This document shows positions 1 to 64,000 of a stretch of 64,000 nt of DNA, one piece after another. The first letter of the stretch is position 1. Each line of letters starts with the position of its first letter. Origin of the DNA: Agrobacterium salinitolerans (GTDB lineage: Bacteria > Pseudomonadota > Alphaproteobacteria > Rhizobiales > Rhizobiaceae); the NCBI RefSeq assembly GCF_002008225.1, contig NZ_MRDH01000021.1, forward strand, positions 62,001-126,000. The letters are read 5' to 3'. The position numbers and the translations under genes are program-made. A model generated the notes under the pieces. The model was not told the DNA's origin. It was given only the letters and a program-made list of their open reading frames with translations, and did not search any database.

Positions 1-45
1 GTTCGCCATTCTCACCAGCTTTTCATCGGTGTGGTTGAGCAACAT
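1..45 (-). CDS. fdsD: formate dehydrogenase delta subunit, N-terminal fragment
   Basis: Only the first 15 codons lie in the window. They read MLLNHTDEKLVRMAN, which matches the usual start of FdsD, the small accessory subunit needed to mature the Mo-containing NAD-dependent formate dehydrogenase. A purine-rich GGAAGAGG sits just before the ATG at 45. The gene is the next one after fdsA on the same strand, 71 nt downstream of the fdsA stop, with two hairpins in the gap. The identification rests on a short match plus context. Confidence 0.7.
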   Translation of the reverse strand, partial: MLLNHTDEKLVRMAN

Positions 46-60
46 GACCTCTTCCCCCGC

Positions 61-112
61 GTCGGCTGCCGGCCGACGCCTCTTTGTGTGACAAGGCCGG
101 GCGCACCCGGCC
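61..112. repeat. two tandem hairpins between fdsA and fdsD
   Basis: GTCGGC (61-66) pairs with GCCGAC (72-77) around a 5-nt loop, and GGCCGGG (95-101) pairs with CCCGGCC (106-112) around CGCA. Neither is followed by a U run on the minus strand, so they look like mRNA-stabilising or processing hairpins between fdsA and fdsD rather than a terminator. The function is inferred. Confidence 0.5.
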
Positions 113-116
113 CTCC

Positions 117-2999
117 TTATTCCGCCGCTTCGAGCTTGCCGCTGATCCGCCGCGAACGGCGACCAAGCGCATCATATTCCTCCTGCCATTCCGTCGGACC
201 GTTGGACGGCGATACCTGCACGGCGGTCACCTTGTATTCGGGGCAGTTGGTCGCCCAGTCGGAGAAGTCAGTCGTAATGACATTCGCCTGCGTGCCGGGA
301 TGGTGGAAGGTCGTATAGACCACGCCCGGCGCCACACGGTCGGTAATCAGCGCTCGCAGCGTCGTGTCTCCTGACCGGCTGGCAAGCTTGATCCAGTCGC
401 CGTCCTTTACGCCGCGCTGTTCGGCATCGTGCGGGTGGATTTCAAGACGATCCTCCTCATGCCAGACGACGTTTTCGGTGCGCCGCGTCTGCGCGCCGAC
501 ATTGTATTGCGACAGGATGCGGCCGGTGGTGAGAAGCAGCGGGAAACGCGGACCGGTGCGTTCGTCCGTCGCCACATATTCGGTGCGGATGAACTTGCCC
601 TTGCCGCGCACGAAACCGTCCACATGCATGATTGGCGAACCATCCGGGAATTTCTCATTGCAGGGCCACTGCACCGAGCCCTTTTCTTCCAGATAGTCAT
701 AGGAAACACCGGCAAAGCTCGGTGTCGTCGCCGCGATCTCGTCCATGATCTCGGACGGATGCATGTAATTCCACGCAAGTCCCATGGCCTGTGCCAGCTT
801 CTGCGTCACTTCCCAGTCGGCATAACCGTTTTTCGGCGACATGACCTTGCGAACGCGGTTGATGCGGCGCTCGGCATTGGTGAAGGTGCCGTCCTTTTCG
901 AGGAAGGTCGAACCCGGCAAGAAGACATGGGCGTAGTTCGCCGTCTCGTTCAGGAAGAGATCGTGCACCACGACACATTCCATCGCGGCGAGACCGGCCG
1001 AAACATGCTTCGTATCCGGATCGGACTGGAGAATATCCTCGCCCTGAATATAGATGCCCTTGAAGCTGCCATCCACGGCCGCATCGAGCATGTTGGGAAT
1101 ACGCAGCCCCGGTTCGTTGTTGAGCTTCACGCCCCAGAGTTTTTCGAAGATGTCGCGCGTGGCGTCGTCGGAAATATGCCGATAGCCCGGAAGCTCGTGA
1201 GGGAAAGACCCCATGTCGCAGGAGCCCTGAACATTGTTCTGGCCGCGCAAAGGATTGACGCCTACACCGGGACGACCAATGTTGCCCGTGACCATGGCGA
1301 GATTGGCGATCGCCATGACGGTCGTCGAACCCTGGCTGTGCTCGGTGACCCCGAGGCCGTAATAGATCGCGCCGTTGCCGCCTTTGGCATAAAGCCGGGC
1401 AGCACCACGCAGATCTTCTGCAGGAACGCCCGTGTAACGTTCCGTCTCTTCCGGGCTATGCTGGGGTTCTGCAACGAACGCCGCCCAATCCTCAAATTCC
1501 GACCAGTCGCAGCGTTCGCGGATGAAGGCTTCGTTGAACAGGCCTTCCGTGACGATGACATGCGCCAGCGCCGTCAGCACCGCAACGTTGGTACCCGGCA
1601 GCAGCGGCAGATGGAAAGCGGCCTCCACATGCGGTGTGCGCACAAGATCAATACGGCGCGGATCGATGACGATCAGTTTTGCACCCTGACGCAGCCGCTT
1701 CTTCAATCGCGAACCGAAAACGGGGTGGCCGTCGGTCGGGTTTGCGCCGATTACCAGCACCACATCGGATTGCTCGACACTGTCGAAATTCTGTGTGCCG
1801 GCGGAGGTGCCAAAGGCCTGGCCGAGGCCATAACCTGTCGGCGAATGGCAGACGCGGGCGCAGGTATCGACATTATTGTTGCCGAAACCGGCGCGGATAA
1901 GTTTCTGGACGAGGAAGGTTTCTTCGTTCGTGCAGCGGGACGAGGTGATACCGCCGATGGATTCCCGGCCATATTGGCCCTGAATACGCCGGAACTCCGA
2001 CGCGACATGGGAGAAGGCTTCCTCCCAGGTCACTTCCCGCCACGGGTCGCTGATCTTTTCGCGGATCATCGGGTTGAGAATGCGGTCCCTGTGGGTGGCA
2101 TAACCATAAGCAAAGCGGCCCTTGACGCAGGAATGGCCGCGATTGGCCTGCCCGTCCTTCCAAGGCACCATCCGCACCAGTTCCTCACCGCGCATTTCCG
2201 CCTTGAAGGAGCAGCCGACGCCGCAATAGGCGCAAGTCGTGACCAGCGAATGTTCCGGCTGGCCAATCTCGATCACCGATTTCTCCGTCAGCGTCGCCGT
2301 CGGGCAGGCCTGCACGCAGGCGCCGCAGGAAACACAGTCGGAATCGAGGAACGCCTCATGCGCACCGGGCGATACACGGCTTTCGAAACCGCGCCCTTCG
2401 ATCGTTAGTGCAAAAGTGCCCTGCACTTCCTCGCAGGCGCGTACGCAGCGGGAGCAGACGATGCATTTGGAAGGATCATAGGTGAAATAGGGGTTGCTTT
2501 CATCCTTCGGCATCCAGCGGGCATTGAGTTCGCCCTCCCCGGTGCGGGCCTTGACGTGGTTGTCGCCTTCGTAACCGTAACGCACATCGCGCAGGCCAAC
2601 GGCGCCCGCCATATCCTGTAGCTCACAATCGCCATTGGCGGCGCAGGTCAGACAATCGAGCGGGTGGTCGGAGATATAAAGCTCCATCACACCCTTGCGT
2701 ATCTGCTTCAGCCGCTCCGTCTGGGTATGCACGACAAGACCGGCAGCAACCGGCGTGGTGCAGGAGGCGGGGGTGCCGTTGCGGCCCTCCACCTCGATAA
2801 GACAGAGGCGGCAGGAGCCGAAGGCGTCCACCATGTCGGTGGCGCAGAGTTTCGGCACATCGATACCTGCTTCGCGCGAGGCGCGCATGATCGACGTTCC
2901 CGCGGGAACAGTCACCTGACGTCCATCGATGGTGAGCGTCACCATGTCAGTGGCGAGGGACTTGGGGGTTCCATAGTCGAATTCTGTCACAAGGGCCAT
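117..2999 (-). CDS. fdsA: NAD-dependent formate dehydrogenase, alpha (Mo/FeS catalytic) subunit
   Basis: This is the 960-residue catalytic subunit that oxidises formate to CO2 at a bis-MGD molybdenum centre and passes electrons to FdsB. Cofactor ligands are visible in order: a 2Fe-2S ferredoxin domain (Cys52, 63, 66, 80), a NuoG-type His112-Cys116-Cys119-Cys125 cluster, two 4Fe-4S motifs (Cys179-182-185-189 and Cys222-225-228-232), then the FdhF-type 4Fe-4S motif (Cys256, 259, 263 and Cys291). The Mo ligand is Cys384 followed by His385 in CARVCHSPT, so this is a Cys and not a Sec enzyme. A molybdopterin-dinucleotide-binding domain forms the C-terminus. The ATG at 2999 was chosen because the upstream in-frame residues overlap fdsB and are not conserved-looking. 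It starts 4 nt after the fdsB stop, so translation is probably coupled. Confidence 0.97.
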   Translation of the reverse strand: MALVTEFDYGTPKSLATDMVTLTIDGRQVTVPAGTSIMRASREAGIDVPKLCATDMVDAFGSCRLCLIEVEGRNGTPASCTTPVAAGLVVHTQTERLKQIRKGVMELYISDHPLDCLTCAANGDCELQDMAGAVGLRDVRYGYEGDNHVKARTGEGELNARWMPKDESNPYFTYDPSKCIVCSRCVRACEEVQGTFALTIEGRGFESRVSPGAHEAFLDSDCVSCGACVQACPTATLTEKSVIEIGQPEHSLVTTCAYCGVGCSFKAEMRGEELVRMVPWKDGQANRGHSCVKGRFAYGYATHRDRILNPMIREKISDPWREVTWEEAFSHVASEFRRIQGQYGRESIGGITSSRCTNEETFLVQKLIRAGFGNNNVDTCARVCHSPTGYGLGQAFGTSAGTQNFDSVEQSDVVLVIGANPTDGHPVFGSRLKKRLRQGAKLIVIDPRRIDLVRTPHVEAAFHLPLLPGTNVAVLTALAHVIVTEGLFNEAFIRERCDWSEFEDWAAFVAEPQHSPEETERYTGVPAEDLRGAARLYAKGGNGAIYYGLGVTEHSQGSTTVMAIANLAMVTGNIGRPGVGVNPLRGQNNVQGSCDMGSFPHELPGYRHISDDATRDIFEKLWGVKLNNEPGLRIPNMLDAAVDGSFKGIYIQGEDILQSDPDTKHVSAGLAAMECVVVHDLFLNETANYAHVFLPGSTFLEKDGTFTNAERRINRVRKVMSPKNGYADWEVTQKLAQAMGLAWNYMHPSEIMDEIAATTPSFAGVSYDYLEEKGSVQWPCNEKFPDGSPIMHVDGFVRGKGKFIRTEYVATDERTGPRFPLLLTTGRILSQYNVGAQTRRTENVVWHEEDRLEIHPHDAEQRGVKDGDWIKLASRSGDTTLRALITDRVAPGVVYTTFHHPGTQANVITTDFSDWATNCPEYKVTAVQVSPSNGPTEWQEEYDALGRRSRRISGKLEAAE

Positions 3000-3003
3000 G
3001 GTC

Positions 3004-4560
3004 TTACTCCGCCGCTTCAACATGTGGGGTGGGGGCAAAATCATCCGGGAAATGCCTCAGTGCGCTCATCACTGGATAGGGCGTGAAACCCCCAAGCGCA
3101 CAGAGCGAACCGAATTTCATGGTTTCACAGAGGTCTTCCAGCAATGCCGTGTTTTTCTCCCGCTCGATGCCGAGCGCGATCTTGTCCACCGTCTCGACGC
3201 CACGCGTCGAGCCGATGCGACAGGGCGTGCACTTGCCGCAGCTTTCGACCGCGCAGAATTCCAGTGCAAACCGCGCCTGATGCAGCATGTCTGCCGTGTC
3301 ATCGAAGACAACGATGCCCGCATGGCCGATGAGGCCACCAGCGGCCGTGAACGCCTCGTAGTCGAAGATCGTGTCGAACAGCGAAACCGGGAAATAGGCC
3401 CCGAGCGGACCGCCCACCTGCACCGCCTTGACCGGACGGCCAGTGATCGTGCCGCCGCCGATATCATTGACGAATTGTCCGAGTGGCAGGCCGAAGGCGG
3501 TCTCGTAAAGCCCGCCATGTTTGATGTTTCCGGCAAGCTGGATCGGGATGGTGCCATGCGAACGGCCGACACCGAAATCGCGATAAAACGCTGCGCCACG
3601 ATCCATAATGACGGGAATGGATGCAAGCGAGATGACATTGTTGACGACGGTCGGCTTGCCGAACAGGCCCTGAAGCGCGGGCAGCGGCGGCTTGGCGCGC
3701 ACCGTGCCTCGTTTGCCTTCAAGGCTGTTGAGCAGCGACGTTTCCTCGCCGCACACATAGGCACCGGCGCCCATGCGCACTTCCATGTCGAACGCGCGAC
3801 CGGAGCCGAGGACGGAAGGCCCAAGAATACCCTCACGCCTTGCGATCTCGATTGCCTTTTCCATGACCTTGATCGCGTAGGGATATTCCGAGCGAGTATA
3901 GATGAACCCCTTGGTCGCACCGACGGCGAGGCCGGCAATGGCCATGCCTTCGATCAGCACAAAGGGGTCGCCCTCCATGATCATACGGTCGGCGAAGGTG
4001 CCGCTGTCGCCCTCATCCGCATTGCACACGATATATTTCTGGTCGGCCACCGCATCAGCGACGGTCTTCCATTTGATACCCGTCGGGAAACCAGCCCCGC
4101 CACGTCCACGCAGGCCACTCTGGGTCACCTCGGCAACGATATCGGACGGCGCCATCCCAACAGCTTTTTCAAGGCCCTTCATGCCGTGATAGGCCCGATA
4201 ATCCTCCAGAGACAATGGATCGGTCACGCCGCACCGGGCAAATGTGAGACGCGTCTGGCCTTTCAGGAAGGGAATGTCCTTCGTCGGCCCGAGACAGAGG
4301 CGATGCTCGCCGCCGGTCAGGAAATTGGCATCAAAAAGCGAGGCCACATCGCTTGCCTTGACGGGACCATAGGCGATACGGCCATGCTCGGTGCGCACTT
4401 CCACCAGCACTTCAAGCCAGAGCATGCCGCGCGAGCCGTTGCGGACAATCCGGACGTCAAGGTTGCGGCCAGCGGCCTCGCGGGCGATGGCATCGGCGAC
4501 GCGGTTTGCACCAACGGCAAGGGCGGCAGAATCGCCGGGAACAAAGACGGTGACACTCAT
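3004..4560 (-). CDS. fdsB: NAD-dependent formate dehydrogenase, beta (FMN/NAD) subunit
   Basis: This 518-residue protein is a fusion of a thioredoxin-like N-terminus (about 1-110, NuoE-like but without a full Cys set) and a NuoF-like diaphorase. It carries the FMN/NAD loop GRGGAGFPTG near residues 152-161, the CNADEGDSGTFADR segment near 179-192, the AYVCGEETSLLNSLEG motif near 267-282, and a C-terminal 4Fe-4S motif ESCGKCTPCR near 439-448 with a further Cys in SLCALGG. It reduces NAD+ with electrons from FdsA. Its ATG overlaps the fdsG stop by 4 nt (ATGA), the usual fdsGBA arrangement. Confidence 0.96.
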   Translation of the reverse strand: MSVTVFVPGDSAALAVGANRVADAIAREAAGRNLDVRIVRNGSRGMLWLEVLVEVRTEHGRIAYGPVKASDVASLFDANFLTGGEHRLCLGPTKDIPFLKGQTRLTFARCGVTDPLSLEDYRAYHGMKGLEKAVGMAPSDIVAEVTQSGLRGRGGAGFPTGIKWKTVADAVADQKYIVCNADEGDSGTFADRMIMEGDPFVLIEGMAIAGLAVGATKGFIYTRSEYPYAIKVMEKAIEIARREGILGPSVLGSGRAFDMEVRMGAGAYVCGEETSLLNSLEGKRGTVRAKPPLPALQGLFGKPTVVNNVISLASIPVIMDRGAAFYRDFGVGRSHGTIPIQLAGNIKHGGLYETAFGLPLGQFVNDIGGGTITGRPVKAVQVGGPLGAYFPVSLFDTIFDYEAFTAAGGLIGHAGIVVFDDTADMLHQARFALEFCAVESCGKCTPCRIGSTRGVETVDKIALGIEREKNTALLEDLCETMKFGSLCALGGFTPYPVMSALRHFPDDFAPTPHVEAAE

Positions 4561-5036
4561 CGGCGCGCCTCCGTCAGAATGTCGCTAAGACAGTCCTCAT
4601 CAAGACGGGCATGGACTTCGCCATCCAGCATCAGCGCTGGCGCCTGCGCGCAAAGCCCGAGACAAAAGACCGGCTCCAGCGTCACGGAACCATCGGCTGA
4701 CGTTTCATGCCAGTCGAGACCGAGGCGGTTCTTGACGGTTTCTGAAAGAGGCTCGCCACCCATCGACTGGCAAGCCTCGGCGCGACAGAGCTTCAGGACA
4801 TGACGCCCGTGGGGATGATCACGAAAATCGGGATAGAAGGTGACGACGCCATGGACCTCGGCGCGCGAGATATTCAGCGCGGATGCGATGATCTGCTTGG
4901 CGCTTTCCGGGATATAGCCGAATTCATCCTGCACGGCGTGCAGGATGGGCAGCAGAGGCCCTTCCAGATGAAGAAGTTCGCCAATGACAGCGGAAATACG
5001 GGCCGCCTCATCTGCGGCAACCGCTCTGATATTCAT
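4557..5036 (-). CDS. fdsG: NAD-dependent formate dehydrogenase, gamma (2Fe-2S) subunit
   Basis: This 159-residue NuoE-like subunit carries one 2Fe-2S cluster. The ligands are Cys84 and Cys89 (LCRAEACQSMG) and Cys125 and Cys129 (FCLGLCAQAP). It binds the FdsB diaphorase and is the first gene of the fdsGBAD operon. The ATG at 5036 is preferred over an upstream in-frame start because GGGAGGA lies 7 nt before it and the residues upstream do not resemble the family. The promoter region lies between this gene and the LysR gene. Confidence 0.95.
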   Translation of the reverse strand: MNIRAVAADEAARISAVIGELLHLEGPLLPILHAVQDEFGYIPESAKQIIASALNISRAEVHGVVTFYPDFRDHPHGRHVLKLCRAEACQSMGGEPLSETVKNRLGLDWHETSADGSVTLEPVFCLGLCAQAPALMLDGEVHARLDEDCLSDILTEARR

Positions 5037-5140
5037 AAGCCAGTCCTCCCAAACCGACAGGGGCAGGAATGGCAACCAAAACTTGCATCAAGCTCATCGC
5101 CACGCCCCTCATGTCATTGAGAATGGCGAAGTGCGGCTCG

Positions 5141-6076
5141 TCAGGTCAATAAGTCGTTTCCGTCGTGTGATAGGAAATTCCTATCAAATGATTTTTCTGC
5201 GGCTCTGAGACGCGCCTCATGCAGAAGCGCCGAAACTAGAGGCGTGTGCGGTTCCCGGTGTGTGGCAATCAGGCCGACGAGATGTTCCGGGTCAGGATCG
5301 GTGATCGGGATAATCCTGATCTGCTTTGGAAAACCGAACGATTCAGCTAGGTTACGCGGCATTATTGAAGCCCATTGTCCGGTGCGGATATGGGAAAACA
5401 GCACGATCATGGAGTTGGATTCAAGTGTCGGTTTGGCCTCCACTCCAGCTTCGGCCATGTGCCTGTTGATGATGCGCCGGTTCTGCATGTCCGGGGTTAA
5501 TAGGCATAACCTAAGACCGGAAACTTGCTTCCAGGTAACGCTTTCCTGATCAGCGAGCGGCGTTCCGGCCGCGGCAATGAGGTGATATCGCTCCGAATAA
5601 AGCGGCACAGTCGTCACACGCCCGAGTGGTTCGTTGTCGAGGTAACTGATTCCGGCATCGATCTCGAGGTTTTCGATCTGGCTCAAGACCTGCAACGAGG
5701 TTCGTGAAGTCACCGAAAACGTCACATCGGGATGGCGCGCCTGAAAAGATTCCGTCAATCGCGGTACCATCGCCAGCGCAGTCGGAATGACGGCAAGGCG
5801 AATGTGTCCGGCAAGACCCTTGCGGGCAGCGCGCATTTCCTCGCGCATGGTGCGCGCATCGCCAACGATGCGACGCGCCCATTCGAGCACACGCTGGCCT
5901 TCCGGGGTCAGCCCCTGGTACCGCGCCGAACGCACGACGAGAACGACACCCAGCTGATCCTCCAATTGCCGGATTGCCGCCGACAGGCTGGGCTGGGAGA
6001 CACCACATTCCTCCGCCGCCCGGCCGAAATGTTCTGCCCGCGCCAATGCAATGAAAAATTCCAGCTTGTCGATCAT
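5141..6076 (-). CDS. LysR-family transcriptional regulator, likely activator of fdsGBAD
   Basis: This 311-residue protein has an N-terminal winged HTH (about 1-60, with GRAAEECGVSQPSLSAAIRQLE) and a periplasmic-binding-protein-like effector domain. It resembles the CbbR/FdsR type found next to formate dehydrogenase genes. The ATG at 6076 begins at the conserved MIDKLEFFIALA; seven upstream in-frame residues are not family-like. It is in tandem with fdsG rather than divergent, with a 104-nt gap, and its 3' end encodes the operator palindrome at 5169-5185. The effector is unknown; formate or a related signal is a guess from the neighbours. Confidence 0.85.
   Translation of the reverse strand: MIDKLEFFIALARAEHFGRAAEECGVSQPSLSAAIRQLEDQLGVVLVVRSARYQGLTPEGQRVLEWARRIVGDARTMREEMRAARKGLAGHIRLAVIPTALAMVPRLTESFQARHPDVTFSVTSRTSLQVLSQIENLEIDAGISYLDNEPLGRVTTVPLYSERYHLIAAAGTPLADQESVTWKQVSGLRLCLLTPDMQNRRIINRHMAEAGVEAKPTLESNSMIVLFSHIRTGQWASIMPRNLAESFGFPKQIRIIPITDPDPEHLVGLIATHREPHTPLVSALLHEARLRAAEKSFDRNFLSHDGNDLLT
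5144..5185 (-). promoter_or_regulatory. LysR-type operator and candidate fds promoter
   Basis: A perfect palindrome GATAGGAAATTCCTATC occupies 5169-5185, with 8-bp arms around one central base. It contains the LysR-family T-N11-A pattern. On the minus strand a TTGACC -35-like hexamer lies at 5149-5144. If that is the -35, transcription would start near 5113 and the palindrome centre (5177) would sit near -64, the usual recognition site of LysR activators. The palindrome lies inside the last codons of the LysR gene. No good -10 hexamer is seen, which would fit an activator-dependent promoter. Confidence 0.65.
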
Positions 6077-6176
6077 ATGCTCTCCCCCGGCGCGCAATCC
6101 TTAGACCGGTGCACGCGGAAGAACACTAGAACGCGGCGGCGGCGCCCGCAAATAGCTGCAGGCATTTTCCTTGCGG

Positions 6177-6899
6177 CTAAGCGCAGGCGACGAGCGCCGG
6201 CCCCTTCAAGCGCGGATAATCGTAGGCGTTGACCTTCGAGGTGTTGTAACCCGCGCCCACCAGAGCTTCGGCAAGCTTGATCGCAGCCGTGACACCATCG
6301 ATGACGGGCACACCGGTGGCCTCCCGCAGGCGGTCGCAGAGAGATGACATGCCGGCGCAGCCAAGGATAATAGCCTCCGCCGCATTCTCACGCTTGGCAG
6401 CCTCGATTTCGCGGCGGAGCAGTGCTTCCGCGACCTCCGGATCCTCCTCAAGACCAAGAACCGGCAGGTCGATCGCGCGAACATTTCGGCAATGCCTTTG
6501 AGCGCCATAATCCTCCACCAGATCTTCGATGATCGGAATGGACCGAGGAAGCGTGGTGATGATCGAGAAACGGCGGCTGATCGTCATCGCCACCTGAACC
6601 GCCGCCTGGCAGATGCCGATAACCGGCCCCCGCGCCACTTCGCGCGCGGCGTGAAGTCCCGGATCGTCGAAACAGGCGATCACGTAGGCGTCCACATTCT
6701 GCCCCTCTCCTTTGCGGATTTCCGCCAGAAGCCCCGGAACGGCCATGGCCTCATCCGCCTGCCCTTCAATGCTGACGGGGGTGTCGACCGGATTTGCCGC
6801 GGAGACGTGGGTTTCCTTCTGCTTGACCCGCAGCGCGCTATCGAGTGCCTGCGCGGTCATGGAAGCGGTGGAATTGGGATTGATCAAACGAATATGCAT
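6177..6899 (-). CDS. hydantoin racemase / Asp-Glu racemase family protein
   Basis: This 240-residue protein belongs to the Asp/Glu/hydantoin racemase superfamily. The N-terminus MHIRLINPNST and the two catalytic-cysteine contexts, CFDDPGL and LGCAGMSSL, match hydantoin racemases (HyuA/HyuE type), which interconvert D- and L-5-monosubstituted hydantoins. The ATG at 6899 is chosen because AGGA lies 8 nt upstream; another ATG at 6908 lies too close to the same AGGA. It follows the flavin reductase-like gene by 21 nt on the same strand and probably shares its transcript. The natural substrate is not known, but three cyclic amidohydrolases lie nearby. Confidence 0.85.
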   Translation of the reverse strand: MHIRLINPNSTASMTAQALDSALRVKQKETHVSAANPVDTPVSIEGQADEAMAVPGLLAEIRKGEGQNVDAYVIACFDDPGLHAAREVARGPVIGICQAAVQVAMTISRRFSIITTLPRSIPIIEDLVEDYGAQRHCRNVRAIDLPVLGLEEDPEVAEALLRREIEAAKRENAAEAIILGCAGMSSLCDRLREATGVPVIDGVTAAIKLAEALVGAGYNTSKVNAYDYPRLKGPALVACA

Positions 6900-6920
6900 C
6901 GCACACATCCTGAAAAGCTG

Positions 6921-7550
6921 TCACTTGCCGTCAGGCGCGGTGAAATCGGTGATAGGTGGCGCCTTTAAAACGAACTGGCGGTCCGAGGTGATGTAGTTGT
7001 CGGCGTGAAGCCGGGCGATCGGCTGGTAGCGATCGGGATCGACATAACGCCCCTCTTCATCGAGGCACTCGTTATGGACATGCATATGCACCACTTCGCC
7101 CAACACCAGCGTTCGGCGGGGGTAATCGATCAGTCGCTCCACCCGGCACTCGAAAGCGCAGGGCGATTGCGCAGCATAACTTACGTCGATCTTGGTGCAT
7201 GGCGCGGGCGTGAGCTTTGCCATCGACATCTCGTCAACTTCATTGTCAAAGCCGAGACCACAGATCAGCATCTGTTCAGACAGCGCCATGTCCACCATAT
7301 TGACGACGAACTCGCCGGTGCGGCGAATATTCGCCATCGTGTCCTTTTCCTCCCCGCTGACCTTCGGCTGAATGCCGAGGACGACGATGGGCGGATCATG
7401 AGAAAAGACGTTGAAGAAGCTCATCGGCGCTGCATTGTTATGGCCCGCTTGCGAACGGGTCGTCACAAGCGCGATCGGTCGCGGACCGATAAAATTCGTC
7501 AAAAGGCGGTAGCGGCTCTGGGGCTCAAGCGCGCTGAAATCGAATTCCAT
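6921..7550 (-). CDS. flavin reductase-like FMN-binding split-barrel protein
   Basis: This 209-residue protein has the flavin reductase-like split-barrel fold (DIM6/NTAB group), with the typical start ALEPQSRYRLLTNFIGPRPIALVTT and the SFFNVFSHDPPIVVLG segment. Such proteins bind FMN and either supply reduced flavin to a partner oxygenase or act alone; no partner oxygenase is seen here. The ATG at 7550 is preferred over the one at 7559, because AGGA lies 8 nt before 7550 but abuts 7559. It is the first gene of the minus-strand transcript divergent from gntR, and operator sites lie in the shared promoter region. Confidence 0.8.
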   Translation of the reverse strand: MEFDFSALEPQSRYRLLTNFIGPRPIALVTTRSQAGHNNAAPMSFFNVFSHDPPIVVLGIQPKVSGEEKDTMANIRRTGEFVVNMVDMALSEQMLICGLGFDNEVDEMSMAKLTPAPCTKIDVSYAAQSPCAFECRVERLIDYPRRTLVLGEVVHMHVHNECLDEEGRYVDPDRYQPIARLHADNYITSDRQFVLKAPPITDFTAPDGK

Positions 7551-7565
7551 GATCGGCATCCTAAT

Positions 7566-7599
7566 TTAGTCGACAATTATCTTTCATATTGTTGACAAT
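7566..7599. promoter_or_regulatory. GntR operator pair in the divergent promoter region
   Basis: Two matches to ATTGTYGACAAT lie between the flavin reductase-like gene and gntR: TTAGTCGACAAT at 7566-7577 (10 of 12) and ATTGTTGACAAT at 7588-7599 (full match), 22 bp apart. The core GT-N2-AC is the signature of FadR-subfamily GntR operators. Matching sites recur at 15100-15111 and 16877-16900. A GATAAT -10-like hexamer for the minus-strand gene lies between the two sites. Confidence 0.65.
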
Positions 7600-7679
7600 G
7601 TTGCAACCAAAATCCCGTTGATACAGTTGACTTTTTCATTCACATCGCGCTTCTCTACCGCGATTGGGGAGTATGTCGA

Positions 7680-8357
7680 ATGAGCGAGCAGGCCGGCCCG
7701 TCCACGCAGCAGATTGTCGAGAAAGTATGGCTTTCGATTGCCGAACGCCGGCTGCGTCCGGGCGTGCAGTTGAAGGAAGAGCAACTGGCGACAATCTTCG
7801 GCGTCAGTCGTGCAAGAATCCGCCAGGCCTTGTCCGTTCTTGAGCGTGACGGGCTGGTGACGATTGTTCCCAATCGCGGCGCATTTGTATCCAAACCATC
7901 GGTCGAGGAAGCCCGCGACGTATTCTTTGTGCGCCGTACCGTCGAGCAATGCGTCGTCGAAAGACTGTGCAAATCCGCTACCAAAACCGATCTCAAAAAA
8001 CTGCGCGACCATGTGGCGAAAGAGCGCGTGGCCAATACCAAAAACGTCACGACCGACATCATCAAGCTTTCCGGCGGTTTCCACCTGCTGCTTGCGGAAA
8101 CGCTCGGTTCCGATTTCCTCTTTACCACCATGCGCGACCTCATCTCCCGCTCGTCGCTGATAACCGCCGTCTACCGTAACACGGATCGCTTCAACTGCGG
8201 CCCGGACGAACATGCGGAAATCGTCGATGCGATCGCCAACAACGATCCGTCGCGGGCCATCCACCTGATGACCCACCACCTTGAGCATGTGGAAGCGGAA
8301 CTCGATCTCAGCGAAATCCGCGACCTTTCCCACGACCTGCGCGCAGCACTCGGCTGA
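7680..8357 (+). CDS. GntR-family (FCD-type) transcriptional regulator
   Basis: This 225-residue protein has an N-terminal winged HTH (about 8-75, with KEEQLATIFGVSRARIRQAL) and an all-helical C-terminal ligand-binding domain of the FCD type, including FDxF-like metal-ligand positions such as Asp-His in GPDEHAEIVDAI. GGGGAG lies 8 nt before the ATG. It is divergent from the flavin reductase/racemase pair and convergent with the ABC genes, with only 8 nt between stops. Operator copies at its own promoter and at two sites in the importer/amidohydrolase region mark it as the likely local regulator. Confidence 0.88.
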   Translation: MSEQAGPSTQQIVEKVWLSIAERRLRPGVQLKEEQLATIFGVSRARIRQALSVLERDGLVTIVPNRGAFVSKPSVEEARDVFFVRRTVEQCVVERLCKSATKTDLKKLRDHVAKERVANTKNVTTDIIKLSGGFHLLLAETLGSDFLFTTMRDLISRSSLITAVYRNTDRFNCGPDEHAEIVDAIANNDPSRAIHLMTHHLEHVEAELDLSEIRDLSHDLRAALG

Positions 8358-8365
8358 TCCCCCTC

Positions 8366-9388
8366 TCAGGCGCGCTGTCGCTGGCCCGTCCACTCCACAT
8401 CATCTTCGACCAGATGACAGGCGACCCGCGTGCCGTTGGCGAGGTTTTTCACTTTTGGCACCTCTGCAGAACATTGCGCCGTCGCCAGCGGGCAACGGGG
8501 GTGAAAAGCGCAACCCGAAGGTGGCTTTAGAGGACTCGGTACTTCGCCTGCCACAATCTCCCGATCCCGCTGCGGCGTCTTGATATTGGGGATCGTCTGG
8601 AGAAGCAGCCGCGTATAGGGATGGCGCGGATTGGCGAAAAGCTCTTCCGTATCCCCCTCCTCCACAATCCGCCCGAGATACATAACGGCGATACGGTCTG
8701 ACATGTGACGAACAACACTCATGTCGTGGCTGATGAAGAGATAGGTAAGGCCGAGTTCATCCTGCAAGCGGCGCATGAGGTTCAGCACTTGCGCTTGCAC
8801 CGAAACGTCGAGCGCCGATGTCGGCTCGTCACAGACGAGGAATTCCGGTTCGCTGGCCAATGCGCGGGCAATGGAGATACGCTGGCGCTGGCCGCCGGAA
8901 AATTCATGCGGAAACTTTTCGCCGTCCGAGGCCGACAGCCCCACGGTTTTGAGAAGCTCTTCCACGCGCTCCATCGTTTGGGCCTTTGTCGCGCGCAGCT
9001 TCAGCTCGCGGATTGGCTCTGCGATGATGTTCTTCACGCGCCAACGTGGATTTAGCGAGGCATAGGGATCCTGAAAGATCATCTGCGCCGACAGGGGGCT
9101 GCCCCTGCCGCCCGCCGCAAATTGAAACTCACCGGCGCTTGGCCGGAAAAGCCCTGTTATCAGACGGGCGACTGTCGATTTGCCGCAGCCGCTTTCACCG
9201 ACGATGCTGAGACAGCCACCGGCCGGAACGGCGAAATCGATATCGTTGACGGCCTGGACGAACTGCCGGGGTTTGCGCTCGATGATGCGATTGAGAAGCG
9301 GGGCCGAAACATCGAAGGTTTTCGTCAGGCCCTTCACCGTCAAAGCCGGCTTGCTGAGTGCTGCTTTTTGAGCTGCGGATTGTGTCAT
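8366..9388 (-). CDS. dipeptide/oligopeptide-type ABC transporter ATPase (DppF-like)
   Basis: This 340-residue ABC ATPase has Walker A GESGCGKST, signature LSGGQ-type FSGGQRQRISIARAL, and Walker B EFLVCDEPTSALD. A C-terminal oligopeptide-transporter segment includes a Cys-rich CAFHPRCPLATAQC. It is the last gene of the importer operon. The ATG at 9388 has GGAGG 7 nt upstream and overlaps the preceding ATPase stop by 4 nt. With its DppD-like partner it powers uptake of the cluster's unknown substrate. Confidence 0.93.
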   Translation of the reverse strand: MTQSAAQKAALSKPALTVKGLTKTFDVSAPLLNRIIERKPRQFVQAVNDIDFAVPAGGCLSIVGESGCGKSTVARLITGLFRPSAGEFQFAAGGRGSPLSAQMIFQDPYASLNPRWRVKNIIAEPIRELKLRATKAQTMERVEELLKTVGLSASDGEKFPHEFSGGQRQRISIARALASEPEFLVCDEPTSALDVSVQAQVLNLMRRLQDELGLTYLFISHDMSVVRHMSDRIAVMYLGRIVEEGDTEELFANPRHPYTRLLLQTIPNIKTPQRDREIVAGEVPSPLKPPSGCAFHPRCPLATAQCSAEVPKVKNLANGTRVACHLVEDDVEWTGQRQRA

Positions 9389-10368
9389 GCTGTGCCTCCT
9401 GCGTTTAGCCAGCATGCACTGGCGCCGTTGCCGACTGTTTCGAGTTCAGGCCGTTCCCGCAGACAGCGCGGCCCGGCAAAACCACAGCGAGGATTAAACG
9501 CACATCCCGGCGGGATCGCATCGAGACGCGGCATCGCCCCGTCAATCTGGTTGAGCCGCTCTACCCTAGCGCCAAGCGACGGAATGGAGGCCATCAGGCC
9601 CTGCGTATAGGGGTGGCGCGGTTCGTGCAGCACCTGTTCAACCGGTCCCACCTCTATCAGCCGGCCGGCATAAAGCACCGCCACGCGGTCGGCAGCCTCG
9701 GCAATCACACCCATATCGTGGGTGACGAGCATGACCGCGGTCTGCTTTTCTTTGCACAGTCGCCGCAGCAGCGAAATGATCTGCGCCTGGATCGAGACAT
9801 CGAGCGCCGTCGTCGGCTCATCGGCAATGATGAGTTTCGGTGAAGCGGCGAGCGCCAGCGCAATAACGACTCGCTGGCGCATGCCACCGGAAAACTGGTG
9901 CGGATAATGATCGACACGATCCGCAGGTGATGGAATGCCGACATCTTTCAGCAGTTGAACGGCCCGAGCGCGTGCATCCGCTTTCGACAGTGGCAGATGC
10001 TGTCGGATCGTTTCGACAAGCTGTGCACCGACCGTAAACAGTGGATTGAGCGAGGTCAGCGGGTCCTGAAAGATCGCTCCGATCTCCCGACCGCGAATGC
10101 TTTCCATCGCCCGGTCATCCAGCTGATCGATACGGCGCGACCCGAGCCATATCTCACCGCCGGCAATGTGGCCGGGTTTTTCGAGCAGGCCTTGTATGGC
10201 GAGACCCGTCATCGATTTCCCGGCACCGGATTCACCGACGACACCCAGAACTTCGCCGGGCCTGATCGAAAGGCTGATATCGGAAAGCGCAGTAACGGTG
10301 CCGCGCCGACCGGGAAACTCGACCTTGAGATTGCGGACATCGATGACCGATTGGTTCATTTCAACCAT
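9385..10368 (-). CDS. dipeptide/oligopeptide-type ABC transporter ATPase (DppD-like)
   Basis: This 327-residue ABC ATPase has Walker [10 protein letters not shown], signature [15 protein letters not shown], Walker [13 protein letters not shown] and the C-terminal [14 protein letters not shown] motif of oligopeptide importers. The start at 10368 ([11 protein letters not shown]) has GGAGG 9 nt upstream; the in-frame extension to 10452 lies within the preceding amidohydrolase and is not conserved-looking. It overlaps the 3' end of that amidohydrolase by 8 nt and the downstream ATPase by 4 nt, so the genes are translationally coupled. Confidence 0.93.
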
Positions 10369-11854
10369 GTTGTGCGACCTCCACCGGATAGCTCGGAGGG
10401 AAAATTTCGGAGACAGGCGGATTTGCCCAGCTCCGTTCGGGATATTTGGCAATCAGACGATCAAACTGCGCCTGCGCCTGTTCGCGGGCACACCGCATGT
10501 CGATATGAGCGACCTGTCTCTCACGCATGGAAAGACGGCCATCGACAAAAACGGCCCGCGTGACCTTGCCAGAGCCGCCGGTCACCAGCGTGGTGATGGG
10601 ATCGATGCTCGGCGCCATGACGATATCGTCGAGGTCGAATACGGCAATGTCTGCCCTTGCACCCGGCGAAAGATGGCCAAGGTCAGATCGTCCAAGCGCG
10701 CGCGCGCCGCCAAGTGTCGCCGCATCGAAAAGATCGGCACAGTGGATCTGGTCTGGAACGCCGTCATTGATACGACAGGTGATCAGACCAACGAGCAGGT
10801 TCATCAACATGTCCGCCGGCGCCGTATCCGTTCCCATCGCAATGTTGATGCCGCGTTTGCGGCAGGAAGAGAAGGACGAGAGCGTGCTGCCGCCGCGGCT
10901 CGATACCAGCGGACAGTGGACGATCGACACGCCGTTCTCCGCATAAAGCGCCAGGTCTTCTTCCGTCGCATTGGTGGCGTGCGGCGCGATCAACCTTTCG
11001 CTGAGAAGCCCGGCTTTGGCGAGCCAGACGGGTGCGGTCGAGCCGTGAAGCTTGCGGACCGTTTCGACCTCCATGATGCCCTGCGCCATATGGAGACGGA
11101 ACTTGCAGCCGAGTTCGCGCGCGGCAGCGTCTGTACGCTCGATCAGGCCCAGAGTGGAGGTTTCGACCCGATCCGGTGCGAGCATGCCGCGCACCAGATC
11201 GCCATGCCGCCCACTCTGCTTTTCAATGAAATCGACCGCGTCGGCGAGACCCTGAAAACCGCGCTCCTCATCAAAGACCGGCACCATGCGGCCCGGCTCT
11301 TCGAGCACCATGCCGCCGGAGCGGAAGGCCGGGCTGAGATAAACGCGAAGGCCAAGTTCACCAGCAGCATCGGCCGCGGCCTCGAACTCAGTTACAGTCT
11401 CCCCCCACGCGCGATAAAACAGCGATGCAATTGGCGCTACGGTGGTGATGCCGTTGAGAAGCAGTTGTCCAAACGCGAAACGCTTCTGGAAGGCGAGTTC
11501 TTCCTGCGAGTACATCTCGTAAGGACCGGCCTCGACATAGGAGCGCGGCCAGACACGGCCCTTCGCCCAGCCCGGATGATGATCGATGCCGAGGATCGTC
11601 GTATCGAGATCGGAAAGCGCATCGAGATCGATCAGGCCGGGGCTGACGAGAGCATTTCCGAAATCGATACGCCGGGCGACCTCTCCGGGAAATTCATGCC
11701 CGACAAAGACGATTTCACCATTTTCGAAGACAACCTCGCCGTTTTTGAGAAGGCGGTGCGATCCATCCTTGTGTCCGACAACCCAGCTGGCTGTCAGCAA
11801 CGTCCGTCCTTCCGGCCTTTCGCCGAGTTGCAACGAGTTAAGAACATCGCTCAT
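10361..11854 (-). CDS. amidohydrolase-superfamily protein lacking the N-terminal HxH
   Basis: This 497-residue protein has the composite beta-sandwich and TIM-barrel layout of chlorohydrolase/deaminase-type amidohydrolases. Barrel metal-ligand positions are recognisable as HMAQG, HATNATEED and GTDTAPAD. The usual PGxIDxHxH motif after strand 1 is instead VSPGLIDLDALSD, with Asp where both histidines should be. It may bind metal differently, act on an unusual substrate, or be non-catalytic. The ATG at 11854 has GGAGG about 7 nt upstream and overlaps the preceding stop as TGATG. It lies inside the importer operon, between another amidohydrolase and the ATPase genes. Confidence 0.8.
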   Translation of the reverse strand: MSDVLNSLQLGERPEGRTLLTASWVVGHKDGSHRLLKNGEVVFENGEIVFVGHEFPGEVARRIDFGNALVSPGLIDLDALSDLDTTILGIDHHPGWAKGRVWPRSYVEAGPYEMYSQEELAFQKRFAFGQLLLNGITTVAPIASLFYRAWGETVTEFEAAADAAGELGLRVYLSPAFRSGGMVLEEPGRMVPVFDEERGFQGLADAVDFIEKQSGRHGDLVRGMLAPDRVETSTLGLIERTDAAARELGCKFRLHMAQGIMEVETVRKLHGSTAPVWLAKAGLLSERLIAPHATNATEEDLALYAENGVSIVHCPLVSSRGGSTLSSFSSCRKRGINIAMGTDTAPADMLMNLLVGLITCRINDGVPDQIHCADLFDAATLGGARALGRSDLGHLSPGARADIAVFDLDDIVMAPSIDPITTLVTGGSGKVTRAVFVDGRLSMRERQVAHIDMRCAREQAQAQFDRLIAKYPERSWANPPVSEIFPPSYPVEVAQHG

Positions 11855-13047
11855 CACGGCGCCTCCACGATGGCTTTGCCGTTTCTCGCAGTGACACGGC
11901 CGCCTTTGACGACCAGCGGCCGCGGCGCGATATCGACAACGGCTTGCGCCAGTGTTTCCCCGGTCAAGAGGGTGAAGTCGGCATGACATCCGATCTCCAT
12001 GCCATAGTCTTCGAGACCCATTACATCGGCGCCGCCCTTGGAAACGACGTGCAGCACGTGGGCTAGTTCGATATCCGAGCGCAGTCCGTTTTTCATGCCG
12101 ATGATCTTGGCGCGATCCAGCATGTCCGGCTGTCCCCACGGACCCCATGTATCGCGGATACCGTCACAGCCGCCACCAACACGCACACCCGCTTCCTTGA
12201 GGCGCATGATCGACGGCACGCTTGCCGATGGCGCACCCGTGGTCAGGATGGCAACGTCGAGCCGCGCGATCTCGTCGATCAGCCTGCCGACGCGCAGATA
12301 GTCATTCATGCCGAGTGCAAAGGCATGGCTGATGGCGACATTGCCCTGCATGCCGTTTGCCCGGATGCGCTCGAAAATAAGCTCCATGGTGAAGGCGCCG
12401 AGGTCGGCGGCTTCATGCAGGTGGATATCGATCGGGACGCCGTGTTTTGTTGCCAGTTGGAAAAGAATGTCCAGTTGGCCCTTCGGATCGCGGTCGATGC
12501 CGCAAGGGTCAATGCCGCCAAGCACTTCGCAGCCCTGCTTCAAGGCTTCATCGAGAAGCTCCACCGTGCCGGGCATGACCATGACACCGGATTGCGGGAA
12601 GGCGACGATCTCGATATCGATGATACCATCAAGCTTTTCCCGGGTTTCCCAGATGCCCTCGACCAGCTTTAGCCCGTGGGTGGGGTCGATATCGACATGG
12701 CTGCGAATATGGGTGCCGCCATTGGCTGCGAGCCCGATGGCATGGCGCATGGACTGGCGATGCGGATCGATGCCGATCTGAACGCGGTTCTCCCGCTCGA
12801 AATCGATCCGCTCGCGAAGGATGGCGGCACGATTGTTGACGTGCCAGGGCATGCCCCACGTGGTCTTATCCAGATGCGTATGGGCATCGATGAGACCGGG
12901 GATGGCGATTGCTCCCTTACCATCCTCGACCGGCATTTCGGGTTCGGCTTCAAAAGTTCCGAAACCTGAAATCTTGCCGTCCCTGATCAAAATATCGCAG
13001 GCTTCGCCCGCCATGGGCCGTACGTTGCGCAAAAGAAGATCGTGCAT
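11854..13047 (-). CDS. cytosine deaminase-like amidohydrolase
   Basis: This 397-residue protein resembles cytosine deaminase (CodA) and related N-heterocycle deaminases. Metal and catalytic motifs are complete: AHTHLDKT, RSHVDID, DIHLHEAADL, ISHAFALG and GGGCDGIRDTWGPWG. The family hydrolyses exocyclic or ring C-N bonds of pyrimidine-like rings; the actual substrate here is unknown. The ATG at 13047 has GAGG 8 nt upstream; a GTG at 13056 overlaps the permease stop and is less likely. The gene follows the permease genes by 5 nt in the same operon. Confidence 0.85.
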   Translation of the reverse strand: MHDLLLRNVRPMAGEACDILIRDGKISGFGTFEAEPEMPVEDGKGAIAIPGLIDAHTHLDKTTWGMPWHVNNRAAILRERIDFERENRVQIGIDPHRQSMRHAIGLAANGGTHIRSHVDIDPTHGLKLVEGIWETREKLDGIIDIEIVAFPQSGVMVMPGTVELLDEALKQGCEVLGGIDPCGIDRDPKGQLDILFQLATKHGVPIDIHLHEAADLGAFTMELIFERIRANGMQGNVAISHAFALGMNDYLRVGRLIDEIARLDVAILTTGAPSASVPSIMRLKEAGVRVGGGCDGIRDTWGPWGQPDMLDRAKIIGMKNGLRSDIELAHVLHVVSKGGADVMGLEDYGMEIGCHADFTLLTGETLAQAVVDIAPRPLVVKGGRVTARNGKAIVEAP

Positions 13048-13052
13048 GGAAC

Positions 13053-14000
13053 TCACCTCAGTTTCGGATTGAGCGCGTCGCGCAGCCAGTCACCCAGAAG
13101 GTTGACGGTGACGACGAGCAGGCAGAGTTGGAAGACCGGAAACAGCACAATCCACCAGGAGCCGGAAAACAGGAACTGGTTGCCGATGCGGATCAATGTG
13201 CCGAGCGACGGCTGGCTCGGCGGCATGCCGATGCCAAGGAAGGACAGTGTCGCTTCCGTGAGGATGGCCATGCCGAAATTAAGCGTCGCGGCGACCATGA
13301 TCGGCGTCAGCGTATTGGGCAGGATATGTGCCGCCATGATGCGACGGGCGGGCACGCCGATCAGCTTGGCGGCCTGAACATAGTCCTTGCCGGTTTCCAC
13401 AATGGCTTGAGCGCGCACCGTTCGCGCATATTGCACCCAGGCGGAAAGCGCGATGGCGAGAATGAGCACGGCGGATGCACCGACTTCACGCAGACTGTCC
13501 GGCAGCATCTGCCGCACGACGGTCGACACGAGGATGGCGACGAGAAGGGTCGGGATGGAGAGCGTGATATCCCCGATGCGCATCAGCAAACCATCGGTAA
13601 AACCGCCGAAATAACCCGCCACCAGACCCGCCGTCATGCCGATGATGAGCGAGAGCACCACGGAGGCAACACCGATGACGATGGAGATGCGCGTGCCATA
13701 GAGAATGGCGGACAGCATGTCGCGTCCCTGCGTATCCGTTCCAAGCAAGAACGGCCATTCGCCGCCTTCCTGCCAGATCGGCGGCAGCTCGGCCTTCCAC
13801 ATGTCGAGCGATGCGCCGTCATATGGGTTCTGGGGCGCAATCCACGGCGCGAAGATGGCGGCAAGGATCAATATCGCAAGGATGAGCGCGCTGATCTTCG
13901 CCGATTTGCTGCGGCTAAAGGACCAGTAGAGGTCGCTGTCACGCATGCGGCTGAAAAGCGACCGACGGGCGGGTTTTTCCGTTTGCGAAAGGTCTGTCAT
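13053..14000 (-). CDS. dipeptide/oligopeptide-type ABC permease (DppC-like)
   Basis: This 315-residue inner-membrane permease has an N-terminal cytoplasmic segment, a first TM near 35-55, a periplasmic loop with LLGTDTQGRDMLSAILYGTR, and about five further TM helices. The EAA-type coupling loop reads AAKLIGVPARRIMAAHILPN. It pairs with the DppB-like permease 18 nt upstream. A GGGAG-type ribosome site precedes the ATG at 14000. Confidence 0.93.
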   Translation of the reverse strand: MTDLSQTEKPARRSLFSRMRDSDLYWSFSRSKSAKISALILAILILAAIFAPWIAPQNPYDGASLDMWKAELPPIWQEGGEWPFLLGTDTQGRDMLSAILYGTRISIVIGVASVVLSLIIGMTAGLVAGYFGGFTDGLLMRIGDITLSIPTLLVAILVSTVVRQMLPDSLREVGASAVLILAIALSAWVQYARTVRAQAIVETGKDYVQAAKLIGVPARRIMAAHILPNTLTPIMVAATLNFGMAILTEATLSFLGIGMPPSQPSLGTLIRIGNQFLFSGSWWIVLFPVFQLCLLVVTVNLLGDWLRDALNPKLR

Positions 14001-14018
14001 GAAACCGGCTCCCTTCGG

Positions 14019-14987
14019 TTAGCGCGCGGTGCGCAGACGCGGATCGATGACCGCATAGGCGATATCGACGAACGTGTTGAGGACAACGAAGATGAAGGAG
14101 ATGATGCAGAGATAGGCCGCCATGACGGGAATATCGAGAAAGGTGACAGCCTGAATAAACAGCATGCCCATGCCCGGCCACTGAAACACGGTTTCCGTGA
14201 TGAGTGCGAAGGCGATGAGCGAGCCGACATTCATCGTCGTCAGCGTCACAACAGGCATGAGACAGTTGCGCAGCGCATGGCGGAAATAGATCCGCCAACG
14301 CGGTATGCCGCGCGCTCGCGCGAATTTCACGAAATCGGAGCGCAAGACTTCAAGCATTTCCGCCCGCACCAGACGCATGACGAGCGTGATCTGGTAGAGA
14401 GAAAGTGCAATGGCAGGGAGAATGAGGGCCGCTCGTCCGGAAGACGTCAAAAGCCCCGTCGACCACCACCCGAGCTGGACGACATCGCCGCGACCAAATG
14501 CAGGCGCCCAGCCTAGCGACACCGAAAATACCAGAATGAGAAGGATGCCGACAACGAAGCTTGGCAGGGAGACGCCGACAATCGACAGGAATTGCAGGCC
14601 CTCCGTATACCATTTCCCGCGCCGGATTGCCGTCAGAACGCCGAGAGGCAGGCCGACGACAAGCGATATGATGGTGGCAACCAGCACCAGTTCGAGCGTT
14701 GCGGGAAACCTTTCGGCGATCAGCGGCAGCACCTGCTGGCCGTTGCGGTAGGAAACACCGAAATTGCCCTCCGCCGCATCTTTGACAAATCGCAGATATT
14801 GGGTCGGCAGGCTGTCATTGAGGCCGAGCCTCTCACGTAGAGCGGCGCGATCCTCCTGCGAGGTCTGTTCGCCAACCATCAGCTCGACAGGATCTCCCGC
14901 CAGCCGAAAGATCATAAAGGCGATAAGCGCAACGGAAAGCATGACCAGCACGGCATTTCCCAAACGCTTGATAATGAAAACCAGCAT
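14019..14987 (-). CDS. dipeptide/oligopeptide-type ABC permease (DppB-like)
   Basis: This 322-residue inner-membrane permease opens with a TM helix (MLVFIIKRLGNAVLVMLS), followed by a periplasmic segment and five more TM helices. The coupling loop reads FVKFARARGIPRWRIYFRHALRN. GAGAGG lies just upstream of the ATG. It is separated from the solute-binding protein gene by a 242-nt gap containing another copy of the GntR operator, so the permease-amidohydrolase-ATPase genes may have their own controlled promoter. Confidence 0.93.
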   Translation of the reverse strand: MLVFIIKRLGNAVLVMLSVALIAFMIFRLAGDPVELMVGEQTSQEDRAALRERLGLNDSLPTQYLRFVKDAAEGNFGVSYRNGQQVLPLIAERFPATLELVLVATIISLVVGLPLGVLTAIRRGKWYTEGLQFLSIVGVSLPSFVVGILLILVFSVSLGWAPAFGRGDVVQLGWWSTGLLTSSGRAALILPAIALSLYQITLVMRLVRAEMLEVLRSDFVKFARARGIPRWRIYFRHALRNCLMPVVTLTTMNVGSLIAFALITETVFQWPGMGMLFIQAVTFLDIPVMAAYLCIISFIFVVLNTFVDIAYAVIDPRLRTAR

Positions 14988-15099
14988 TGTTACCTCTCGG
15001 ACACGAGCCTGAGCCAGGCGGGCATTCAGGTTCGATTATTCTCTTCCTGAGATGGGGCAAAGGTTACGCGGCGTGCAAGAACCACGACCACGGTGCAAC

Positions 15100-15111
15100 T
15101 TTGTCGACAAT
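15100..15111. promoter_or_regulatory. GntR operator copy between binding-protein and permease genes
   Basis: TTTGTCGACAAT matches ATTGTYGACAAT at 11 of 12 positions and contains the perfect 10-bp palindrome TTGTCGACAA. It lies in the gap at 14988-15229, which otherwise holds no gene. Its place upstream of the DppB-like gene suggests a second, co-regulated promoter inside the importer operon. Confidence 0.55.
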
Positions 15112-15229
15112 TTTTGACACGGTTTCGTTCGGCTTCACACCCAGTCGAATGAACTGGCGCGTACTCGAATGTCTGCTGAAACAGGCAAGGCGCTTGGTCC
15201 AGTGACCGGCGCCTCGCTTGCTCTCCGTC

Positions 15230-16795
15230 TTATTTGTCGAGCTGAGTCAGCCAATGGCGTGGCTTGTTGTCGGCGCGGAAGTCGACACTTTTGACCTTGG
15301 CCAGCATCGCCCAGGCAATCGGCTGCTGATGCAACGGCACGAGCATGGTCTCGTCCTTGGCGATCTTCAGCGCGGCTTCTTCGAGCGCCAGACGCTTCGT
15401 ATTGTCCTGCTCCTGCGCCGCCTGCGCAACAAGCTTGTCGATCTCGGGATTGGACCAGCCGCCGTAATTGGAGACGCCCATCGCACCCTTGCGGGTGGAG
15501 AGGATCTGCGACAGCATGGAGAAGGCATCAAGCGTCGGCTCGTTCGCCCAGCTGAGGTTGAAGACGTCAGCCTTGCCGCCATTGCGCTTGGGTGACTGCA
15601 CCGAACGTGGCGCGATATCGATGGTCGGCTGGAAACCGCCGCGCTTCAACATATTCGCAACGCCCGAGCAGATATCCTCTTCGTTGACGCTCTCATCATT
15701 CATGCAGGTATAGGTGAAAGCAAGGTTCTTCATGCCCGCATCGGCAAGCAGCTTCTGCGCCTTGGCCGGATCGGCCGGCTCGAACGTGTCGAGCGACTTG
15801 GCATAGCCCGCAATCTCCGGTGCGATCAGCGAGCCAGACGGTCTTGCGAGACCACGCATGACTTTCTTGTTAATGAGGTCACGATCGATGGAGGCTTCGA
15901 AGGCCTGGCGGACACGCAAATCATTGAAGGGGTTCGGCTTGCCGTTTTCCAGTTTTTCGCGGCGGTTGAAGCCGATGAAAAGCGTGCGAAGCTCGGTGCG
16001 CTTCTTGACCGTGATATCGGGCGAGGATTCGAGGCGCGGCAAATCCTGGATCGGGGCGGAATCGATCAGGTCGATTTCACCTGACAGCAGTGCCGCGACG
16101 CGGGTTGCCGCCGATGCGATCGGCACAAATTCGATGCGGTCGAGATTGTGCTTTTTCTGGTCCCACCAGCCTTCATTCGCAACGAGAACAGTCTTGCTAT
16201 CGGGAACGCGGCTTTCGAGCTTGAACGGGCCGGTACCGTTGGTGTGCATGGTGGTGTAGCCATCGACCTTCGACGCGAAGTCGGTGGGCTTCTCGCTATT
16301 GTTATCCTTCAACCACTTGGCATTGAAGATGAAGATGTTGGTGATATCGTTCAGGAAGAGCGAGGTGGGCGCATTGACATCGAGGTCAACCGTAAAATCG
16401 TCAACCTTTTTGACGCCAGCATAAATCGGGATATTACCCCGCAGCGGCGAGGTCGCGTCCGAAGCGCGGGTAAAGGATGCGACGACATCATCAGCGGTGA
16501 AGTCTGCGCCGTCATGGAATTTCACACCCTTGCGCAGGGTAAAGCGCCAGGTCTTTCCATCAATCAGCTTCCATTCGGTGGCAAGCGCCGGCTCGATCTT
16601 GAAGTCCGGCCCGTAACGAACGAGACCCTCATAAATATGATTCAGAAAAGCAAGGTTGGACGTAGACGGGACCGAATATGGGTCTAGCGAATAAAGATCG
16701 GCGCGACCGGCCCAGCGAAGGGTCTCGGCATTGGCGGGAACGGCAATGGCGGCGGCAGCCATAGCCGCCAGGACGAAACTTCTGATACGGGACAT
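15230..16795 (-). CDS. ABC transporter solute-binding protein, dipeptide/oligopeptide family (SBP_5)
   Basis: This 521-residue periplasmic protein has a Sec signal peptide (MSRIRSFVLAAMAAAAIAVPANA) and then a mature SBP_5 fold with typical landmarks NHIYEGLVRYGPDFKIEPALATEWK and FTLRKGVKFHDGADFTADDVVASF. A longer in-frame reading upstream runs antisense through the divergent amidohydrolase and is not real. AAGGGGGGATCAA precedes the chosen ATG. It binds the substrate for the DppBCDF-like importer. Its promoter faces the amidohydrolase at 16958, and the operator overlaps the -35 elements of both. Confidence 0.93.
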   Translation of the reverse strand: MSRIRSFVLAAMAAAAIAVPANAETLRWAGRADLYSLDPYSVPSTSNLAFLNHIYEGLVRYGPDFKIEPALATEWKLIDGKTWRFTLRKGVKFHDGADFTADDVVASFTRASDATSPLRGNIPIYAGVKKVDDFTVDLDVNAPTSLFLNDITNIFIFNAKWLKDNNSEKPTDFASKVDGYTTMHTNGTGPFKLESRVPDSKTVLVANEGWWDQKKHNLDRIEFVPIASAATRVAALLSGEIDLIDSAPIQDLPRLESSPDITVKKRTELRTLFIGFNRREKLENGKPNPFNDLRVRQAFEASIDRDLINKKVMRGLARPSGSLIAPEIAGYAKSLDTFEPADPAKAQKLLADAGMKNLAFTYTCMNDESVNEEDICSGVANMLKRGGFQPTIDIAPRSVQSPKRNGGKADVFNLSWANEPTLDAFSMLSQILSTRKGAMGVSNYGGWSNPEIDKLVAQAAQEQDNTKRLALEEAALKIAKDETMLVPLHQQPIAWAMLAKVKSVDFRADNKPRHWLTQLDK

Positions 16796-16855
16796 TTGAT
16801 CCCCCCTTTTTATAAATCGTTGGAAGACCGCTGGGCGGTCCGCTCGGGCAAAGGG

Positions 16856-16921
16856 AGTATTGTTTCGCCCGGGCTTATTGTCAATAATATTGTTGACAAT
16901 TATCGTACTCAAAATTGTAAG
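16856..16921. promoter_or_regulatory. divergent promoters overlapped by a double GntR operator
   Basis: Two abutting operator sites, ATTGTCAATAAT (16877-16888, 10 of 12) and ATTGTTGACAAT (16889-16900, full match), overlap both -35 boxes. The plus-strand promoter has TTGACA at 16893-16898 and, after 17 bp, TGTAAG at 16916-16921. The minus-strand promoter has TTGACA at 16884-16879 and, after 17 bp, AATACT at 16861-16856. A protein bound here would block both promoters, which fits repression by the GntR protein at 7680. Confidence 0.65.
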
Positions 16922-16957
16922 TTTTTGGATACGAGTTAAAGAGAGGGAGGACGGAAT

Positions 16958-18475
16958 ATGACAGGCTTTCTGCTGATACACGGCACGATCGTCACGGTCG
17001 ACACGGAGCGGCGCATTATCGAAGACGGCGCATTGGCCATCGAGTGCGACAGGATTGTCGACATCGGCACTGCGGATGAACTGGAACCCCGCCATGGAGA
17101 CAAGGAGGTTATCGACTGCAGGGGAAAACTGATCACCCCTGGCCTGATCGATGCCCATGGCCATGCAGGCCACGCGCTTCTTCGCAGCGTTGCGGCGGAT
17201 ACCAATGCGATGTGGATGAAAATCATCACCCCGACATACTATCACTACGTGACCCGCGACTACTGGTATGCCGATGGGCTGATTTCCGGCATTGAACGAT
17301 TGCGCGCCGGGGTGACGACCGGGGCCAGCATCATCACCTCGATGCCGCGCGCAGATGACCCCGTCTTCGCCATCAACCATGCCCGCGCCTATAGCGAACT
17401 CGGCCTTCGGGAAATCATCTGCGTCGGGCCCTCGGGCCTGCCCTGGCCCCATCCTGTCACGCGATGGGAGAGCGGCCTGCCCGAACGCCGCAACGTGAGC
17501 TTCGATGAGATGATGGAGGGCAGTGAAGCGGTGATCGAGGCATTGCATGGAAGCGCCGATGGCCGCATCAACGTTTTCCTGACACCTTTCACCATCGTAC
17601 CTTCCGTCGAACCCTCCAGCGCATCCACACCCGATCAGGCTGTGAAACTGACCGATGGCGACAGGATGCAGGCCCGCCGGATACGCGAGATGGCACGCAA
17701 GAGAGGCATCAGGCTTCATTCCGACGCCTTTGCCGGGCAAATCCGCATGGCGTTTCAGGACAAGGAAAATGCCCTGCTCGGCCCTGACATTCACCTTCAG
17801 CACTGCTGGGGCATCTCCCATGACGAGATCGACATATTGGCCGAGACCGGCACCCGCGTGACCCACGCACCACCGGGCCGCGCGACCCCGATCATGGAAA
17901 TGATGTCGAAAGGGATTCGCGTCGCCATCACCACTGATGGTGCGGCGCCAAGCCGCCATTTCGACATGTTGCAGACTGCGCGCCTGGCGCAGTTCACCCA
18001 GCATCTCCTGCACAATCACGACCGCTACCTGTTGCCGCCTGGCAAGATTTTCGAGATGATCACAATCGACGCTGCTCACGCCATTGGTATGGAAGACGAG
18101 ATCGGTTCGCTCGAAATCGGCAAGAAGGCCGACGTCGTCATCATCGATATGCGCAAGCCCCATCTGATGCCCATGTGGATGCCGGTGCACCGTCTGGTGC
18201 ATCAGGTCCTTGGCAGCGATGTCGATACCGTTTTTGTGGACGGTAAAATGCTGATGGAAAACGGGCGGGTGCTGACAGCAGCTGTCGACGCCGCCATTGA
18301 CTTTGGCCAACAGGAAGCGATGGCGCTGGCGGAGCGGGCCGGCCTGAAGGAACATATGCATGATCCCGGCTGGGGTCGCTTGCTGCGCACATTCGACGAG
18401 CCGGTGCACCCTCCCCGTCCACCGGAAGACGCAAGCTACCGCGCGAGCGCGCATGGGCTCGATCAGGATCGATAA
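16958..18475 (+). CDS. amidohydrolase of the chlorohydrolase/deaminase (TrzA/AtzA-like) group
   Basis: This 505-residue metal-dependent hydrolase has a complete set of motifs: PGLIDAHGHAGHALLRS after strand 1, LHSDAF, QHCWGISHDE and ITTDGAAPSRHFDM. A C-terminal strand segment IGKKADVVIIDMRKPHLMP is typical of the chlorohydrolase/SAH-deaminase group. GAGGGAGGA precedes the ATG. It is transcribed divergently from the binding-protein gene under the same operator. It is the third amidohydrolase of the island and from a different branch than the CodA-like one, so each may open or strip a different bond of the substrate or its products. Confidence 0.85.
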   Translation: MTGFLLIHGTIVTVDTERRIIEDGALAIECDRIVDIGTADELEPRHGDKEVIDCRGKLITPGLIDAHGHAGHALLRSVAADTNAMWMKIITPTYYHYVTRDYWYADGLISGIERLRAGVTTGASIITSMPRADDPVFAINHARAYSELGLREIICVGPSGLPWPHPVTRWESGLPERRNVSFDEMMEGSEAVIEALHGSADGRINVFLTPFTIVPSVEPSSASTPDQAVKLTDGDRMQARRIREMARKRGIRLHSDAFAGQIRMAFQDKENALLGPDIHLQHCWGISHDEIDILAETGTRVTHAPPGRATPIMEMMSKGIRVAITTDGAAPSRHFDMLQTARLAQFTQHLLHNHDRYLLPPGKIFEMITIDAAHAIGMEDEIGSLEIGKKADVVIIDMRKPHLMPMWMPVHRLVHQVLGSDVDTVFVDGKMLMENGRVLTAAVDAAIDFGQQEAMALAERAGLKEHMHDPGWGRLLRTFDEPVHPPRPPEDASYRASAHGLDQDR

Positions 18476-18523
18476 ATCAAAAGGCTACGGCAAATCCTCA
18501 TTCACAACCCCGCCAGCATCACG

Positions 18524-18557
18524 ACAAAAACTCCCCGGCCTGGAGTGGTCCGGGGAG
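18524..18557 (-). terminator. Rho-independent terminator of the porin gene
   Basis: CTCCCCGG (18531-18538) pairs with CCGGGGAG (18550-18557) around an 11-nt loop. On the minus strand the stem is followed by TTTTTGT. The porin stop is at 18666. The plus strand has no T run after the stem, so this does not serve the amidohydrolase ending at 18475. Confidence 0.8.
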
Positions 18558-18561
18558 CAAA

Positions 18562-18578
18562 CCTGACATCATGTCAGG
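18562..18578. repeat. 17-bp perfect palindrome
   Basis: CCTGACATCATGTCAGG has 8-bp arms around one central base. It lies between the convergent amidohydrolase and porin genes, next to the porin terminator. No function can be assigned. Confidence 0.4.
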
Positions 18579-18665
18579 CACTTTGACTGGAGCTAGTGAC
18601 TCACCCGTTCAAAAACGGGGTGGATCTGAGTTGTCTAACCCGGTTTATGCTTTTTATGCAGACAA

Positions 18666-19814
18666 TTAGAACGAACGCTCGAGACGAACGAAACCGGTCC
18701 AGCTGTCGCCGCCGCCGTTTACGTCCTTCTTGCCATCCACGTCCTGATAGGTGACCGCAACTTTGGTAGAGAAACCAGAAGCGATCTTGTAACCGGCAGC
18801 AACACCAGCGCGCCATGCATCGCGGTTGCCCGTGAACTTGCCGTCCGTACCGATATCCAATGTACCGAAATACTGGAAGCCGGGAGTGATGGTCAGCTTG
18901 TCGGTCGCCTTGATGGAATATTCCGCGGCAACAGTCCACTCGGACTCTTCGTAGTAGGCGTTTGCACCGGAAGCCCACGCGCCAGCCAGACCAAACGTGC
19001 CCGGACCGAGGTCAGCCGTCAAGATTGCGCGGATTGCGCCATTTTCAGCATTTGTGTCGTAACCGCCGAGAATGTTTGCCTTAACAGCGCCGAACTTTCC
19101 GCCGATGATAGCGCTTATACCGACGTTGTTGTCGGTGGCGCTTTTTCCGTTGGCGGTGGTCCAGTTGCCTTGGGCTACACCGAGATTGTTCTTCTTATTG
19201 ATGGCGGTGTAACCACCGCTGACCCTTCCAGACGTTACTGTAGCCGCAATATCAGCATCGTTGCCAGCGATAACGCCTTCGAGTTCTTCAACTGCAACAC
19301 CAGCATAGAACGAGCCGGCGTCGTAGGTATAACGGACGGCGTTCAGGCGGGTCTTGTTCGAGCTAAGCTGGTCATACTCGCCAGCGAGACCATCATCCCA
19401 CCAGTTATAGTAGAAACCGACCTTCAGGCCGCTGAGTTCGATGAAAGCCTGATCGACGACAACGCCGCGGCTGCTGTCCTGATCGGCATCACCACGGAAA
19501 CCGATGTAACCGCGTAGAGCGCCGAGTTCGGTGTCGTTGCGAGTATCGATATTAAACTGAGCGCGCGTGAAGCTGTCCCAATCCGAGTCGCCAGCCTTGC
19601 GGCGACCGAAGTCCGTCTGGAAACGGACGTAACCGTCGAACTTGAGGCAGGTTTCGGTGCCGGGCATATAGAAGAAGCCCTTACCGAAGGCGTCGCAGAC
19701 GCGGACATATTCCATGGGCTCGGGTTCGGCAGCGACGATAGCGTCAGCGGCCTGTGCGCCGGATACTGCTGCGAGAGCGGCAGCGGAGCCGATCAGAAGG
19801 CTCTTAATGTTCAT
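18666..19814 (-). CDS. outer-membrane porin (Porin_2 family, RopA/Omp2b-like)
   Basis: This 382-residue beta-barrel porin has a signal peptide (MNIKSLLIGSAAALAAVSGAQA) and a mature N-terminus with VRVCDAFGKGFFYMPGTETC, the conserved cysteine pair of the rhizobial/Brucella Porin_2 family, then LKFDGYVRFQTDFG. It ends in Phe (GFVRLERSF), as barrel proteins do. The ATG at 19814 is preceded by GGAGA; the upstream extension is not signal-like. A strong terminator follows and a long AT-rich region precedes it, consistent with a highly expressed monocistronic gene. Confidence 0.93.
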   Translation of the reverse strand: MNIKSLLIGSAAALAAVSGAQAADAIVAAEPEPMEYVRVCDAFGKGFFYMPGTETCLKFDGYVRFQTDFGRRKAGDSDWDSFTRAQFNIDTRNDTELGALRGYIGFRGDADQDSSRGVVVDQAFIELSGLKVGFYYNWWDDGLAGEYDQLSSNKTRLNAVRYTYDAGSFYAGVAVEELEGVIAGNDADIAATVTSGRVSGGYTAINKKNNLGVAQGNWTTANGKSATDNNVGISAIIGGKFGAVKANILGGYDTNAENGAIRAILTADLGPGTFGLAGAWASGANAYYEESEWTVAAEYSIKATDKLTITPGFQYFGTLDIGTDGKFTGNRDAWRAGVAAGYKIASGFSTKVAVTYQDVDGKKDVNGGGDSWTGFVRLERSF

Positions 19815-20282
19815 TTTTAATCTCCAGTCAAAATTTTTCAACGAATGCGCAAATTTGAGGGCTGGTCTTTTCCCTGCCGCCCGCTTCCCTGCGCTGATTG
19901 AGCAAATGACAGAAACCACCATGGAGTCGCAATTAAAATCGAACAAACCAAAATACAATATAAGTGCACATTCGGATTAAGTAGTAAAATTACAACAAAT
20001 AATCAGTTTAAAATATAGTAATTTTGTCATTTATTTCAAAATAATTCTATAACTTACTAAGATTAAATCTTACAAAGTGATTATATTATTATATCTAGAA
20101 ACGTAGAGACGCCCTCCCCCAATCCTGCAAAGGCCGAGAGCGCACTCGTCTGCGCGATAAGGCGGACAAGACTTGCCTTGCGAAGCCCAGAGTGAAGGGG
20201 AGATGTGCGCGGCAATAAACGGCACATTGGGGTGGACGGGCGGCTTGCCCGTCTCTCCGGCAAAACCGTCAAATGGGGGAGC
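19815..20282. other. 468-nt intergenic region upstream of the porin
   Basis: No gene is supported here. The part at about 19970-20100 is very AT-rich compared with its surroundings and probably holds the porin promoter. A GC hairpin (GACGGGC 20235-20241 with GCCCGTC 20247-20253) lies just downstream of the GGDEF-EAL stop but lacks a U run. Confidence 0.5.
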
Positions 20283-22457
20283 TTATGGCCTGTCGCTGGA
20301 AAGGCCGGCGGGGAATGTCGTCGTGTTCCGCAACATTGCCGCGATCGCGTCCGCGGGCAGAGGTCGGCTGAAATAATAGCCCTGGCCGTAAGGACAGCCC
20401 GCCATGCGCAGGAACGCGGCCTGCTCGGCGGTTTCCACGCCTTCGGCAATGACATCGATGTCCAGCGATCCCGCAAGCTGGATCATGATCGTGACGATGG
20501 CGCTATCCTTGGTTTTTTCCGGCAGATGGGTCAGGAACGAGCGGTCTATCTTCATGCAGGACAGCGGAAATGTCTTGAGCATACCAAGGCAAGAATAACC
20601 AATGCCGAAATCGTCCAGCGCCAGGCTGACACCCATCTGTTTTATGGCGCGCATGATCCGCACCGATGCCTCAACATCCTGAATGATCAGCGTCTCGGTT
20701 ATCTCGATTTCCAGAAGGGAGGGCGCTAGCCCGGTTTCCTTCAGCACCGACCTTATCTGCTGCACCAACCCGCCCTGAAACTGCCGTGGCGAGATATTGA
20801 CCGCGATCTTGACCGGCGAGAGGCCGGCGGCAACCCAAGCCTGCGCCTGGTGACAGGCCTTTCTGAGGATGTTTGCCCCGAGTTCCACGATCAGTCCGGT
20901 TTCTTCGGCAAGCCCGATGAATTCCGCGGGGCCGAGCAGACCTTCCGTCGGGTGCTGCCAACGCACGAGCGCCTCCACGCCGCTGATCCGGCCGCTCGCA
21001 AGATCGACCTGCGGTTGGAAATGCAGGACGAATTCGTCCCTTTGCACGGCCTTGCGCAACTCCTCGATCCGGGTGAATTTCTTCCTCAGATCATCCGCCA
21101 TATTCGGGGTGAAGGTGGCGATGCTGTCACGCCCGGCATGTTTGGCTTCATACATGGCGAGATCGGCCGCCGCGACGATTTCCGCCGTGGTTTCCCCGTG
21201 TTCCGGAAAAAAGGCCATGCCGATGCTGCAGGTGACCTTGATATCGTAATTGCCGATGCGCAAGGGCTGCGAGACTGCGGCCCGGATGCGCTGCAGGCGG
21301 TTTTCGACATCGTTCTTGCGCTCTTCGAGAATAATGACGAACTCGTCGCCGCCGACCCTGAGAACGAGATCGTTTTTCCGCAGGCTTTTCGCAATGCGCT
21401 CGGCGGTTTTCGACAGCAGGGCATCGCCGATGCTGTGGCCAAGCGTATCGTTGATGTGCTTAAAATTATCGAGATCGAGAAACCCGATACCGACCCTTCG
21501 GTTCGCCTTTGCCGCCGCCGCCAGTATTTCCGGCAGTCTCGTATCGAGGAAACGGCGGTTCGGCAGCCGGGTCAGCATGTCGTGATCCGCCAAAAAGGCG
21601 ATATGTTCCGCCGCCCTTTTGCGGTCGATTGCCAGGCCCGCCATGCGCGCCGCAGCGCCGATAAACTCCACCAGCGCCGCGTCCGGCTCGCGGCCGGCCA
21701 GCATGCACCAGACGAAACCATGCGCCTTCCCTTCGCTGGCCGGAATATCGAAACTGAAGGCGACGTGTTCTGCCGGATGGGTGAGGCGCTCAGGATCACT
21801 GACACTGGCGAAAAGTGCAGCCAGCCCCTCCTGCTGCGCGAGCGCCGGCGAGGCGTAGACGGAAGGCTCCCCTTCCGCCGCCTCGAATACCCGCACCGCG
21901 CAGGCAAGGCCGGTGGCGAGATTTTCGATGGCCTTGACGAATTCCTCGAGAAAATCCTCGATCCGCGCCGCCGCCACAATCATTTGCAGAATACGCGCCT
22001 GCGCCTGAAGCAATCGCTCGGAGGCCTTTTTCTGGGTAATATCGCGCGAAGCGCCGACCACGCCGATGATGTTGCCAGCCTTGTCCTTCAGCGGCACACG
22101 CGACATCATGAGCCAGCGGTCGATATCGCCGCGCATGGCACGTTCTTCATAACCGAGATCCGGTTCGCCGGTGCGCATTACCCGCGCTTCGGTCTCGGGA
22201 ATGCCGGCGCGCTGCGCCGCTTCACCATGAATATCGTAGTCAGTGAGCCCTATCAGTTGCTCGACCGTATCAAAGCCGTTTTCGGTCACTATGGCGCGAT
22301 TGGCGAAAAGAAAGCGCCCTTCCAGATCCTTGGCATAGATAAAATCCGGTACGTGGTCGATCATCGCTTCCAGAAGCGCGTGCCGGTCGGAAGGATTGGC
22401 ATTTTCGCCCATGTCAGGAATGGCGGATGGCGTGACATCGCGCTTTTTTCGCGACAT
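20283..22457 (-). CDS. PAS-GGDEF-EAL cyclic-di-GMP signalling protein
   Basis: This 724-residue cytoplasmic protein has a PAS domain (about 22-140, with DFIYAKDLEGRFLFANRA), a GAF-like sensory segment (about 150-285), a GGDEF domain (motif GGDEF near 369-373) and an EAL domain (EAL near 495-497). The EAL domain keeps DDFGIGYS, KIDRSFL and AEGVETAEQ. Both catalytic motifs are intact, so it could make or degrade c-di-GMP. No TM helix is seen. The ATG at 22457 has GAAGAG upstream; a GTG at 22496 with its own GGAGAG is a real alternative and would add 13 residues. It stands alone. Confidence 0.92.
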   Translation of the reverse strand: MSRKKRDVTPSAIPDMGENANPSDRHALLEAMIDHVPDFIYAKDLEGRFLFANRAIVTENGFDTVEQLIGLTDYDIHGEAAQRAGIPETEARVMRTGEPDLGYEERAMRGDIDRWLMMSRVPLKDKAGNIIGVVGASRDITQKKASERLLQAQARILQMIVAAARIEDFLEEFVKAIENLATGLACAVRVFEAAEGEPSVYASPALAQQEGLAALFASVSDPERLTHPAEHVAFSFDIPASEGKAHGFVWCMLAGREPDAALVEFIGAAARMAGLAIDRKRAAEHIAFLADHDMLTRLPNRRFLDTRLPEILAAAAKANRRVGIGFLDLDNFKHINDTLGHSIGDALLSKTAERIAKSLRKNDLVLRVGGDEFVIILEERKNDVENRLQRIRAAVSQPLRIGNYDIKVTCSIGMAFFPEHGETTAEIVAAADLAMYEAKHAGRDSIATFTPNMADDLRKKFTRIEELRKAVQRDEFVLHFQPQVDLASGRISGVEALVRWQHPTEGLLGPAEFIGLAEETGLIVELGANILRKACHQAQAWVAAGLSPVKIAVNISPRQFQGGLVQQIRSVLKETGLAPSLLEIEITETLIIQDVEASVRIMRAIKQMGVSLALDDFGIGYSCLGMLKTFPLSCMKIDRSFLTHLPEKTKDSAIVTIMIQLAGSLDIDVIAEGVETAEQAAFLRMAGCPYGQGYYFSRPLPADAIAAMLRNTTTFPAGLSSDRP

Positions 22458-22688
22458 CCGGTTCTCTTCGGGTGTCTTCGGGCCTTTGGAACGCACCTCT
22501 CCGCCTCATTACTTCATAATCAGGCAGAATAGTAGGATTATACATATTATATAAGTATGAATGACAGGGCAAAGATCGCCGGGAATTCCGTCTTTTGCAG
22601 CAGCTTCCCCGAAGCCCTGCCCGCCTGAAACCAAACAGCGCAACAGAAGCTGCGCCGTCACTTTATACAGGTGACAATTCGTTGCCCG

Positions 22689-23624
22689 TCACACCACCGG
22701 CGTTGGCAATTCTTTGCCGGCGAAATGCGCATCGAGATTGGCGAGAACCAGATCGGCCATGGCGCGTCGCGTCTGGTGCGTGCCGCTGCCGACATGCGGG
22801 GCGAGCGTGACGTTATCGAAAGCGAAAAGCGCTTCCGGCACGCGCGGTTCGTCCTCGAAGACATCGAGCGCCGCGCCGCCGATTGCGCCTTTCGAAAGCG
22901 CCTCGACAAGCGCCGTCTCATCCACGAGCGACCCGCGCGCCACATTGACGAGCACGCCCTGGGGACCGAGGGCCTTCAGCACATCCGCATTGACGATATG
23001 GCGGGTTTCGGCCGTGGCGGCGGCGGCAATGATCAGCACATCGCAATTGGCAGCCAGTGCTTCGATGCTGTCGTAATAATCATAAGCGACATCGCGGCGG
23101 CTTCTTGCGGTGTAGGAAATGCGGGCATCGAAACCCTCGAGGCGCTTTGCGATTGCCTGGCCGATGCGCCCGAGACCAAAAATGCCGTAACGGCGGCCGG
23201 CCACACGGGTGGAAAGCCCCATATCACCCTTCAGCCATTGGCCGGTGCGCACATGCTGGTCCGCCTGCGGCAGCTTACGCGCCTGCGCCAGAACGAGACC
23301 GAGCGCGAGGTCGGCGACATCGGCTGTCAGCACGTCAGGTGTATTGGAGACGCGGAAGCCGCGCCGTTTCGCGTCGGTCAGATCGACCTTGTCGAAACCG
23401 ACGCCGTTGATGGCGACGATTTCAAGGTTGGGAAGTGCCGCGCCGATATCCGCCGGCAGGCCGATATGGCCGCCGGTGACGACGCCGCGGATCGCCGCGC
23501 CCTTTTCAGCAAGCAAGGCCGCCTTGTCCGAAGCTTCGAACAGGCGATGCACGGTGAAGCGCTGCGCAAGTTCGTCTTCCAGTGCCGGGATGAGCGGGCA
23601 CAGTTGCACGATTTCAGTGGTCAT
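22689..23624 (-). CDS. D-2-hydroxyacid dehydrogenase (hydroxypyruvate/2-ketoacid reductase family)
   Basis: This 311-residue NAD(P)-dependent D-isomer 2-hydroxyacid dehydrogenase has the nucleotide motif GIFGLGRIGQAIA and the catalytic triad in NVARGSLVDE (Arg), DVFEDEP (Glu) and APHVGSGT (His). It resembles glyoxylate/hydroxypyruvate/2-ketogluconate reductases of the GhrB type. AAGGAAA precedes the ATG at 23624. It is the last gene of the minus-strand ABC importer transcript (23-nt gap), so it probably acts on the imported compound or a 2-keto acid derived from it. Confidence 0.88.
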   Translation of the reverse strand: MTTEIVQLCPLIPALEDELAQRFTVHRLFEASDKAALLAEKGAAIRGVVTGGHIGLPADIGAALPNLEIVAINGVGFDKVDLTDAKRRGFRVSNTPDVLTADVADLALGLVLAQARKLPQADQHVRTGQWLKGDMGLSTRVAGRRYGIFGLGRIGQAIAKRLEGFDARISYTARSRRDVAYDYYDSIEALAANCDVLIIAAAATAETRHIVNADVLKALGPQGVLVNVARGSLVDETALVEALSKGAIGGAALDVFEDEPRVPEALFAFDNVTLAPHVGSGTHQTRRAMADLVLANLDAHFAGKELPTPVV

Positions 23625-23647
23625 GGAGTTTCCTTTGCGCCGGTGAA

Positions 23648-24379
23648 CTACTTCACATCGGCCTTGACGAATTGCCGGAGTTCCGGCGTTTGCGGATTGG
23701 CGAAGAGCTCGGAAGAACGGCCCTGCTCCCAAATTTTACCCTTGTGCATGAAGATGGTTTCAGTCGCCACGCGGCGCGCGAAAGCCATTTCATGGGTGAC
23801 AAGGATCATGGTCATGCCGTCTTTGGCGAGGTTTTCCATGACGGTCAGCACTTCCTCAGTCAATTCAGGGTCGAGCGCCGAGGTCACCTCATCGAACAGC
23901 ATCACCTTCGGCCGCATGGCGAGCGAGCGGGCAATCGCCACGCGCTGCTGCTGGCCGCCGGAAAGCTGATCCGGATAGGAATCGAATTTCTCCGACAGGC
24001 CGACGAGCTGCAGAACCTCGCGGGCAATATCTCTCGTTTCCGATTTTGCCACATCCTTGACGATGCGCGGCGCGAGCATGATGTTTTCGCCGACCGTCAG
24101 GTGCGGGAAAAGATTGTAGCTTTGAAACACAATGCCGACATCGGTGCGCAGCTTGCGCAGCGCCTTGGCATCTTCGCCAATCGCATGACCGGCGATTTCG
24201 ATGCGGCCCGAATTGATCTTCTCCAACCCGTTCATGCAGCGCAGCAGCGTGCTCTTGCCCGAACCCGAGCGGCCGATGAGGGCGAAGACTTCACCACGGC
24301 CGACCGAAAGCGACACGCCTTTCAAGACTTCCAGAGCGCCAAAGCTCTTGTGAACGTTTTCAACGATTACTTCCGGCAT
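23648..24379 (-). CDS. polar amino-acid-type ABC transporter ATPase
   Basis: This 243-residue ATPase has Walker A GRSGSGKST, signature LSGGQQQRVAIARSL and Walker B KVMLFDEVTSALD, all typical of the GlnQ/HisP group. AAGGAGG precedes the ATG at 24379. It overlaps the 3' end of the upstream permease gene by 20 nt. It energises the importer formed with the two permeases and the binding protein of the same transcript. Confidence 0.93.
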   Translation of the reverse strand: MPEVIVENVHKSFGALEVLKGVSLSVGRGEVFALIGRSGSGKSTLLRCMNGLEKINSGRIEIAGHAIGEDAKALRKLRTDVGIVFQSYNLFPHLTVGENIMLAPRIVKDVAKSETRDIAREVLQLVGLSEKFDSYPDQLSGGQQQRVAIARSLAMRPKVMLFDEVTSALDPELTEEVLTVMENLAKDGMTMILVTHEMAFARRVATETIFMHKGKIWEQGRSSELFANPQTPELRQFVKADVK

Positions 24380-25019
24380 GAAGCCTCCTTTCCAGCCAAC
24401 GCGACAGCTGGGACAACGGGTAGCAGACGATGAAATAAAGCACGGCCACGGCAACGAAGACGCGGAACGGCTGGAACGTGGCATTGTTGATGAGCTGCCC
24501 CGCTCTTGCCAGTTCGACGAAACCGATGATCGATGCGATGGACGTATTCTTGACGACCTGAACGGCAAAACCGACGGTCGGCGGCAGCGAAATGCGGATC
24601 GCCTGCGGCAGGATGACGTAACGATATTGCTGGGCGCGGGTGAGAGCGAGCGATTCCGATGCTTCCCACTGCTGCTTCGGCACCGCCTGGATGCAGCCGC
24701 GCCAGATTTCCGCGAGATAACCCGACGTATAGATCGTCATCGAGGCGCCGGCGGCGAAGAGCGGCGGCAATTCCAGTCCGGCAAGGCTGAGGCCGTAATA
24801 GGACAGAAACAGGATCATCAGCACCGGAATACCCTGGATCACCTGAATATAGGTGCCGGCGGCAATGCGCAGCGCCTTGAAATTCGAGGTACGGGCGAGC
24901 GCCACGAAGAAGCCGACGATGCCGCCGCCGATCAGCGCAATGATCGTCAGAAGCACGGTCCATTGCAGGGCGGTCAAGAGGAAGCCGAATTCGTTCCAGC
25001 CGAAAGTTCGAAGAGTCAT
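24360..25019 (-). CDS. polar amino-acid-type ABC permease
   Basis: This 219-residue inner-membrane permease of the HisMQ family has about five TM helices. The start MTLRTFGWNEFGFLLTALQWTVLL resembles family N-termini, and the coupling loop reads ASESLALTRAQQYRYVILPQAIR. GGAGG precedes the ATG at 25019, which overlaps the preceding permease stop by 4 nt. Confidence 0.92.
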   Translation of the reverse strand: MTLRTFGWNEFGFLLTALQWTVLLTIIALIGGGIVGFFVALARTSNFKALRIAAGTYIQVIQGIPVLMILFLSYYGLSLAGLELPPLFAAGASMTIYTSGYLAEIWRGCIQAVPKQQWEASESLALTRAQQYRYVILPQAIRISLPPTVGFAVQVVKNTSIASIIGFVELARAGQLINNATFQPFRVFVAVAVLYFIVCYPLSQLSRWLERRLHAGSNR

Positions 25020-25720
25020 GACTGCACCTCCGGCAAAGCGGTCATCGTCTTGCGCGCCACGCGGCGACCGAACAGCCACATGCCGAAGAGGGCAAGAATA
25101 AGCCGCAGGGAAAGCGCCAGTGCCAGATAGATAAGCGTGACGACGATATAGACCTCGAAGGAGCGATAGGTCTGCGATTCCACGAAGGCTGCGGCGGCCG
25201 CAAGTTCATGGGTGGAAATAGCCGAACATATGCTCGACGCCAGCATCATCAGCACGAACTGGCTGCATAGCGAGGGATAGACCTTCGCAATAGCCGGCAC
25301 GATGATGACGTGGCGATAGATCTGATATTTAGTGAAGCCGAGCGCCTCGCCCGCCTCAATCTGCGACTTGTGAACAGCTTCGATGCCGGCGCGGATGATC
25401 TCCGTCGAATAGGCCGCAAGGTTGATCGTCATGCCGATCAGCGCCGCCGTATCTGCCCCTACCCTGAAACCGAGGCCCGGCAGGCCGAAATAGACGATGA
25501 AAAGCTGCACGAGAAACGGCGTATTGCGGATGACTTCCACATAACCGTCCACGATGATGCGGACGATGCCGCCATTGATGGACCGCAGCGAGGCCAATAG
25601 AATGCCGAAAGCGCAGCCGAGCACAATGGAGAGGACCGACAGCTTGATCGTCAGCCATATGCCGTTCAGAATTTCATTCTGATATTGGGCGAGCGCGCCG
25701 AATTGGAATGTATAGGACAT
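25016..25720 (-). CDS. polar amino-acid-type ABC permease
   Basis: This 234-residue HisMQ-family permease has about five TM helices and the coupling loop AGEALGFTKYQIYRHVIIVPAIAK. GGAGTG precedes the ATG at 25720. It lies 66 nt after the binding-protein gene and is coupled to the second permease by an ATGA overlap. Confidence 0.92.
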   Translation of the reverse strand: MSYTFQFGALAQYQNEILNGIWLTIKLSVLSIVLGCAFGILLASLRSINGGIVRIIVDGYVEVIRNTPFLVQLFIVYFGLPGLGFRVGADTAALIGMTINLAAYSTEIIRAGIEAVHKSQIEAGEALGFTKYQIYRHVIIVPAIAKVYPSLCSQFVLMMLASSICSAISTHELAAAAAFVESQTYRSFEVYIVVTLIYLALALSLRLILALFGMWLFGRRVARKTMTALPEVQS

Positions 25721-25786
25721 GCGTCACTCCGTTGACATTTCCCGGGCCCGCCGGAAGTTTCCCGGCGGGCGCGTTGAAAGGCTCAA

Positions 25787-26590
25787 TCAGAAGCTTGGCA
25801 GTTGCGGCAGCGGACGGCCGGTCCACTTGACCGAGATGCGGTCGAGATCACCCGACATCTTCATGAGGTAGATTGACGTGTTCAGCCACTGGCGCAGCTC
25901 GAAATCCTCAAGCTTGGTCGCCATCGAATTGCCCTGCTGGAAGAAGGTGAAACCAACCTGCAGACCGGCTTCCGGGCGCTGCTTGATGATCGCTTCGCCA
26001 ACCGTGGACGGCAGGGCGACAGCATCCACCTGACCGGCAAGCAATGCCTGTGCGCTGGTGGAATCGTCTTCGTAAACGACGATTTCGAGACCTTCGACAT
26101 TGGCCTTGCGCAGCGCGGTTTCCTGCGAGGAGCCGCGATTGACCGAAACTCGCTTGCCCTTGAGGCTTTCGAGGTTTTCGAACTTCTGATCCTTGCCCGA
26201 GATGATGTCCATGTTGAACGCGCTGTAGGGCTGCGTGAACATCACGGTCTTGGCGCGCTCACCGGTCGGAGCGAGCGTCGCAACAAGGAAATCGACCTTG
26301 CCGGTCTGAAGGGCCGGAATACGCGCGGGCGGTGTCAGCGGCACCAGTTCCACCGGCAGCGACAGGTAAGAGCCGATGAGATTGGCGACATCGACGTCGT
26401 AACCGGAAGGATTGCCCTTCTCATCCACCATGCCCATCGGCGGCGCGCCGGTCAGAACACCGATCTTGACCTTGCCGCGCGCCGTGATCTCGCTGAGCGA
26501 GACGGCATGGGCAGACGTGGTGGCAGCAAGTGAAGCTGCGGCAACACCAACGGCAACGGTCATGTTCTTCAGAAATCTGGATATGCTCAT
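25787..26590 (-). CDS. ABC transporter solute-binding protein (SBP family 3)
   Basis: This 267-residue periplasmic protein has a signal peptide ending near SAHA (residue 29) and an SBP_3 fold with GKVKIGVLTGAPPMGMVDEKG and GYDVDVANLIGSYL. SBP_3 proteins often bind amino acids, but the gluconate-type LacI operators upstream and the hydroxyacid dehydrogenase downstream leave an organic or sugar acid ligand possible. AGGAGAGACC precedes the ATG. It is the first gene of the minus-strand operon. Confidence 0.92.
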   Translation of the reverse strand: MSISRFLKNMTVAVGVAAASLAATTSAHAVSLSEITARGKVKIGVLTGAPPMGMVDEKGNPSGYDVDVANLIGSYLSLPVELVPLTPPARIPALQTGKVDFLVATLAPTGERAKTVMFTQPYSAFNMDIISGKDQKFENLESLKGKRVSVNRGSSQETALRKANVEGLEIVVYEDDSTSAQALLAGQVDAVALPSTVGEAIIKQRPEAGLQVGFTFFQQGNSMATKLEDFELRQWLNTSIYLMKMSGDLDRISVKWTGRPLPQLPSF

Positions 26591-26654
26591 GGTCTCTCCT
26601 CCAACCTTTTAAGTGGCTGCCCAAAGCGGAACAGCGATCTTGCGCCACGCGAAA

Positions 26655-26672
26655 AATGTTCTCGATAACATT
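26655..26672. promoter_or_regulatory. LacI-family operator upstream of the binding-protein operon
   Basis: AATGTTCTCGATAACATT is a near-perfect palindrome close to the gluconate-type LacI operator ATGTTAYCGRTAACAT. It lies 65 nt upstream of the binding-protein start at 26590. A second match lies at 26818-26833. Confidence 0.6.
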
Positions 26673-26817
26673 CTACCGCGACAGACAAAAAACTCCTCCC
26701 AAGAAATCGCGAAAGCAAAAAACCTGATGAATTTACTTTGAAATTCAATAATTTCCGCCGGTTGTCGATTTTCCTCTGGTCGACACCATCTCACGTTCTT
26801 GGCAGGATCAATAATGC

Positions 26818-26833
26818 ATGTTATCGGTATCAT
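26818..26833. promoter_or_regulatory. second LacI-family operator, upstream of the ABM-like gene
   Basis: ATGTTATCGGTATCAT matches the same gluconate-type LacI operator, with one base breaking the symmetry. It lies 53 nt upstream of the small gene at 26886. The pair of sites, about 160 bp apart in a divergent promoter region, could allow looping. Confidence 0.55.
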
Positions 26834-26885
26834 TGCAAGTCCGATCTACAGAACTGTTTCGATCGGCAATCATTCGGGAGGACAC

Positions 26886-27206
26886 ATGTACACACGCTCG
26901 GCAATTTTCGAAGGCAGGATCCACCCCGGTCGGGAGGAGGAATTTTTCCGCATCGTCGAGGAAAAACTGCTTCCGGTCTGGAAACGCATGCCGAATGCGC
27001 AGGCCGTGCGGGTGATGCGTACCGAGCGCACGGATCCGGACGCGGCATCGATCATCATGGTGCAGGAAATCGACTATCCTTCGATGGAAGCTGTGGAGGA
27101 AGCACTGGTTTCACCGGTCCGGCTGGAAGGCCGGGTGCTGACGGATGAGATGATGAGCATGTGCGACGGACGTTTTTACCATCTGGTTTATAGCCGCATC
27201 GCATAA
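26886..27206 (+). CDS. small dimeric alpha/beta-barrel (ABM-like) protein
   Basis: This 106-residue protein has the alternating beta-alpha pattern of antibiotic-biosynthesis-monooxygenase/EthD-like ferredoxin-fold proteins, starting MYTRSAIFEGRIHPGREEEF. Such proteins act as small cofactor-free monooxygenases, mutarotase-like isomerases or binding proteins. GGGAGGA precedes the ATG at 26886; the longer in-frame reading starts inside the operator region. It is divergent from the importer and upstream of the LacI gene. The function is not identifiable from sequence alone. Confidence 0.65.
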   Translation: MYTRSAIFEGRIHPGREEEFFRIVEEKLLPVWKRMPNAQAVRVMRTERTDPDAASIIMVQEIDYPSMEAVEEALVSPVRLEGRVLTDEMMSMCDGRFYHLVYSRIA

Positions 27207-27309
27207 ATCCGGTGCACGCCGCAGCGATATGCAATCATGCGGCGTGCTTTCCCTTGATATCTTCGTGTATGTCTTGTCCTGAACCGGTTCGAATTTAGGG
27301 AGACATGCT

Positions 27310-28386
27310 TTGGTGGAGCGCACGCCCTTGGCCGCAGCGTTAGTCACGTCGAAAAAAGCAACCATGAGCGACGTCTCGAAACTCGCGGGCGTCTCCAAGA
27401 TGACCGTTTCGCGGGTGCTGGCCGACCCGGCGGTGGTGTCTGAAGACACGCGCCAGAAGGTGATGAAGGCGATCGAGAAGCTTGGCTATGTGCCGGATCG
27501 AATTGCCGGATCACTCTCATCCCGGCGCACCAATTTCATCACCGCCATCCTGCCGACGCTCACCAACTCCAACTTCGCCGACAGCGCGCAGGGGCTCGCC
27601 AATGCGCTGCGCGCCGCCGATTACCAATTGTTGATCGGCTACACCATGTACGATCTACAGGAAGAAGAACGCGTCATACGCACCATGATGGAGCGCCGTC
27701 CCGACGCCATTGTCGTTGCCGGCACGGTGCATACCAAGATGGCAAGCGAAGTGTTGATGCGCGCCGGTATCCCGATCGTGGAAATCTGGGATGTTCCCGA
27801 ACATCCCATCGACCATGCGGTCGGCTTTTCCAATTACGAAGTGGGAAGAACCGCCGCCAAACATCTGATATCGCTCGGTTTCAAAAGAATCGGCGCGCTC
27901 GGCTCCAGGGCCGATGGCGATGTGAAGGACTGGCGCGGCGAAAGCCGCCTGCTCGGTTTCGGTGCGGCCCTGCGTGAAGCGGGCATTGCCGACGATCTCA
28001 TCATCCGCGAAGGCAGCGCCCCGGTCTCCTATGACCACGGGGCAAAGACCCTCGGCTCACTGCTGGCCAAGGCGCCTGATGTCGAGGCCATCTTCGCCGT
28101 GTCGGATATTTCCGCCGTTGGCGCACTGATGGAATGTCATCGAAGGGGAATCAGTGTCCCAGACCGCATTTCCATCCTCGGCTTCGGAGATTTCGATATC
28201 GGCCGGCAATGTTATCCGGCGATTTCGACTATCCGGGTCGACGCCCAGATGATCGGCCGCAAGGCGGGCGAATTGCTGCTTTCGATACTGGAAGCGGAAA
28301 AGGATGCCGCTGTTCCCGAAGGGGCACGGGTGGATGTCGGTTTCGAACTGATCGTGCGGGAAACGACGAGGCGGTTGAACGTCTAA
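27310..28386 (+). CDS. LacI-family transcriptional regulator (gluconate GntR-like)
   Basis: This protein of about 358 residues has an N-terminal LacI HTH (TMSDVSKLAGVSKMTVSRVL) and a periplasmic-binding-like effector domain. NSNFADSAQGLANALRAADY and LLIGYTMYDLQEEE are close to the LacI-type gluconate repressor group (GntR/IdnR). The start codon is TTG at 27310 or GTG at 27313; a GGGAGA lies upstream. An ATG start at 27364 would trim the HTH and is unlikely. The two operators at 26655 and 26818 fit this subgroup, making it the probable regulator of the adjacent importer and ABM-like gene. Confidence 0.88.
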   Translation: MVERTPLAAALVTSKKATMSDVSKLAGVSKMTVSRVLADPAVVSEDTRQKVMKAIEKLGYVPDRIAGSLSSRRTNFITAILPTLTNSNFADSAQGLANALRAADYQLLIGYTMYDLQEEERVIRTMMERRPDAIVVAGTVHTKMASEVLMRAGIPIVEIWDVPEHPIDHAVGFSNYEVGRTAAKHLISLGFKRIGALGSRADGDVKDWRGESRLLGFGAALREAGIADDLIIREGSAPVSYDHGAKTLGSLLAKAPDVEAIFAVSDISAVGALMECHRRGISVPDRISILGFGDFDIGRQCYPAISTIRVDAQMIGRKAGELLLSILEAEKDAAVPEGARVDVGFELIVRETTRRLNV

Positions 28387-28414
28387 TCCTATTGGAGGGA
28401 GCGGGAGCCGCTTG

Positions 28415-28539
28415 TTTCTTCTCCCCGAGGGGGAGAAGTCCGCGGCAGCGGGATGAGGGGGCAAGCTCTCCGAAATCCGGCAACGGTGCCCCCTCATCCG
28501 ACCCTTCGGGCCACCTTCTCCCCGGCGGGGAGAAGAAAG
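28415..28539. repeat. RIME-like intergenic mosaic element
   Basis: The element has a palindrome at each end: 28415-28438 (CTTCTCCCC...GGGGGAGAAG) and 28514-28539 (CTTCTCCCC...GGGGAGAAG). Between them an inner inverted pair GGATGAGGGGGCA (28451-28463) and TGCCCCCTCATCC (28487-28499) is perfectly complementary. This matches rhizobial RIME-type repeats. It lies between the convergent LacI and proline racemase-family genes. Confidence 0.75.
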
Positions 28540-28590
28540 ACGCGGCACCGCCGTGGTCTCAACATTTCCCCTGAGTGACCCGTAAAGCCC

Positions 28591-29619
28591 CTACCGCGCG
28601 CCCCACGTATCCGTCAGCCGATACCCCTCCGGCCAAGGGTCGGACGGATCGAGCATGTGCTGGTGAATGCCGGTGATCCAGCCGCGGCCGGAAATTTCCG
28701 GCAGGATGGCCAGACGGTCGCCAACCTTGGTGGTCCCGAGAATGCGGCCAGTAAAGGTAGAGCCAATCAGCGAAACCGCCGTCAGCGTTTCGCCCTCCTT
28801 CATTTCGCCTCGTGCATGCAGCACGGCCATGCGGGCTGAAAGCGCTGTGCCTGTCGGCGAGCGATCCACCTTGCCCGGCTGGATGGCCACCGCTGCCCCT
28901 GCCCGCAAGCCTTCAGCCGTGCGCTCCACGTTACCGGCGAACAGGCAGAAGGAAAAATGCCGCCAGTCCGGGTTCTCGGGATGGTCGAAGCCCAAAGCCT
29001 TGTTGGCGGCATTGGTGATGCGCACGCCAAGGCGGGCGATCTCATGCGCCTCTTCCGGCTTCAGGCTGAAGCCCATCGCTTCCGCATCGACGATGACGAA
29101 GCTGTCGCCGCCATAAGCGGTATCCACCTTGAGCTTACCCAGACCTTCGACTTCGAGTTCCACATTGAGTTGTGCGGCAAAGCTCGGCAGGTTCTGCACG
29201 AAAATGCGCTCGGCCTTGCCGTTGCGGCATTCGGCGCGCACCTTTACCAATCCGCCGGGAGCCTCCAGCAGCATATGGGTTTCCGGCTCCTGCATCGGCA
29301 CGATGCCGCCATCCAGAAGCACGGTGGAAACGCAGATGGAGTTGGAACCAGACATGGGCGGCGTATCTTCCGGCTCCATGATGATGAAGGCGGCATCCGC
29401 GTCAGGATGTTTCGGCGGCACCAGCAGGTTGACGTGGCGGAACACGCCGCCGCGCGGCTCATTGAGCACGAAGTTGCGCAGGGTTTCATCACGGGCGATG
29501 AAGCGGCTCTGCTCCCAGATCGTCTCACCCGGCGGCGGCTTCACCCCGCCAACGATCACATCTCCCACCTCGCCTTCCGCATGGGCGGAAATCACATGAA
29601 CTGTCTTGATACTGCGCAT
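28591..29619 (-). CDS. proline racemase-superfamily protein with Ser/Thr catalytic positions
   Basis: This 342-residue protein belongs to the proline racemase / hydroxyproline epimerase / 3-hydroxyproline dehydratase superfamily. The two catalytic positions, normally Cys in racemases (MCGHG and DRSPCGTG), read MSGSNSICV and [12 protein letters not shown], so Ser and Thr replace both thiols. Known trans-3-hydroxyproline dehydratases have Thr at the second position. A dehydratase or other one-base reaction is therefore more likely than two-base racemisation. GAGGA precedes the ATG. It follows the AcnX gene by 10 nt in a hydroxyproline-type cluster. Confidence 0.85.
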
Positions 29620-29629
29620 TCATTTATCC

Positions 29630-31339
29630 TCACGAAAGCCAGGAAGGAAGACGGGAAACAGCATGGCCGGTCAGCGCGCTGCCGACGCAATCGGCAAGGC
29701 TGCCGAAGCGCACCGCGCGACCACTGAGGCCGGGGCCGTAATGGGCGTATTTGCCTGAATTGGTCATGAGCGCACGGGTCTTCGTCGGGAAAACCGGCTC
29801 GGAAATGGAGCACCAGCAGAGATCAGGCAGCACCTGTACGCCGCTGTCCTTCAATCTCTGCAGCGTGCCGTCCTGCACAGCAGCATCGATGACATGCTGA
29901 CCGGCGGTGACGATGACGGCGACATCCGCGTGACGCCGGCGGCCGGCAAATTCAGCCGCAAGCGCGTGGCACTCCTCCAGCGAGGCATGCGGACTGCCGA
30001 TGGCGACAAGTTGCACCTCTTCCGGCCCTTCGTTGAGCAGCGACCAGCCGGCGGCCATGTCAGCCAGCGAAATGGAGACGGTGTCGGCAGTTTCGAGAGG
30101 GGCAAGACCGGCTTCCGGCGTTGCGCCCTCTATATGCAGCATAGGCGCAGCGGAGGTGGTGCCGAAAGCGGCGCAAAGCGCCTTTAGATCATCCCGCGAC
30201 GGCTTTGCGGGGCCAAGGCCGCGCAACAGGGGAATGCAATCGGGCGCCGCCTTGCCCGCCAAATAACCGACGAGCGGCCAGAAGGCATCATCCACGCCCT
30301 GCGGCAACGCCACATTGACGATGCGCTGAGGACGGCGATTTTCCTCCAGATAGACGCCGGCCAGCGGCGCCCTGCCCGTCAGTGCGATGCAGAGATCGAG
30401 AAAATCCGGATGTTTCGCCGTACGCGCGCCAAGAACCGTATTGGCGAAGATCACAGCGTTCGACTCGGCCCAGGCGATCATGTCGCCGGCCTGCGGCGCG
30501 CTATCGAGCAGGTAAGGCGAACAGGTGAAAGTCGGGCGACAGCCCATGCGCACATAGGCATCTGCCAGCCTTGCGGCCGGGTCGCCGAAATCCTCCGCCA
30601 TGCCCTGTGAACGCCAATGCGCCTTGTCCACGGAAATGGCGTTCATGGTCGTCGGCACCCGAACCTTCGCGCCCATCTCCGCCATTTTTTCCGCGAAGGT
30701 GAGATTGGCGGGGCTGGCGTAGATACAACCGTCAATATGGCCCTGCGTGACATCGACAAGCGCCGACGCCCCCTGCTGGGCGGCCATGGCGACGGTGATA
30801 CGCATGGACTGCTGCACGGCGACGCCATCGCGCCCTTCGAGCATGGCCCGGTCGTCATCCCCAAGATCGAGATGCGCCGTCGCCGGCGGCGCAATGCCAA
30901 GGGAAACGCCATCGGCTTCGATGGCAGTCTCATCGATACGGACATGAGCTGCCTTTGAGAACAGGGCGAAATTTTCCGCGTCAAGCCGCAGCACCGGCAA
31001 AGGCTTGCCGAACATTTCAGCGGCGATCAGCGCGCCAAGCGTCAGCACGTCCTCGGCCTCGTAGAAGACCAGCGCCGAGGGAGCACGGCCCGTCAGGATA
31101 AGATCGAGCAGCACGCCCGAACCGGTGCACGAACCGCGGCTGGTTGGCATGAACAGCACGCCGCCGGTAAGACAGACACCATGCAACGGGTGGTGCACGT
31201 CGATTACCCTGCCGGTGGCGGGATCGACCCCACCCCAGAAACTCAGCGCTTCGGTCGTCGCAATCACGGGACCTTCGGCCGAACCGGCCAAAATGCTGCG
31301 GGCTTCAGGAACGGCTGTTGTCGAGAGGGAAGAAGACAT
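29630..31339 (-). CDS. acnX: AcnX (aconitase X) family protein, probable cis-3-hydroxy-L-proline dehydratase
   Basis: This 569-residue protein is the fused type of AcnX. An N-terminal small swivelling domain (DUF126; about 15-130, with [20 protein letters not shown]) joins a large aconitase-like domain (DUF521) carrying Cys positions in FTCSPYLLD and LCWCSISEP and the ending [12 protein letters not shown]. Fused AcnX proteins from Agrobacterium and Azospirillum are known as cis-3-hydroxy-L-proline dehydratases. That fits the neighbouring proline racemase homolog, D-amino-acid dehydrogenase, imino-acid reductase and DapA-type enzyme. AGGGAGA precedes the ATG. Confidence 0.85.
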
Positions 31340-31357
31340 CGAAAATCTCCCTAAAGC

Positions 31358-31458
31358 ATTTCCAGTAAAAGTCGTAGCGGTTCTACGCCCGGAAAATGCG
31401 TGAAAAAAAGAACTCGAGAATTTTTGCGTTTCGGAGAAAAGCCAAAATTCTCTAGAAC
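31358..31458. repeat. nested inverted repeat between acnX and the FAD oxidoreductase gene
   Basis: CGGTTCTA near 31377 pairs with TAGAACCG near 31453, and GAGAATTTT near 31414 pairs with AAAATTCTC near 31444. A third pair, GCATTTCC near 31357 and GGAAAATGC near 31391, forms a separate hairpin. The layout is that of a rhizobial intergenic repeat element. It sits inside what otherwise looks like one operon, and the last few bases run into the end of the FAD gene. Confidence 0.5.
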
Positions 31459-32693
31459 CGTTGCGGCGAAAATGCCCGTGTATCGATAGCGGGTTTTTGC
31501 CCCGTCAGCAGATCGGCGACGATGCGGGCCGTGCCCGCCGATTGCGTCAACCCCAGATGCCCGTGGCCGAATGCATAGACCACCCGCGCCGTGTGCCGTG
31601 CTTGCCCGATGGCCGGCAAGCTGTCCGGCAGCGAGGGGCGAAAGCCCATCCACTGCTTGCCGCCTTCGGTTTTCAGGCCCGGCAGGAAGACTTTCGCCTT
31701 GGTTAGCAGCGCCTCGGAACGGGCGAAATTCGCCGGAAGCTCGAGCCCGCCCAGTTCCACGGCACCGCCAACACGGATACCGGAGGAAAGGCGGGTAACA
31801 ACAAAACCATGGCCGCCAAAAGTCACCTGCGTGCGCAGATCGAATGCGCCAGACGGCAGGGTTGTATTATACCCCCGTTCGGTTTCCAGCGGAATTTTTT
31901 CCCCGAGCGAACGGGCGATACGATGCGAAAAGGCGCCGGCCGCCAGCACCACCTTGGCGGCCTTGCGGGTGCGCCCATCATGGCTTACCACCTCGACACC
32001 GTCTTCCAGGGGTCGAAGCGAAGCGATATCGAGGCATTCGATACGCCCGCCGATGGTGCGGAAATGATCGGCCAGCGCCAGCGTATAAAGCTTGGGGTCG
32101 GCGATGGAATACCAGCCGGGCGTAAAGGTGCCGCAGGTAAAACGCGGCGCGATGCCGGGCTGTATCTCGGCCATCTGTTCGGCATTGAGATGCCGGAACT
32201 CGATGCCGTGACGTTCGCGCGCCTTCCAGCCGGCAAGCGAGGCTTCGAATTCCGCCTCGCTTTCATAGACCTGAAGGTTCCCCTCCTTGCGCAGCATCGC
32301 AATCGTGTCCGTCTTTTTGAGGAACGGCTCCAGCTCTGCCTTGGAAAGGTCCATCAGCGCCGTCTGGGCGGCGGTGGAATGTTCCACCTTCGAAGCGGCG
32401 CAGGCCCGCCAGAACCGGAACATCCACGGCGCGATCTTCAGCGCATAGGCCGGCGGCACGCTGAGCGGCCCGAGCGGATCGAGAAGCCACTTCGGCGCTT
32501 TCCAGAGAATGCCTGGCGATGCCAGCGGGAGAATATCGGTGAAAGCGAAGGCGCCGGCATTGCCGGCGGACGCGCCCGCCGCCGGTCCTTCACGGTCGAT
32601 GACCGTGACCGACAGGCCGCGGCCCTGCGCCGCGATTGCCGCCGAGAGGCCGACAACGCCGGCCCCGATGACGATGACATCATTGGCTGGCAT
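31452..32693 (-). CDS. FAD-dependent D-amino-acid dehydrogenase (DadA-like)
   Basis: This 413-residue protein is a DAO-superfamily flavoprotein. It has the dinucleotide motif [19 protein letters not shown] (about 7-25) followed by VTVIDRE, then [11 protein letters not shown], and a C-terminal FAD segment [17 protein letters not shown]. It resembles DadA and D-hydroxyproline dehydrogenases that oxidise D-imino acids to pyrroline carboxylates. Start and upstream ATPase stop overlap by one base (TAATG). In this cluster it most likely handles a D-hydroxyproline or D-proline-like intermediate, an inference from context. Confidence 0.87.
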
Positions 32694-33415
32694 TACCGCA
32701 CGCTCGCCAGAAACTTCTGCGTTTCAGGATGCTGCGGTGCGCCGAAGAGCTGATCCGGCGTGCCGATTTCCGCCATGACGCCCTGATGGAAGAAGGCGAC
32801 GCGGTTCGAGACATCGCGGGCGAAGGCCATTTCGTGCGTGACGCAGATCATCGTCATGCCCTCATCCGCCAGCATCTTAAGCGTATCAAGCACTTCGCCC
32901 ACCAGCATCGGGTCGAGCGCAGACGTGACTTCATCGAACAGCATATATTCCGGCGACATGGCAAGCGCACGGGCAATCGCCATTCGCTGCTGCTGACCGC
33001 CCGACATGCGGTTCGGATAGACCTTCAGCTTTTCGGCAAGACCCACATGGGTCAGTTGTTTGACCGCAATCTCTTCGGCCTGCTCCTTCGAGATACCGAG
33101 CACCTTGCGCGGCGCGAGCATGACGTTTTCCAGCACCGTCAAATGCGGAAAGGCGTTCCATTGCTGGAAGACGATGCCGACCTTGCGGCGCAGCGTGTTG
33201 AGGTCTGTCGATTTGGCGTGCACCTCGGTGCCGTCGATGACGATCTTGCCGCTGTCGATCGGCTCAAGGCCGTTGATGCAGGTCAGCAGGGTCGATTTGC
33301 CGGAACCGGAGCCGCCGATGATGGTGACAACCTCGCCCTTGTTGACGGTGAGGTTGATCCCTTTCAGAACCTCCAGCGGGCCGAAGGATTTGCGGACGTT
33401 TTCGATCTCAATCAT
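32693..33415 (-). CDS. polar amino-acid-type ABC transporter ATPase
   Basis: This 240-residue GlnQ/HisP-type ATPase has Walker A GGSGSGKST, signature MSGGQQQRMAIARAL and Walker B YMLFDEVTSALD. It overlaps the preceding permease by 8 nt and the following oxidoreductase by one base. It is part of the importer for the hydroxyproline-type cluster. Confidence 0.93.
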   Translation of the reverse strand: MIEIENVRKSFGPLEVLKGINLTVNKGEVVTIIGGSGSGKSTLLTCINGLEPIDSGKIVIDGTEVHAKSTDLNTLRRKVGIVFQQWNAFPHLTVLENVMLAPRKVLGISKEQAEEIAVKQLTHVGLAEKLKVYPNRMSGGQQQRMAIARALAMSPEYMLFDEVTSALDPMLVGEVLDTLKMLADEGMTMICVTHEMAFARDVSNRVAFFHQGVMAEIGTPDQLFGAPQHPETQKFLASVR

Positions 33416-34061
33416 TGGGGGACCACCGTCTTTCGAGATACCCGCCGAAACGGGCGATGGGGAAACTGATAAGGAAGTAGATGGCGCCGCAGATCATCAA
33501 GATCGTCAGCGGCTCCTGCAGGCGGGTGACAAGGATCTGCGAGGCACGCAGAAGTTCGATGAGGCCGAGCCAAAGAACGAGCGCCGAATCCTTCATGACA
33601 CCGAGCGTGAGCCCGATCCACGCCGGCAATGACACGCGCGTGGCGAGCGGCAGCACAATGTAGCGCATGTCCTGGGACCAGGTCATGCCGAGCGACCGGC
33701 AGGCGCGGCGGGTGTTCGACGGTACTGCTTCGATGCCGCCACGCACGATTTCGGTGCAATAGGCAGCGGTATAAAGCGACAGAACCACGCAGGACGTTGT
33801 GAACGGCGGCCAGCCGAGCTTTGCGATCGACTGGAAGGCGTTGCCGAGAACAAGCTGGATCAGCAGCGGTACGGAACGGAAAATATCCAGAACGAAGGTC
33901 AGCGGCAGCGACCAATAGGGTCCGAACTGGAAACGGATGACGCCGAAGATGATACCCAGAATAGTGCCGGCCGTGACGGCAACGGCGGTGACGGCAAGCG
34001 TCATGCCGGCACCCTTGGCCAGAAAAGCGAGATCACTCCAGGTGAGAGCGGTTTCAAACAT
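33408..34061 (-). CDS. polar amino-acid-type ABC permease
   Basis: This 217-residue HisMQ-family permease has about five TM helices and the coupling loop ACRSLGMTWSQDMRYIVLPLATR. GAGAGGTGAGCC precedes the ATG. It lies 12 nt after the other permease. Confidence 0.92.
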   Translation of the reverse strand: MFETALTWSDLAFLAKGAGMTLAVTAVAVTAGTILGIIFGVIRFQFGPYWSLPLTFVLDIFRSVPLLIQLVLGNAFQSIAKLGWPPFTTSCVVLSLYTAAYCTEIVRGGIEAVPSNTRRACRSLGMTWSQDMRYIVLPLATRVSLPAWIGLTLGVMKDSALVLWLGLIELLRASQILVTRLQEPLTILMICGAIYFLISFPIARFGGYLERRWSPND

Positions 34062-34073
34062 GGCTCACCTCTC

Positions 34074-34739
34074 TCAATAACGGAACAGACGCGCGGCCAG
34101 CAATCTGGCGGCGAGCGTGACGATCTTGGCGATCACGTAATAGATGACCGCGGCGAGCGCGAAAAATTCGAAAGTGCGGAACGAACGGGCGTTCAAGGCC
34201 TGCGTGACACCGGCGAGATCCGTATTCATGCCGACGGTGACACCGAGCGAGGTCATGAGGATCGCCCAGATCATCTGGTTGGTGGCAGGTAGAAACGCAA
34301 CGCGCAGCATTTGCGGCAGGATGATCAGCCGGAAGGTCTGCATCGAGGTCATGCCGAGCGAACGGCCCGACCGCGTCTGCGTATCGGGAATGGCTTTCAG
34401 CGCGCCACGGAAATTCTCCGCAAGGTAACCGGCATTGTTGAAGGCGATGCCGACCAGAAGCGCCGTATAGGGGCTGAGGTGAATGCCGAAATTGCCAAGA
34501 CCGAAATGGGCCATGTAAATCTGGAACAGCGCCGGCGTGTTGCGGGCGATTTCCACCCAGACGGCGGCGAAAGCGCCGAGAATGCGGTTGCCGGAGAGCC
34601 GGCACAACGTCAGCACGATGGCGCAGGAAAGACCGATCACCATCGACAGAATGGCGATCTGCAGCGTCACCACCGCACCGTCCAGAAGCTGCGGCAAAGC
34701 CTTCAGCGCCTGATTCCAGTGGAATGTATAGTTGAACAT
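34074..34739 (-). CDS. polar amino-acid-type ABC permease
   Basis: This 221-residue HisMQ-family permease starts MFNYTFHWNQALKALPQLLDGA, a typical family start, and has the coupling loop SGRSLGMTSMQTFRLIILPQMLR. The ATG at 34739 is preferred over the in-frame ATG at 34781, which adds a non-family extension. It lies 72 nt after the binding-protein gene. Confidence 0.92.
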   Translation of the reverse strand: MFNYTFHWNQALKALPQLLDGAVVTLQIAILSMVIGLSCAIVLTLCRLSGNRILGAFAAVWVEIARNTPALFQIYMAHFGLGNFGIHLSPYTALLVGIAFNNAGYLAENFRGALKAIPDTQTRSGRSLGMTSMQTFRLIILPQMLRVAFLPATNQMIWAILMTSLGVTVGMNTDLAGVTQALNARSFRTFEFFALAAVIYYVIAKIVTLAARLLAARLFRY

Positions 34740-34811
34740 GAAGCGTCCCGCCTTTTCATAAACGATCAACGGCGCGATCATTTTGACCGCGCCGTTTACG
34801 AAAAGTCCTGA

Positions 34812-35618
34812 TCAGCGATAAACGCCGTTGACGGTGAGCGAGGGAACTTCGCCGCCAACCCATTTTTCATAGAGTTCGGCGTAACGGCCGGTGCGAACCT
34901 GCTGGTTGATGAAAAGGTTCAGATAGTTGATGAAGCCATATTCATCGCGGTTGGTGAACAGCGACACGTAGTCGATGTCATAAGGCGCCTTGCCGACGAC
35001 AGAGACGCCTGCGAACTTGCCGCTCTTGACGGTCGACTGCGCAACGGTGGAGGTGGAGACGGTGGCGTCGATCTGGCCCTGGCTAAGCGCAAGGAACACG
35101 TCAGCCTGCGTCTGGTAAGGACGGAACTCGCCCACGCCCCATTCCTTGACTGTCTTTTCGAGCGCGATGGCTTCGAAAGTGCCGGCGGTTGCACCAACCG
35201 TCTTGCCCTTCATGTCTTCGAAGGACTTGATGCCGGACTTGTCGTTGGCGGTGACAGCCATTTCAAAGGCAAAGTAAGGCACGGTCATGCCGACCGTCTT
35301 GGCGCGTTCCAGCGTATCAGACGTAGAGGCAACGCCGACGTCGACGCGTCCGGACATCAGCGCCGGAATACGCTCGGGGAACGGGGTCTCGACGATTTCA
35401 GCCGTGACGCCAAGCACCTTGGCCAGATCGTTGCAATAATCGACGTCAAAACCAACAGGGTTATTGGCATCATCACGCGCGCCCATGGGCGGGAAATCGA
35501 GCACAACAGCGCAACGCAGCGTGCCGGAGGAAATAATGTCGTCGAGTTTGTCGGCCTTGGCCGGCGTAATAGCGAAAGTGGCGGCCAGAAGGCCGGCGAT
35601 GATGACCGATTTTTTCAT
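34812..35618 (-). CDS. ABC transporter solute-binding protein (SBP family 3), probable hydroxyproline-type ligand
   Basis: This 268-residue periplasmic protein has a signal peptide (MKKSVIIAGLLAATFAITPAKA) and an SBP_3 fold with GTLRCAVVLDFPPMGARDD and GFDVDYCNDLAKVLG. GGGAG precedes the ATG at 35618; the upstream extension runs through the promoter region. It is the first gene of the long minus-strand operon (importer, oxidoreductase, AcnX, proline racemase homolog). The ligand is inferred from the enzymes that follow. Confidence 0.92.
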   Translation of the reverse strand: MKKSVIIAGLLAATFAITPAKADKLDDIISSGTLRCAVVLDFPPMGARDDANNPVGFDVDYCNDLAKVLGVTAEIVETPFPERIPALMSGRVDVGVASTSDTLERAKTVGMTVPYFAFEMAVTANDKSGIKSFEDMKGKTVGATAGTFEAIALEKTVKEWGVGEFRPYQTQADVFLALSQGQIDATVSTSTVAQSTVKSGKFAGVSVVGKAPYDIDYVSLFTNRDEYGFINYLNLFINQQVRTGRYAELYEKWVGGEVPSLTVNGVYR

Positions 35619-35707
35619 TGTTGATTTGCTCCCATCAATTGGTCTGCCTTTGAAGGCGCGGTCACTATTTCCCCATGAAGGCGATAAATCAACACAAAAA
35701 TACAATG

Positions 35708-35965
35708 AGTATACAAAAAGAATTTTTGCATATGCGAACGAGTGAGGTGTCACGGATTGCCCAAGTAAGCTTGCGCATGGAGGGAACAACAGCCCAAGTC
35801 CTTGGACTGAAACACTCTTTCCAACACACAGACGCGCGCCGGCCGGTTTCTTGCGACAAGCACCAGAATGATGGTTAGGGTATCTTCATGTCTGACGGGC
35901 TGGCCTTTTGCTCTGACCGAGCTTCACAGAAAAGACCCATTGCAATACTCACACCTTTGTATACT
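35708..35965. promoter_or_regulatory. inverted TTTGTATACT operator pair in the divergent region
   Basis: The 384-nt gap at 35619-36002 holds no gene. AGTATACAAA at 35708-35717 and its exact reverse complement TTTGTATACT at 35956-35965 each lie 40 to 90 nt upstream of one divergent gene. The GTATAC core fits the GT-N2-AC signature of FadR-type GntR proteins. They are probably operators for the binding-protein operon and the reductase gene, respectively. Confidence 0.5.
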
Positions 35966-36005
35966 TTATGTATTCAAAATGTGCAAACCCTATCGGAGGA
36001 CTATG

Positions 36006-37043
36006 ATGAGCGACACGACCACCTTGACCATTGAGGCGCTTTTCCAGCGGGTCGAGTCGATTTTCTTGAGGGCCGGCCTCAACGCCGTGCAGTCGGGAGC
36101 GCTGGCGCGCGTCATTACAGCCGGTGAGCGGGACGCCTGCAAGTCCCACGGAATCTACCGTATCGAAGGCGCGCTCCGCACCGTCAAAGCCGGCAAGGTA
36201 AAGCCCGATGCGATACCTGAGGTGGCTGAAGACGATGGCACGGCCATCGTGAAGGTTAATGCCAATGGCGGCTTCGCCAACCCTGCCTTCGAACTCGGCC
36301 TGCCGGTTCTGGCGGAACGCGCAAAGCGCCTGGGCGTTGCCGCGCTCGTCATCAATGACTGCACCCATTTTTCGGCGCTCTGGCCTGAAGTGGAGGGGCT
36401 GACCTCGAACGGGCTCGCCGGTCTGGTAATGTGCCCGAGCTATTCCACCGTCGCGCCGACGGGAGGAACCAAGCCGCTGCTCGGCACCAACCCCTTCGCT
36501 TTCGGCTGGCCGCGCAAAGGCACTTCGCCTTATGTCTTCGATTTTGCGACATCCGTTGCCGCCCGCGGAGAGATAGAACTGCATCGACGCGCGGGGAAAT
36601 CCCTACCCGAAGGCTGGGCGGTCGACGCCGATGGCAATCCGACGACGGACCCCGAGGCGGCCCTTGCCGGTGCCATGTTGCCCTTTGGCGGCCACAAGGG
36701 TTCTGCCATCGGCACGATGATCGAGCTTCTCGCCGGCATCATGATCGGCGACCTCACCAGCCCCGAAGTGCTGGACTATCTCGGCACCACCACGCTTGCG
36801 CCCTTCCATGGTGAGTTGATCGTCGCCTTCTCGCCGGAAGCCTTCGCCAAGGGGCGCCCGGGGGATCCCTTCCAGCGCGCGGAAGCACTGTTCGACGCCA
36901 TCATCGGCCAAGGCGCCCGCCTGCCCTCCGGCCGCCGCTTCACTGCCCGCGCCAAATCCGAAAATGAAGGCGTTACATTGACCGCAGAAGAAATGGCCGG
37001 CCTCGAGCGGTTGCTGGAGAATGGTCTGGCGGCGGTCTCCTGA
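36006..37043 (+). CDS. Ldh2/malate-dehydrogenase-like oxidoreductase, probable pyrroline-2-carboxylate reductase
   Basis: This 345-residue protein belongs to the type-2 malate/L-lactate dehydrogenase family, which includes delta1-pyrroline-2-carboxylate / delta1-piperideine-2-carboxylate reductases. Landmarks include DACKSHGIYR, the THF segment in VINDCTHFSALW, PTGGTKPLLGTNPFAFGWPR and PFGGHKGSAIGTMIELLAG. The ATG at 36006 has GGAGGA 5 nt upstream; an ATG at 36003 is only 2 nt from it. In this cluster it would reduce the pyrroline-2-carboxylate made by 3-hydroxyproline dehydration to L-proline, a role known for family members. Confidence 0.82.
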   Translation: MSDTTTLTIEALFQRVESIFLRAGLNAVQSGALARVITAGERDACKSHGIYRIEGALRTVKAGKVKPDAIPEVAEDDGTAIVKVNANGGFANPAFELGLPVLAERAKRLGVAALVINDCTHFSALWPEVEGLTSNGLAGLVMCPSYSTVAPTGGTKPLLGTNPFAFGWPRKGTSPYVFDFATSVAARGEIELHRRAGKSLPEGWAVDADGNPTTDPEAALAGAMLPFGGHKGSAIGTMIELLAGIMIGDLTSPEVLDYLGTTTLAPFHGELIVAFSPEAFAKGRPGDPFQRAEALFDAIIGQGARLPSGRRFTARAKSENEGVTLTAEEMAGLERLLENGLAAVS

Positions 37044-37238
37044 CTGTGTCAGAGAACAATATATATATATATAAGGCCCGCGGCCCGGTGCAGAGTTGAC
37101 GACGCCGAGAGAATATCCACTCTTCATCACCAGCTTCGTGGGGATTGTAGCTGGCAAAAAAATTTAAACGGACAGCCGTGGGACAAGTCCGGGGTGACGT
37201 CGAAGCCAAGAAACGCTCAAACCTCATAAATGAAATAA

Positions 37239-37259
37239 AGGCCCGCAATTTGCGGGCCT
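37239..37259. terminator. bidirectional terminator between convergent genes
   Basis: AGGCCCGCA (37239-37247) pairs with TGCGGGCCT (37251-37259) around 3 nt. T-rich sequence follows on both strands (CTTGTTTTC on plus, TTATTTCATTT on minus). It serves the convergent reductase (ending 37043) and DapA-type (ending 37284) genes. The rest of the 240-nt gap holds only a short AT dinucleotide run. Confidence 0.75.
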
Positions 37260-37283
37260 CTTGTTTTCACATCAGCGGCTGCT

Positions 37284-38249
37284 TTAGGTAGCCTTGCAGG
37301 CCTGCACCGCGCCCGGAAGCTTGCTCCAATCGGCATACCAGCTGTTGAAAAGCTTGAACTGCGCCTCGACATAACCGCGCTGACTGTCGGTCAGGGCGTC
37401 GGTTTCGTTGAAGTGCAGCGTGTATTCCTTGTCGCCCTTCAAAACCATCATGTGCTTGAAATAGAGAACCAGATCCGGGCCTTCATCGAAGGACGAGAGA
37501 ACGGCCAGCGCCTGTTCCAGTTCCAGCGCGCGGGCGCGGGCATCGGCATCGCCCTTGGCGGCGGCCTGCGACAGCTTGCAGAGGTGAATGACTTCCTTCG
37601 GCAGGACATTGCCGATGCCGGTGATGGCGCCGGTGGCGCCGCAATTGACGAAACCGTGGAAGACTGCCGTATCAACGCCGATCATCAGGGTCACGTCGTC
37701 ATCGCGGCTGGTGATGTTCTCGGCCGCATAACGCATATCCGCCGGGCCGCCGAATTCCTTGAAGCCGACGAGGTTCTTGTGTTCGGCGCGCAGCGCGAAG
37801 AAGAGGTCGGCGCGGGTGGCGAAACCGTAATAGGGGCTGTTGTAGATGACGGCCGGGATTTCCGGTGCAGCCGAAAGAATGGCCTTGAAATGAGCCTTCT
37901 GAGCAGCGATGACCGAACCGCGCGACAGAACACGCGGAATGACCATCAGACCCTTGGCGCCAACCTTCTGGGCGTGGGCGGCATGGGCAACGGCGGATGC
38001 CGTGTTGACCGCGCCGGTACCGACGATAACAGGAATACCGGCCTTCACCAGACGCTCCACGCCTTCCATGCGCTGCTCATCCGTCAGGAGCGGCCAGTCG
38101 CCCATGGAGCCGCAATAAACGACCGCCGACATGCCATCGGCGATCAGTTCCTTGCCCTTGCGGACAAGCGCATCGAAATCAGGGCTGCGGTCATCCTTGC
38201 AAGGGGTCATCAAGGCGGGAATCACGCCGGAAAAAATGCTGGCCGTCAT
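37284..38249 (-). CDS. DapA-superfamily lyase, probable pyrroline-4-hydroxy-2-carboxylate deaminase
   Basis: This 321-residue protein is in the dihydrodipicolinate synthase / N-acetylneuraminate lyase family. The Schiff-base lysine is in VGFKEFGG and the catalytic tyrosine in YNSPYYG. The N-terminal GSMGDWPLLTDEQR replaces the usual GTTGE loop, pointing away from true DapA. Members in hydroxyproline clusters deaminate 1-pyrroline-4-hydroxy-2-carboxylate to 2-oxoglutarate semialdehyde. AGGAG precedes the ATG. It stands as its own unit downstream of gntR, with operator half-sites in its promoter. Confidence 0.83.
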   Translation of the reverse strand: MTASIFSGVIPALMTPCKDDRSPDFDALVRKGKELIADGMSAVVYCGSMGDWPLLTDEQRMEGVERLVKAGIPVIVGTGAVNTASAVAHAAHAQKVGAKGLMVIPRVLSRGSVIAAQKAHFKAILSAAPEIPAVIYNSPYYGFATRADLFFALRAEHKNLVGFKEFGGPADMRYAAENITSRDDDVTLMIGVDTAVFHGFVNCGATGAITGIGNVLPKEVIHLCKLSQAAAKGDADARARALELEQALAVLSSFDEGPDLVLYFKHMMVLKGDKEYTLHFNETDALTDSQRGYVEAQFKLFNSWYADWSKLPGAVQACKAT

Positions 38250-38304
38250 TAATAGCTCCTAAGGGACAGTTTTTCGGGAATGGACGCACCTCCGCGCCAC
38301 CCTT

Positions 38305-38357
38305 TCGACAAGGACATTACTATCTTGTATTTTATTTGTCGACAAGAAATCGACAAG
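38305..38357. promoter_or_regulatory. GntR operator cluster upstream of the DapA-type gene
   Basis: TCGACAAG occurs three times in the same orientation (38305-38312, 38339-38346, 38350-38357). The middle copy is part of the perfect palindrome TTGTCGACAA at 38336-38345. A nearly identical palindrome lies just upstream of the neighbouring gntR start. The sites lie 56-108 nt upstream of the DapA-type start at 38249. Confidence 0.6.
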
Positions 38358-39056
38358 CTACAGATTTATTTCCAGCCGTTCGTTTCGCACCAGAAGTTTC
38401 TGCACCTGCCGCACGATTTGTTCGGCGTGCTCCCGCGCCAGCCGTTCGGAAAGAGCGATATCGCGAGCGGCAATCGCCGCAATCATCTCTTCATGATCAT
38501 CGACGAAGCGCTTGGGCAAACGATCATCATAGGACTGGTAATAAAGCCTGAGAATGCGCCGTCCCTCATCCAGGAGCCGCTTGAACAGGCTGGTGAAATA
38601 AGGATTGCGCCCGGCTTCGGCGATGGAAAGGTGGAGGGCGGCATTGGTGGAAATCATCGCCAACGCATCCTGCTTCTCGACTGCAATGGCAAATTCCACA
38701 TTATGGGCGCGGATGCCGGCCAGATCCTCCGGACGGTGATATTGCGCGGCAAGCTGCGTCGTTACCCGATACATCAGCACCAGCGCGTCGAAATAAGTGT
38801 GCATGTTGAGGAAGTCGATATTCGACACCATGGTCGATCGGTTCGGCAGCGTATCGATCAGCCCCTCGCCCGAAAGCCGCACCAGCGCCTCGCGGATCGG
38901 CGTGCGCGACATCTTGAACCGTTCGGCAAGCTGCACCTCATCAATGGGGCTGCCCGGCGGCAGAACCAGATCGAGAATCTCGTCGCGCAGCAGGTCATAG
39001 ACCATCTTCACGCCAGAGCCGCGCTTACGCTCGGCAGAAGCAATAATATCAGACAT
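38358..39056 (-). CDS. GntR-family (FCD-type) regulator of the hydroxyproline-type cluster
   Basis: This 232-residue protein has an N-terminal winged HTH (about 15-80, with VQLAERFKMSRTPIREALVRL) and an FCD domain with metal-ligand-like Asp/His positions (DDHEEMIAAIAARD). The ATG at 39056 has AGAGGGA upstream; the longer reading begins inside the ftsZ terminator region. An operator-like TTGTCGACAT lies immediately before the ribosome site, pointing to autoregulation. Confidence 0.88.
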   Translation of the reverse strand: MSDIIASAERKRGSGVKMVYDLLRDEILDLVLPPGSPIDEVQLAERFKMSRTPIREALVRLSGEGLIDTLPNRSTMVSNIDFLNMHTYFDALVLMYRVTTQLAAQYHRPEDLAGIRAHNVEFAIAVEKQDALAMISTNAALHLSIAEAGRNPYFTSLFKRLLDEGRRILRLYYQSYDDRLPKRFVDDHEEMIAAIAARDIALSERLAREHAEQIVRQVQKLLVRNERLEINL

Positions 39057-39069
39057 TATCAAATCCCTC

Positions 39070-39079
39070 TTGTCGACAT
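39070..39079. promoter_or_regulatory. operator at the gntR start
   Basis: TTGTCGACAT (39070-39079) differs by one base from the palindrome TTGTCGACAA at 38336-38345. It lies 13 nt upstream of the gntR ATG (39056), against its ribosome-binding site, so binding would repress the gene itself. Confidence 0.55.
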
Positions 39080-39159
39080 AAAGAGTACTATTATATTTTT
39101 CCCCGATCAACGCCGCGCAGCACCGCCGCTTTTTTTGAATGACGGAATAATCGTTCGAA

Positions 39160-39201
39160 AACAACAAAAAGCCGTCGCGAAAATTCCACACGACGGCTTT
39201 T
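39160..39201 (-). terminator. terminator of the ftsZ paralog
   Basis: AAAAGCCGTCG (39167-39177) pairs with CGACGGCTTTT (39191-39201), an 11-bp stem. On the minus strand TTTTTGTTGTTTT follows. It lies downstream of the ftsZ stop at 39334. A degenerate RIME-like palindrome (CTTCCCCC...GGGAGAAG, about 39279-39298) lies between them. Confidence 0.75.
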
Positions 39202-39333
39202 GATCGTTCAGTTTGTGGCGCGGGTGCTTAAACGAACGACGATTGATCTTGGGAAGCGAGGAGCACGCCGCGTGCCTCTTCCCCCGCCAGGGAGAAGAAA
39301 CGCCCAGCAGTGTCCCGTCTCAAGCCAGCATCA

Positions 39334-40296
39334 TCAGTTGCGCAGGCCAGTGGCGACGACGGAAATCTTGAAAGCGCCGTCCAGCGTCGGGTCGAAGGAA
39401 GCGCCCATCACCACATCGGTTTCTTCGCTGACCGCCTCACGCACCAGCGTCATTGCCTCATCGATCTCGTAAAGCGTCAGATCGTTGCCGCCGGAGATGG
39501 AAACCAGCGCACCCCGCGCTTCCTTCAGAGACGGTTCACCGAGAAGCGGGTTGGCGATGGCTGCCGCCGCTGCTTCCGAGGCGCGTTTTTCACCCTTGGC
39601 CTGTGCCGTGCCCATCAAAGCCCGGCCGCCATTTTTCATGACGTAGCGCACATCGGCAAAATCGAGATTGACCAGACCTTCGCGCAGGATGAGATCGGTA
39701 ATGCAGCGCACGCCAAGCGACAGGACCTTGTCGGCCGTCTTCAGCGCATTTTCGAAGGTCGTGCCGGCATCGGCAATGCGCAGCAGGTTCTGGTTTGGAA
39801 TGACGATAACGGTATCGGCCGTGTTGAGTAGGTTGGCGAAGCCATATTCGGCAGCCCTCATGCGGCGTGCGCCCTCGAAGCTGAAGGGAAGCGTGACGAC
39901 ACCGACGGTCAGGATGTTCTTTGCCCGGCAGGCTTCGGCAATAACGGGGGCAGCACCCGTGCCGGTGCCGCCGCCCATGCCGGCGGTGATGAAGCACATG
40001 TCGTAGCCGCTCAGGTGATCCATGATCTCGTCAAGGGAATCGATCGCCGCCTGTCGGCCCACCTCGGGATCGGCGCCCGCTCCAAGCCCGCCGGTCAGTT
40101 CGGAGCTGAGTTGCACCAACCGCGGCGCATTGGTTTTCTTCAGCGCCTGCGCATCCGTATTGGCAGCGATGAAATCGACGCCGCCAATGCCCTCGGCAAT
40201 CATGTTATTGATCGCGTTACCGCCACCGCCACCGACGCCGACGACGGCGATGTTGGGTGTGTTGCGGGCAATGGTGGCGCGCGGAGACTGGGTCAT
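39334..40296 (-). CDS. ftsZ: short FtsZ paralog lacking linker and C-terminal tail
   Basis: This 320-residue protein is a full FtsZ GTPase core: VGVGGGGGNAINNM near 18-31, NTDAQAL, the tubulin signature GGGTGTGAAPVIAE and the T7-loop region DFADVRYVMKNGGRALMG. It ends right after the core at SVVATGLRN, without the long linker and the conserved C-terminal peptide that binds FtsA and other partners in canonical FtsZ. Rhizobia and Agrobacterium carry such secondary FtsZ proteins beside the dcw-cluster gene. No ftsA or ftsQ is adjacent. The ribosome site is weak (AGAGAA). A modifier role in division is inferred. Confidence 0.92.
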   Translation of the reverse strand: MTQSPRATIARNTPNIAVVGVGGGGGNAINNMIAEGIGGVDFIAANTDAQALKKTNAPRLVQLSSELTGGLGAGADPEVGRQAAIDSLDEIMDHLSGYDMCFITAGMGGGTGTGAAPVIAEACRAKNILTVGVVTLPFSFEGARRMRAAEYGFANLLNTADTVIVIPNQNLLRIADAGTTFENALKTADKVLSLGVRCITDLILREGLVNLDFADVRYVMKNGGRALMGTAQAKGEKRASEAAAAAIANPLLGEPSLKEARGALVSISGGNDLTLYEIDEAMTLVREAVSEETDVVMGASFDPTLDGAFKISVVATGLRN

Positions 40297-40676
40297 CGTC
40301 TTATTCTCTTTCTAAACTCATCGGGTCCGGCACCGTTTCTGAACGGGGCACGCGAATGATCGGCGGCGTCTCGGCGTTCCACTCCAGGCAAAGGAATGAC
40401 GCCGTAACATCTTGAATTCCATGCGGGCCTTAAGGACAAATTGCGGCCAAAAGACTTGCGCTCCAGCGGCGAAAGATACGCTACGGCCGCGTTCCTCCAC
40501 CCCTTCCCCAGATGAAAACCAAACCGAATCAAATGCTTCGCCATTGCTTCGTGATAGCCGAAAAGGCACGCCGTTTACACTCTATTCACTATGTTTATCT
40601 CACTTTGGAACGAGTTGTCGCTCAGGGTGTTTGCTAGCCAACAGCGCCCGGCGGCGCGCAAAACGGAGGCAGGCAA
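40297..40676. other. 380-nt divergent intergenic region (ftsZ paralog / response regulator)
   Basis: No gene is supported here. It holds the promoter of the ftsZ paralog and, near its right end, an EcfG-type promoter for the response regulator. Several short in-frame readings on both strands have no family features. Confidence 0.5.
40607..40631 (+). promoter_or_regulatory. EcfG-type general stress promoter
   Basis: GGAAC (40607-40611), then 16 nt, then TGTT (40628-40631) closely matches the alphaproteobacterial EcfG consensus GGAAC-N16/17-CGTT. It lies 46 nt upstream of the response regulator ATG at 40677. One base of the -10 differs. Confidence 0.5.
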
Positions 40677-41117
40677 ATGTTGGCAGACGTCTTACAACGA
40701 GAAACGGGTTACAGCACGCAGCAGCCGCGCGTGCTGATCGTTGAAGACGAATTCCTGATTGCCATGGATATAGAAGATTCCATCATGCAGGCCGAAGATG
40801 AAGCCGACGTCATCGGGATTGCCAACCGTCTGGATGACGCGATCGCGCTCGGCAGGAGCGCTGACGTCGCCTTTGTCGACGTCAACCTTGCGGACGGGCA
40901 GACCGGACCGGAAATCGGACGCAGACTGTCGGAAAACGGCGTCGTCGTCATTTTCATGACGGCCAATCCAGAAGTCGTTGTCAACCTTGGTGTCGGCGCT
41001 GGCGTTATTTCCAAGCCTGTACCGCAAGATGCGGTGGAGCAGTGCCTCTCCTATGCCATAGCCAAACGGGCCGGCACACATGCCGTCACCCCCATCGGGA
41101 TGCTGCCATTCGATTGA
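40677..41117 (+). CDS. single-domain response regulator (receiver only)
   Basis: This 146-residue protein is a CheY-like receiver with the acidic pocket VEDE, the phosphoacceptor Asp in FVDVNLADG, the Thr in FMTANPE and the Lys in ISKPVPQ. No output domain follows, so it must act through protein contacts. GGAGG precedes the ATG. The putative EcfG promoter suggests stress induction. No histidine kinase is nearby. It converges with the sRNA array on the opposite strand, and they share the hairpin at 41151-41180. Confidence 0.88.
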   Translation: MLADVLQRETGYSTQQPRVLIVEDEFLIAMDIEDSIMQAEDEADVIGIANRLDDAIALGRSADVAFVDVNLADGQTGPEIGRRLSENGVVVIFMTANPEVVVNLGVGAGVISKPVPQDAVEQCLSYAIAKRAGTHAVTPIGMLPFD

Positions 41118-41140
41118 GATTGACGCTGGAAACTCCCGGT

Positions 41141-41298
41141 AAAACAAAAAAGCCTGCCGCGGGAGGAGGTGCGGCAGGCTTTCTGAAAAGATGAACAGCG
41201 ATATGGGAGGAGGAAAACCGCTGTCCCCGGGGCAATCCATTGGGAGGAGGAGTAGGATTACCCGCATTACCAAAAGGATGTGGGAGGAGGTACATCGC
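41141..41298 (-). ncRNA. anti-Shine-Dalgarno sRNA array (CCUCCUCCC-loop, CcsR/cuckoo-like)
   Basis: On the minus strand CCTCCTCCC occurs four times (complement at 41282-41290, 41242-41250, 41205-41213, 41161-41169), each in a hairpin loop. The stems are 41277-41281/41292-41296 (5 bp), 41231-41238/41255-41262 (8 bp with one G-U), 41195-41200/41219-41224 (6 bp) and 41151-41160/41171-41180 (10 bp). The last is followed by TTTTTGTTTT and is a Rho-independent terminator. This matches the CcsR/cuckoo sRNAs of alphaproteobacteria, which lie downstream of DUF1127 genes, as here. The 5' end is not known, and it may be processed into several RNAs. Confidence 0.8.
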
Positions 41299-41464
41299 TT
41301 TCGATGATTGGAAGATAGCATTTTTCTGCGCATTTGATAGGCATAAGCTTGCAGCGCAGATATGCATTGAACGCATGGCGACTATCATCGCCCTTCGCAT
41401 CCGATTTCATCGCCGCCTGAGTATCTGGCGGACATTCACCGCGAAGCTTTCGATATCCCCGAAA

Positions 41465-41489
41465 CAAAAAACGCCCGCTGAGCGGGCGT
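41465..41489 (-). terminator. hairpin terminator after the DUF1127 gene
   Basis: ACGCCCGCT (41471-41479) pairs with AGCGGGCGT (41481-41489). On the minus strand TTTTTTGTTTC follows. It lies 33 nt after the DUF1127 stop and upstream of the sRNA array, so array expression would need read-through or its own promoter in 41300-41460. Confidence 0.75.
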
Positions 41490-41521
41490 TCGTATATTCA
41501 AATGAGGCGATATGGCCTTGA

Positions 41522-41668
41522 TTATTTGCCAACGGCGGCGCGGGCCACACTGGTGATCTGGCTGCGATCGATACCGAGATCGTGCAGTTCACGGGTGCTC
41601 ATACGGCCGAGTTCGTTGATGGTCTGACGATATTTGCGCCAGTTATTGAAGCTGCGTGCTACGTTCAT
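41522..41668 (-). CDS. DUF1127 small protein (CcaF1/YjiS-like)
   Basis: This 48-residue gene encodes a small basic protein that starts MNVARSFNNWRKYRQT and ends SVARAAVGK, with the DUF1127 core INELGRMSTRELHDLGIDRSQI. Such Arg-rich micro-proteins bind RNA or are stress-induced in alphaproteobacteria; in Rhodobacter the DUF1127 gene ccaF1 precedes the CcsR sRNAs. AAAGGGTAA precedes the ATG at 41668. Here it lies directly upstream of the four-hairpin array on the same strand, the same arrangement. Confidence 0.88.
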   Translation of the reverse strand: MNVARSFNNWRKYRQTINELGRMSTRELHDLGIDRSQITSVARAAVGK

Positions 41669-41834
41669 GACATTACCCTTTCTGAGGTTAAGGTGACGTC
41701 AGTAACATTTTCGTCCCGGCGTCTTCTGATGCGCTCTATATGCGCTTTCCGATGACGAATTAACAGGCAGAATAAGGCAATCCACCCATGCGCTGCATGC
41801 ACGGGTTCCGACCTGTGGCGTGCGAAAATGAGAA

Positions 41835-41858
41835 AGGCGGCTGAAGTTTTGGCCGCCT
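41835..41858 (-). terminator. terminator of the outer-membrane protein gene
   Basis: AGGCGGC (41835-41841) pairs with GCCGCCT (41852-41858). On the minus strand TTCTCATTTT follows. The upstream gene stops at 41884. Confidence 0.6.
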
Positions 41859-41883
41859 GCAGACCCGGACCCCGTCGAGCAGC

Positions 41884-42486
41884 CTAGAATTTATAGCGGA
41901 CGCCGAAGACATTGGCGTTCGTCGCACCCTTCATATTGCCCAGCGTCTTGCCGCCGCCGGAGCGGTGGTGCAGCCGCCAGAAGAATTCCGTCGGGGAATC
42001 CTCGCTGAAGGACACGTTGATTTCCGGCCCCAGATAAAACAGGACATTGGCGTTGCCGTCGTCCTTGATTTCCTGTTCACGCTCGCGGCCCCGCTGCGCA
42101 TCCGTGACAAGGCTGAGCCCGGCGGTAAAGCTTGGCGTGATGAACAGACGCTCTCCGAGCCTGATCTGCTCGTAACGCGCGACGGGACCCGCCCAGACTT
42201 CACCCGTAAAGCCTTTGCCGAACCTGGCGGCAACGCCGATTTCGCCGCCGAGTTTCACATTGCCGATATGGTAAGGGTAGAACTGATAGCCGCCGCCCAG
42301 AATGGCGTTGCGCTCATATTCCACCGGAATGAGGGCTGCACTTTTCAGCATGTCTTCTTTCGTCAGGACGCCACCAAAGCCGAATATCGCTTCGCTCGTC
42401 TGCAACGTCATATCTTCCGACGCGAGGGATGGCGTTGCCACCAGTGCGATCATGGCTGCCAGTGGCAGACGTGCTGCAATATTCAT
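41884..42486 (-). CDS. outer-membrane beta-barrel protein, possible lipid A deacylase (PagL-like)
   Basis: This 200-residue protein has a signal peptide (MNIAARLPLAAMIALVATPSLA), alternating amphipathic strands and a C-terminal FGVRYKF barrel signature ending in Phe. Near the C-terminus LHHRSGGGKTLGN resembles the His-x-Ser region of PagL-type lipid A 3-O-deacylases, but the match is short and the assignment is tentative. AGGAG lies 7 nt before the ATG at 42486. It has its own terminator and appears monocistronic. Confidence 0.6.
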   Translation of the reverse strand: MNIAARLPLAAMIALVATPSLASEDMTLQTSEAIFGFGGVLTKEDMLKSAALIPVEYERNAILGGGYQFYPYHIGNVKLGGEIGVAARFGKGFTGEVWAGPVARYEQIRLGERLFITPSFTAGLSLVTDAQRGREREQEIKDDGNANVLFYLGPEINVSFSEDSPTEFFWRLHHRSGGGKTLGNMKGATNANVFGVRYKF

Positions 42487-42623
42487 TTTGCTACTCCTGA
42501 ACAAAGCCCGCTTACCCAGTCGTCCTCATAGGCATATTCACGGAAGGCGAACATACCGTTACCGAACACAATAAATTCAACGCGCGCGGAAACGGGTGAA
42601 ACAGGCGCATGATCGCGCTGGGG

Positions 42624-43742
42624 TCAGCGCAGGAACCGCCTGAAACGGCGAAGCGCGAAAACAAAAAGCGCAAAGCCGATGGTGAGCAACGCCAGCAGTT
42701 GCGGCCAGACCACATCCAGCCCCGCCCCCCTGAAGAGCACCGATTGCGCCAGAATGACGAAATGGGTGTTGGGTGCGAGAAGCATGATGTACTGGATGAT
42801 ATCAGGCATGCTTTCACGTGGCGTCATGGCGCCGGAGAGCACCTGCAAAGGCAGCAGGAACAGGATCAGCAACATGCCGAATTGCGGCATGGAACCTGCG
42901 ACGGTCGCAAGGAAGATGCCCATCGACGTCATGGCGAAGAGTTGCAATGCCGTTCCAAGCAGGAAAAGTGAAAGCGAGCCTTCGATCGGAATGGCGAGCA
43001 GCCCCCTGACGACCACGAACAGGGAAAATGCCGAGGCCACCAGCACGACAAGGCCCATAGACCAGACCTTGCTGAGCATGATTTCCAGCGGCGTGACCGG
43101 CATGACCAGCAGATGCTCGACCGTGCCATGCTCACGCTCGCGAATGAGCGCCGCCCCCGTCAGCACGATCGACAGCATGGTGATGGCGGTAATGATGTTG
43201 TTGATCGACCCGAACCACGACTTGTCCAGCTCCGGGTTGAAACGGGATCGCAATGTCAGGTCCACAGGCGCCGAGGTTGCTCCGCGAGAGCGGTTGACAT
43301 ATTCCTGAACTTCGCTGGTTACGATGTTCTGCACATAACCGCCGCCGCTGAAGGCCTGGCTCATGCGGGTGGCGTCGATATTGAGCTGGATGGCCGGCTG
43401 CTGCCCGGCCATCAGCCGGCGCTGGAAATCCGGCGGGATGTTGAGCGCGAAAGTATCGAGACCCGCATCCATGCGCTTGTCCATTTCCGCAATGGAAATC
43501 TGCTTCGGCGGTGCGAAATAGGGTGGATAAAACGCCGTACTGATGCGGCCGGAAAGCGGCGACTGATCCTCGTCGACAATGGCGATGGCGGCATTGTTCA
43601 GCGTTTCCGGCAGCGCGCTGGAGCCGGTGTAGATTTGCAGCGTGAAGGCGTAGACAATGAGCAGCAGCAGCATGCCGTCGCGCGCAAGGCCGCGCAGTTC
43701 CTTGATGCCGAGCTGGAAGATGTTGGACGAAAACAGCTTCAT
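42624..43742 (-). CDS. yhhJ: ABC-2-type permease (YhhJ-like)
   Basis: This 372-residue membrane protein has an N-terminal TM, a large periplasmic domain (about 50-175) and five C-terminal TM helices with the ABC-2 coupling region [25 protein letters not shown]. It matches YhhJ of the yhiI-rbbA-yhhJ export system. Its ATG overlaps the rbbA stop by 4 nt. With RbbA and the HlyD protein it would form an exporter of unknown substrate. Confidence 0.9.
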
Positions 43743-46507
43743 GACGCCTGTTTCCTCAAAAGTGCGGCGCCGGCAATGAGAAGCAGCGGAATGGCGATGA
43801 GAAGCGGCAGGAAAGAGCCGGAGAGCCCGGCGAAATCCAGCCCCTTCGAAAAGGTGCCGCGCGAAATGGTCATGAAATAGGTAGCGGGATAGATGTTGCC
43901 GATAAAGGCGCCCGCCCCCTGTAGCGATGAAACGGGATCGATCATGCCCGAATATTGCGTTGCAGGAATAAGCGTCAGCAGGGCCGTGCCGAAGATTGCC
44001 GCAATCTGGCTTTTCATGAAGGACGACATGAGTAGGCCGATGGAGGTGGCAATGATGACATAGAGCAGCGCTCCCGTCGCATAGGCGAGATAACTTCCGG
44101 TGAAAGGGACCTGGAAGATGAAGATGGCGAAAGCCGTCAGAAGCAGGAAATTAAGCATGCCAAGAGCCACATACGGAAGCTGCTTGCCGATCAGGAATTC
44201 CAGCCGCGTGGTCGGCGTCACGTAAAGATTGACGATGGAGCCGAGCTCCTTTTCCCTGACGACGCTGAGTGCCGAAAGCATGGCGGGAATGAGCATCAGC
44301 AGCAGCGGAATGACCGCCGGCACCATGGCGACGAGGCTTTTGACGTCAGGATTGTAACGATAGCGCGTTTCGATGCTGAAACTGCTCTGCGTCGCCGCGC
44401 TGCCGTAAATCTCGACGGCCTTGCGCGCCAGCCATGTCTGGTGCATGCCCTGCACGTATCCGCGAACGGTTTCCGCCCGCTGCGGCATGGCGCCATCGAT
44501 CCACGCGCCCACCTCCACGGTTTTGCCGCGCAAGACATCCCGGCCGAAACCGGAGGGAATTTCGATGGCGAGGCTGAGTTCCCCGTCACGCATCCGCCGA
44601 TCCATATCGGCATAATCGCGGATCGGTTCCTTTTCGATGAAGTAACGGGAGCCGGCAATATCGAGCACGTAGTCACGGCTGATGGTGGAATCGTCGCGGT
44701 CCAGCACCGCGAAGGTCAGGTCCTCGACATCGAGATTGATGCCGTATCCGATGACAAACATCAGGATGACGCTGCCGAGCACCGCCAGCGTTCCGCGAAT
44801 GGGGTCCCGCTGCAGCTCCAGCGCCTCGCGGCGGGTATAGCTGAACATGCGCCGGAAATCGAAAAACCTCTTGCGCGTGGGTGCGGCATGTTGCGTCACT
44901 GGCACCTCAGCTGCCGGTGTGGGCTGTGTCGCGGGCTTTCCCTTCTTCACACCCGAGGCATCCTCGAGATAAGCGACGAAAGCCTCTTCGAGCGTTGCGG
45001 CATTGCGGCTCCTGGTAATCGCGTCAGGCGTATCGCTGATCAGCACCTTACCGGCATGCATCAGCGAAATGCGGTCGCAACGCTCCGCCTCGTTCATGAA
45101 ATGGGTGGAGATGAAGATGGTGACATTGTCGTTGCGCGAGAGATCGGCAAGGATTTGCCAGAACCCGTCGCGCGCCACCGGGTCGACGCCGGAGGTCGGC
45201 TCGTCGAGGATGAGAATATCAGGCGAATGGATCATCGCCACCGCAAGCGACAGCCTCTGCCGGATGCCGAGCGGCAGGTCGTCCGGCAGTGTTTCCATGA
45301 CAGCGCCGAGATCGAAACGCTCGGCCATTTCGGCGATACGCGGCTGAATGGTGTCTTCCGGCAGCTTGAACAGGCGGGCGTGAAGATCGAGGTTCTGCCG
45401 CACGGTCAGTTCTGAATAAAGCGAGAAGGCCTGGCTCATGTAACCGACGCGGTGGCGGATTGCCATGTCGCTGGCATCCACCTTGTGCCCGAAGAGCTTG
45501 GCTTCGCCTTCGCTAGCCGCCAGAAGCCCGGTCAGCATCTTCATGGTCGTGGATTTTCCGCAGCCATTGGAGCCGAGAAAGCCGAAAATCTCGCCGCGCG
45601 GAATCTTGAAGCTGACATTGTCGACGGCGGTAAAATCGCCGAAGCGCATGCTGAGATGCGACGCCTCGATGGCATAATCGGCCTCACCCGCCACCTTGCG
45701 CGGCGCGATATGCACCTCGTGGTAACCCTTGCGCTTTTCTTCGGGAAGAAGCGCGATGAAGGCGGCGTCGAGATTGGGTGCGGAGGTGCGCTCGAGAAGT
45801 TCGGCGGGTGAGCCGGTGGCGAGTATTTTGCCGCCGTCCATGGCGACCAGCCAGTCGAAACCTGCGGCCTCTTCCATATAGGCCGTGGCAACGATGACGC
45901 TCATACCCGGACGCCCGGCCCGGATGGAGCTGATCAGCTCCCAGAATTGCCGGCGTGACAGCGGGTCGACGCCGGTGGTCGGCTCATCGAGAATGAGCAG
46001 GTCAGGATCGTGGATCAGCGCGCAGCAGAGCCCGAGCTTCTGCTTCATGCCGCCGGAAAGCTTCATCGCGGGGCGGTCGGCGAAGGGCTCGAGGCCAGTG
46101 CTCTTCAGTAGCTCGGCAATGCGCGCCTGCCGCTCCCTACTGCCCTGCCCGAACAGCCTGCCGAAAAAGTCGATATTCTCGAAGACGGACAGGGTGGGAT
46201 AAAGGTTCTTGCCAAGACCCTGCGGCATGTAGGCAATACTCGGGCAGGTATCCTCGCGGTGACGCGGATCGGACATATCACCACCCAGAACCTCCACCTT
46301 GCCCTTCTGGATGGCGCGCGCGCCAGAGACGAGCGACAACATGCTCGATTTGCCGACACCGTCCGGCCCGATAAGCCCTATCATCCGCCCGGCGGGGATC
46401 TCGACCGATATATCGGCCAGCGCGATGGTGCTTCCGAAGGTCAGCCGCACATCGGTCAGCCGCGCGACCGGTGCATTTCTGTCATTCGTTGCGGAGGGCG
46501 TGACCAT
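43739..46507 (-). CDS. rbbA: fused ABC-ABC-permease protein (RbbA/YhiH-like)
   Basis: This 922-residue protein fuses two ABC ATPase domains to one ABC-2 permease. Domain 1 has GPDGVGKSS near 47-55, [11 protein letters not shown] and [13 protein letters not shown]. Domain 2 has [22 protein letters not shown] and [13 protein letters not shown]. The C-terminal part (about 530-922) has an N-terminal TM, a periplasmic domain and five TM helices with [18 protein letters not shown]. Domain 1 has Asp for the usual Asn/Ser in Walker A. GAGGGG precedes the ATG at 46507. The upstream in-frame reading is antisense to nothing real and overlaps the HlyD gene. Confidence 0.92.
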
Positions 46508-46517
46508 CGCGCGCCCC

Positions 46518-47582
46518 TCACTTGACAAGATTGCGTTCGAGGTTTTCCGGCCAGGCGGCCTGTGGATCAAGCCGGACATAGGCCATGCCGGGCAGCCCGG
46601 TTTTGACATATTGGATATATTTCTGCAGCAGTTCCTGCGGGATTTGCGCCCGCACCCGGAAGGTGAGCTTCTGGCGTTCCTCTTCGGTTTCAACCGTCTT
46701 CGGTGTGAACTGCGCGACATCGGCAACGAAGGAAACTTTCGCCGGAATGGTATATTGCGGGGCCGCGTCCAGTATCAGGCGCACATCCGAGCCCATGGAC
46801 GTGCGACCGGCCTCGGCTGTCGGCAGGAAGAACGTCATATAGACATCGCCGAGATCGACGAGGTTCAGAACCCGTCCACCGGCGGACAGCACCTCACCGG
46901 GCTGGGCGATCCGATATTGCACGCGGCCGTCGCGGGGTGATTTCAGCGTCGCATCGGCGATATCAGTCTCGATGCTTTCAATATCGGCCTGCGCGGCGTC
47001 CACCGCCGCCTCGGCATCGACGATCTGCGCCTTGGCCGCGTTGATTGCGGCATCGGAGGCGGCAAGCGAGGCCTGGGCGGAGGCAAGCGTGGCGCGGGCG
47101 GACTGCTCGGCGGCTTCACTGTCATCGACGATCTGCTGCGAAACGGCGTTGCCGGTCAGCAGCTGTTTCGAGCGTGCATAGGTCTTGGAGGCAGAATCGA
47201 GCTGAGCCTTGCGCTGTTCGACCACCGCCAGCGCCGAGGTTTTTTCGGCTTCCCGCTGGGCGACAAGGCTGTGGGCCGTATCGATTGCTATTTTCGCACG
47301 GCGAAACTGTGCTTCGGCCTGACGCTTCCGCGCCTCCAGCTGGGCGGTGTCCATCTGCGCCAGCACCTGCCCCGCCTTCACGAAATCGCCTTCACGCACC
47401 ATGATGTCCTGAAGGCGGCCTGCGGTCTTGGTGGAAATGTCGATTTCGACTGCTTCGATCCGGCCGTTGCTGGCCACAAATCCGGCAGGAAGCCCCTCAC
47501 CCTTCAGCTTTGACCAGGAGAAATAGGCAATACCAGCAATAACCAGAACCACCAGACCAACGAGCAAGCCTTTTTTAGACAT
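46518..47582 (-). CDS. yhiI: HlyD-family membrane-fusion protein (YhiI-like)
   Basis: This 354-residue protein has one N-terminal TM helix (about 6-23), a biotinyl-lipoyl-like segment ([23 protein letters not shown]), a long Ala/Gln-rich coiled coil (about 75-210) and the C-terminal beta domains. It would bridge the inner-membrane RbbA/YhhJ exporter to an outer-membrane channel; no TolC-like gene is nearby. GGGGAAGACGG precedes the ATG. Confidence 0.92.
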
Positions 47583-47893
47583 CCGTCTTCCCCATGAACC
47601 CTTCGAATTTCAACCCTAATACGATGAAACCGAAGAAGCCAGCCACCTTTGCGTTTAGTATTCGCACCCGACATTTCTCCTGTTTGAGGAGAACGGGCCG
47701 GGTTAAGGGCTGTTTACGTGAGGGTGTGTTTTGCGGCTTTGACACAAGTCAAGTGCAAGGGAGGTTTCGCTAGGTGGTTGGATCCTCGAGACAACTCGTC
47801 CCGAGGATGACATCGAATATCGAAAGAGGCGTATCGGTGAACTCAACCACAGACGGAAACTCGCCACCTCTCATTGGCCGCAGCAACCGCGCC
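47583..47893. other. 311-nt intergenic region upstream of the export operon
   Basis: No gene is supported here. It contains an 11-bp inverted repeat with one mismatch (ATCCTCGAGAC at 47782-47792 and GTCCCGAGGAT at 47798-47808) without a U run, which may be a repeat-element remnant or a stability hairpin after the GH4 gene. The exporter promoter is presumably at the left end. Confidence 0.5.
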
Positions 47894-49267
47894 TTACACC
47901 GCGCGCGCCCGCTTCACCTCCACCTGCGTCCATTCCGGCAGCCAGTCGCGATGGGCGAGCAGCAGATCGTCCACCAGCGACCAGATCTGGTCGAGATCCA
48001 GTTCCGCCGCCGTGTGCGGGTCCATCATCGCCGCATGGAAGATGTGCTCGCGGTTTTCGCTCATCAGCGCCCGCACCGTCAGTTCCTGCACATTGATGTT
48101 GGTGCGCATCAGCGCGGCGAGCTGCGGCGGCAATTCGCCGATGAAGGTGGGCTGCACGCCGTTATGGTCGACAAGGCAGGGCACTTCCGCCGCGCAATCC
48201 GATGGCAGCGAGGTGATGCAGCCATTATTGCGCTGATTGCCATAGATGACGGAGGGCTCGCCGGTCCAGACCGAGTTGATGATGGAGGAGGCATATTCCT
48301 TCGATGGCTTGACCTCGATCGTGTCGGCCGAACGATAGGCAGCCGCCTGGTCCTTCCAGCGCTCGATCTGCTCGATGCAGCGCTTGGGATATTCATCGAG
48401 CGGGATGCCGAATTTTTCGATCAAATCCTCGCGCCCTTCCTTGATGAAATAGGGCGTATATTCGGCGAAATGTTCGGAACTTTCTGTGACGAAATAACCA
48501 AGCCGCGTCAGCATCTCGTAACGCACCTTGTTGGGGCAACGCGGGTTCCAACCAGGCTTCGGCGCCCGGCCTTCGCGGTAGCCTCGCACGAGGTCCGGAT
48601 AGAGGTTCTTGTAGCTGCCATCGGGCTGGCGGTGTTCGAATTCGAGGAAAAACGCCATGTGGTTGATGCCGGCCGAACGGTAGCGAATTTCCTCGTAAGG
48701 AATATCGAGATCGTGGGCGAGTTCCATGGCCGTGCCTTGCACGGAATGACAAAGGCCGACCTGCCGGATCGTCGGATATTTCTCCGCAATCGCCCAGGTG
48801 TTGATCGCCATGGGGTTCACATATTGCAGCATGATGGCGTTGGGGCAGACCGCCAGCATGTCCTCGCAGATTTTCCACAGATGCGGCACGGTGCGCAGGC
48901 CGCGCATGATGCCGCCGACGCCGAGCGTATCGGCGATGGTCTGGCGCAGGCCGTATTTGCGTGGCACCTCGAAATCGGTGACCGTGCAGGGTTCGTACCC
49001 GCCGATCTGGAAGGCGACGACAACGAAATCAGCACCGGCAAGCGCCTTTTTCTGGTCAGTGTAGGTCTCGGCTTTCGCCTTTGCCCCCAGCGTCGAAATC
49101 AGCTTGTTGACGACGACGGCGCTTTCTTCCAGCCTTTCACGATTGATATCCATCAGCGCGATGGTGGCGCCCGAAAGGGCCGGACGCTGGAGCACGTCGC
49201 CGATGATGTTCTTCATGAACACCGTGGAGCCTGCACCGATGAATGTGATCTTGGGATCTCTTGCCAT
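47894..49267 (-). CDS. GH4 family alpha-galactosidase/glycosidase (second copy)
   Basis: This 457-residue NAD- and metal-dependent GH4 enzyme has the Rossmann motif KITFIGAGSTVF, the metal-site Cys in VGLCHSVQG, the His in GINHMAFFLEFE and NPMAINTWA. It belongs with MelA-like alpha-galactosidases. The ATG at 49267 has GGAGG upstream. It is the last gene of the agp operon, 22 nt after the ATPase gene, and is distinct from the GH4 enzyme at the operon start. Confidence 0.9.
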   Translation of the reverse strand: MARDPKITFIGAGSTVFMKNIIGDVLQRPALSGATIALMDINRERLEESAVVVNKLISTLGAKAKAETYTDQKKALAGADFVVVAFQIGGYEPCTVTDFEVPRKYGLRQTIADTLGVGGIMRGLRTVPHLWKICEDMLAVCPNAIMLQYVNPMAINTWAIAEKYPTIRQVGLCHSVQGTAMELAHDLDIPYEEIRYRSAGINHMAFFLEFEHRQPDGSYKNLYPDLVRGYREGRAPKPGWNPRCPNKVRYEMLTRLGYFVTESSEHFAEYTPYFIKEGREDLIEKFGIPLDEYPKRCIEQIERWKDQAAAYRSADTIEVKPSKEYASSIINSVWTGEPSVIYGNQRNNGCITSLPSDCAAEVPCLVDHNGVQPTFIGELPPQLAALMRTNINVQELTVRALMSENREHIFHAAMMDPHTAAELDLDQIWSLVDDLLLAHRDWLPEWTQVEVKRARAV

Positions 49268-49289
49268 GTCTACCTCCGGCATTGTGAAT

Positions 49290-50957
<1,668 letters not shown>

Positions 50958-50969
50958 TTCACGCACCTC

Positions 50970-52106
50970 TCAATAGGGATCGACGGCATCGCGCAGGCCG
51001 TCGCCGAGCGCGTTGAAAGCAAAGACGGTGACCAGCACGAAGCCGACCGGGGCAAGGATCCACGGATAGGAGCCGATGACGGAATAGGTCGCCGTATCCT
51101 GCAGCATCAGGCCCCAGGAGATCAGCGGTGGTTTGACCGCAAAGCCAAGGAACCCCAGGAAGGATTCGAGCAGAACGACGCTTGGAATATGCAAGGTCAC
51201 GGCAACGATCACATGGCTCATCACATTCGGCAGGATGTGCTGGAAGATGATGCGCCGGTCGGTCGCGCCAACGGCAATCGCCGCGCGCACATAATCGATA
51301 CGCGCGAGCGCCAGCGTCTTGCCGCGCACCTCGCGCGACATCTGCGCCCAGCCAAGCGCCGACATAACGCCGACCACAAAGACAAGGAACACGGTCGTCG
51401 GTGCGGTGACCGGAATGAGCGAGGTTAGCGCGAAATAAAGCGGCAATTGGGGAAAGGCCAGCATCACTTCCACAAAACGCTGCACCCAGGCATCCAGCGG
51501 CCCGCCGAAATATCCTGATATCAGACCGACACTGGTGCCGATGACGGTGACGATGGCGACGACGCTTAAGGCGATGGCAAGCGAGATGCGCGAGCCGTAA
51601 ATGGCGCGCGACAGCACGTCGCGCCCGAACTTGTCGGTGCCGAGAAAATGGACAGGCTGGCCATCGGTCGAGCCGAAGAAATGCCGGCTCATCGGGATAA
51701 AACCCAACAGCCTGTATTCCGCACCTTTGACGAAGAAGCCAAGATAGATGGGATTGTCGTAATCCGGCCCGACGATGGGCTGGAAGGTGACGGGATCGAG
51801 TTCTTCCGTCTCGGCGATGGCATAGACGCGCGGTGCAAGGCTTAAATTCCCGTCTTTGTCGAAGAAACTGACCACCTGCGGCGGCGAGAAGCTAGCATTG
51901 GTTTCAAGCGGGTTCATCGGCGCGAAGAAATCCGCAAAGACGGCAATCAGGATCAACAGCGCTACCAGCACCAGCCCGACTATGCCGGTAAACGAGCGCC
52001 GGAGACGCCGCCAGACCAGTGCGAGATAGGTCTCGTTGCCATGGGTGGAGCGGTCGGGTTTTGCCGCGGTAGCAGTTTCGGTTTTCACGTCGTCAAACGC
52101 CATCAT
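50970..52106 (-). CDS. agpC: alpha-galactoside ABC importer permease (DppC-type)
   Basis: This 378-residue permease has a long N-terminal cytoplasmic segment, TM1 near 40-60, a large periplasmic loop with FLGTDKFGRDVLSRAIYGSR, and five more TM helices. The coupling loop reads AAIAVGATDRRIIFQHILPN. GGGAGGG precedes the ATG at 52106, which lies one base after the agpB stop. Confidence 0.9.
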   Translation of the reverse strand: MMAFDDVKTETATAAKPDRSTHGNETYLALVWRRLRRSFTGIVGLVLVALLILIAVFADFFAPMNPLETNASFSPPQVVSFFDKDGNLSLAPRVYAIAETEELDPVTFQPIVGPDYDNPIYLGFFVKGAEYRLLGFIPMSRHFFGSTDGQPVHFLGTDKFGRDVLSRAIYGSRISLAIALSVVAIVTVIGTSVGLISGYFGGPLDAWVQRFVEVMLAFPQLPLYFALTSLIPVTAPTTVFLVFVVGVMSALGWAQMSREVRGKTLALARIDYVRAAIAVGATDRRIIFQHILPNVMSHVIVAVTLHIPSVVLLESFLGFLGFAVKPPLISWGLMLQDTATYSVIGSYPWILAPVGFVLVTVFAFNALGDGLRDAVDPY

Positions 52107-52107
52107 C

Positions 52108-53115
52108 TCAGGCCCTCCCGAATTCGCGGACGCGCGGGTCGAGCATGGCGAGCAGCATGTCGGCGATGATGTTGCCGACGATCAGCGTTGCAGCCAGCAC
52201 CATCATGAAGGTGGCGGTGACATAAACATCGCCCACCGCCATGGAGCCGACAATGGCCGGGCCGACGGTCGGCAGCGCGAAGATGATCGCGGTCTCGATT
52301 TCACCGCTCAACATATAGGGCAGCACCACGCCCTGATACATGACGAGCGGGTGCACGGCATTCGGCACCGCATGGCGCATGATGACGGCGCCTTCTGAAA
52401 GCCCCTTGGCGCGGGCTGTCTCGACATATTGCGCATTCAGCGTATCGAGCAGATTGCCGCGCATGACCCGCATATTGTAGGCAAGGCCACCGAAGACGGC
52501 GATGGCGACCACCGGCCAGACATGGCTGACGAGATCGACGAATTTTGCCCACGACCAGGGCGCCCCGCCATATTGCGGCGAAAAGAAACTGCCGATCTCC
52601 GACACGTCGAAATGAAACACCATGAGATAAACAAGGATCAGCGCCATCAGGAAACGCGGGATCGTCATGCCGAGGAAGGCGATGGTGGAGAGAAGGTTGT
52701 CGACCCAGGAATATTGCCGTGTGGCCGCCCAGATGCCGAAAGCGATGCCGAGAATGGACGCAAAGATGTGGCAGACCAGCGCCAGCGCAATGGTGCGCGG
52801 CAGGCGTTCGCCAACCACATCGGCAACCGGCTTGTTGTAATAGAAGCTGTAGCCGAAATCGCCGCGGGTGACGATGCCCCCGATCCAGTTGAAATATTGA
52901 ATGACGAGCGGCTTATCGAGGCCATGTTCTATACGGTAAGCCTGCGCCTGCGCTTCCGCCTGCTCGAAGGATGCCCCACCCTGGTTCATCAGCTGCGAGC
53001 GGATGTAGTCGGCATAATCGCCGGGCGGCGCCTGGATGATGGCGAAGGTCACCACGCTCAGGATCAGCAGCACCGGAATGGCGGATGCAACGCGTATCGT
53101 TAGAAATCTCAGCAT
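52108..53115 (-). CDS. agpB: alpha-galactoside ABC importer permease (DppB-type)
   Basis: This 335-residue permease starts with a TM helix (MLRFLTIRVASAIPVLLILS) and has a periplasmic segment followed by five TM helices. The coupling loop reads VETARAKGLSEGAVIMRHAVPN. It lies 145 nt after agpA and is coupled to agpC. Confidence 0.9.
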   Translation of the reverse strand: MLRFLTIRVASAIPVLLILSVVTFAIIQAPPGDYADYIRSQLMNQGGASFEQAEAQAQAYRIEHGLDKPLVIQYFNWIGGIVTRGDFGYSFYYNKPVADVVGERLPRTIALALVCHIFASILGIAFGIWAATRQYSWVDNLLSTIAFLGMTIPRFLMALILVYLMVFHFDVSEIGSFFSPQYGGAPWSWAKFVDLVSHVWPVVAIAVFGGLAYNMRVMRGNLLDTLNAQYVETARAKGLSEGAVIMRHAVPNAVHPLVMYQGVVLPYMLSGEIETAIIFALPTVGPAIVGSMAVGDVYVTATFMMVLAATLIVGNIIADMLLAMLDPRVREFGRA

Positions 53116-53260
53116 CGAACGGTCTTCCTCGGTTTGGATGGGCCGTGTGTTGCCGGCCGCGCTTTACGCGCGACCGGTACCGGGTGTGCTCCGGGAGGAG
53201 TTCTTCAGGGTCTTGGCATTTTCAGACGAAAAAGCAGTGTCCGCTCTTCCTGGAAATGCT

Positions 53261-55348
53261 TTAGTTGATCGGCCCGCCCTCTCCCGGCTTGCCGGGAAGC
53301 TGCTGCGGGAAAAGTTCGTATTTGCCCTGCTTGTCGGCTGCGACCCAAAGGCGTTCGCGGATGATGGAATCTTCGGCCCAGTTGAACATGAAGATCGGCG
53401 TGCCCTGCGGCACATTCGAGAACCGCTTGTTGACGATCAGTGCGCCGGGATATTCGGTGAGGCCAATCGTATAGAGGTTCTGCGTATAGACCTTCTGATA
53501 TTGCTTCATCAGTTCCGCCCGCTCGGCATTGTCTTGCGACGAGATGAATTTGCGAACGATGTCGGCCATCTCCTTCTCGAACGGCATCAGATCGAGTTCC
53601 TTGCCTTCGGGCGAGCGATGGTTCCAGCTGGTGCGCGGGCCGACAGGGGCAAGCTGCTCGGTATTTTGCACCACGGATGAAAGCTCGGTGGAGTTGCGCC
53701 GCACCAGCCAGTCGAACTGTCCGCCATAATGGGCGGCGTCGCGCTGGTTGGAATCGAGACTGTTGATAACGACGCGCAGGCCGAGTTTCGCCATCTGGCC
53801 AACAAGACCTTCCGCGAGGCTCTTGTCCGTCGCGTAACCGTTATTGACGAGAAGGGTAATTTCGACATTGCGACCGCCCAGCGTTTCCTTCGGGAAATTC
53901 AGGAAACCATCGCCATCCGTGTCCTTCAGGCCGATCGAGGCGAGTGCGGCCTTGGCTCCCTCAAGGTCGAAGGGGTAATAGACCGTGGAGGCGCGATCAT
54001 AGAAACTGGTGCCAGACGAAATTCCGCCCGGATAAATCGCCGTGAACGGACCCTTCACCAGCGAGTCGCCGACGGCCTTGCGGTCGATGGCCGATGTAAC
54101 GGCCTGCCGGAACACCTCGTTGCGGTTCAGCTCGCGAATAGCCTGCCCGCGCTCGTCCGGATTGCCCCAGCCATTGGCGGAGAAGTTCATCTGCAGATTA
54201 TAGCCGATGAGGCGCGGCCCGAAGGCAAGGCGGGCCGGCGCATTGGGCTCGGCGGCGCGTTTCAGTGAAGCGACGAAATTTTCCGGCTGTTCCAGGTTTG
54301 AGAAATCGCCAGATCCCGCCACGGCCTGCACATCACGGTCTGCCCAGGTGGAGAGCTTGTAGTGAACTTCGTTGAGATAGGGCAGCTGCTGGCCCTTCTC
54401 ATCGACCTTCCAGTAATAGGGGTTGCGACGCAGAACGATGAGATCGTCCGGCCGGTATGACACCGGCACCCACGCGCCCATGACCGGCATGTTCATATAT
54501 TCCGGCGGGAACGCGTTCTTGAACTGGTTATAGGTATTCTTGGAATATTTGGGATGCTGGGGCTTCAAGAGATGCGACGGCCCGGGGCAGAAGCTCGGAT
54601 AGGCCATGGTGTAGAGATATTGTTTGGGAAACGCTGCCTTGAACGTCCATTCGACGGTGTAGTCATCGACCTTCTTCAGCGTCGTTCCCTCGCCGAAAGC
54701 CTCAGGCGATGCGCCGCCGCCAAGCGGTGAGACATTGGGATCGATGACGGCGTCTTCCCAGTAGAACATCACGTCATCGGCGTTGAAGGGCTCGCCGTCG
54801 GACCACTTGGCACCCTTGACGAGATGCATCGTCAGCTTGTGGCCGTCTTCGGACCATTCCCAGCTTTTCGCCAGATTGGGCAGCGGTTCGGTATCCTTGG
54901 CATCCACCTGGAAGAGCGGCGCGGTGCGCGTCAGGCATTCGGAAAGGGCGATATCGATGCCGCCCCAGCCCTGGCTCTGGCCGGCAATGTAGTTCCAGCC
55001 CTCGGGCCTGCCGCCCACCACATGGCGCATCGTGTCGCCGTAAACACCCATGCCGTCGGGCATATTGCCGGTCTTGTAGACCAGCGGCTCTTCCGGCAGG
55101 CGCTCTTTCAAGGGCGGCAGCTTGCCGGTCTTTTCGAATTTCTCTGTGATCCAGTCAGGTTCGCTGTAGTCCGGCAGCGCCTTGAATTCGAGGATCGAGT
55201 CGCGCGCCACATAATTGATCTTGCCTTCGGCCGGAAATTGCGGCGGCTCGGGCGGCGTGGTGGTCTCGAAGGCATTCGCATTGAGTGCGATCATCGAAAC
55301 ACCGAGACCCAGTGCCGAGATGATACCGATCCTGTGTTGAAGTAACAT
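53261..55348 (-). CDS. agpA: alpha-galactoside-binding protein (SBP_5 family)
   Basis: This 695-residue periplasmic protein has a signal peptide ending near NANA (residue 26) and an SBP_5 fold, with LAKSWEWSEDGHKLTMHLVKG and WSDGEPFNADDVMFYWEDAV. It is longer than peptide-binding homologs and matches the AgpA group that binds melibiose and raffinose-type sugars. GGAGGAAAAA precedes the ATG at 55348. It follows the first GH4 gene and heads the importer genes. Confidence 0.9.
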   Translation of the reverse strand: MLLQHRIGIISALGLGVSMIALNANAFETTTPPEPPQFPAEGKINYVARDSILEFKALPDYSEPDWITEKFEKTGKLPPLKERLPEEPLVYKTGNMPDGMGVYGDTMRHVVGGRPEGWNYIAGQSQGWGGIDIALSECLTRTAPLFQVDAKDTEPLPNLAKSWEWSEDGHKLTMHLVKGAKWSDGEPFNADDVMFYWEDAVIDPNVSPLGGGASPEAFGEGTTLKKVDDYTVEWTFKAAFPKQYLYTMAYPSFCPGPSHLLKPQHPKYSKNTYNQFKNAFPPEYMNMPVMGAWVPVSYRPDDLIVLRRNPYYWKVDEKGQQLPYLNEVHYKLSTWADRDVQAVAGSGDFSNLEQPENFVASLKRAAEPNAPARLAFGPRLIGYNLQMNFSANGWGNPDERGQAIRELNRNEVFRQAVTSAIDRKAVGDSLVKGPFTAIYPGGISSGTSFYDRASTVYYPFDLEGAKAALASIGLKDTDGDGFLNFPKETLGGRNVEITLLVNNGYATDKSLAEGLVGQMAKLGLRVVINSLDSNQRDAAHYGGQFDWLVRRNSTELSSVVQNTEQLAPVGPRTSWNHRSPEGKELDLMPFEKEMADIVRKFISSQDNAERAELMKQYQKVYTQNLYTIGLTEYPGALIVNKRFSNVPQGTPIFMFNWAEDSIIRERLWVAADKQGKYELFPQQLPGKPGEGGPIN

Positions 55349-55453
55349 CGTTTTTCCTCCCAAATGGCAGCTCTTCGAGCGCCCACCCTCTGTGATCGTT
55401 AAGACCGGACGGCGAACTCCCTTTCGCCACCGGCCTGTTTTCATGCTTTTTCC

Positions 55454-56920
55454 TCAGACAGCCTTCTTGAGTGCCGATTTTTCGGCCCGCAACTCTTCGA
55501 TGGAACGCACATTGCGGCGGGCGGCCCCCGCCCAGTCACGCGTCTTGACGGTTGATTTCGCAAGCCGCTCCTTTGCTGCCGGAACGGCATCGGCATATTG
55601 CGGCAGCCAGCGCGCCTGCGCGACAACCATCTCATCCACCATCTGCCAGACCTCCTCTGGCGTGGAGACGGCGCCGACCAACGGATCATGCAGCACGGCG
55701 AGCTTCAAAAGATCGATATCGCCGCTGACCGCCGCATGCACCGACATGCGCTGGACGTTGATGGAGGCCATGCAGGTAGCCGCACAGGCTTCCGGCAAGG
55801 TGATGCCCGAGACCATGTTGATGCCGAAACGGTCGACGAAACCGGGTGACTCGATGATGGCATCCGCCGGCAGATTGCTGATGACGCCATTGTTCTTGAC
55901 GTTGAAATGGCCGCGATAGACACGCCCCGTCTCCAGCGCCTCAAGAATATGGCTCGCATGTTCGTTGGAGCGCTTGGCCGGATCGATCGGCTTGGCGGCA
56001 GACGCCAGAAACTGCGGAAACTCGGTTTCGAACCAGTTGCGCGTTTCCGTGGAGTGGCGAAGATACCCGCCGGTTTCGCCATGAATCCAGTCGGACATGT
56101 CGATCCAGCGACTGATCTCCTCCGGTCGCTTACGATACCACGGCAGATATTCGGAGAGGTGACCGTTGCTTTCGGTCGAATAGACGCCGAAACGCTTCAG
56201 CACGTCGATGCGCAGCTTCTCCTGCTGCGAGAAGACCGGATGCGCCTCGAAGGCAGCGATCAGCTCTTCCTTGCCAATCTTGCGACCGTTGAGCTTCAGA
56301 TCGATGAACCATGTCTGGTGGTTGATGCCGGAGCAGATATAATCGAGTTCTCCAGGCGATTTCGCGCCGAGGATTTCGGCAATCTGTTCCGCGCCGTGCT
56401 GCACGCCGTGGCAGAGACCGACCGTGTCCACCTTGCCATATTCGATGGCCGCCCAGGTGTTCATGGCCATGGGGTTGGCATAGTTCAGGAATTTCGCACC
56501 CGGTGCTGCGACTTCGCGGATATCCTTGCAGAAATCCAGAATGACCGGAATGTTGCGCTGACCATAGAGAATGCCGCCAGCGCAGATCGTATCGCCCACG
56601 CACTGGTCGACGCCGTATTTCAGCGGAATGCGGATATCGTCGGCATAGGCTTCCAGACCGCCGACCCGCACGCAGCTGATGATATATTTCGCGCCCTCCA
56701 GCGCCCGGCGGCGGTCGGTATCGGCCGTCACCTTGACGGGGAAACCATTAGCCTCAACGATCTTGTCGAGGATCGCCCTGATCATATCCAGATTGTGCTG
56801 GCTGATATCCGTGAGTGCGACTTCAATGTCGCGAAACTCCGGCACACACAGGAGATCGGTGAACAGTTTTTTCGTGAAACCGACGCTGCCTGCGCCAATA
56901 ATAGCGATTTTGAAACTCAT
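55454..56920 (-). CDS. melA: GH4 family alpha-galactosidase (MelA-like)
   Basis: This 488-residue GH4 enzyme uses NAD+ and a divalent metal for redox-assisted glycoside cleavage. Landmarks are KIAIIGAGSVGF, NYANPMAMNTWA, the metal-site Cys in VGLCHGVQHG and the His in GINHQTWFID. The ATG at 56920 (MSFKIAIIG) has AGGTGG upstream; the in-frame extension is not conserved. It is the first gene of the operon and is divergent from the AraC-type regulator. Confidence 0.9.
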   Translation of the reverse strand: MSFKIAIIGAGSVGFTKKLFTDLLCVPEFRDIEVALTDISQHNLDMIRAILDKIVEANGFPVKVTADTDRRRALEGAKYIISCVRVGGLEAYADDIRIPLKYGVDQCVGDTICAGGILYGQRNIPVILDFCKDIREVAAPGAKFLNYANPMAMNTWAAIEYGKVDTVGLCHGVQHGAEQIAEILGAKSPGELDYICSGINHQTWFIDLKLNGRKIGKEELIAAFEAHPVFSQQEKLRIDVLKRFGVYSTESNGHLSEYLPWYRKRPEEISRWIDMSDWIHGETGGYLRHSTETRNWFETEFPQFLASAAKPIDPAKRSNEHASHILEALETGRVYRGHFNVKNNGVISNLPADAIIESPGFVDRFGINMVSGITLPEACAATCMASINVQRMSVHAAVSGDIDLLKLAVLHDPLVGAVSTPEEVWQMVDEMVVAQARWLPQYADAVPAAKERLAKSTVKTRDWAGAARRNVRSIEELRAEKSALKKAV

Positions 56921-57117
56921 AACGCCACCTCTGTTGCAAATCGAACGGGTGAAACGGGCCGAAGGATCGTAAAATGGCATTGCAGAAAAATACCGTTAAG
57001 AATCCCGGAAAACCGGCCTTCATCCCAATTTTTCAGCAACAATATCCTGCTGGCTGTCTCCTCGGATCGGGATTATGCGTATAATATCGGTGAGGGCCAG
57101 AGAAGGATTATGCTTTC

Positions 57118-58005
57118 ATGGGTAATTTTGTGCTGCAAGATTTGATCGACCAGGGCCCCTGTATGCGAACAGTTTCGCTGCCGCGCGGCCGCCAGACGCT
57201 GCACACCATGCCGACCAGCAGCGGTTATGAAATCCGCCGCAGCGGCAATTACGACTGGGACGGGCGCAAGCGCGGCCAGACGCCGTTCACCGTGCTGCAA
57301 TATTGTATCGGCGGACAGGGCAACCTGCGTTACGAGAACCGCCATTACGTGGTGAGACCGGGCGAAACCCTGCTGCTGCTCATTCCTCACAATCACCGCT
57401 ACTGGCTTGAAGAGGGCAAGCAATGGGAATTCTTCTGGATTTCCATGAATGGCGAGGAAGCATTGCGCATTCACCGCAATATCCTTTCCGTTACCGGCCC
57501 GATCCTCAAGCTCCAGCCCGAAACCGTGGATCATCTCGCCGAATGCTGTTCCCGCCTCGTCAATGGCGCGGAAACGCCAGGCGCCGCCTCCGCCGTTGCC
57601 TATGAGGCGGCGATGACGCTTTATGACGATGTCTTCGGTTCCCATCCATCTTTCGGGGGCGAATATCGCACCATGCAGCAGGTGCTGAGCTACATCGACA
57701 TCCATCTCGGCGAACGGCTTTCGGTCAGCGACCTTGCGGCGGTGGCAGGCCTCAGCCGCGCACATTTTTCCCGCATCTTCGCGGCAAGCGAAGGCCTGTC
57801 GCCGGCGGAATTCGTGCTGCAGCGACGCCTGCGCCGAGCGGCCAAGCTTCTGACCTCGGCTGCCGACCTTCCCATCAAGGAAGTGTCGGTGCTGTGCGGG
57901 TTCGAGGACCCGAACTATTTCTCCAAGGTCTTTCGCAGGCTCTACGGCACCAACCCCAGCGAATTCCGCACCACCGGCATGTATGCGAGCGTGCGGCAGG
58001 GCTGA
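57118..58005 (+). CDS. AraC-family regulator of the alpha-galactoside operon
   Basis: This 295-residue protein has an N-terminal cupin-like sensor domain (about 20-110, with NRHYVVRPGETLLLLIPHNHRYW) and a C-terminal double HTH (about 190-290, with LSVSDLAAVAGLSRAHFSRIFAASEG and IKEVSVLCGFEDPNYFSKVFRR). An equivalent AraC-type activator (AgpT) controls alpha-galactoside genes in Sinorhizobium. It is divergent from melA across a 197-nt region, and TATAAT at 57080-57085 is a possible -10 for it. GAAGGA lies 10 nt before the ATG. Confidence 0.88.
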   Translation: MGNFVLQDLIDQGPCMRTVSLPRGRQTLHTMPTSSGYEIRRSGNYDWDGRKRGQTPFTVLQYCIGGQGNLRYENRHYVVRPGETLLLLIPHNHRYWLEEGKQWEFFWISMNGEEALRIHRNILSVTGPILKLQPETVDHLAECCSRLVNGAETPGAASAVAYEAAMTLYDDVFGSHPSFGGEYRTMQQVLSYIDIHLGERLSVSDLAAVAGLSRAHFSRIFAASEGLSPAEFVLQRRLRRAAKLLTSAADLPIKEVSVLCGFEDPNYFSKVFRRLYGTNPSEFRTTGMYASVRQG

Positions 58006-58028
58006 ACGCAACGCGACTTCGTTTTGAC

Positions 58029-58544
58029 ATGTTTCAGGCGATTAAGGATGGGCGTTACGCCCCTTTTTGGAGACCCGCCGAGGTGAAGAGCATAATCCGG
58101 ACGATCCTCGTCTTTCCGCTTCGGGCGATCATCGTTTTCGCCCTGATCCTCGACGGTATTGTTCGCCCGCTCTACCGGCCCGTCATCAGGGCCCTATCCG
58201 GGCTGACATTCATCAGGCGACTGGAAAGCCGGATCGCGCGACTGCCGCGCCTTGCCATTCTCCTTTGCCTAGCCGTGCCCTTCGCCATCGCCGAACCCAT
58301 GAAGATCATCGGTCTTCTTCTCATCGCCCATGGCGCCGTCAAGATGGGGTTGGTTCTCACGATCCTCGCCCATCTCGCAACATTCCTGATCGTCGAGCGC
58401 ATCTATCACGCCGGCCGGGAAAAGCTCCTTACCTATCCCTGGCTTGCATGGATCATGCGCTATGTGCGTTTCGCACGGTCGTTTTACGATCGCCTCAAAC
58501 TCGCGGCACTGAACTGGATCAGGCTCCGGCTTCTGGCGCAATAG
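58029..58544 (+). CDS. uncharacterised small membrane protein
   Basis: This 171-residue protein has three hydrophobic stretches: about 20-45 (ILVFPLRAIIVFALILDGIV), 75-100 (AILLCLAVPFAIAEPMKIIGLL) and 105-125 (MGLVLTILAHLATFLIVERI). Basic residues flank them and the tail is basic. No family is recognised. It begins 23 nt after the AraC stop without a clear ribosome site; GTG at 58084 is another possible start. It converges with the EamA gene. Confidence 0.6.
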   Translation: MFQAIKDGRYAPFWRPAEVKSIIRTILVFPLRAIIVFALILDGIVRPLYRPVIRALSGLTFIRRLESRIARLPRLAILLCLAVPFAIAEPMKIIGLLLIAHGAVKMGLVLTILAHLATFLIVERIYHAGREKLLTYPWLAWIMRYVRFARSFYDRLKLAALNWIRLRLLAQ

Positions 58545-58559
58545 AGGCGGATCGCCCCG

Positions 58560-59471
58560 TCACTGTTTGCGACGCAGCCTTTTCAGCAGATATTCCGCAA
58601 GGGCGGTCGCTTGCAGCGAAACGAGAATAATAACGATGCCAAACACCACACGGGCCTCCGGCACTTCGTCAAACAGGAAATATCCGACTGCGGTCACGAA
58701 CAGGATCGACAGATAGCTGACAGGCGCAAGGATGCTGGCATCGGCAACGCGATAGGCCCGCAGGAAGCAATATTGCCCCATCTGCGCCAGCAATCCGATG
58801 CCGAGCAGCGGAACCCAGTCGAATGACGCAACCGGTTTCCATGTCCAGATCGCCGGAACGGCGGTGATGACGGCGAGGCCCACCGTGTAGAACACCATCA
58901 TGACCGTGGTATTCTCCTCCCGCAGCGCCCGGGTCTGGATCACTGCCAGCGCGCCAAACACCACCGAGACCAGAACGACAACCACACCCGCGCCAAACTC
59001 CGCGCCTCCCGGCCCGATGACAACCAGAACGCCGACAAATGCAAGACAGGCCCCGGTCCAGCGAAAACGGCTCACGCTTTCACCGAGAAAGGCAACAGCC
59101 ATTGCCATCGTCACCAATGGCCGCGAGAAACCGATGGCATTGACGGTCGCAAGCGGCAAAAGGGTGATGGCGATGAAATTGCTGGTGAGTGCGATGGCGT
59201 TGCAGCAGATGCGGAAGATGTTGCGCCAGGGATATTTGACGCGCGCCATTTCCCGCCTGTGCCGCCAGATGAGTGGCAGGATGAACATCAGACCGATCAT
59301 CGCCCTGATAAAGACAAGCTGGAAGGCGGGATAGGTGACGCCCTGCGCCTTGACGAGCGCGGTCATTCCGCCCGCAACAAGGGTCATATCCAGCAACAGC
59401 CAGCCTATGCCCGCGCGCGTATCCGTTTCGCGCGGGGTTTCCTGTTCTTCGCTTTGGCCGTCGCCATTCAC
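58560..59471 (-). CDS. EamA/DMT-superfamily membrane transporter
   Basis: This 303-residue protein has about ten TM helices arranged as two EamA repeats, with ISFSRPLVTM-like (IGFSRPLVTMAMAVAFLGE) and VSYLSILFVTAVGYFLFDEVPE regions. Family members export metabolites or amino acids. The start is GTG at 59471, overlapping the deacetylase stop by 4 nt (GTGA). No in-frame ATG fits better, so translation is probably coupled to the deacetylase gene. Confidence 0.87.
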   Translation of the reverse strand: MNGDGQSEEQETPRETDTRAGIGWLLLDMTLVAGGMTALVKAQGVTYPAFQLVFIRAMIGLMFILPLIWRHRREMARVKYPWRNIFRICCNAIALTSNFIAITLLPLATVNAIGFSRPLVTMAMAVAFLGESVSRFRWTGACLAFVGVLVVIGPGGAEFGAGVVVVLVSVVFGALAVIQTRALREENTTVMMVFYTVGLAVITAVPAIWTWKPVASFDWVPLLGIGLLAQMGQYCFLRAYRVADASILAPVSYLSILFVTAVGYFLFDEVPEARVVFGIVIILVSLQATALAEYLLKRLRRKQ

Positions 59472-61870
59472 GCCGGCTGCACAAGATTGGCCATAAGGCG
59501 GAAGGCCCCGGGCACAAGCTTGTCCATCTGGTGATGCAAAACAAGGCTGGTATGGGTGTGACGGCCCTTGCCTATGATACCGGAGACCAGCGCACCCTTG
59601 AGCGGCTGCTCATCGACATCATGCATGGCGAGTAATGGCTCGTAGACATCATCCCAGCGCGCGGCGAAATAAAGCCCGCGTTCCTTGTCCCACCCCGCCC
59701 AGTCGGCGGCATTGATCCTGTTGGGGCCGGCAAGTAGCGGATGTTCGGGCGCCAGCACCGTTACCTCCGCCTGCGGGTCGGTTACACGCCAGCGCAAGGA
59801 AGGCCTGCCGATCTCAAGCCGTCTCACAGGCGTCGTCTCCGGATCCCATCCATCGGTCGGCCGATGATAGAGCGTGACGAGATGGCCGCCGCCTTCAACG
59901 AAACGATGAAGCTTTTCCGTTGCAGCGGCCAGGTCCTTGCGGATTCCGAAGGCGAAGATGCCGATAACGATCGTCGTAAAAGATGACAGGTCGCCGCCAA
60001 GCGCCTGAGCATCGAGTTCGGAAACATTAAGACCCATGCGCGCAAGCCAAAGACCCACCCTGTCGGCGCCGCCGCCGACATAACCGACGTGTGCGCCCTC
60101 GGGCAGTTTGAGGTCCAACGACAGGATATTCAAAACGGACGGCGCCAGAAACCTTGCCCTGCCGATATGCGGATAGGCGATGGGCGTGATCTGGAAAGCG
60201 GGTTGCGAACCGACAAGCGCTTCTATTCTGGCAAGGCCTGCCGTCACATCGCCAGTGCGTTCCGCAATCCAGTCGCCGCCGTTTCTGCGCAGGTTCCAGC
60301 CGCCCGTAGTCCTGAACGACAGAGGCGCATCGGCGCCCTTCACATGCGCCTGAAAGACATGGGCATCCTGCCCCTTTCCAAGCGGAACCAAAAGGGCATC
60401 GGGCGCAATCGTCAGCGACTGCGCGGGCGTTACGAAAAACGGCTCCTCCAGATCGAAGGCGGCCGAGACCTTTCTGCCTTCAACCGTTGCGGAAAGCAGC
60501 ACAAAGGCATGGCCATTGCCGCCCAGGGCTTTCCAGTCGGGCTGATAAAGCCCGGAAACAGCGGCATCCCGATCGGCGGCAAGCGAAAAGACCAGCGTCC
60601 TGCCACGCGACTGAACGGACGACGAGACACCCGCTGGAAGGACCGGCGTGACCTCGATGTCAAATTCGCCCGCCTTGTCTGAAAGCTCCACGGAAAGAAC
60701 CGATGTTCCACCCGCAACGATCTCCCCCGGCTCGGCATAGGCCCGCTCGAAAACATCGAGCGCCGTCAGGATAGCGGCGTCGACCTGCACCCGCTTGCGT
60801 GCGATCCGATGCCCGTGCAGCTCCTTGAAATCCGCAGCTGCGGCTTCATCTACCGTCTGCAAAAGAGCCGCCGCAGCAAGAAGCGACGCCGTGATATTCC
60901 GCCTGTCGGGAAAGGCCGCGATTGCTTGGCTTATTGCCTGTTCGGCCTTGACCAGCGCCTTTGCCAGTCCGTGATCCAGCCCCGGAAAAGTCGCAAGGTC
61001 GGTGAGTGAAGACGGCAGCCTATCGAGGATCGAGCTTTCCTCGCCGCCGACGGCATCCGAGAGTTCCAGATGCAGAGGCCAGACCTCCTGTGCCCGTTTC
61101 GGCCAATGACCCATTCCCTGTGAGGCATGATAATAACGCGACCATTCGCCGATGCGGTCATATTGCGCACCGGTGGCCGCCTCCTTGCCCGGAGCATTGA
61201 CTATCAGCGTCGTCTCCGGCGGCGGCACTTCGTCATCATAGGTGTCGCCACCGCCAGACCATGCGGGGAGGTAATATTTGGCCACCTGCCAAGGTTTCAG
61301 CCCCTCGGCAAAATGCTCGGGATAGGCGGCAGGATCGGCCGCCAGCGCGATGGCGCTCTTTGCCGCCCGCGTCATGGCGCGGTGGTGCCCATGCTGTCCC
61401 GGCACATCGAGAAAGGTCGGGATGACGATATCCGGGCGCTCCTTGCGGTAGGCGCGCACCAGCCGCTCGACGATGCGTTGCTGCCCCCAGCGGTTAAAGG
61501 TCTGGTCGCCATCCTTGGAAAAACCGAAGTCGTGAATGATATCCGCCGGGCCATGGCCGAGCCAGCTGATGTCCGCATCGATGACACGGGCGGCCTCCTC
61601 CAGCTCCCGCGACCGGATGACGCCAAGCGCGCCCAGCCTTTCCGGCCCCAGCGCATTCTGCCCGCCCTCGCCGCGTGTGGAGCAGGCGATGATGATCCGC
61701 ATACCGAGTTTCATGCGAAAATAGGCCAGAAGTCCGTTCTGCTCGTCGTCGGGATGCGCGCCGGTGTGCATGACGGTCACGGTGGATTTCAACGCGCTCA
61801 GCTTGCGGTGCAGGCGGACAAGCCACGGATCGGCCATCTGCCGTTCGATGCGCTCCCGAGGGTTAAGCAT
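59468..61870 (-). CDS. large PIG-L/LmbE-type deacetylase with extra C-terminal domains
   Basis: This 800-residue protein starts with a PIG-L deacetylase domain (about 25-300) with the Zn motif GAHPDDEQNG (about 36-45), CSTRGEGGQN and the distal HGHHRAMTRA. PIG-L enzymes remove N-acetyl groups from GlcNAc-like sugars. The remaining 500 residues hold beta-rich segments and a C-terminal ThuA/glutamine-amidotransferase-like part (YVGGGADRVGLWLARMG to LHHQMDKLV). Typical PIG-L proteins are 220-300 residues, so the fusion is notable. GGAGGAG precedes the ATG at 61870. It lies between a ROK regulator and an EamA gene. Confidence 0.85.
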   Translation of the reverse strand: MLNPRERIERQMADPWLVRLHRKLSALKSTVTVMHTGAHPDDEQNGLLAYFRMKLGMRIIIACSTRGEGGQNALGPERLGALGVIRSRELEEAARVIDADISWLGHGPADIIHDFGFSKDGDQTFNRWGQQRIVERLVRAYRKERPDIVIPTFLDVPGQHGHHRAMTRAAKSAIALAADPAAYPEHFAEGLKPWQVAKYYLPAWSGGGDTYDDEVPPPETTLIVNAPGKEAATGAQYDRIGEWSRYYHASQGMGHWPKRAQEVWPLHLELSDAVGGEESSILDRLPSSLTDLATFPGLDHGLAKALVKAEQAISQAIAAFPDRRNITASLLAAAALLQTVDEAAAADFKELHGHRIARKRVQVDAAILTALDVFERAYAEPGEIVAGGTSVLSVELSDKAGEFDIEVTPVLPAGVSSSVQSRGRTLVFSLAADRDAAVSGLYQPDWKALGGNGHAFVLLSATVEGRKVSAAFDLEEPFFVTPAQSLTIAPDALLVPLGKGQDAHVFQAHVKGADAPLSFRTTGGWNLRRNGGDWIAERTGDVTAGLARIEALVGSQPAFQITPIAYPHIGRARFLAPSVLNILSLDLKLPEGAHVGYVGGGADRVGLWLARMGLNVSELDAQALGGDLSSFTTIVIGIFAFGIRKDLAAATEKLHRFVEGGGHLVTLYHRPTDGWDPETTPVRRLEIGRPSLRWRVTDPQAEVTVLAPEHPLLAGPNRINAADWAGWDKERGLYFAARWDDVYEPLLAMHDVDEQPLKGALVSGIIGKGRHTHTSLVLHHQMDKLVPGAFRLMANLVQPA

Positions 61871-61889
61871 GGGCGGTCTCCTCCAAATT

Positions 61890-63116
61890 TCAACCGGGTG
61901 CCTGCGTTGCAGCTCCCGTGGATGTCTCGAGTTTTGGCGTGACGATGTCGAACAGCGGCAAGGCGGCCGCACCGAGTGCCGCCGTCAGCTGTCCGGATTT
62001 GCCGTGCATGACACGCGGCAGTTCCCGCTGTCGCCGGCTTGCGACCGAGGTTGGCAAAGTGCCCATCCGCGCAATGACTTCACTGATGACGATCTCAGGC
62101 AGCGCACCGCCGAGAATGACAGTCTGCGGATCGAGAATATTCTCGAGCATCGCAACCATGGGCGCCAGATGGGCGGCGGCATCCTCGATCCATTCCATCA
62201 CCACCGGATTGCCCGCTTTGAACAGGGCTTCCAGATCGTCAAGCTGCGTATCCGCGACACCGGCGCAGACAAGTTTTTCCTTCAGCACGTAAACCGAGGC
62301 ATAGGCTTCGAGGCACCCTTTCTGCCCGCAGGAGGGGCAAGGCCTTCCCTTTGGCGAGACGGTCACGTGGCCGATTTCGCCGGCATTTCCGAATGCGCCG
62401 CGATAGGGTGAACCATCCTGAATGATGCCGAGGCCGATGCCGACGCCGAAATAGATCATGCAGAAATTCGGGATGGCCAGGCCCGCACCGAACAGCCGTT
62501 CGCCGACAGCGGCGGCCGTCGCATCGTTTTCCACCACGACCGGCTGACCGCAGGCTTCCCCCAGCATCTGCCGGGCATCGATGCCGCCCCAGCCAGAAAG
62601 CGTCGTCGGCCCGACGGACGTCATGCCATCGATCTCGAAAGGACCGGGCATGACAACCCCGGTGCCAAGCAGCCTGCAGCCGAGATTTTTCGCAACGGCA
62701 GCGTGCTCGGCGGCAAAAGTCTTGAATATGGCGTCCGGCGTCGTGTCCTTGAGGGGTGTAACACGATGAGTACGCAACACGCCGGCAAGATCGAGGCCGA
62801 CCGTGACCATATGGTCGGCGGCAATTTCCACGCCGATGGTCGCTCCGCCATCCGGATTGACCGCGAACTGGATCGGCGGCTGGCCCCTGCCGGTGCGACG
62901 ACGGCCGAGTTCCTTGAGCAATTCCTCGCCAACCAGCTCGTCGACGATATTGGCAACCGCCTGCGGGGTAAGATGGGTAATCTTGGCAATCTGGGCGCGA
63001 CCGAGTGAGCCATGCCGCCGGACGAGGTCGAGAACGACTCGCCTGTTGTGCTCCCGGCTTCGCTCGGGATTTTTTCCGATTGCTACGGGATAAGCGTCCA
63101 CCGTGTGCACCGTCAT
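61890..63116 (-). CDS. ROK-family transcriptional regulator
   Basis: This 408-residue protein has an N-terminal winged HTH (about 22-80, with SLGRAQIAKITHLTPQAVANIV) and a ROK (NagC/Mlc/XylR-like) domain with VVENDATAAA and the Zn motif CPSCGQKGCLEAYAS. The ATG at 63116 starts at MTVHTVDAYPV; GGAAG and GAAGAG lie upstream. It is divergent from a sugar-binding protein gene and heads the deacetylase/EamA transcript, so it probably controls both. Confidence 0.9.
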   Translation of the reverse strand: MTVHTVDAYPVAIGKNPERSREHNRRVVLDLVRRHGSLGRAQIAKITHLTPQAVANIVDELVGEELLKELGRRRTGRGQPPIQFAVNPDGGATIGVEIAADHMVTVGLDLAGVLRTHRVTPLKDTTPDAIFKTFAAEHAAVAKNLGCRLLGTGVVMPGPFEIDGMTSVGPTTLSGWGGIDARQMLGEACGQPVVVENDATAAAVGERLFGAGLAIPNFCMIYFGVGIGLGIIQDGSPYRGAFGNAGEIGHVTVSPKGRPCPSCGQKGCLEAYASVYVLKEKLVCAGVADTQLDDLEALFKAGNPVVMEWIEDAAAHLAPMVAMLENILDPQTVILGGALPEIVISEVIARMGTLPTSVASRRQRELPRVMHGKSGQLTAALGAAALPLFDIVTPKLETSTGAATQAPG

Positions 63117-63177
63117 CTCTTCAACTTCCCGTCTGTTGGAAAATTCATAGCGTCGAATTGAGGATAAGCGCAATATA

Positions 63178-63195
63178 ATAATTCAAGTAAATTAT
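63178..63195. promoter_or_regulatory. palindrome in the ROK / binding-protein divergent region
   Basis: ATAATT (63178-63183) and AATTAT (63190-63195) form an 18-bp dyad with a 6-bp spacer in an AT-rich stretch. It lies 62 nt upstream of the ROK start and 175 nt upstream of the binding-protein start. It may be a ROK operator, but AT-rich dyads arise easily by chance. Confidence 0.35.
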
Positions 63196-63370
63196 CTTAT
63201 TGACAAATGCGCGCCTTCAGAGAACCGTAGAGGGCGACCGGGGGTCAGGTTTGCATGGGGCGGAAGAGGAAACTCCGCTGCCGGCAAATCGATGAGCGCG
63301 CGCGAAAGCGCGAATAAAGGGAACGATCGCTCCGCATCCGGAAGACCGGACGGAGGAAAAGGAGGCTTAC

Positions 63371-64000
63371 ATGCGCAGGGCAACTCTGTTCGCCGGCTTG
63401 GTCGCCGGTTTCAGCATATTTGCATTCAACGCCGCGCAGGCGGTGGAAATCGAATATTGGCAATATGTCTTCGACACCCGTGTGAAAGCCATGGACGAGC
63501 TGATCGCGGAATTCCAGAAGGCCAATCCTGATATCACCGTCAAGCAGGTGACCTTTCCTTACGCCGATTACCAAACGCGCGTGATCGCCGCCAACATGTC
63601 CGGCAATGGCCCGGACGTGATGCAGCTGTTTTACGGCTGGCTCGACAAGTTCGCAGCCGGCGGCATTTTGCAGCCACTGCCGGCCGATACCTTCCCGCAT
63701 GACAAGATCGAAAGCGAATTCTTCCCGATCGTCAGCGCCATGAAACGCGGCGACGACTATTATGGCCTGCCGACAGCGGTTCGTTCGCTGGCGCTGTTCT
63801 ACAACAAGAAGCTCTTCACCGAAGCCGGTCTCGATCCCGCCAATCCACCGAAGACGCTCGATGAGTTCGTCGCCGCCGCGGAAAAGATCGCCAAGCATGA
63901 TGCTGCCGGAAACCTCACCGTTGCCGGTTCCACGCTCGACATGGGTGGACAGGACCATCAGTGGTGGCGTGAAGTCCTCATCCGCCAATATGGCGGCGAG
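63371..64000 (+). CDS. sugar ABC transporter solute-binding protein (SBP_1), N-terminal part
   Basis: The first 210 codons of an SBP family 1 protein run off the right edge. A signal peptide (MRRATLFAGLVAGFSIF to AAQA, about 22 residues) is followed by VEIEYWQYVFDTRVKAMDEL, PDVMQLFYGWLDKFAAGG and YYGLPTAVRSLALFYNKKLF, all typical of carbohydrate-binding SBP_1 proteins. GGAGG lies 5 nt upstream of the ATG. It is divergent from the ROK regulator and probably begins a sugar importer operon beyond the window. Confidence 0.9.
   Translation, partial: MRRATLFAGLVAGFSIFAFNAAQAVEIEYWQYVFDTRVKAMDELIAEFQKANPDITVKQVTFPYADYQTRVIAANMSGNGPDVMQLFYGWLDKFAAGGILQPLPADTFPHDKIESEFFPIVSAMKRGDDYYGLPTAVRSLALFYNKKLFTEAGLDPANPPKTLDEFVAAAEKIAKHDAAGNLTVAGSTLDMGGQDHQWWREVLIRQYGGE

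Follow-up and report, generated by a model that had tools for sequence, protein, structure and literature searches.

A predicted four-hairpin small RNA of the ar14/cuckoo type preceded by a candidate VtlR/LsrB-type box in Agrobacterium salinitolerans

In the window, the 64,000-nucleotide stretch of Agrobacterium salinitolerans DNA analysed in this study, an array of four hairpins lies on the minus strand between two protein-coding genes. One of these, a response regulator receiver gene on the plus strand (40677-41117; Pfam PF00072, NCBIfam NF009972), is convergent with the array. The other, on the minus strand (41522-41668; Pfam PF06568, 60.3 bits), encodes a small DUF1127 protein of 48 residues, and its stop codon lies 231 nt upstream of the first motif of the array. 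A terminator scan places a terminator-like hairpin after the DUF1127 gene (41465-41491, minus strand), and this hairpin is present in all 12 rows of an alignment that comprises the window and 11 relatives. Agrobacterium has extra short FtsZ proteins, and a 320-residue FtsZ homologue (TIGR00065, 375 bits) is encoded near the response regulator gene, at 39334-40296 on the minus strand of the window.

The array is built around the motif CCTCCTCCC, of which a letter scan recovered four exact minus-strand copies, at 41282-41290, 41242-41250, 41205-41213 and 41161-41169. The whole window holds five copies, the fifth lying far off at 26932, against a mean of 0.50 and a maximum of 3 in 100 shuffled windows, which bears out the four exact copies recognised in the first-pass annotation of this DNA. 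When folded, the minus strand of 41120-41320 reaches -70.4 kcal/mol, compared with a shuffled mean of -47.1 (z -6.0; none of 200 shuffles as good). All four motifs are left unpaired, each with a mean unpaired probability of at least 0.999, in agreement with the earlier proposal that every copy is displayed in a hairpin loop. Taking the hairpins in the order of the motifs just listed, the fold and the covariation described below support stems of 13 bp with one bulge in hairpin 1 (41269-41305), 9 bp in hairpin 2 (41230-41263), 10 bp in hairpin 3 (41193-41226) and 14 bp in hairpin 4 (41147-41184), all on the minus strand. The stem length of 5 to 10 bp given in the first-pass annotation is thus right for hairpins 2 and 3 and too short for hairpins 1 and 4, and its span of 41141-41298 was nearly correct, with hairpin 1 extending to 41305.

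The 3' arm of hairpin 4 runs into a T tract, as had been noticed before (there as a U tract closing the last hairpin), and the two together are likely to form the intrinsic terminator of the RNA. The terminator-scan list lacks this hairpin, its loop being 10 nt long and the limit of the scan 8. A block that the window shares with 11 relatives, and outside which the sequences diverge, combines with the matches to the ar14 model and to our model R1 (below) to delimit a predicted four-hairpin sRNA of the ar14/cuckoo type at 41144-41309 on the minus strand. The extent of the conserved block, the predicted fold and a -10 element resembling TATCT would put its 5' end at about 41305-41309 and its 3' end at about 41144.

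Relatives of the locus were located via the neighbouring response regulator protein, which yielded 16 named loci. The array is carried by 11 of these, all from Agrobacterium or Agrobacterium-like Rhizobium records, and ten of the 11 have four exact motifs, one motif being altered in the eleventh (L009). The other five loci (three from Rhizobium, one from Aurantiacibacter and one from Rhodospirillales) share the response regulator protein, and no array was found in the stretch retrieved at each. In the alignment of the window with the 11 relatives, the conserved part begins at the promoter box and ends at the terminator, and similarity declines beyond either end. Motif spacings differ by 1 to 3 nt among relatives. 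At the level of the genus, some match was detected in all 39 genomes, reaching at least 239 bits in 21 of them, own genome included, and four exact motifs were present in 25 of 30 loci taken from this search.

Compensatory change in the stems was assessed in 27 distinct rows, the window among them. Standard pairs fill 95.0% of the pair cells, against 38-52% when the 3' arms are slid, a control that preserves the relatedness of the rows, with the structure taken from the first row and hence favouring the observed pairing. Ten pairs show changes on both sides (shuffled mean 4.9) and 25 cells carry such a change (shuffled mean 6.7), values that none of 500 shuffles attained, a significance that is overstated because the rows are related. 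The number of further pair types was not above chance in these rows (361 of 500 shuffles as high). The compensated stems claimed from the single sequence are therefore upheld in its relatives. A broader stem test on arrays of at least three motifs, in which pairing over at least 5 bp was seen for 138 of 184 distinct hairpin flanks, against 26% with the right flanks re-dealt, mixes bacterial and viral arrays with some coding repeats, and we place no weight on it.

Comparison with Rfam assigns the array to RF02344 (ar14, or alpha-r14), whose full model, positions 1-123, matches 41145-41269 with 96.5 bits against a gathering cut-off of 58.8. The CcsR1 model (RF02791) scores 22.7 bits, below its cut-off of 65.3, and ar7 scores 35.2 bits, below its cut-off of 60. 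The CcsR/cuckoo design put forward in the first-pass annotation consequently stands as regards the cuckoo type, to which the ar14 score and the hairpin plan of SmelA099 (below) both point, but not as regards CcsR in the strict sense. The three hairpins of ar14 correspond to hairpins 2-4 of the array, with hairpin 1 as one extra hairpin upstream and outside the match, and the three-hairpin model of Rfam covers only part of these RNAs. Own genome contains two further ar14 members with three motifs each, on contigs C25 and C34, and in the family an ar14 match is found in 194 of 199 genomes, in 184 of them above the cut-off. The four-hairpin form was captured in a covariance model of its own, R1, which covers 41139-41314 in the window, itself one of the rows from which R1 was built. 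Full-length R1 matches of at least 97 bits occur in at least 26 of the 199 genomes, with 13 candidates scored per genome, and 22 of the 26 loci drawn from these matches, one per genome, have four exact motifs. The boundary in score is not sharp, in that locus L215, at 87.5 bits, also has four motifs. The 2015 paper on the cuckoo RNA family is said to have used a thermodynamic matcher as its family criterion.

The four-hairpin form itself is already known. A study of 2011 described two RNAs with CCUCCUCCC hairpins, three in SmelA075 and four in SmelA099, and reported as a proposal that they form one family with a varying number of hairpins (PMC3927594). A published table lists SmelA099 on the minus strand of pSymA at 1328175-1328334, as one stretch of 160 nt (PMC7143759). 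At this place pSymA of S. meliloti has four minus-strand motifs, at 1328319, 1328282, 1328246 and 1328200, the first of which follows a box, GCATGGCTGGGTT, at a distance of 74 nt. SmelA099 (smrA6) resembles the window locus in its four hairpins with CCUCCUCCC loops and its upstream box; it differs in being located on a megaplasmid, in the sequences of its stems and in having no DUF1127-like frame on the same strand within the 3 kb scanned. Its family model, RFMSmelA099, is characterised by four hairpins whose loops all contain CCUCCUCCC, which is the constitution of the window array, so that the latter is a further member of a form catalogued as one RNA of 160 nt. The earlier suggestion that the four tandem units are processed into several regulators finds no support in this single catalogued stretch; processing of the array could nevertheless take place, since SmelA075 is reported in several processed forms (PMC3927594). 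NfeR1 (SmelC397), the best-studied alpha-r14 RNA, which is activated by LsrB (PMC10746234), shares with the window array the loop motif, the stem-loop plan, a last hairpin that doubles as terminator and an LsrB-type promoter site, but like the ar14 model it has three hairpins instead of four.

Upstream of the array, 75 nt before the first motif, lies a candidate VtlR/LsrB-type box, GCATATCTGCGCT (41353-41365, minus strand), which matches the reported VtlR box consensus, GCAT-N3-TG-N3-T (PMC7486931). Of 48 distinct four-motif arrays, 44 have a box at 73-78 nt before the first motif; 2400 equally wide control windows, taken 100-400 nt upstream, contain none. With pSymA the count becomes 45 of 49, a figure that expresses conservation and not independent events, the boxed arrays being related and having been fetched by similarity. 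Among three-motif arrays the box is present in 9 of 44, against 9 of 2200 controls. Among the four arrays without an exact box, L128 deviates by a single base, and nothing resembling the box occupies this position in L151, L188 or L215. The GCAT of the box is at the same time the right half of a palindrome, ATGC-N7-GCAT (41362-41376, minus strand), which fits the T-N11-A rule of LysR-type sites and is found in every one of the 12 aligned rows, that of the window included. In the 45 boxed arrays the left half-site ATGC is exact at the LysR-type distance in 25, and TGC is present in 33. The likely -10 element is CTATCT (41313-41318, minus strand), TATCTT being kept in most rows, with no good -35 element. 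A sigma-70 consensus scan returned no promoter-like sites, an absence that would fit an activator-dependent promoter without being evidence for one.

The same type of box, here GCATGTCTGACCT, precedes abcR1 in own genome, where thioredoxin reductase, a LysR-family gene, abcR1, abcR2 and an arsR-like gene follow each other in this order, the outer two named from their translations. The order of genes around vtlR in strain C58 is reported to be the same, and abcR1 is VtlR-activated there (PMC7486931). AbcR1 and AbcR2 resemble the window sRNA in their motifs of the anti-Shine-Dalgarno type, and abcR1 also in its box, but they have a different structure and belong to a different Rfam family (suhB matches at C20). 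A third match to the abcR1-like box pattern GCATNTCTGNNCTGCA lies in own genome at C37:465246-465261, just downstream of a LexA-like frame. From the sequence evidence, the host-interaction regulator VtlR/LsrB appears to activate the four-hairpin form, a link that would join two lines of research that were published separately.

The position of the DUF1127 gene deserves consideration in this regard: 26 of 30 arrays have a DUF1127-like frame ahead of them in the same orientation. CcsR1-4 of R. sphaeroides likewise have CCUCCUCCC loops and a DUF1127 gene, ccaF1, upstream on the same strand; they are co-transcribed with ccaF1 and processed from its transcript, under an RpoHI/RpoHII promoter, and ccaF1 aids their maturation (PMC10253847). 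The RNA RS0680a is reported with two stem loops (PMC3927594). By extension, the window array might form the 3' UTR of the DUF1127 transcript and be matured by RNase E, aided by the DUF1127 protein, into several separate sRNAs. An arrangement of this kind may exist within the family: of 40 Rhizobiaceae ar14 loci sampled (one per genome, from the best-scoring 150), 12 have a DUF1127-like frame that ends 26-71 nt before the first exact motif. These 12 loci (L146, L161, L162, L164, L166, L168, L173, L176, L180-L182 and L184) look like cases of a CcaF1-CcsR-style common transcript, unlike the window locus. In the window the gap is 231 nt wide and contains the terminator-like hairpin that belongs to the DUF1127 gene, and the array is therefore not simply the 3' UTR of this gene in the manner of CcsR1-4. 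Moreover, the box keeps a fixed distance to the array while the DUF1127 gene lies anywhere between 172 and 323 nt away, the conserved promoter region is the array's own, and the CcsR1 score stays far below its cut-off. Taken together, these points make a CcsR-type origin of the window array unlikely. As for the proteins, CcaF1 is reported to bind RNA in Rhodobacter, and DUF1127 proteins of Agrobacterium to act by protein contacts with PhoR (PMC12501420). A second match to the box pattern, GCATGGGTGGATT (41779-41791, minus strand), lies some 110 nt ahead of the start codon of the DUF1127 gene; its function is doubtful, and we treat it as weak evidence, since a gel shift with VtlR in vitro showed no binding to the promoter of atu4669 (PMC7486931).

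A published RNA that might correspond to the window locus is VrsA (L4), a VtlR-activated sRNA encoded on the linear chromosome of A. tumefaciens C58. It is described as about 300 nt long and antisense to atu4670, and the VtlR site assigned to it lies between the 3' ends of the convergent genes atu4669 and atu4670 (PMC7486931). According to the same report, 17 genes in three loci (two transport loci and the denitrification genes) responded at least 3-fold to the deletion of vrsA; growth, tumours, biofilm and motility were not significantly affected. The window locus agrees with VrsA in the type of VtlR box and in the convergent-gene setting, and differs in that its sRNA is predicted to measure about 160 nt and to end before the response regulator gene. 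In the relative genome G204, which we take to be strain C58 with the homologous locus on its linear chromosome, the DUF1127 and response regulator genes lie on a contig of 2,075,577 bases with their 3' ends facing the box. The pattern GCATNTCTGNNCTGCA occurs in G204 once, about 50 nt upstream of the homologous sRNA. On balance, the window locus is probably the ortholog of VrsA. The main text of PMC7486931 contains no mention of NfeR1, ar14, DUF1127, Shine, hairpin or Rfam, and among the open full texts matched by a literature search VrsA occurs only in this paper and in an unrelated review, neither of which names NfeR1, cuckoo RNA or SmelA099, a link that the subscription literature may already have. 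The tags atu4669 and atu4670 do not occur in the main texts of PMC3738593, PMC4201532 and PMC10469942, and a literature search gave no match for atu4671-atu4673. If VrsA is an RNA of the window type, its 17 responsive genes would be the first target candidates, and a published RNA would gain a directly testable mechanism.

The structure of the array, its conservation, its family and its box lead us to regard it as very likely that the locus specifies a free-standing, trans-acting four-hairpin alpha-r14/cuckoo sRNA of about 160 nt, the probable ortholog of VrsA, which would be expressed from its own VtlR/LsrB-site promoter, end at its own terminator and block the start of translation of several mRNAs. 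Active VtlR/LsrB would, through the site in the promoter, raise the level of the sRNA, whose loops with unpaired CCUCCUCCC would pair with GGAGGAGG-like ribosome-binding sites and thereby prevent translation from starting; the four loops are probably redundant copies. That the loops should block GGAGGAGG-type sites is suggested by analogy with NfeR1, which is reported to repress ntrB via the same motifs at the translation start, the motifs being redundant and Hfq not needed (PMC10746234). Should this prove correct, VtlR/LsrB, a regulator needed for interaction with both plant and animal hosts, would control a widespread class of RNAs that block ribosome-binding sites.

The distribution of complementary sites in the genome bears on an alternative mode of action, in which the loops mimic the tail of 16S rRNA and, as a sponge or decoy, associate weakly with many ribosome-binding sites, so that they buffer translation instead of switching chosen genes. 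The presence of four identical copies and the small number of extended sites would suit such a role: the pattern GGGAGGAGG-N3-10-ATG occurs 5 times in the genome, against 2 for the pattern read backwards, and is not enriched, as a permuted 9-mer also gives 5. Extended sites do exist, in that GGAGGAGG-N4-9-ATG occurs 31 times against 5 for the reversed pattern, but this excess reflects mostly generic ribosome-binding sites, since the control AAAGGAGG is similarly in excess (18 against 3). NfeR1, with the same motif, is reported to silence defined mRNAs by base pairing, and we accordingly hold the sponge to be improbable beside a blocking of particular translation starts. Of the 31 sites, 30 had loci and one of these (L089) gave no script match; 15 of the remaining 29 start a frame of at least 60 residues. 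ABC or TRAP transporter genes with a plausible start make up 6 of these 15 frames, compared with 3 of 10 proteins scanned at the control ribosome-binding site (11 frames, two of them of one gene), with L229 and L232, seeming internal starts in transporter genes, left out of the count. Transporter enrichment among the 8-mer sites is thus not clearly above the control, and the target scans single out no genes.

That a coding sequence or a chance repeat explains the motifs, for instance through the 213-residue minus-strand frame at 40692-41333 that crosses the array, is exceedingly improbable in view of the covariation, of a motif count above all shuffles and of the fact that a large part of this frame runs opposite the response regulator gene. 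The spacing changes of 1 to 3 nt between relatives, which shift the frame, led us to reject any coding frame across the array.

With less confidence than for the locus itself, we moderately favour a broader evolutionary scenario. The four-hairpin cuckoo RNAs would constitute a distinct branch in the Rhizobiaceae, defined by a VtlR/LsrB-controlled promoter, and VrsA would be one of them, acting by loop-by-loop blocking of ribosome-binding sites. VtlR/LsrB would then govern host interaction partly via AbcR1 and the four-hairpin RNA, and phages would have taken three-hairpin members into their replication modules.

Cuckoo RNAs with three hairpins were observed in phage contigs of IMG/VR, for example at L029:8583-8702 (minus strand), L042:6623-6743 (plus strand) and L074:5255-5377 (minus strand), with similar others. 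The three-motif pattern matched in 62 viral contigs, several of which are coding repeats by eye, and a lenient stem criterion leaves 50 viral arrays, which still include a few coding repeats. A DNA helicase gene like that of the L029 phage is present in the retrieved stretch of 40 of these 50, and in 23 the array lies between phage DNA helicase and phage exonuclease genes. The ar14 cut-off is exceeded in 8 of 9 viral loci tested. Two viral arrays compared with GenBank phages gave no match, and among the literature matches listed in a search for prophage-borne ar14 none contains ar14. Plasmids also carry related sequences: a copy of the sRNA region covering 88% of the query at 87.4% identity is located at CP135083.1:209210-209492, in a 316 kb plasmid record of A. 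pusense. Among the 468 matching plasmid records, no other covers 80% or more of the query. Of these records, 326 are from Rhizobium and 72 from Sinorhizobium.
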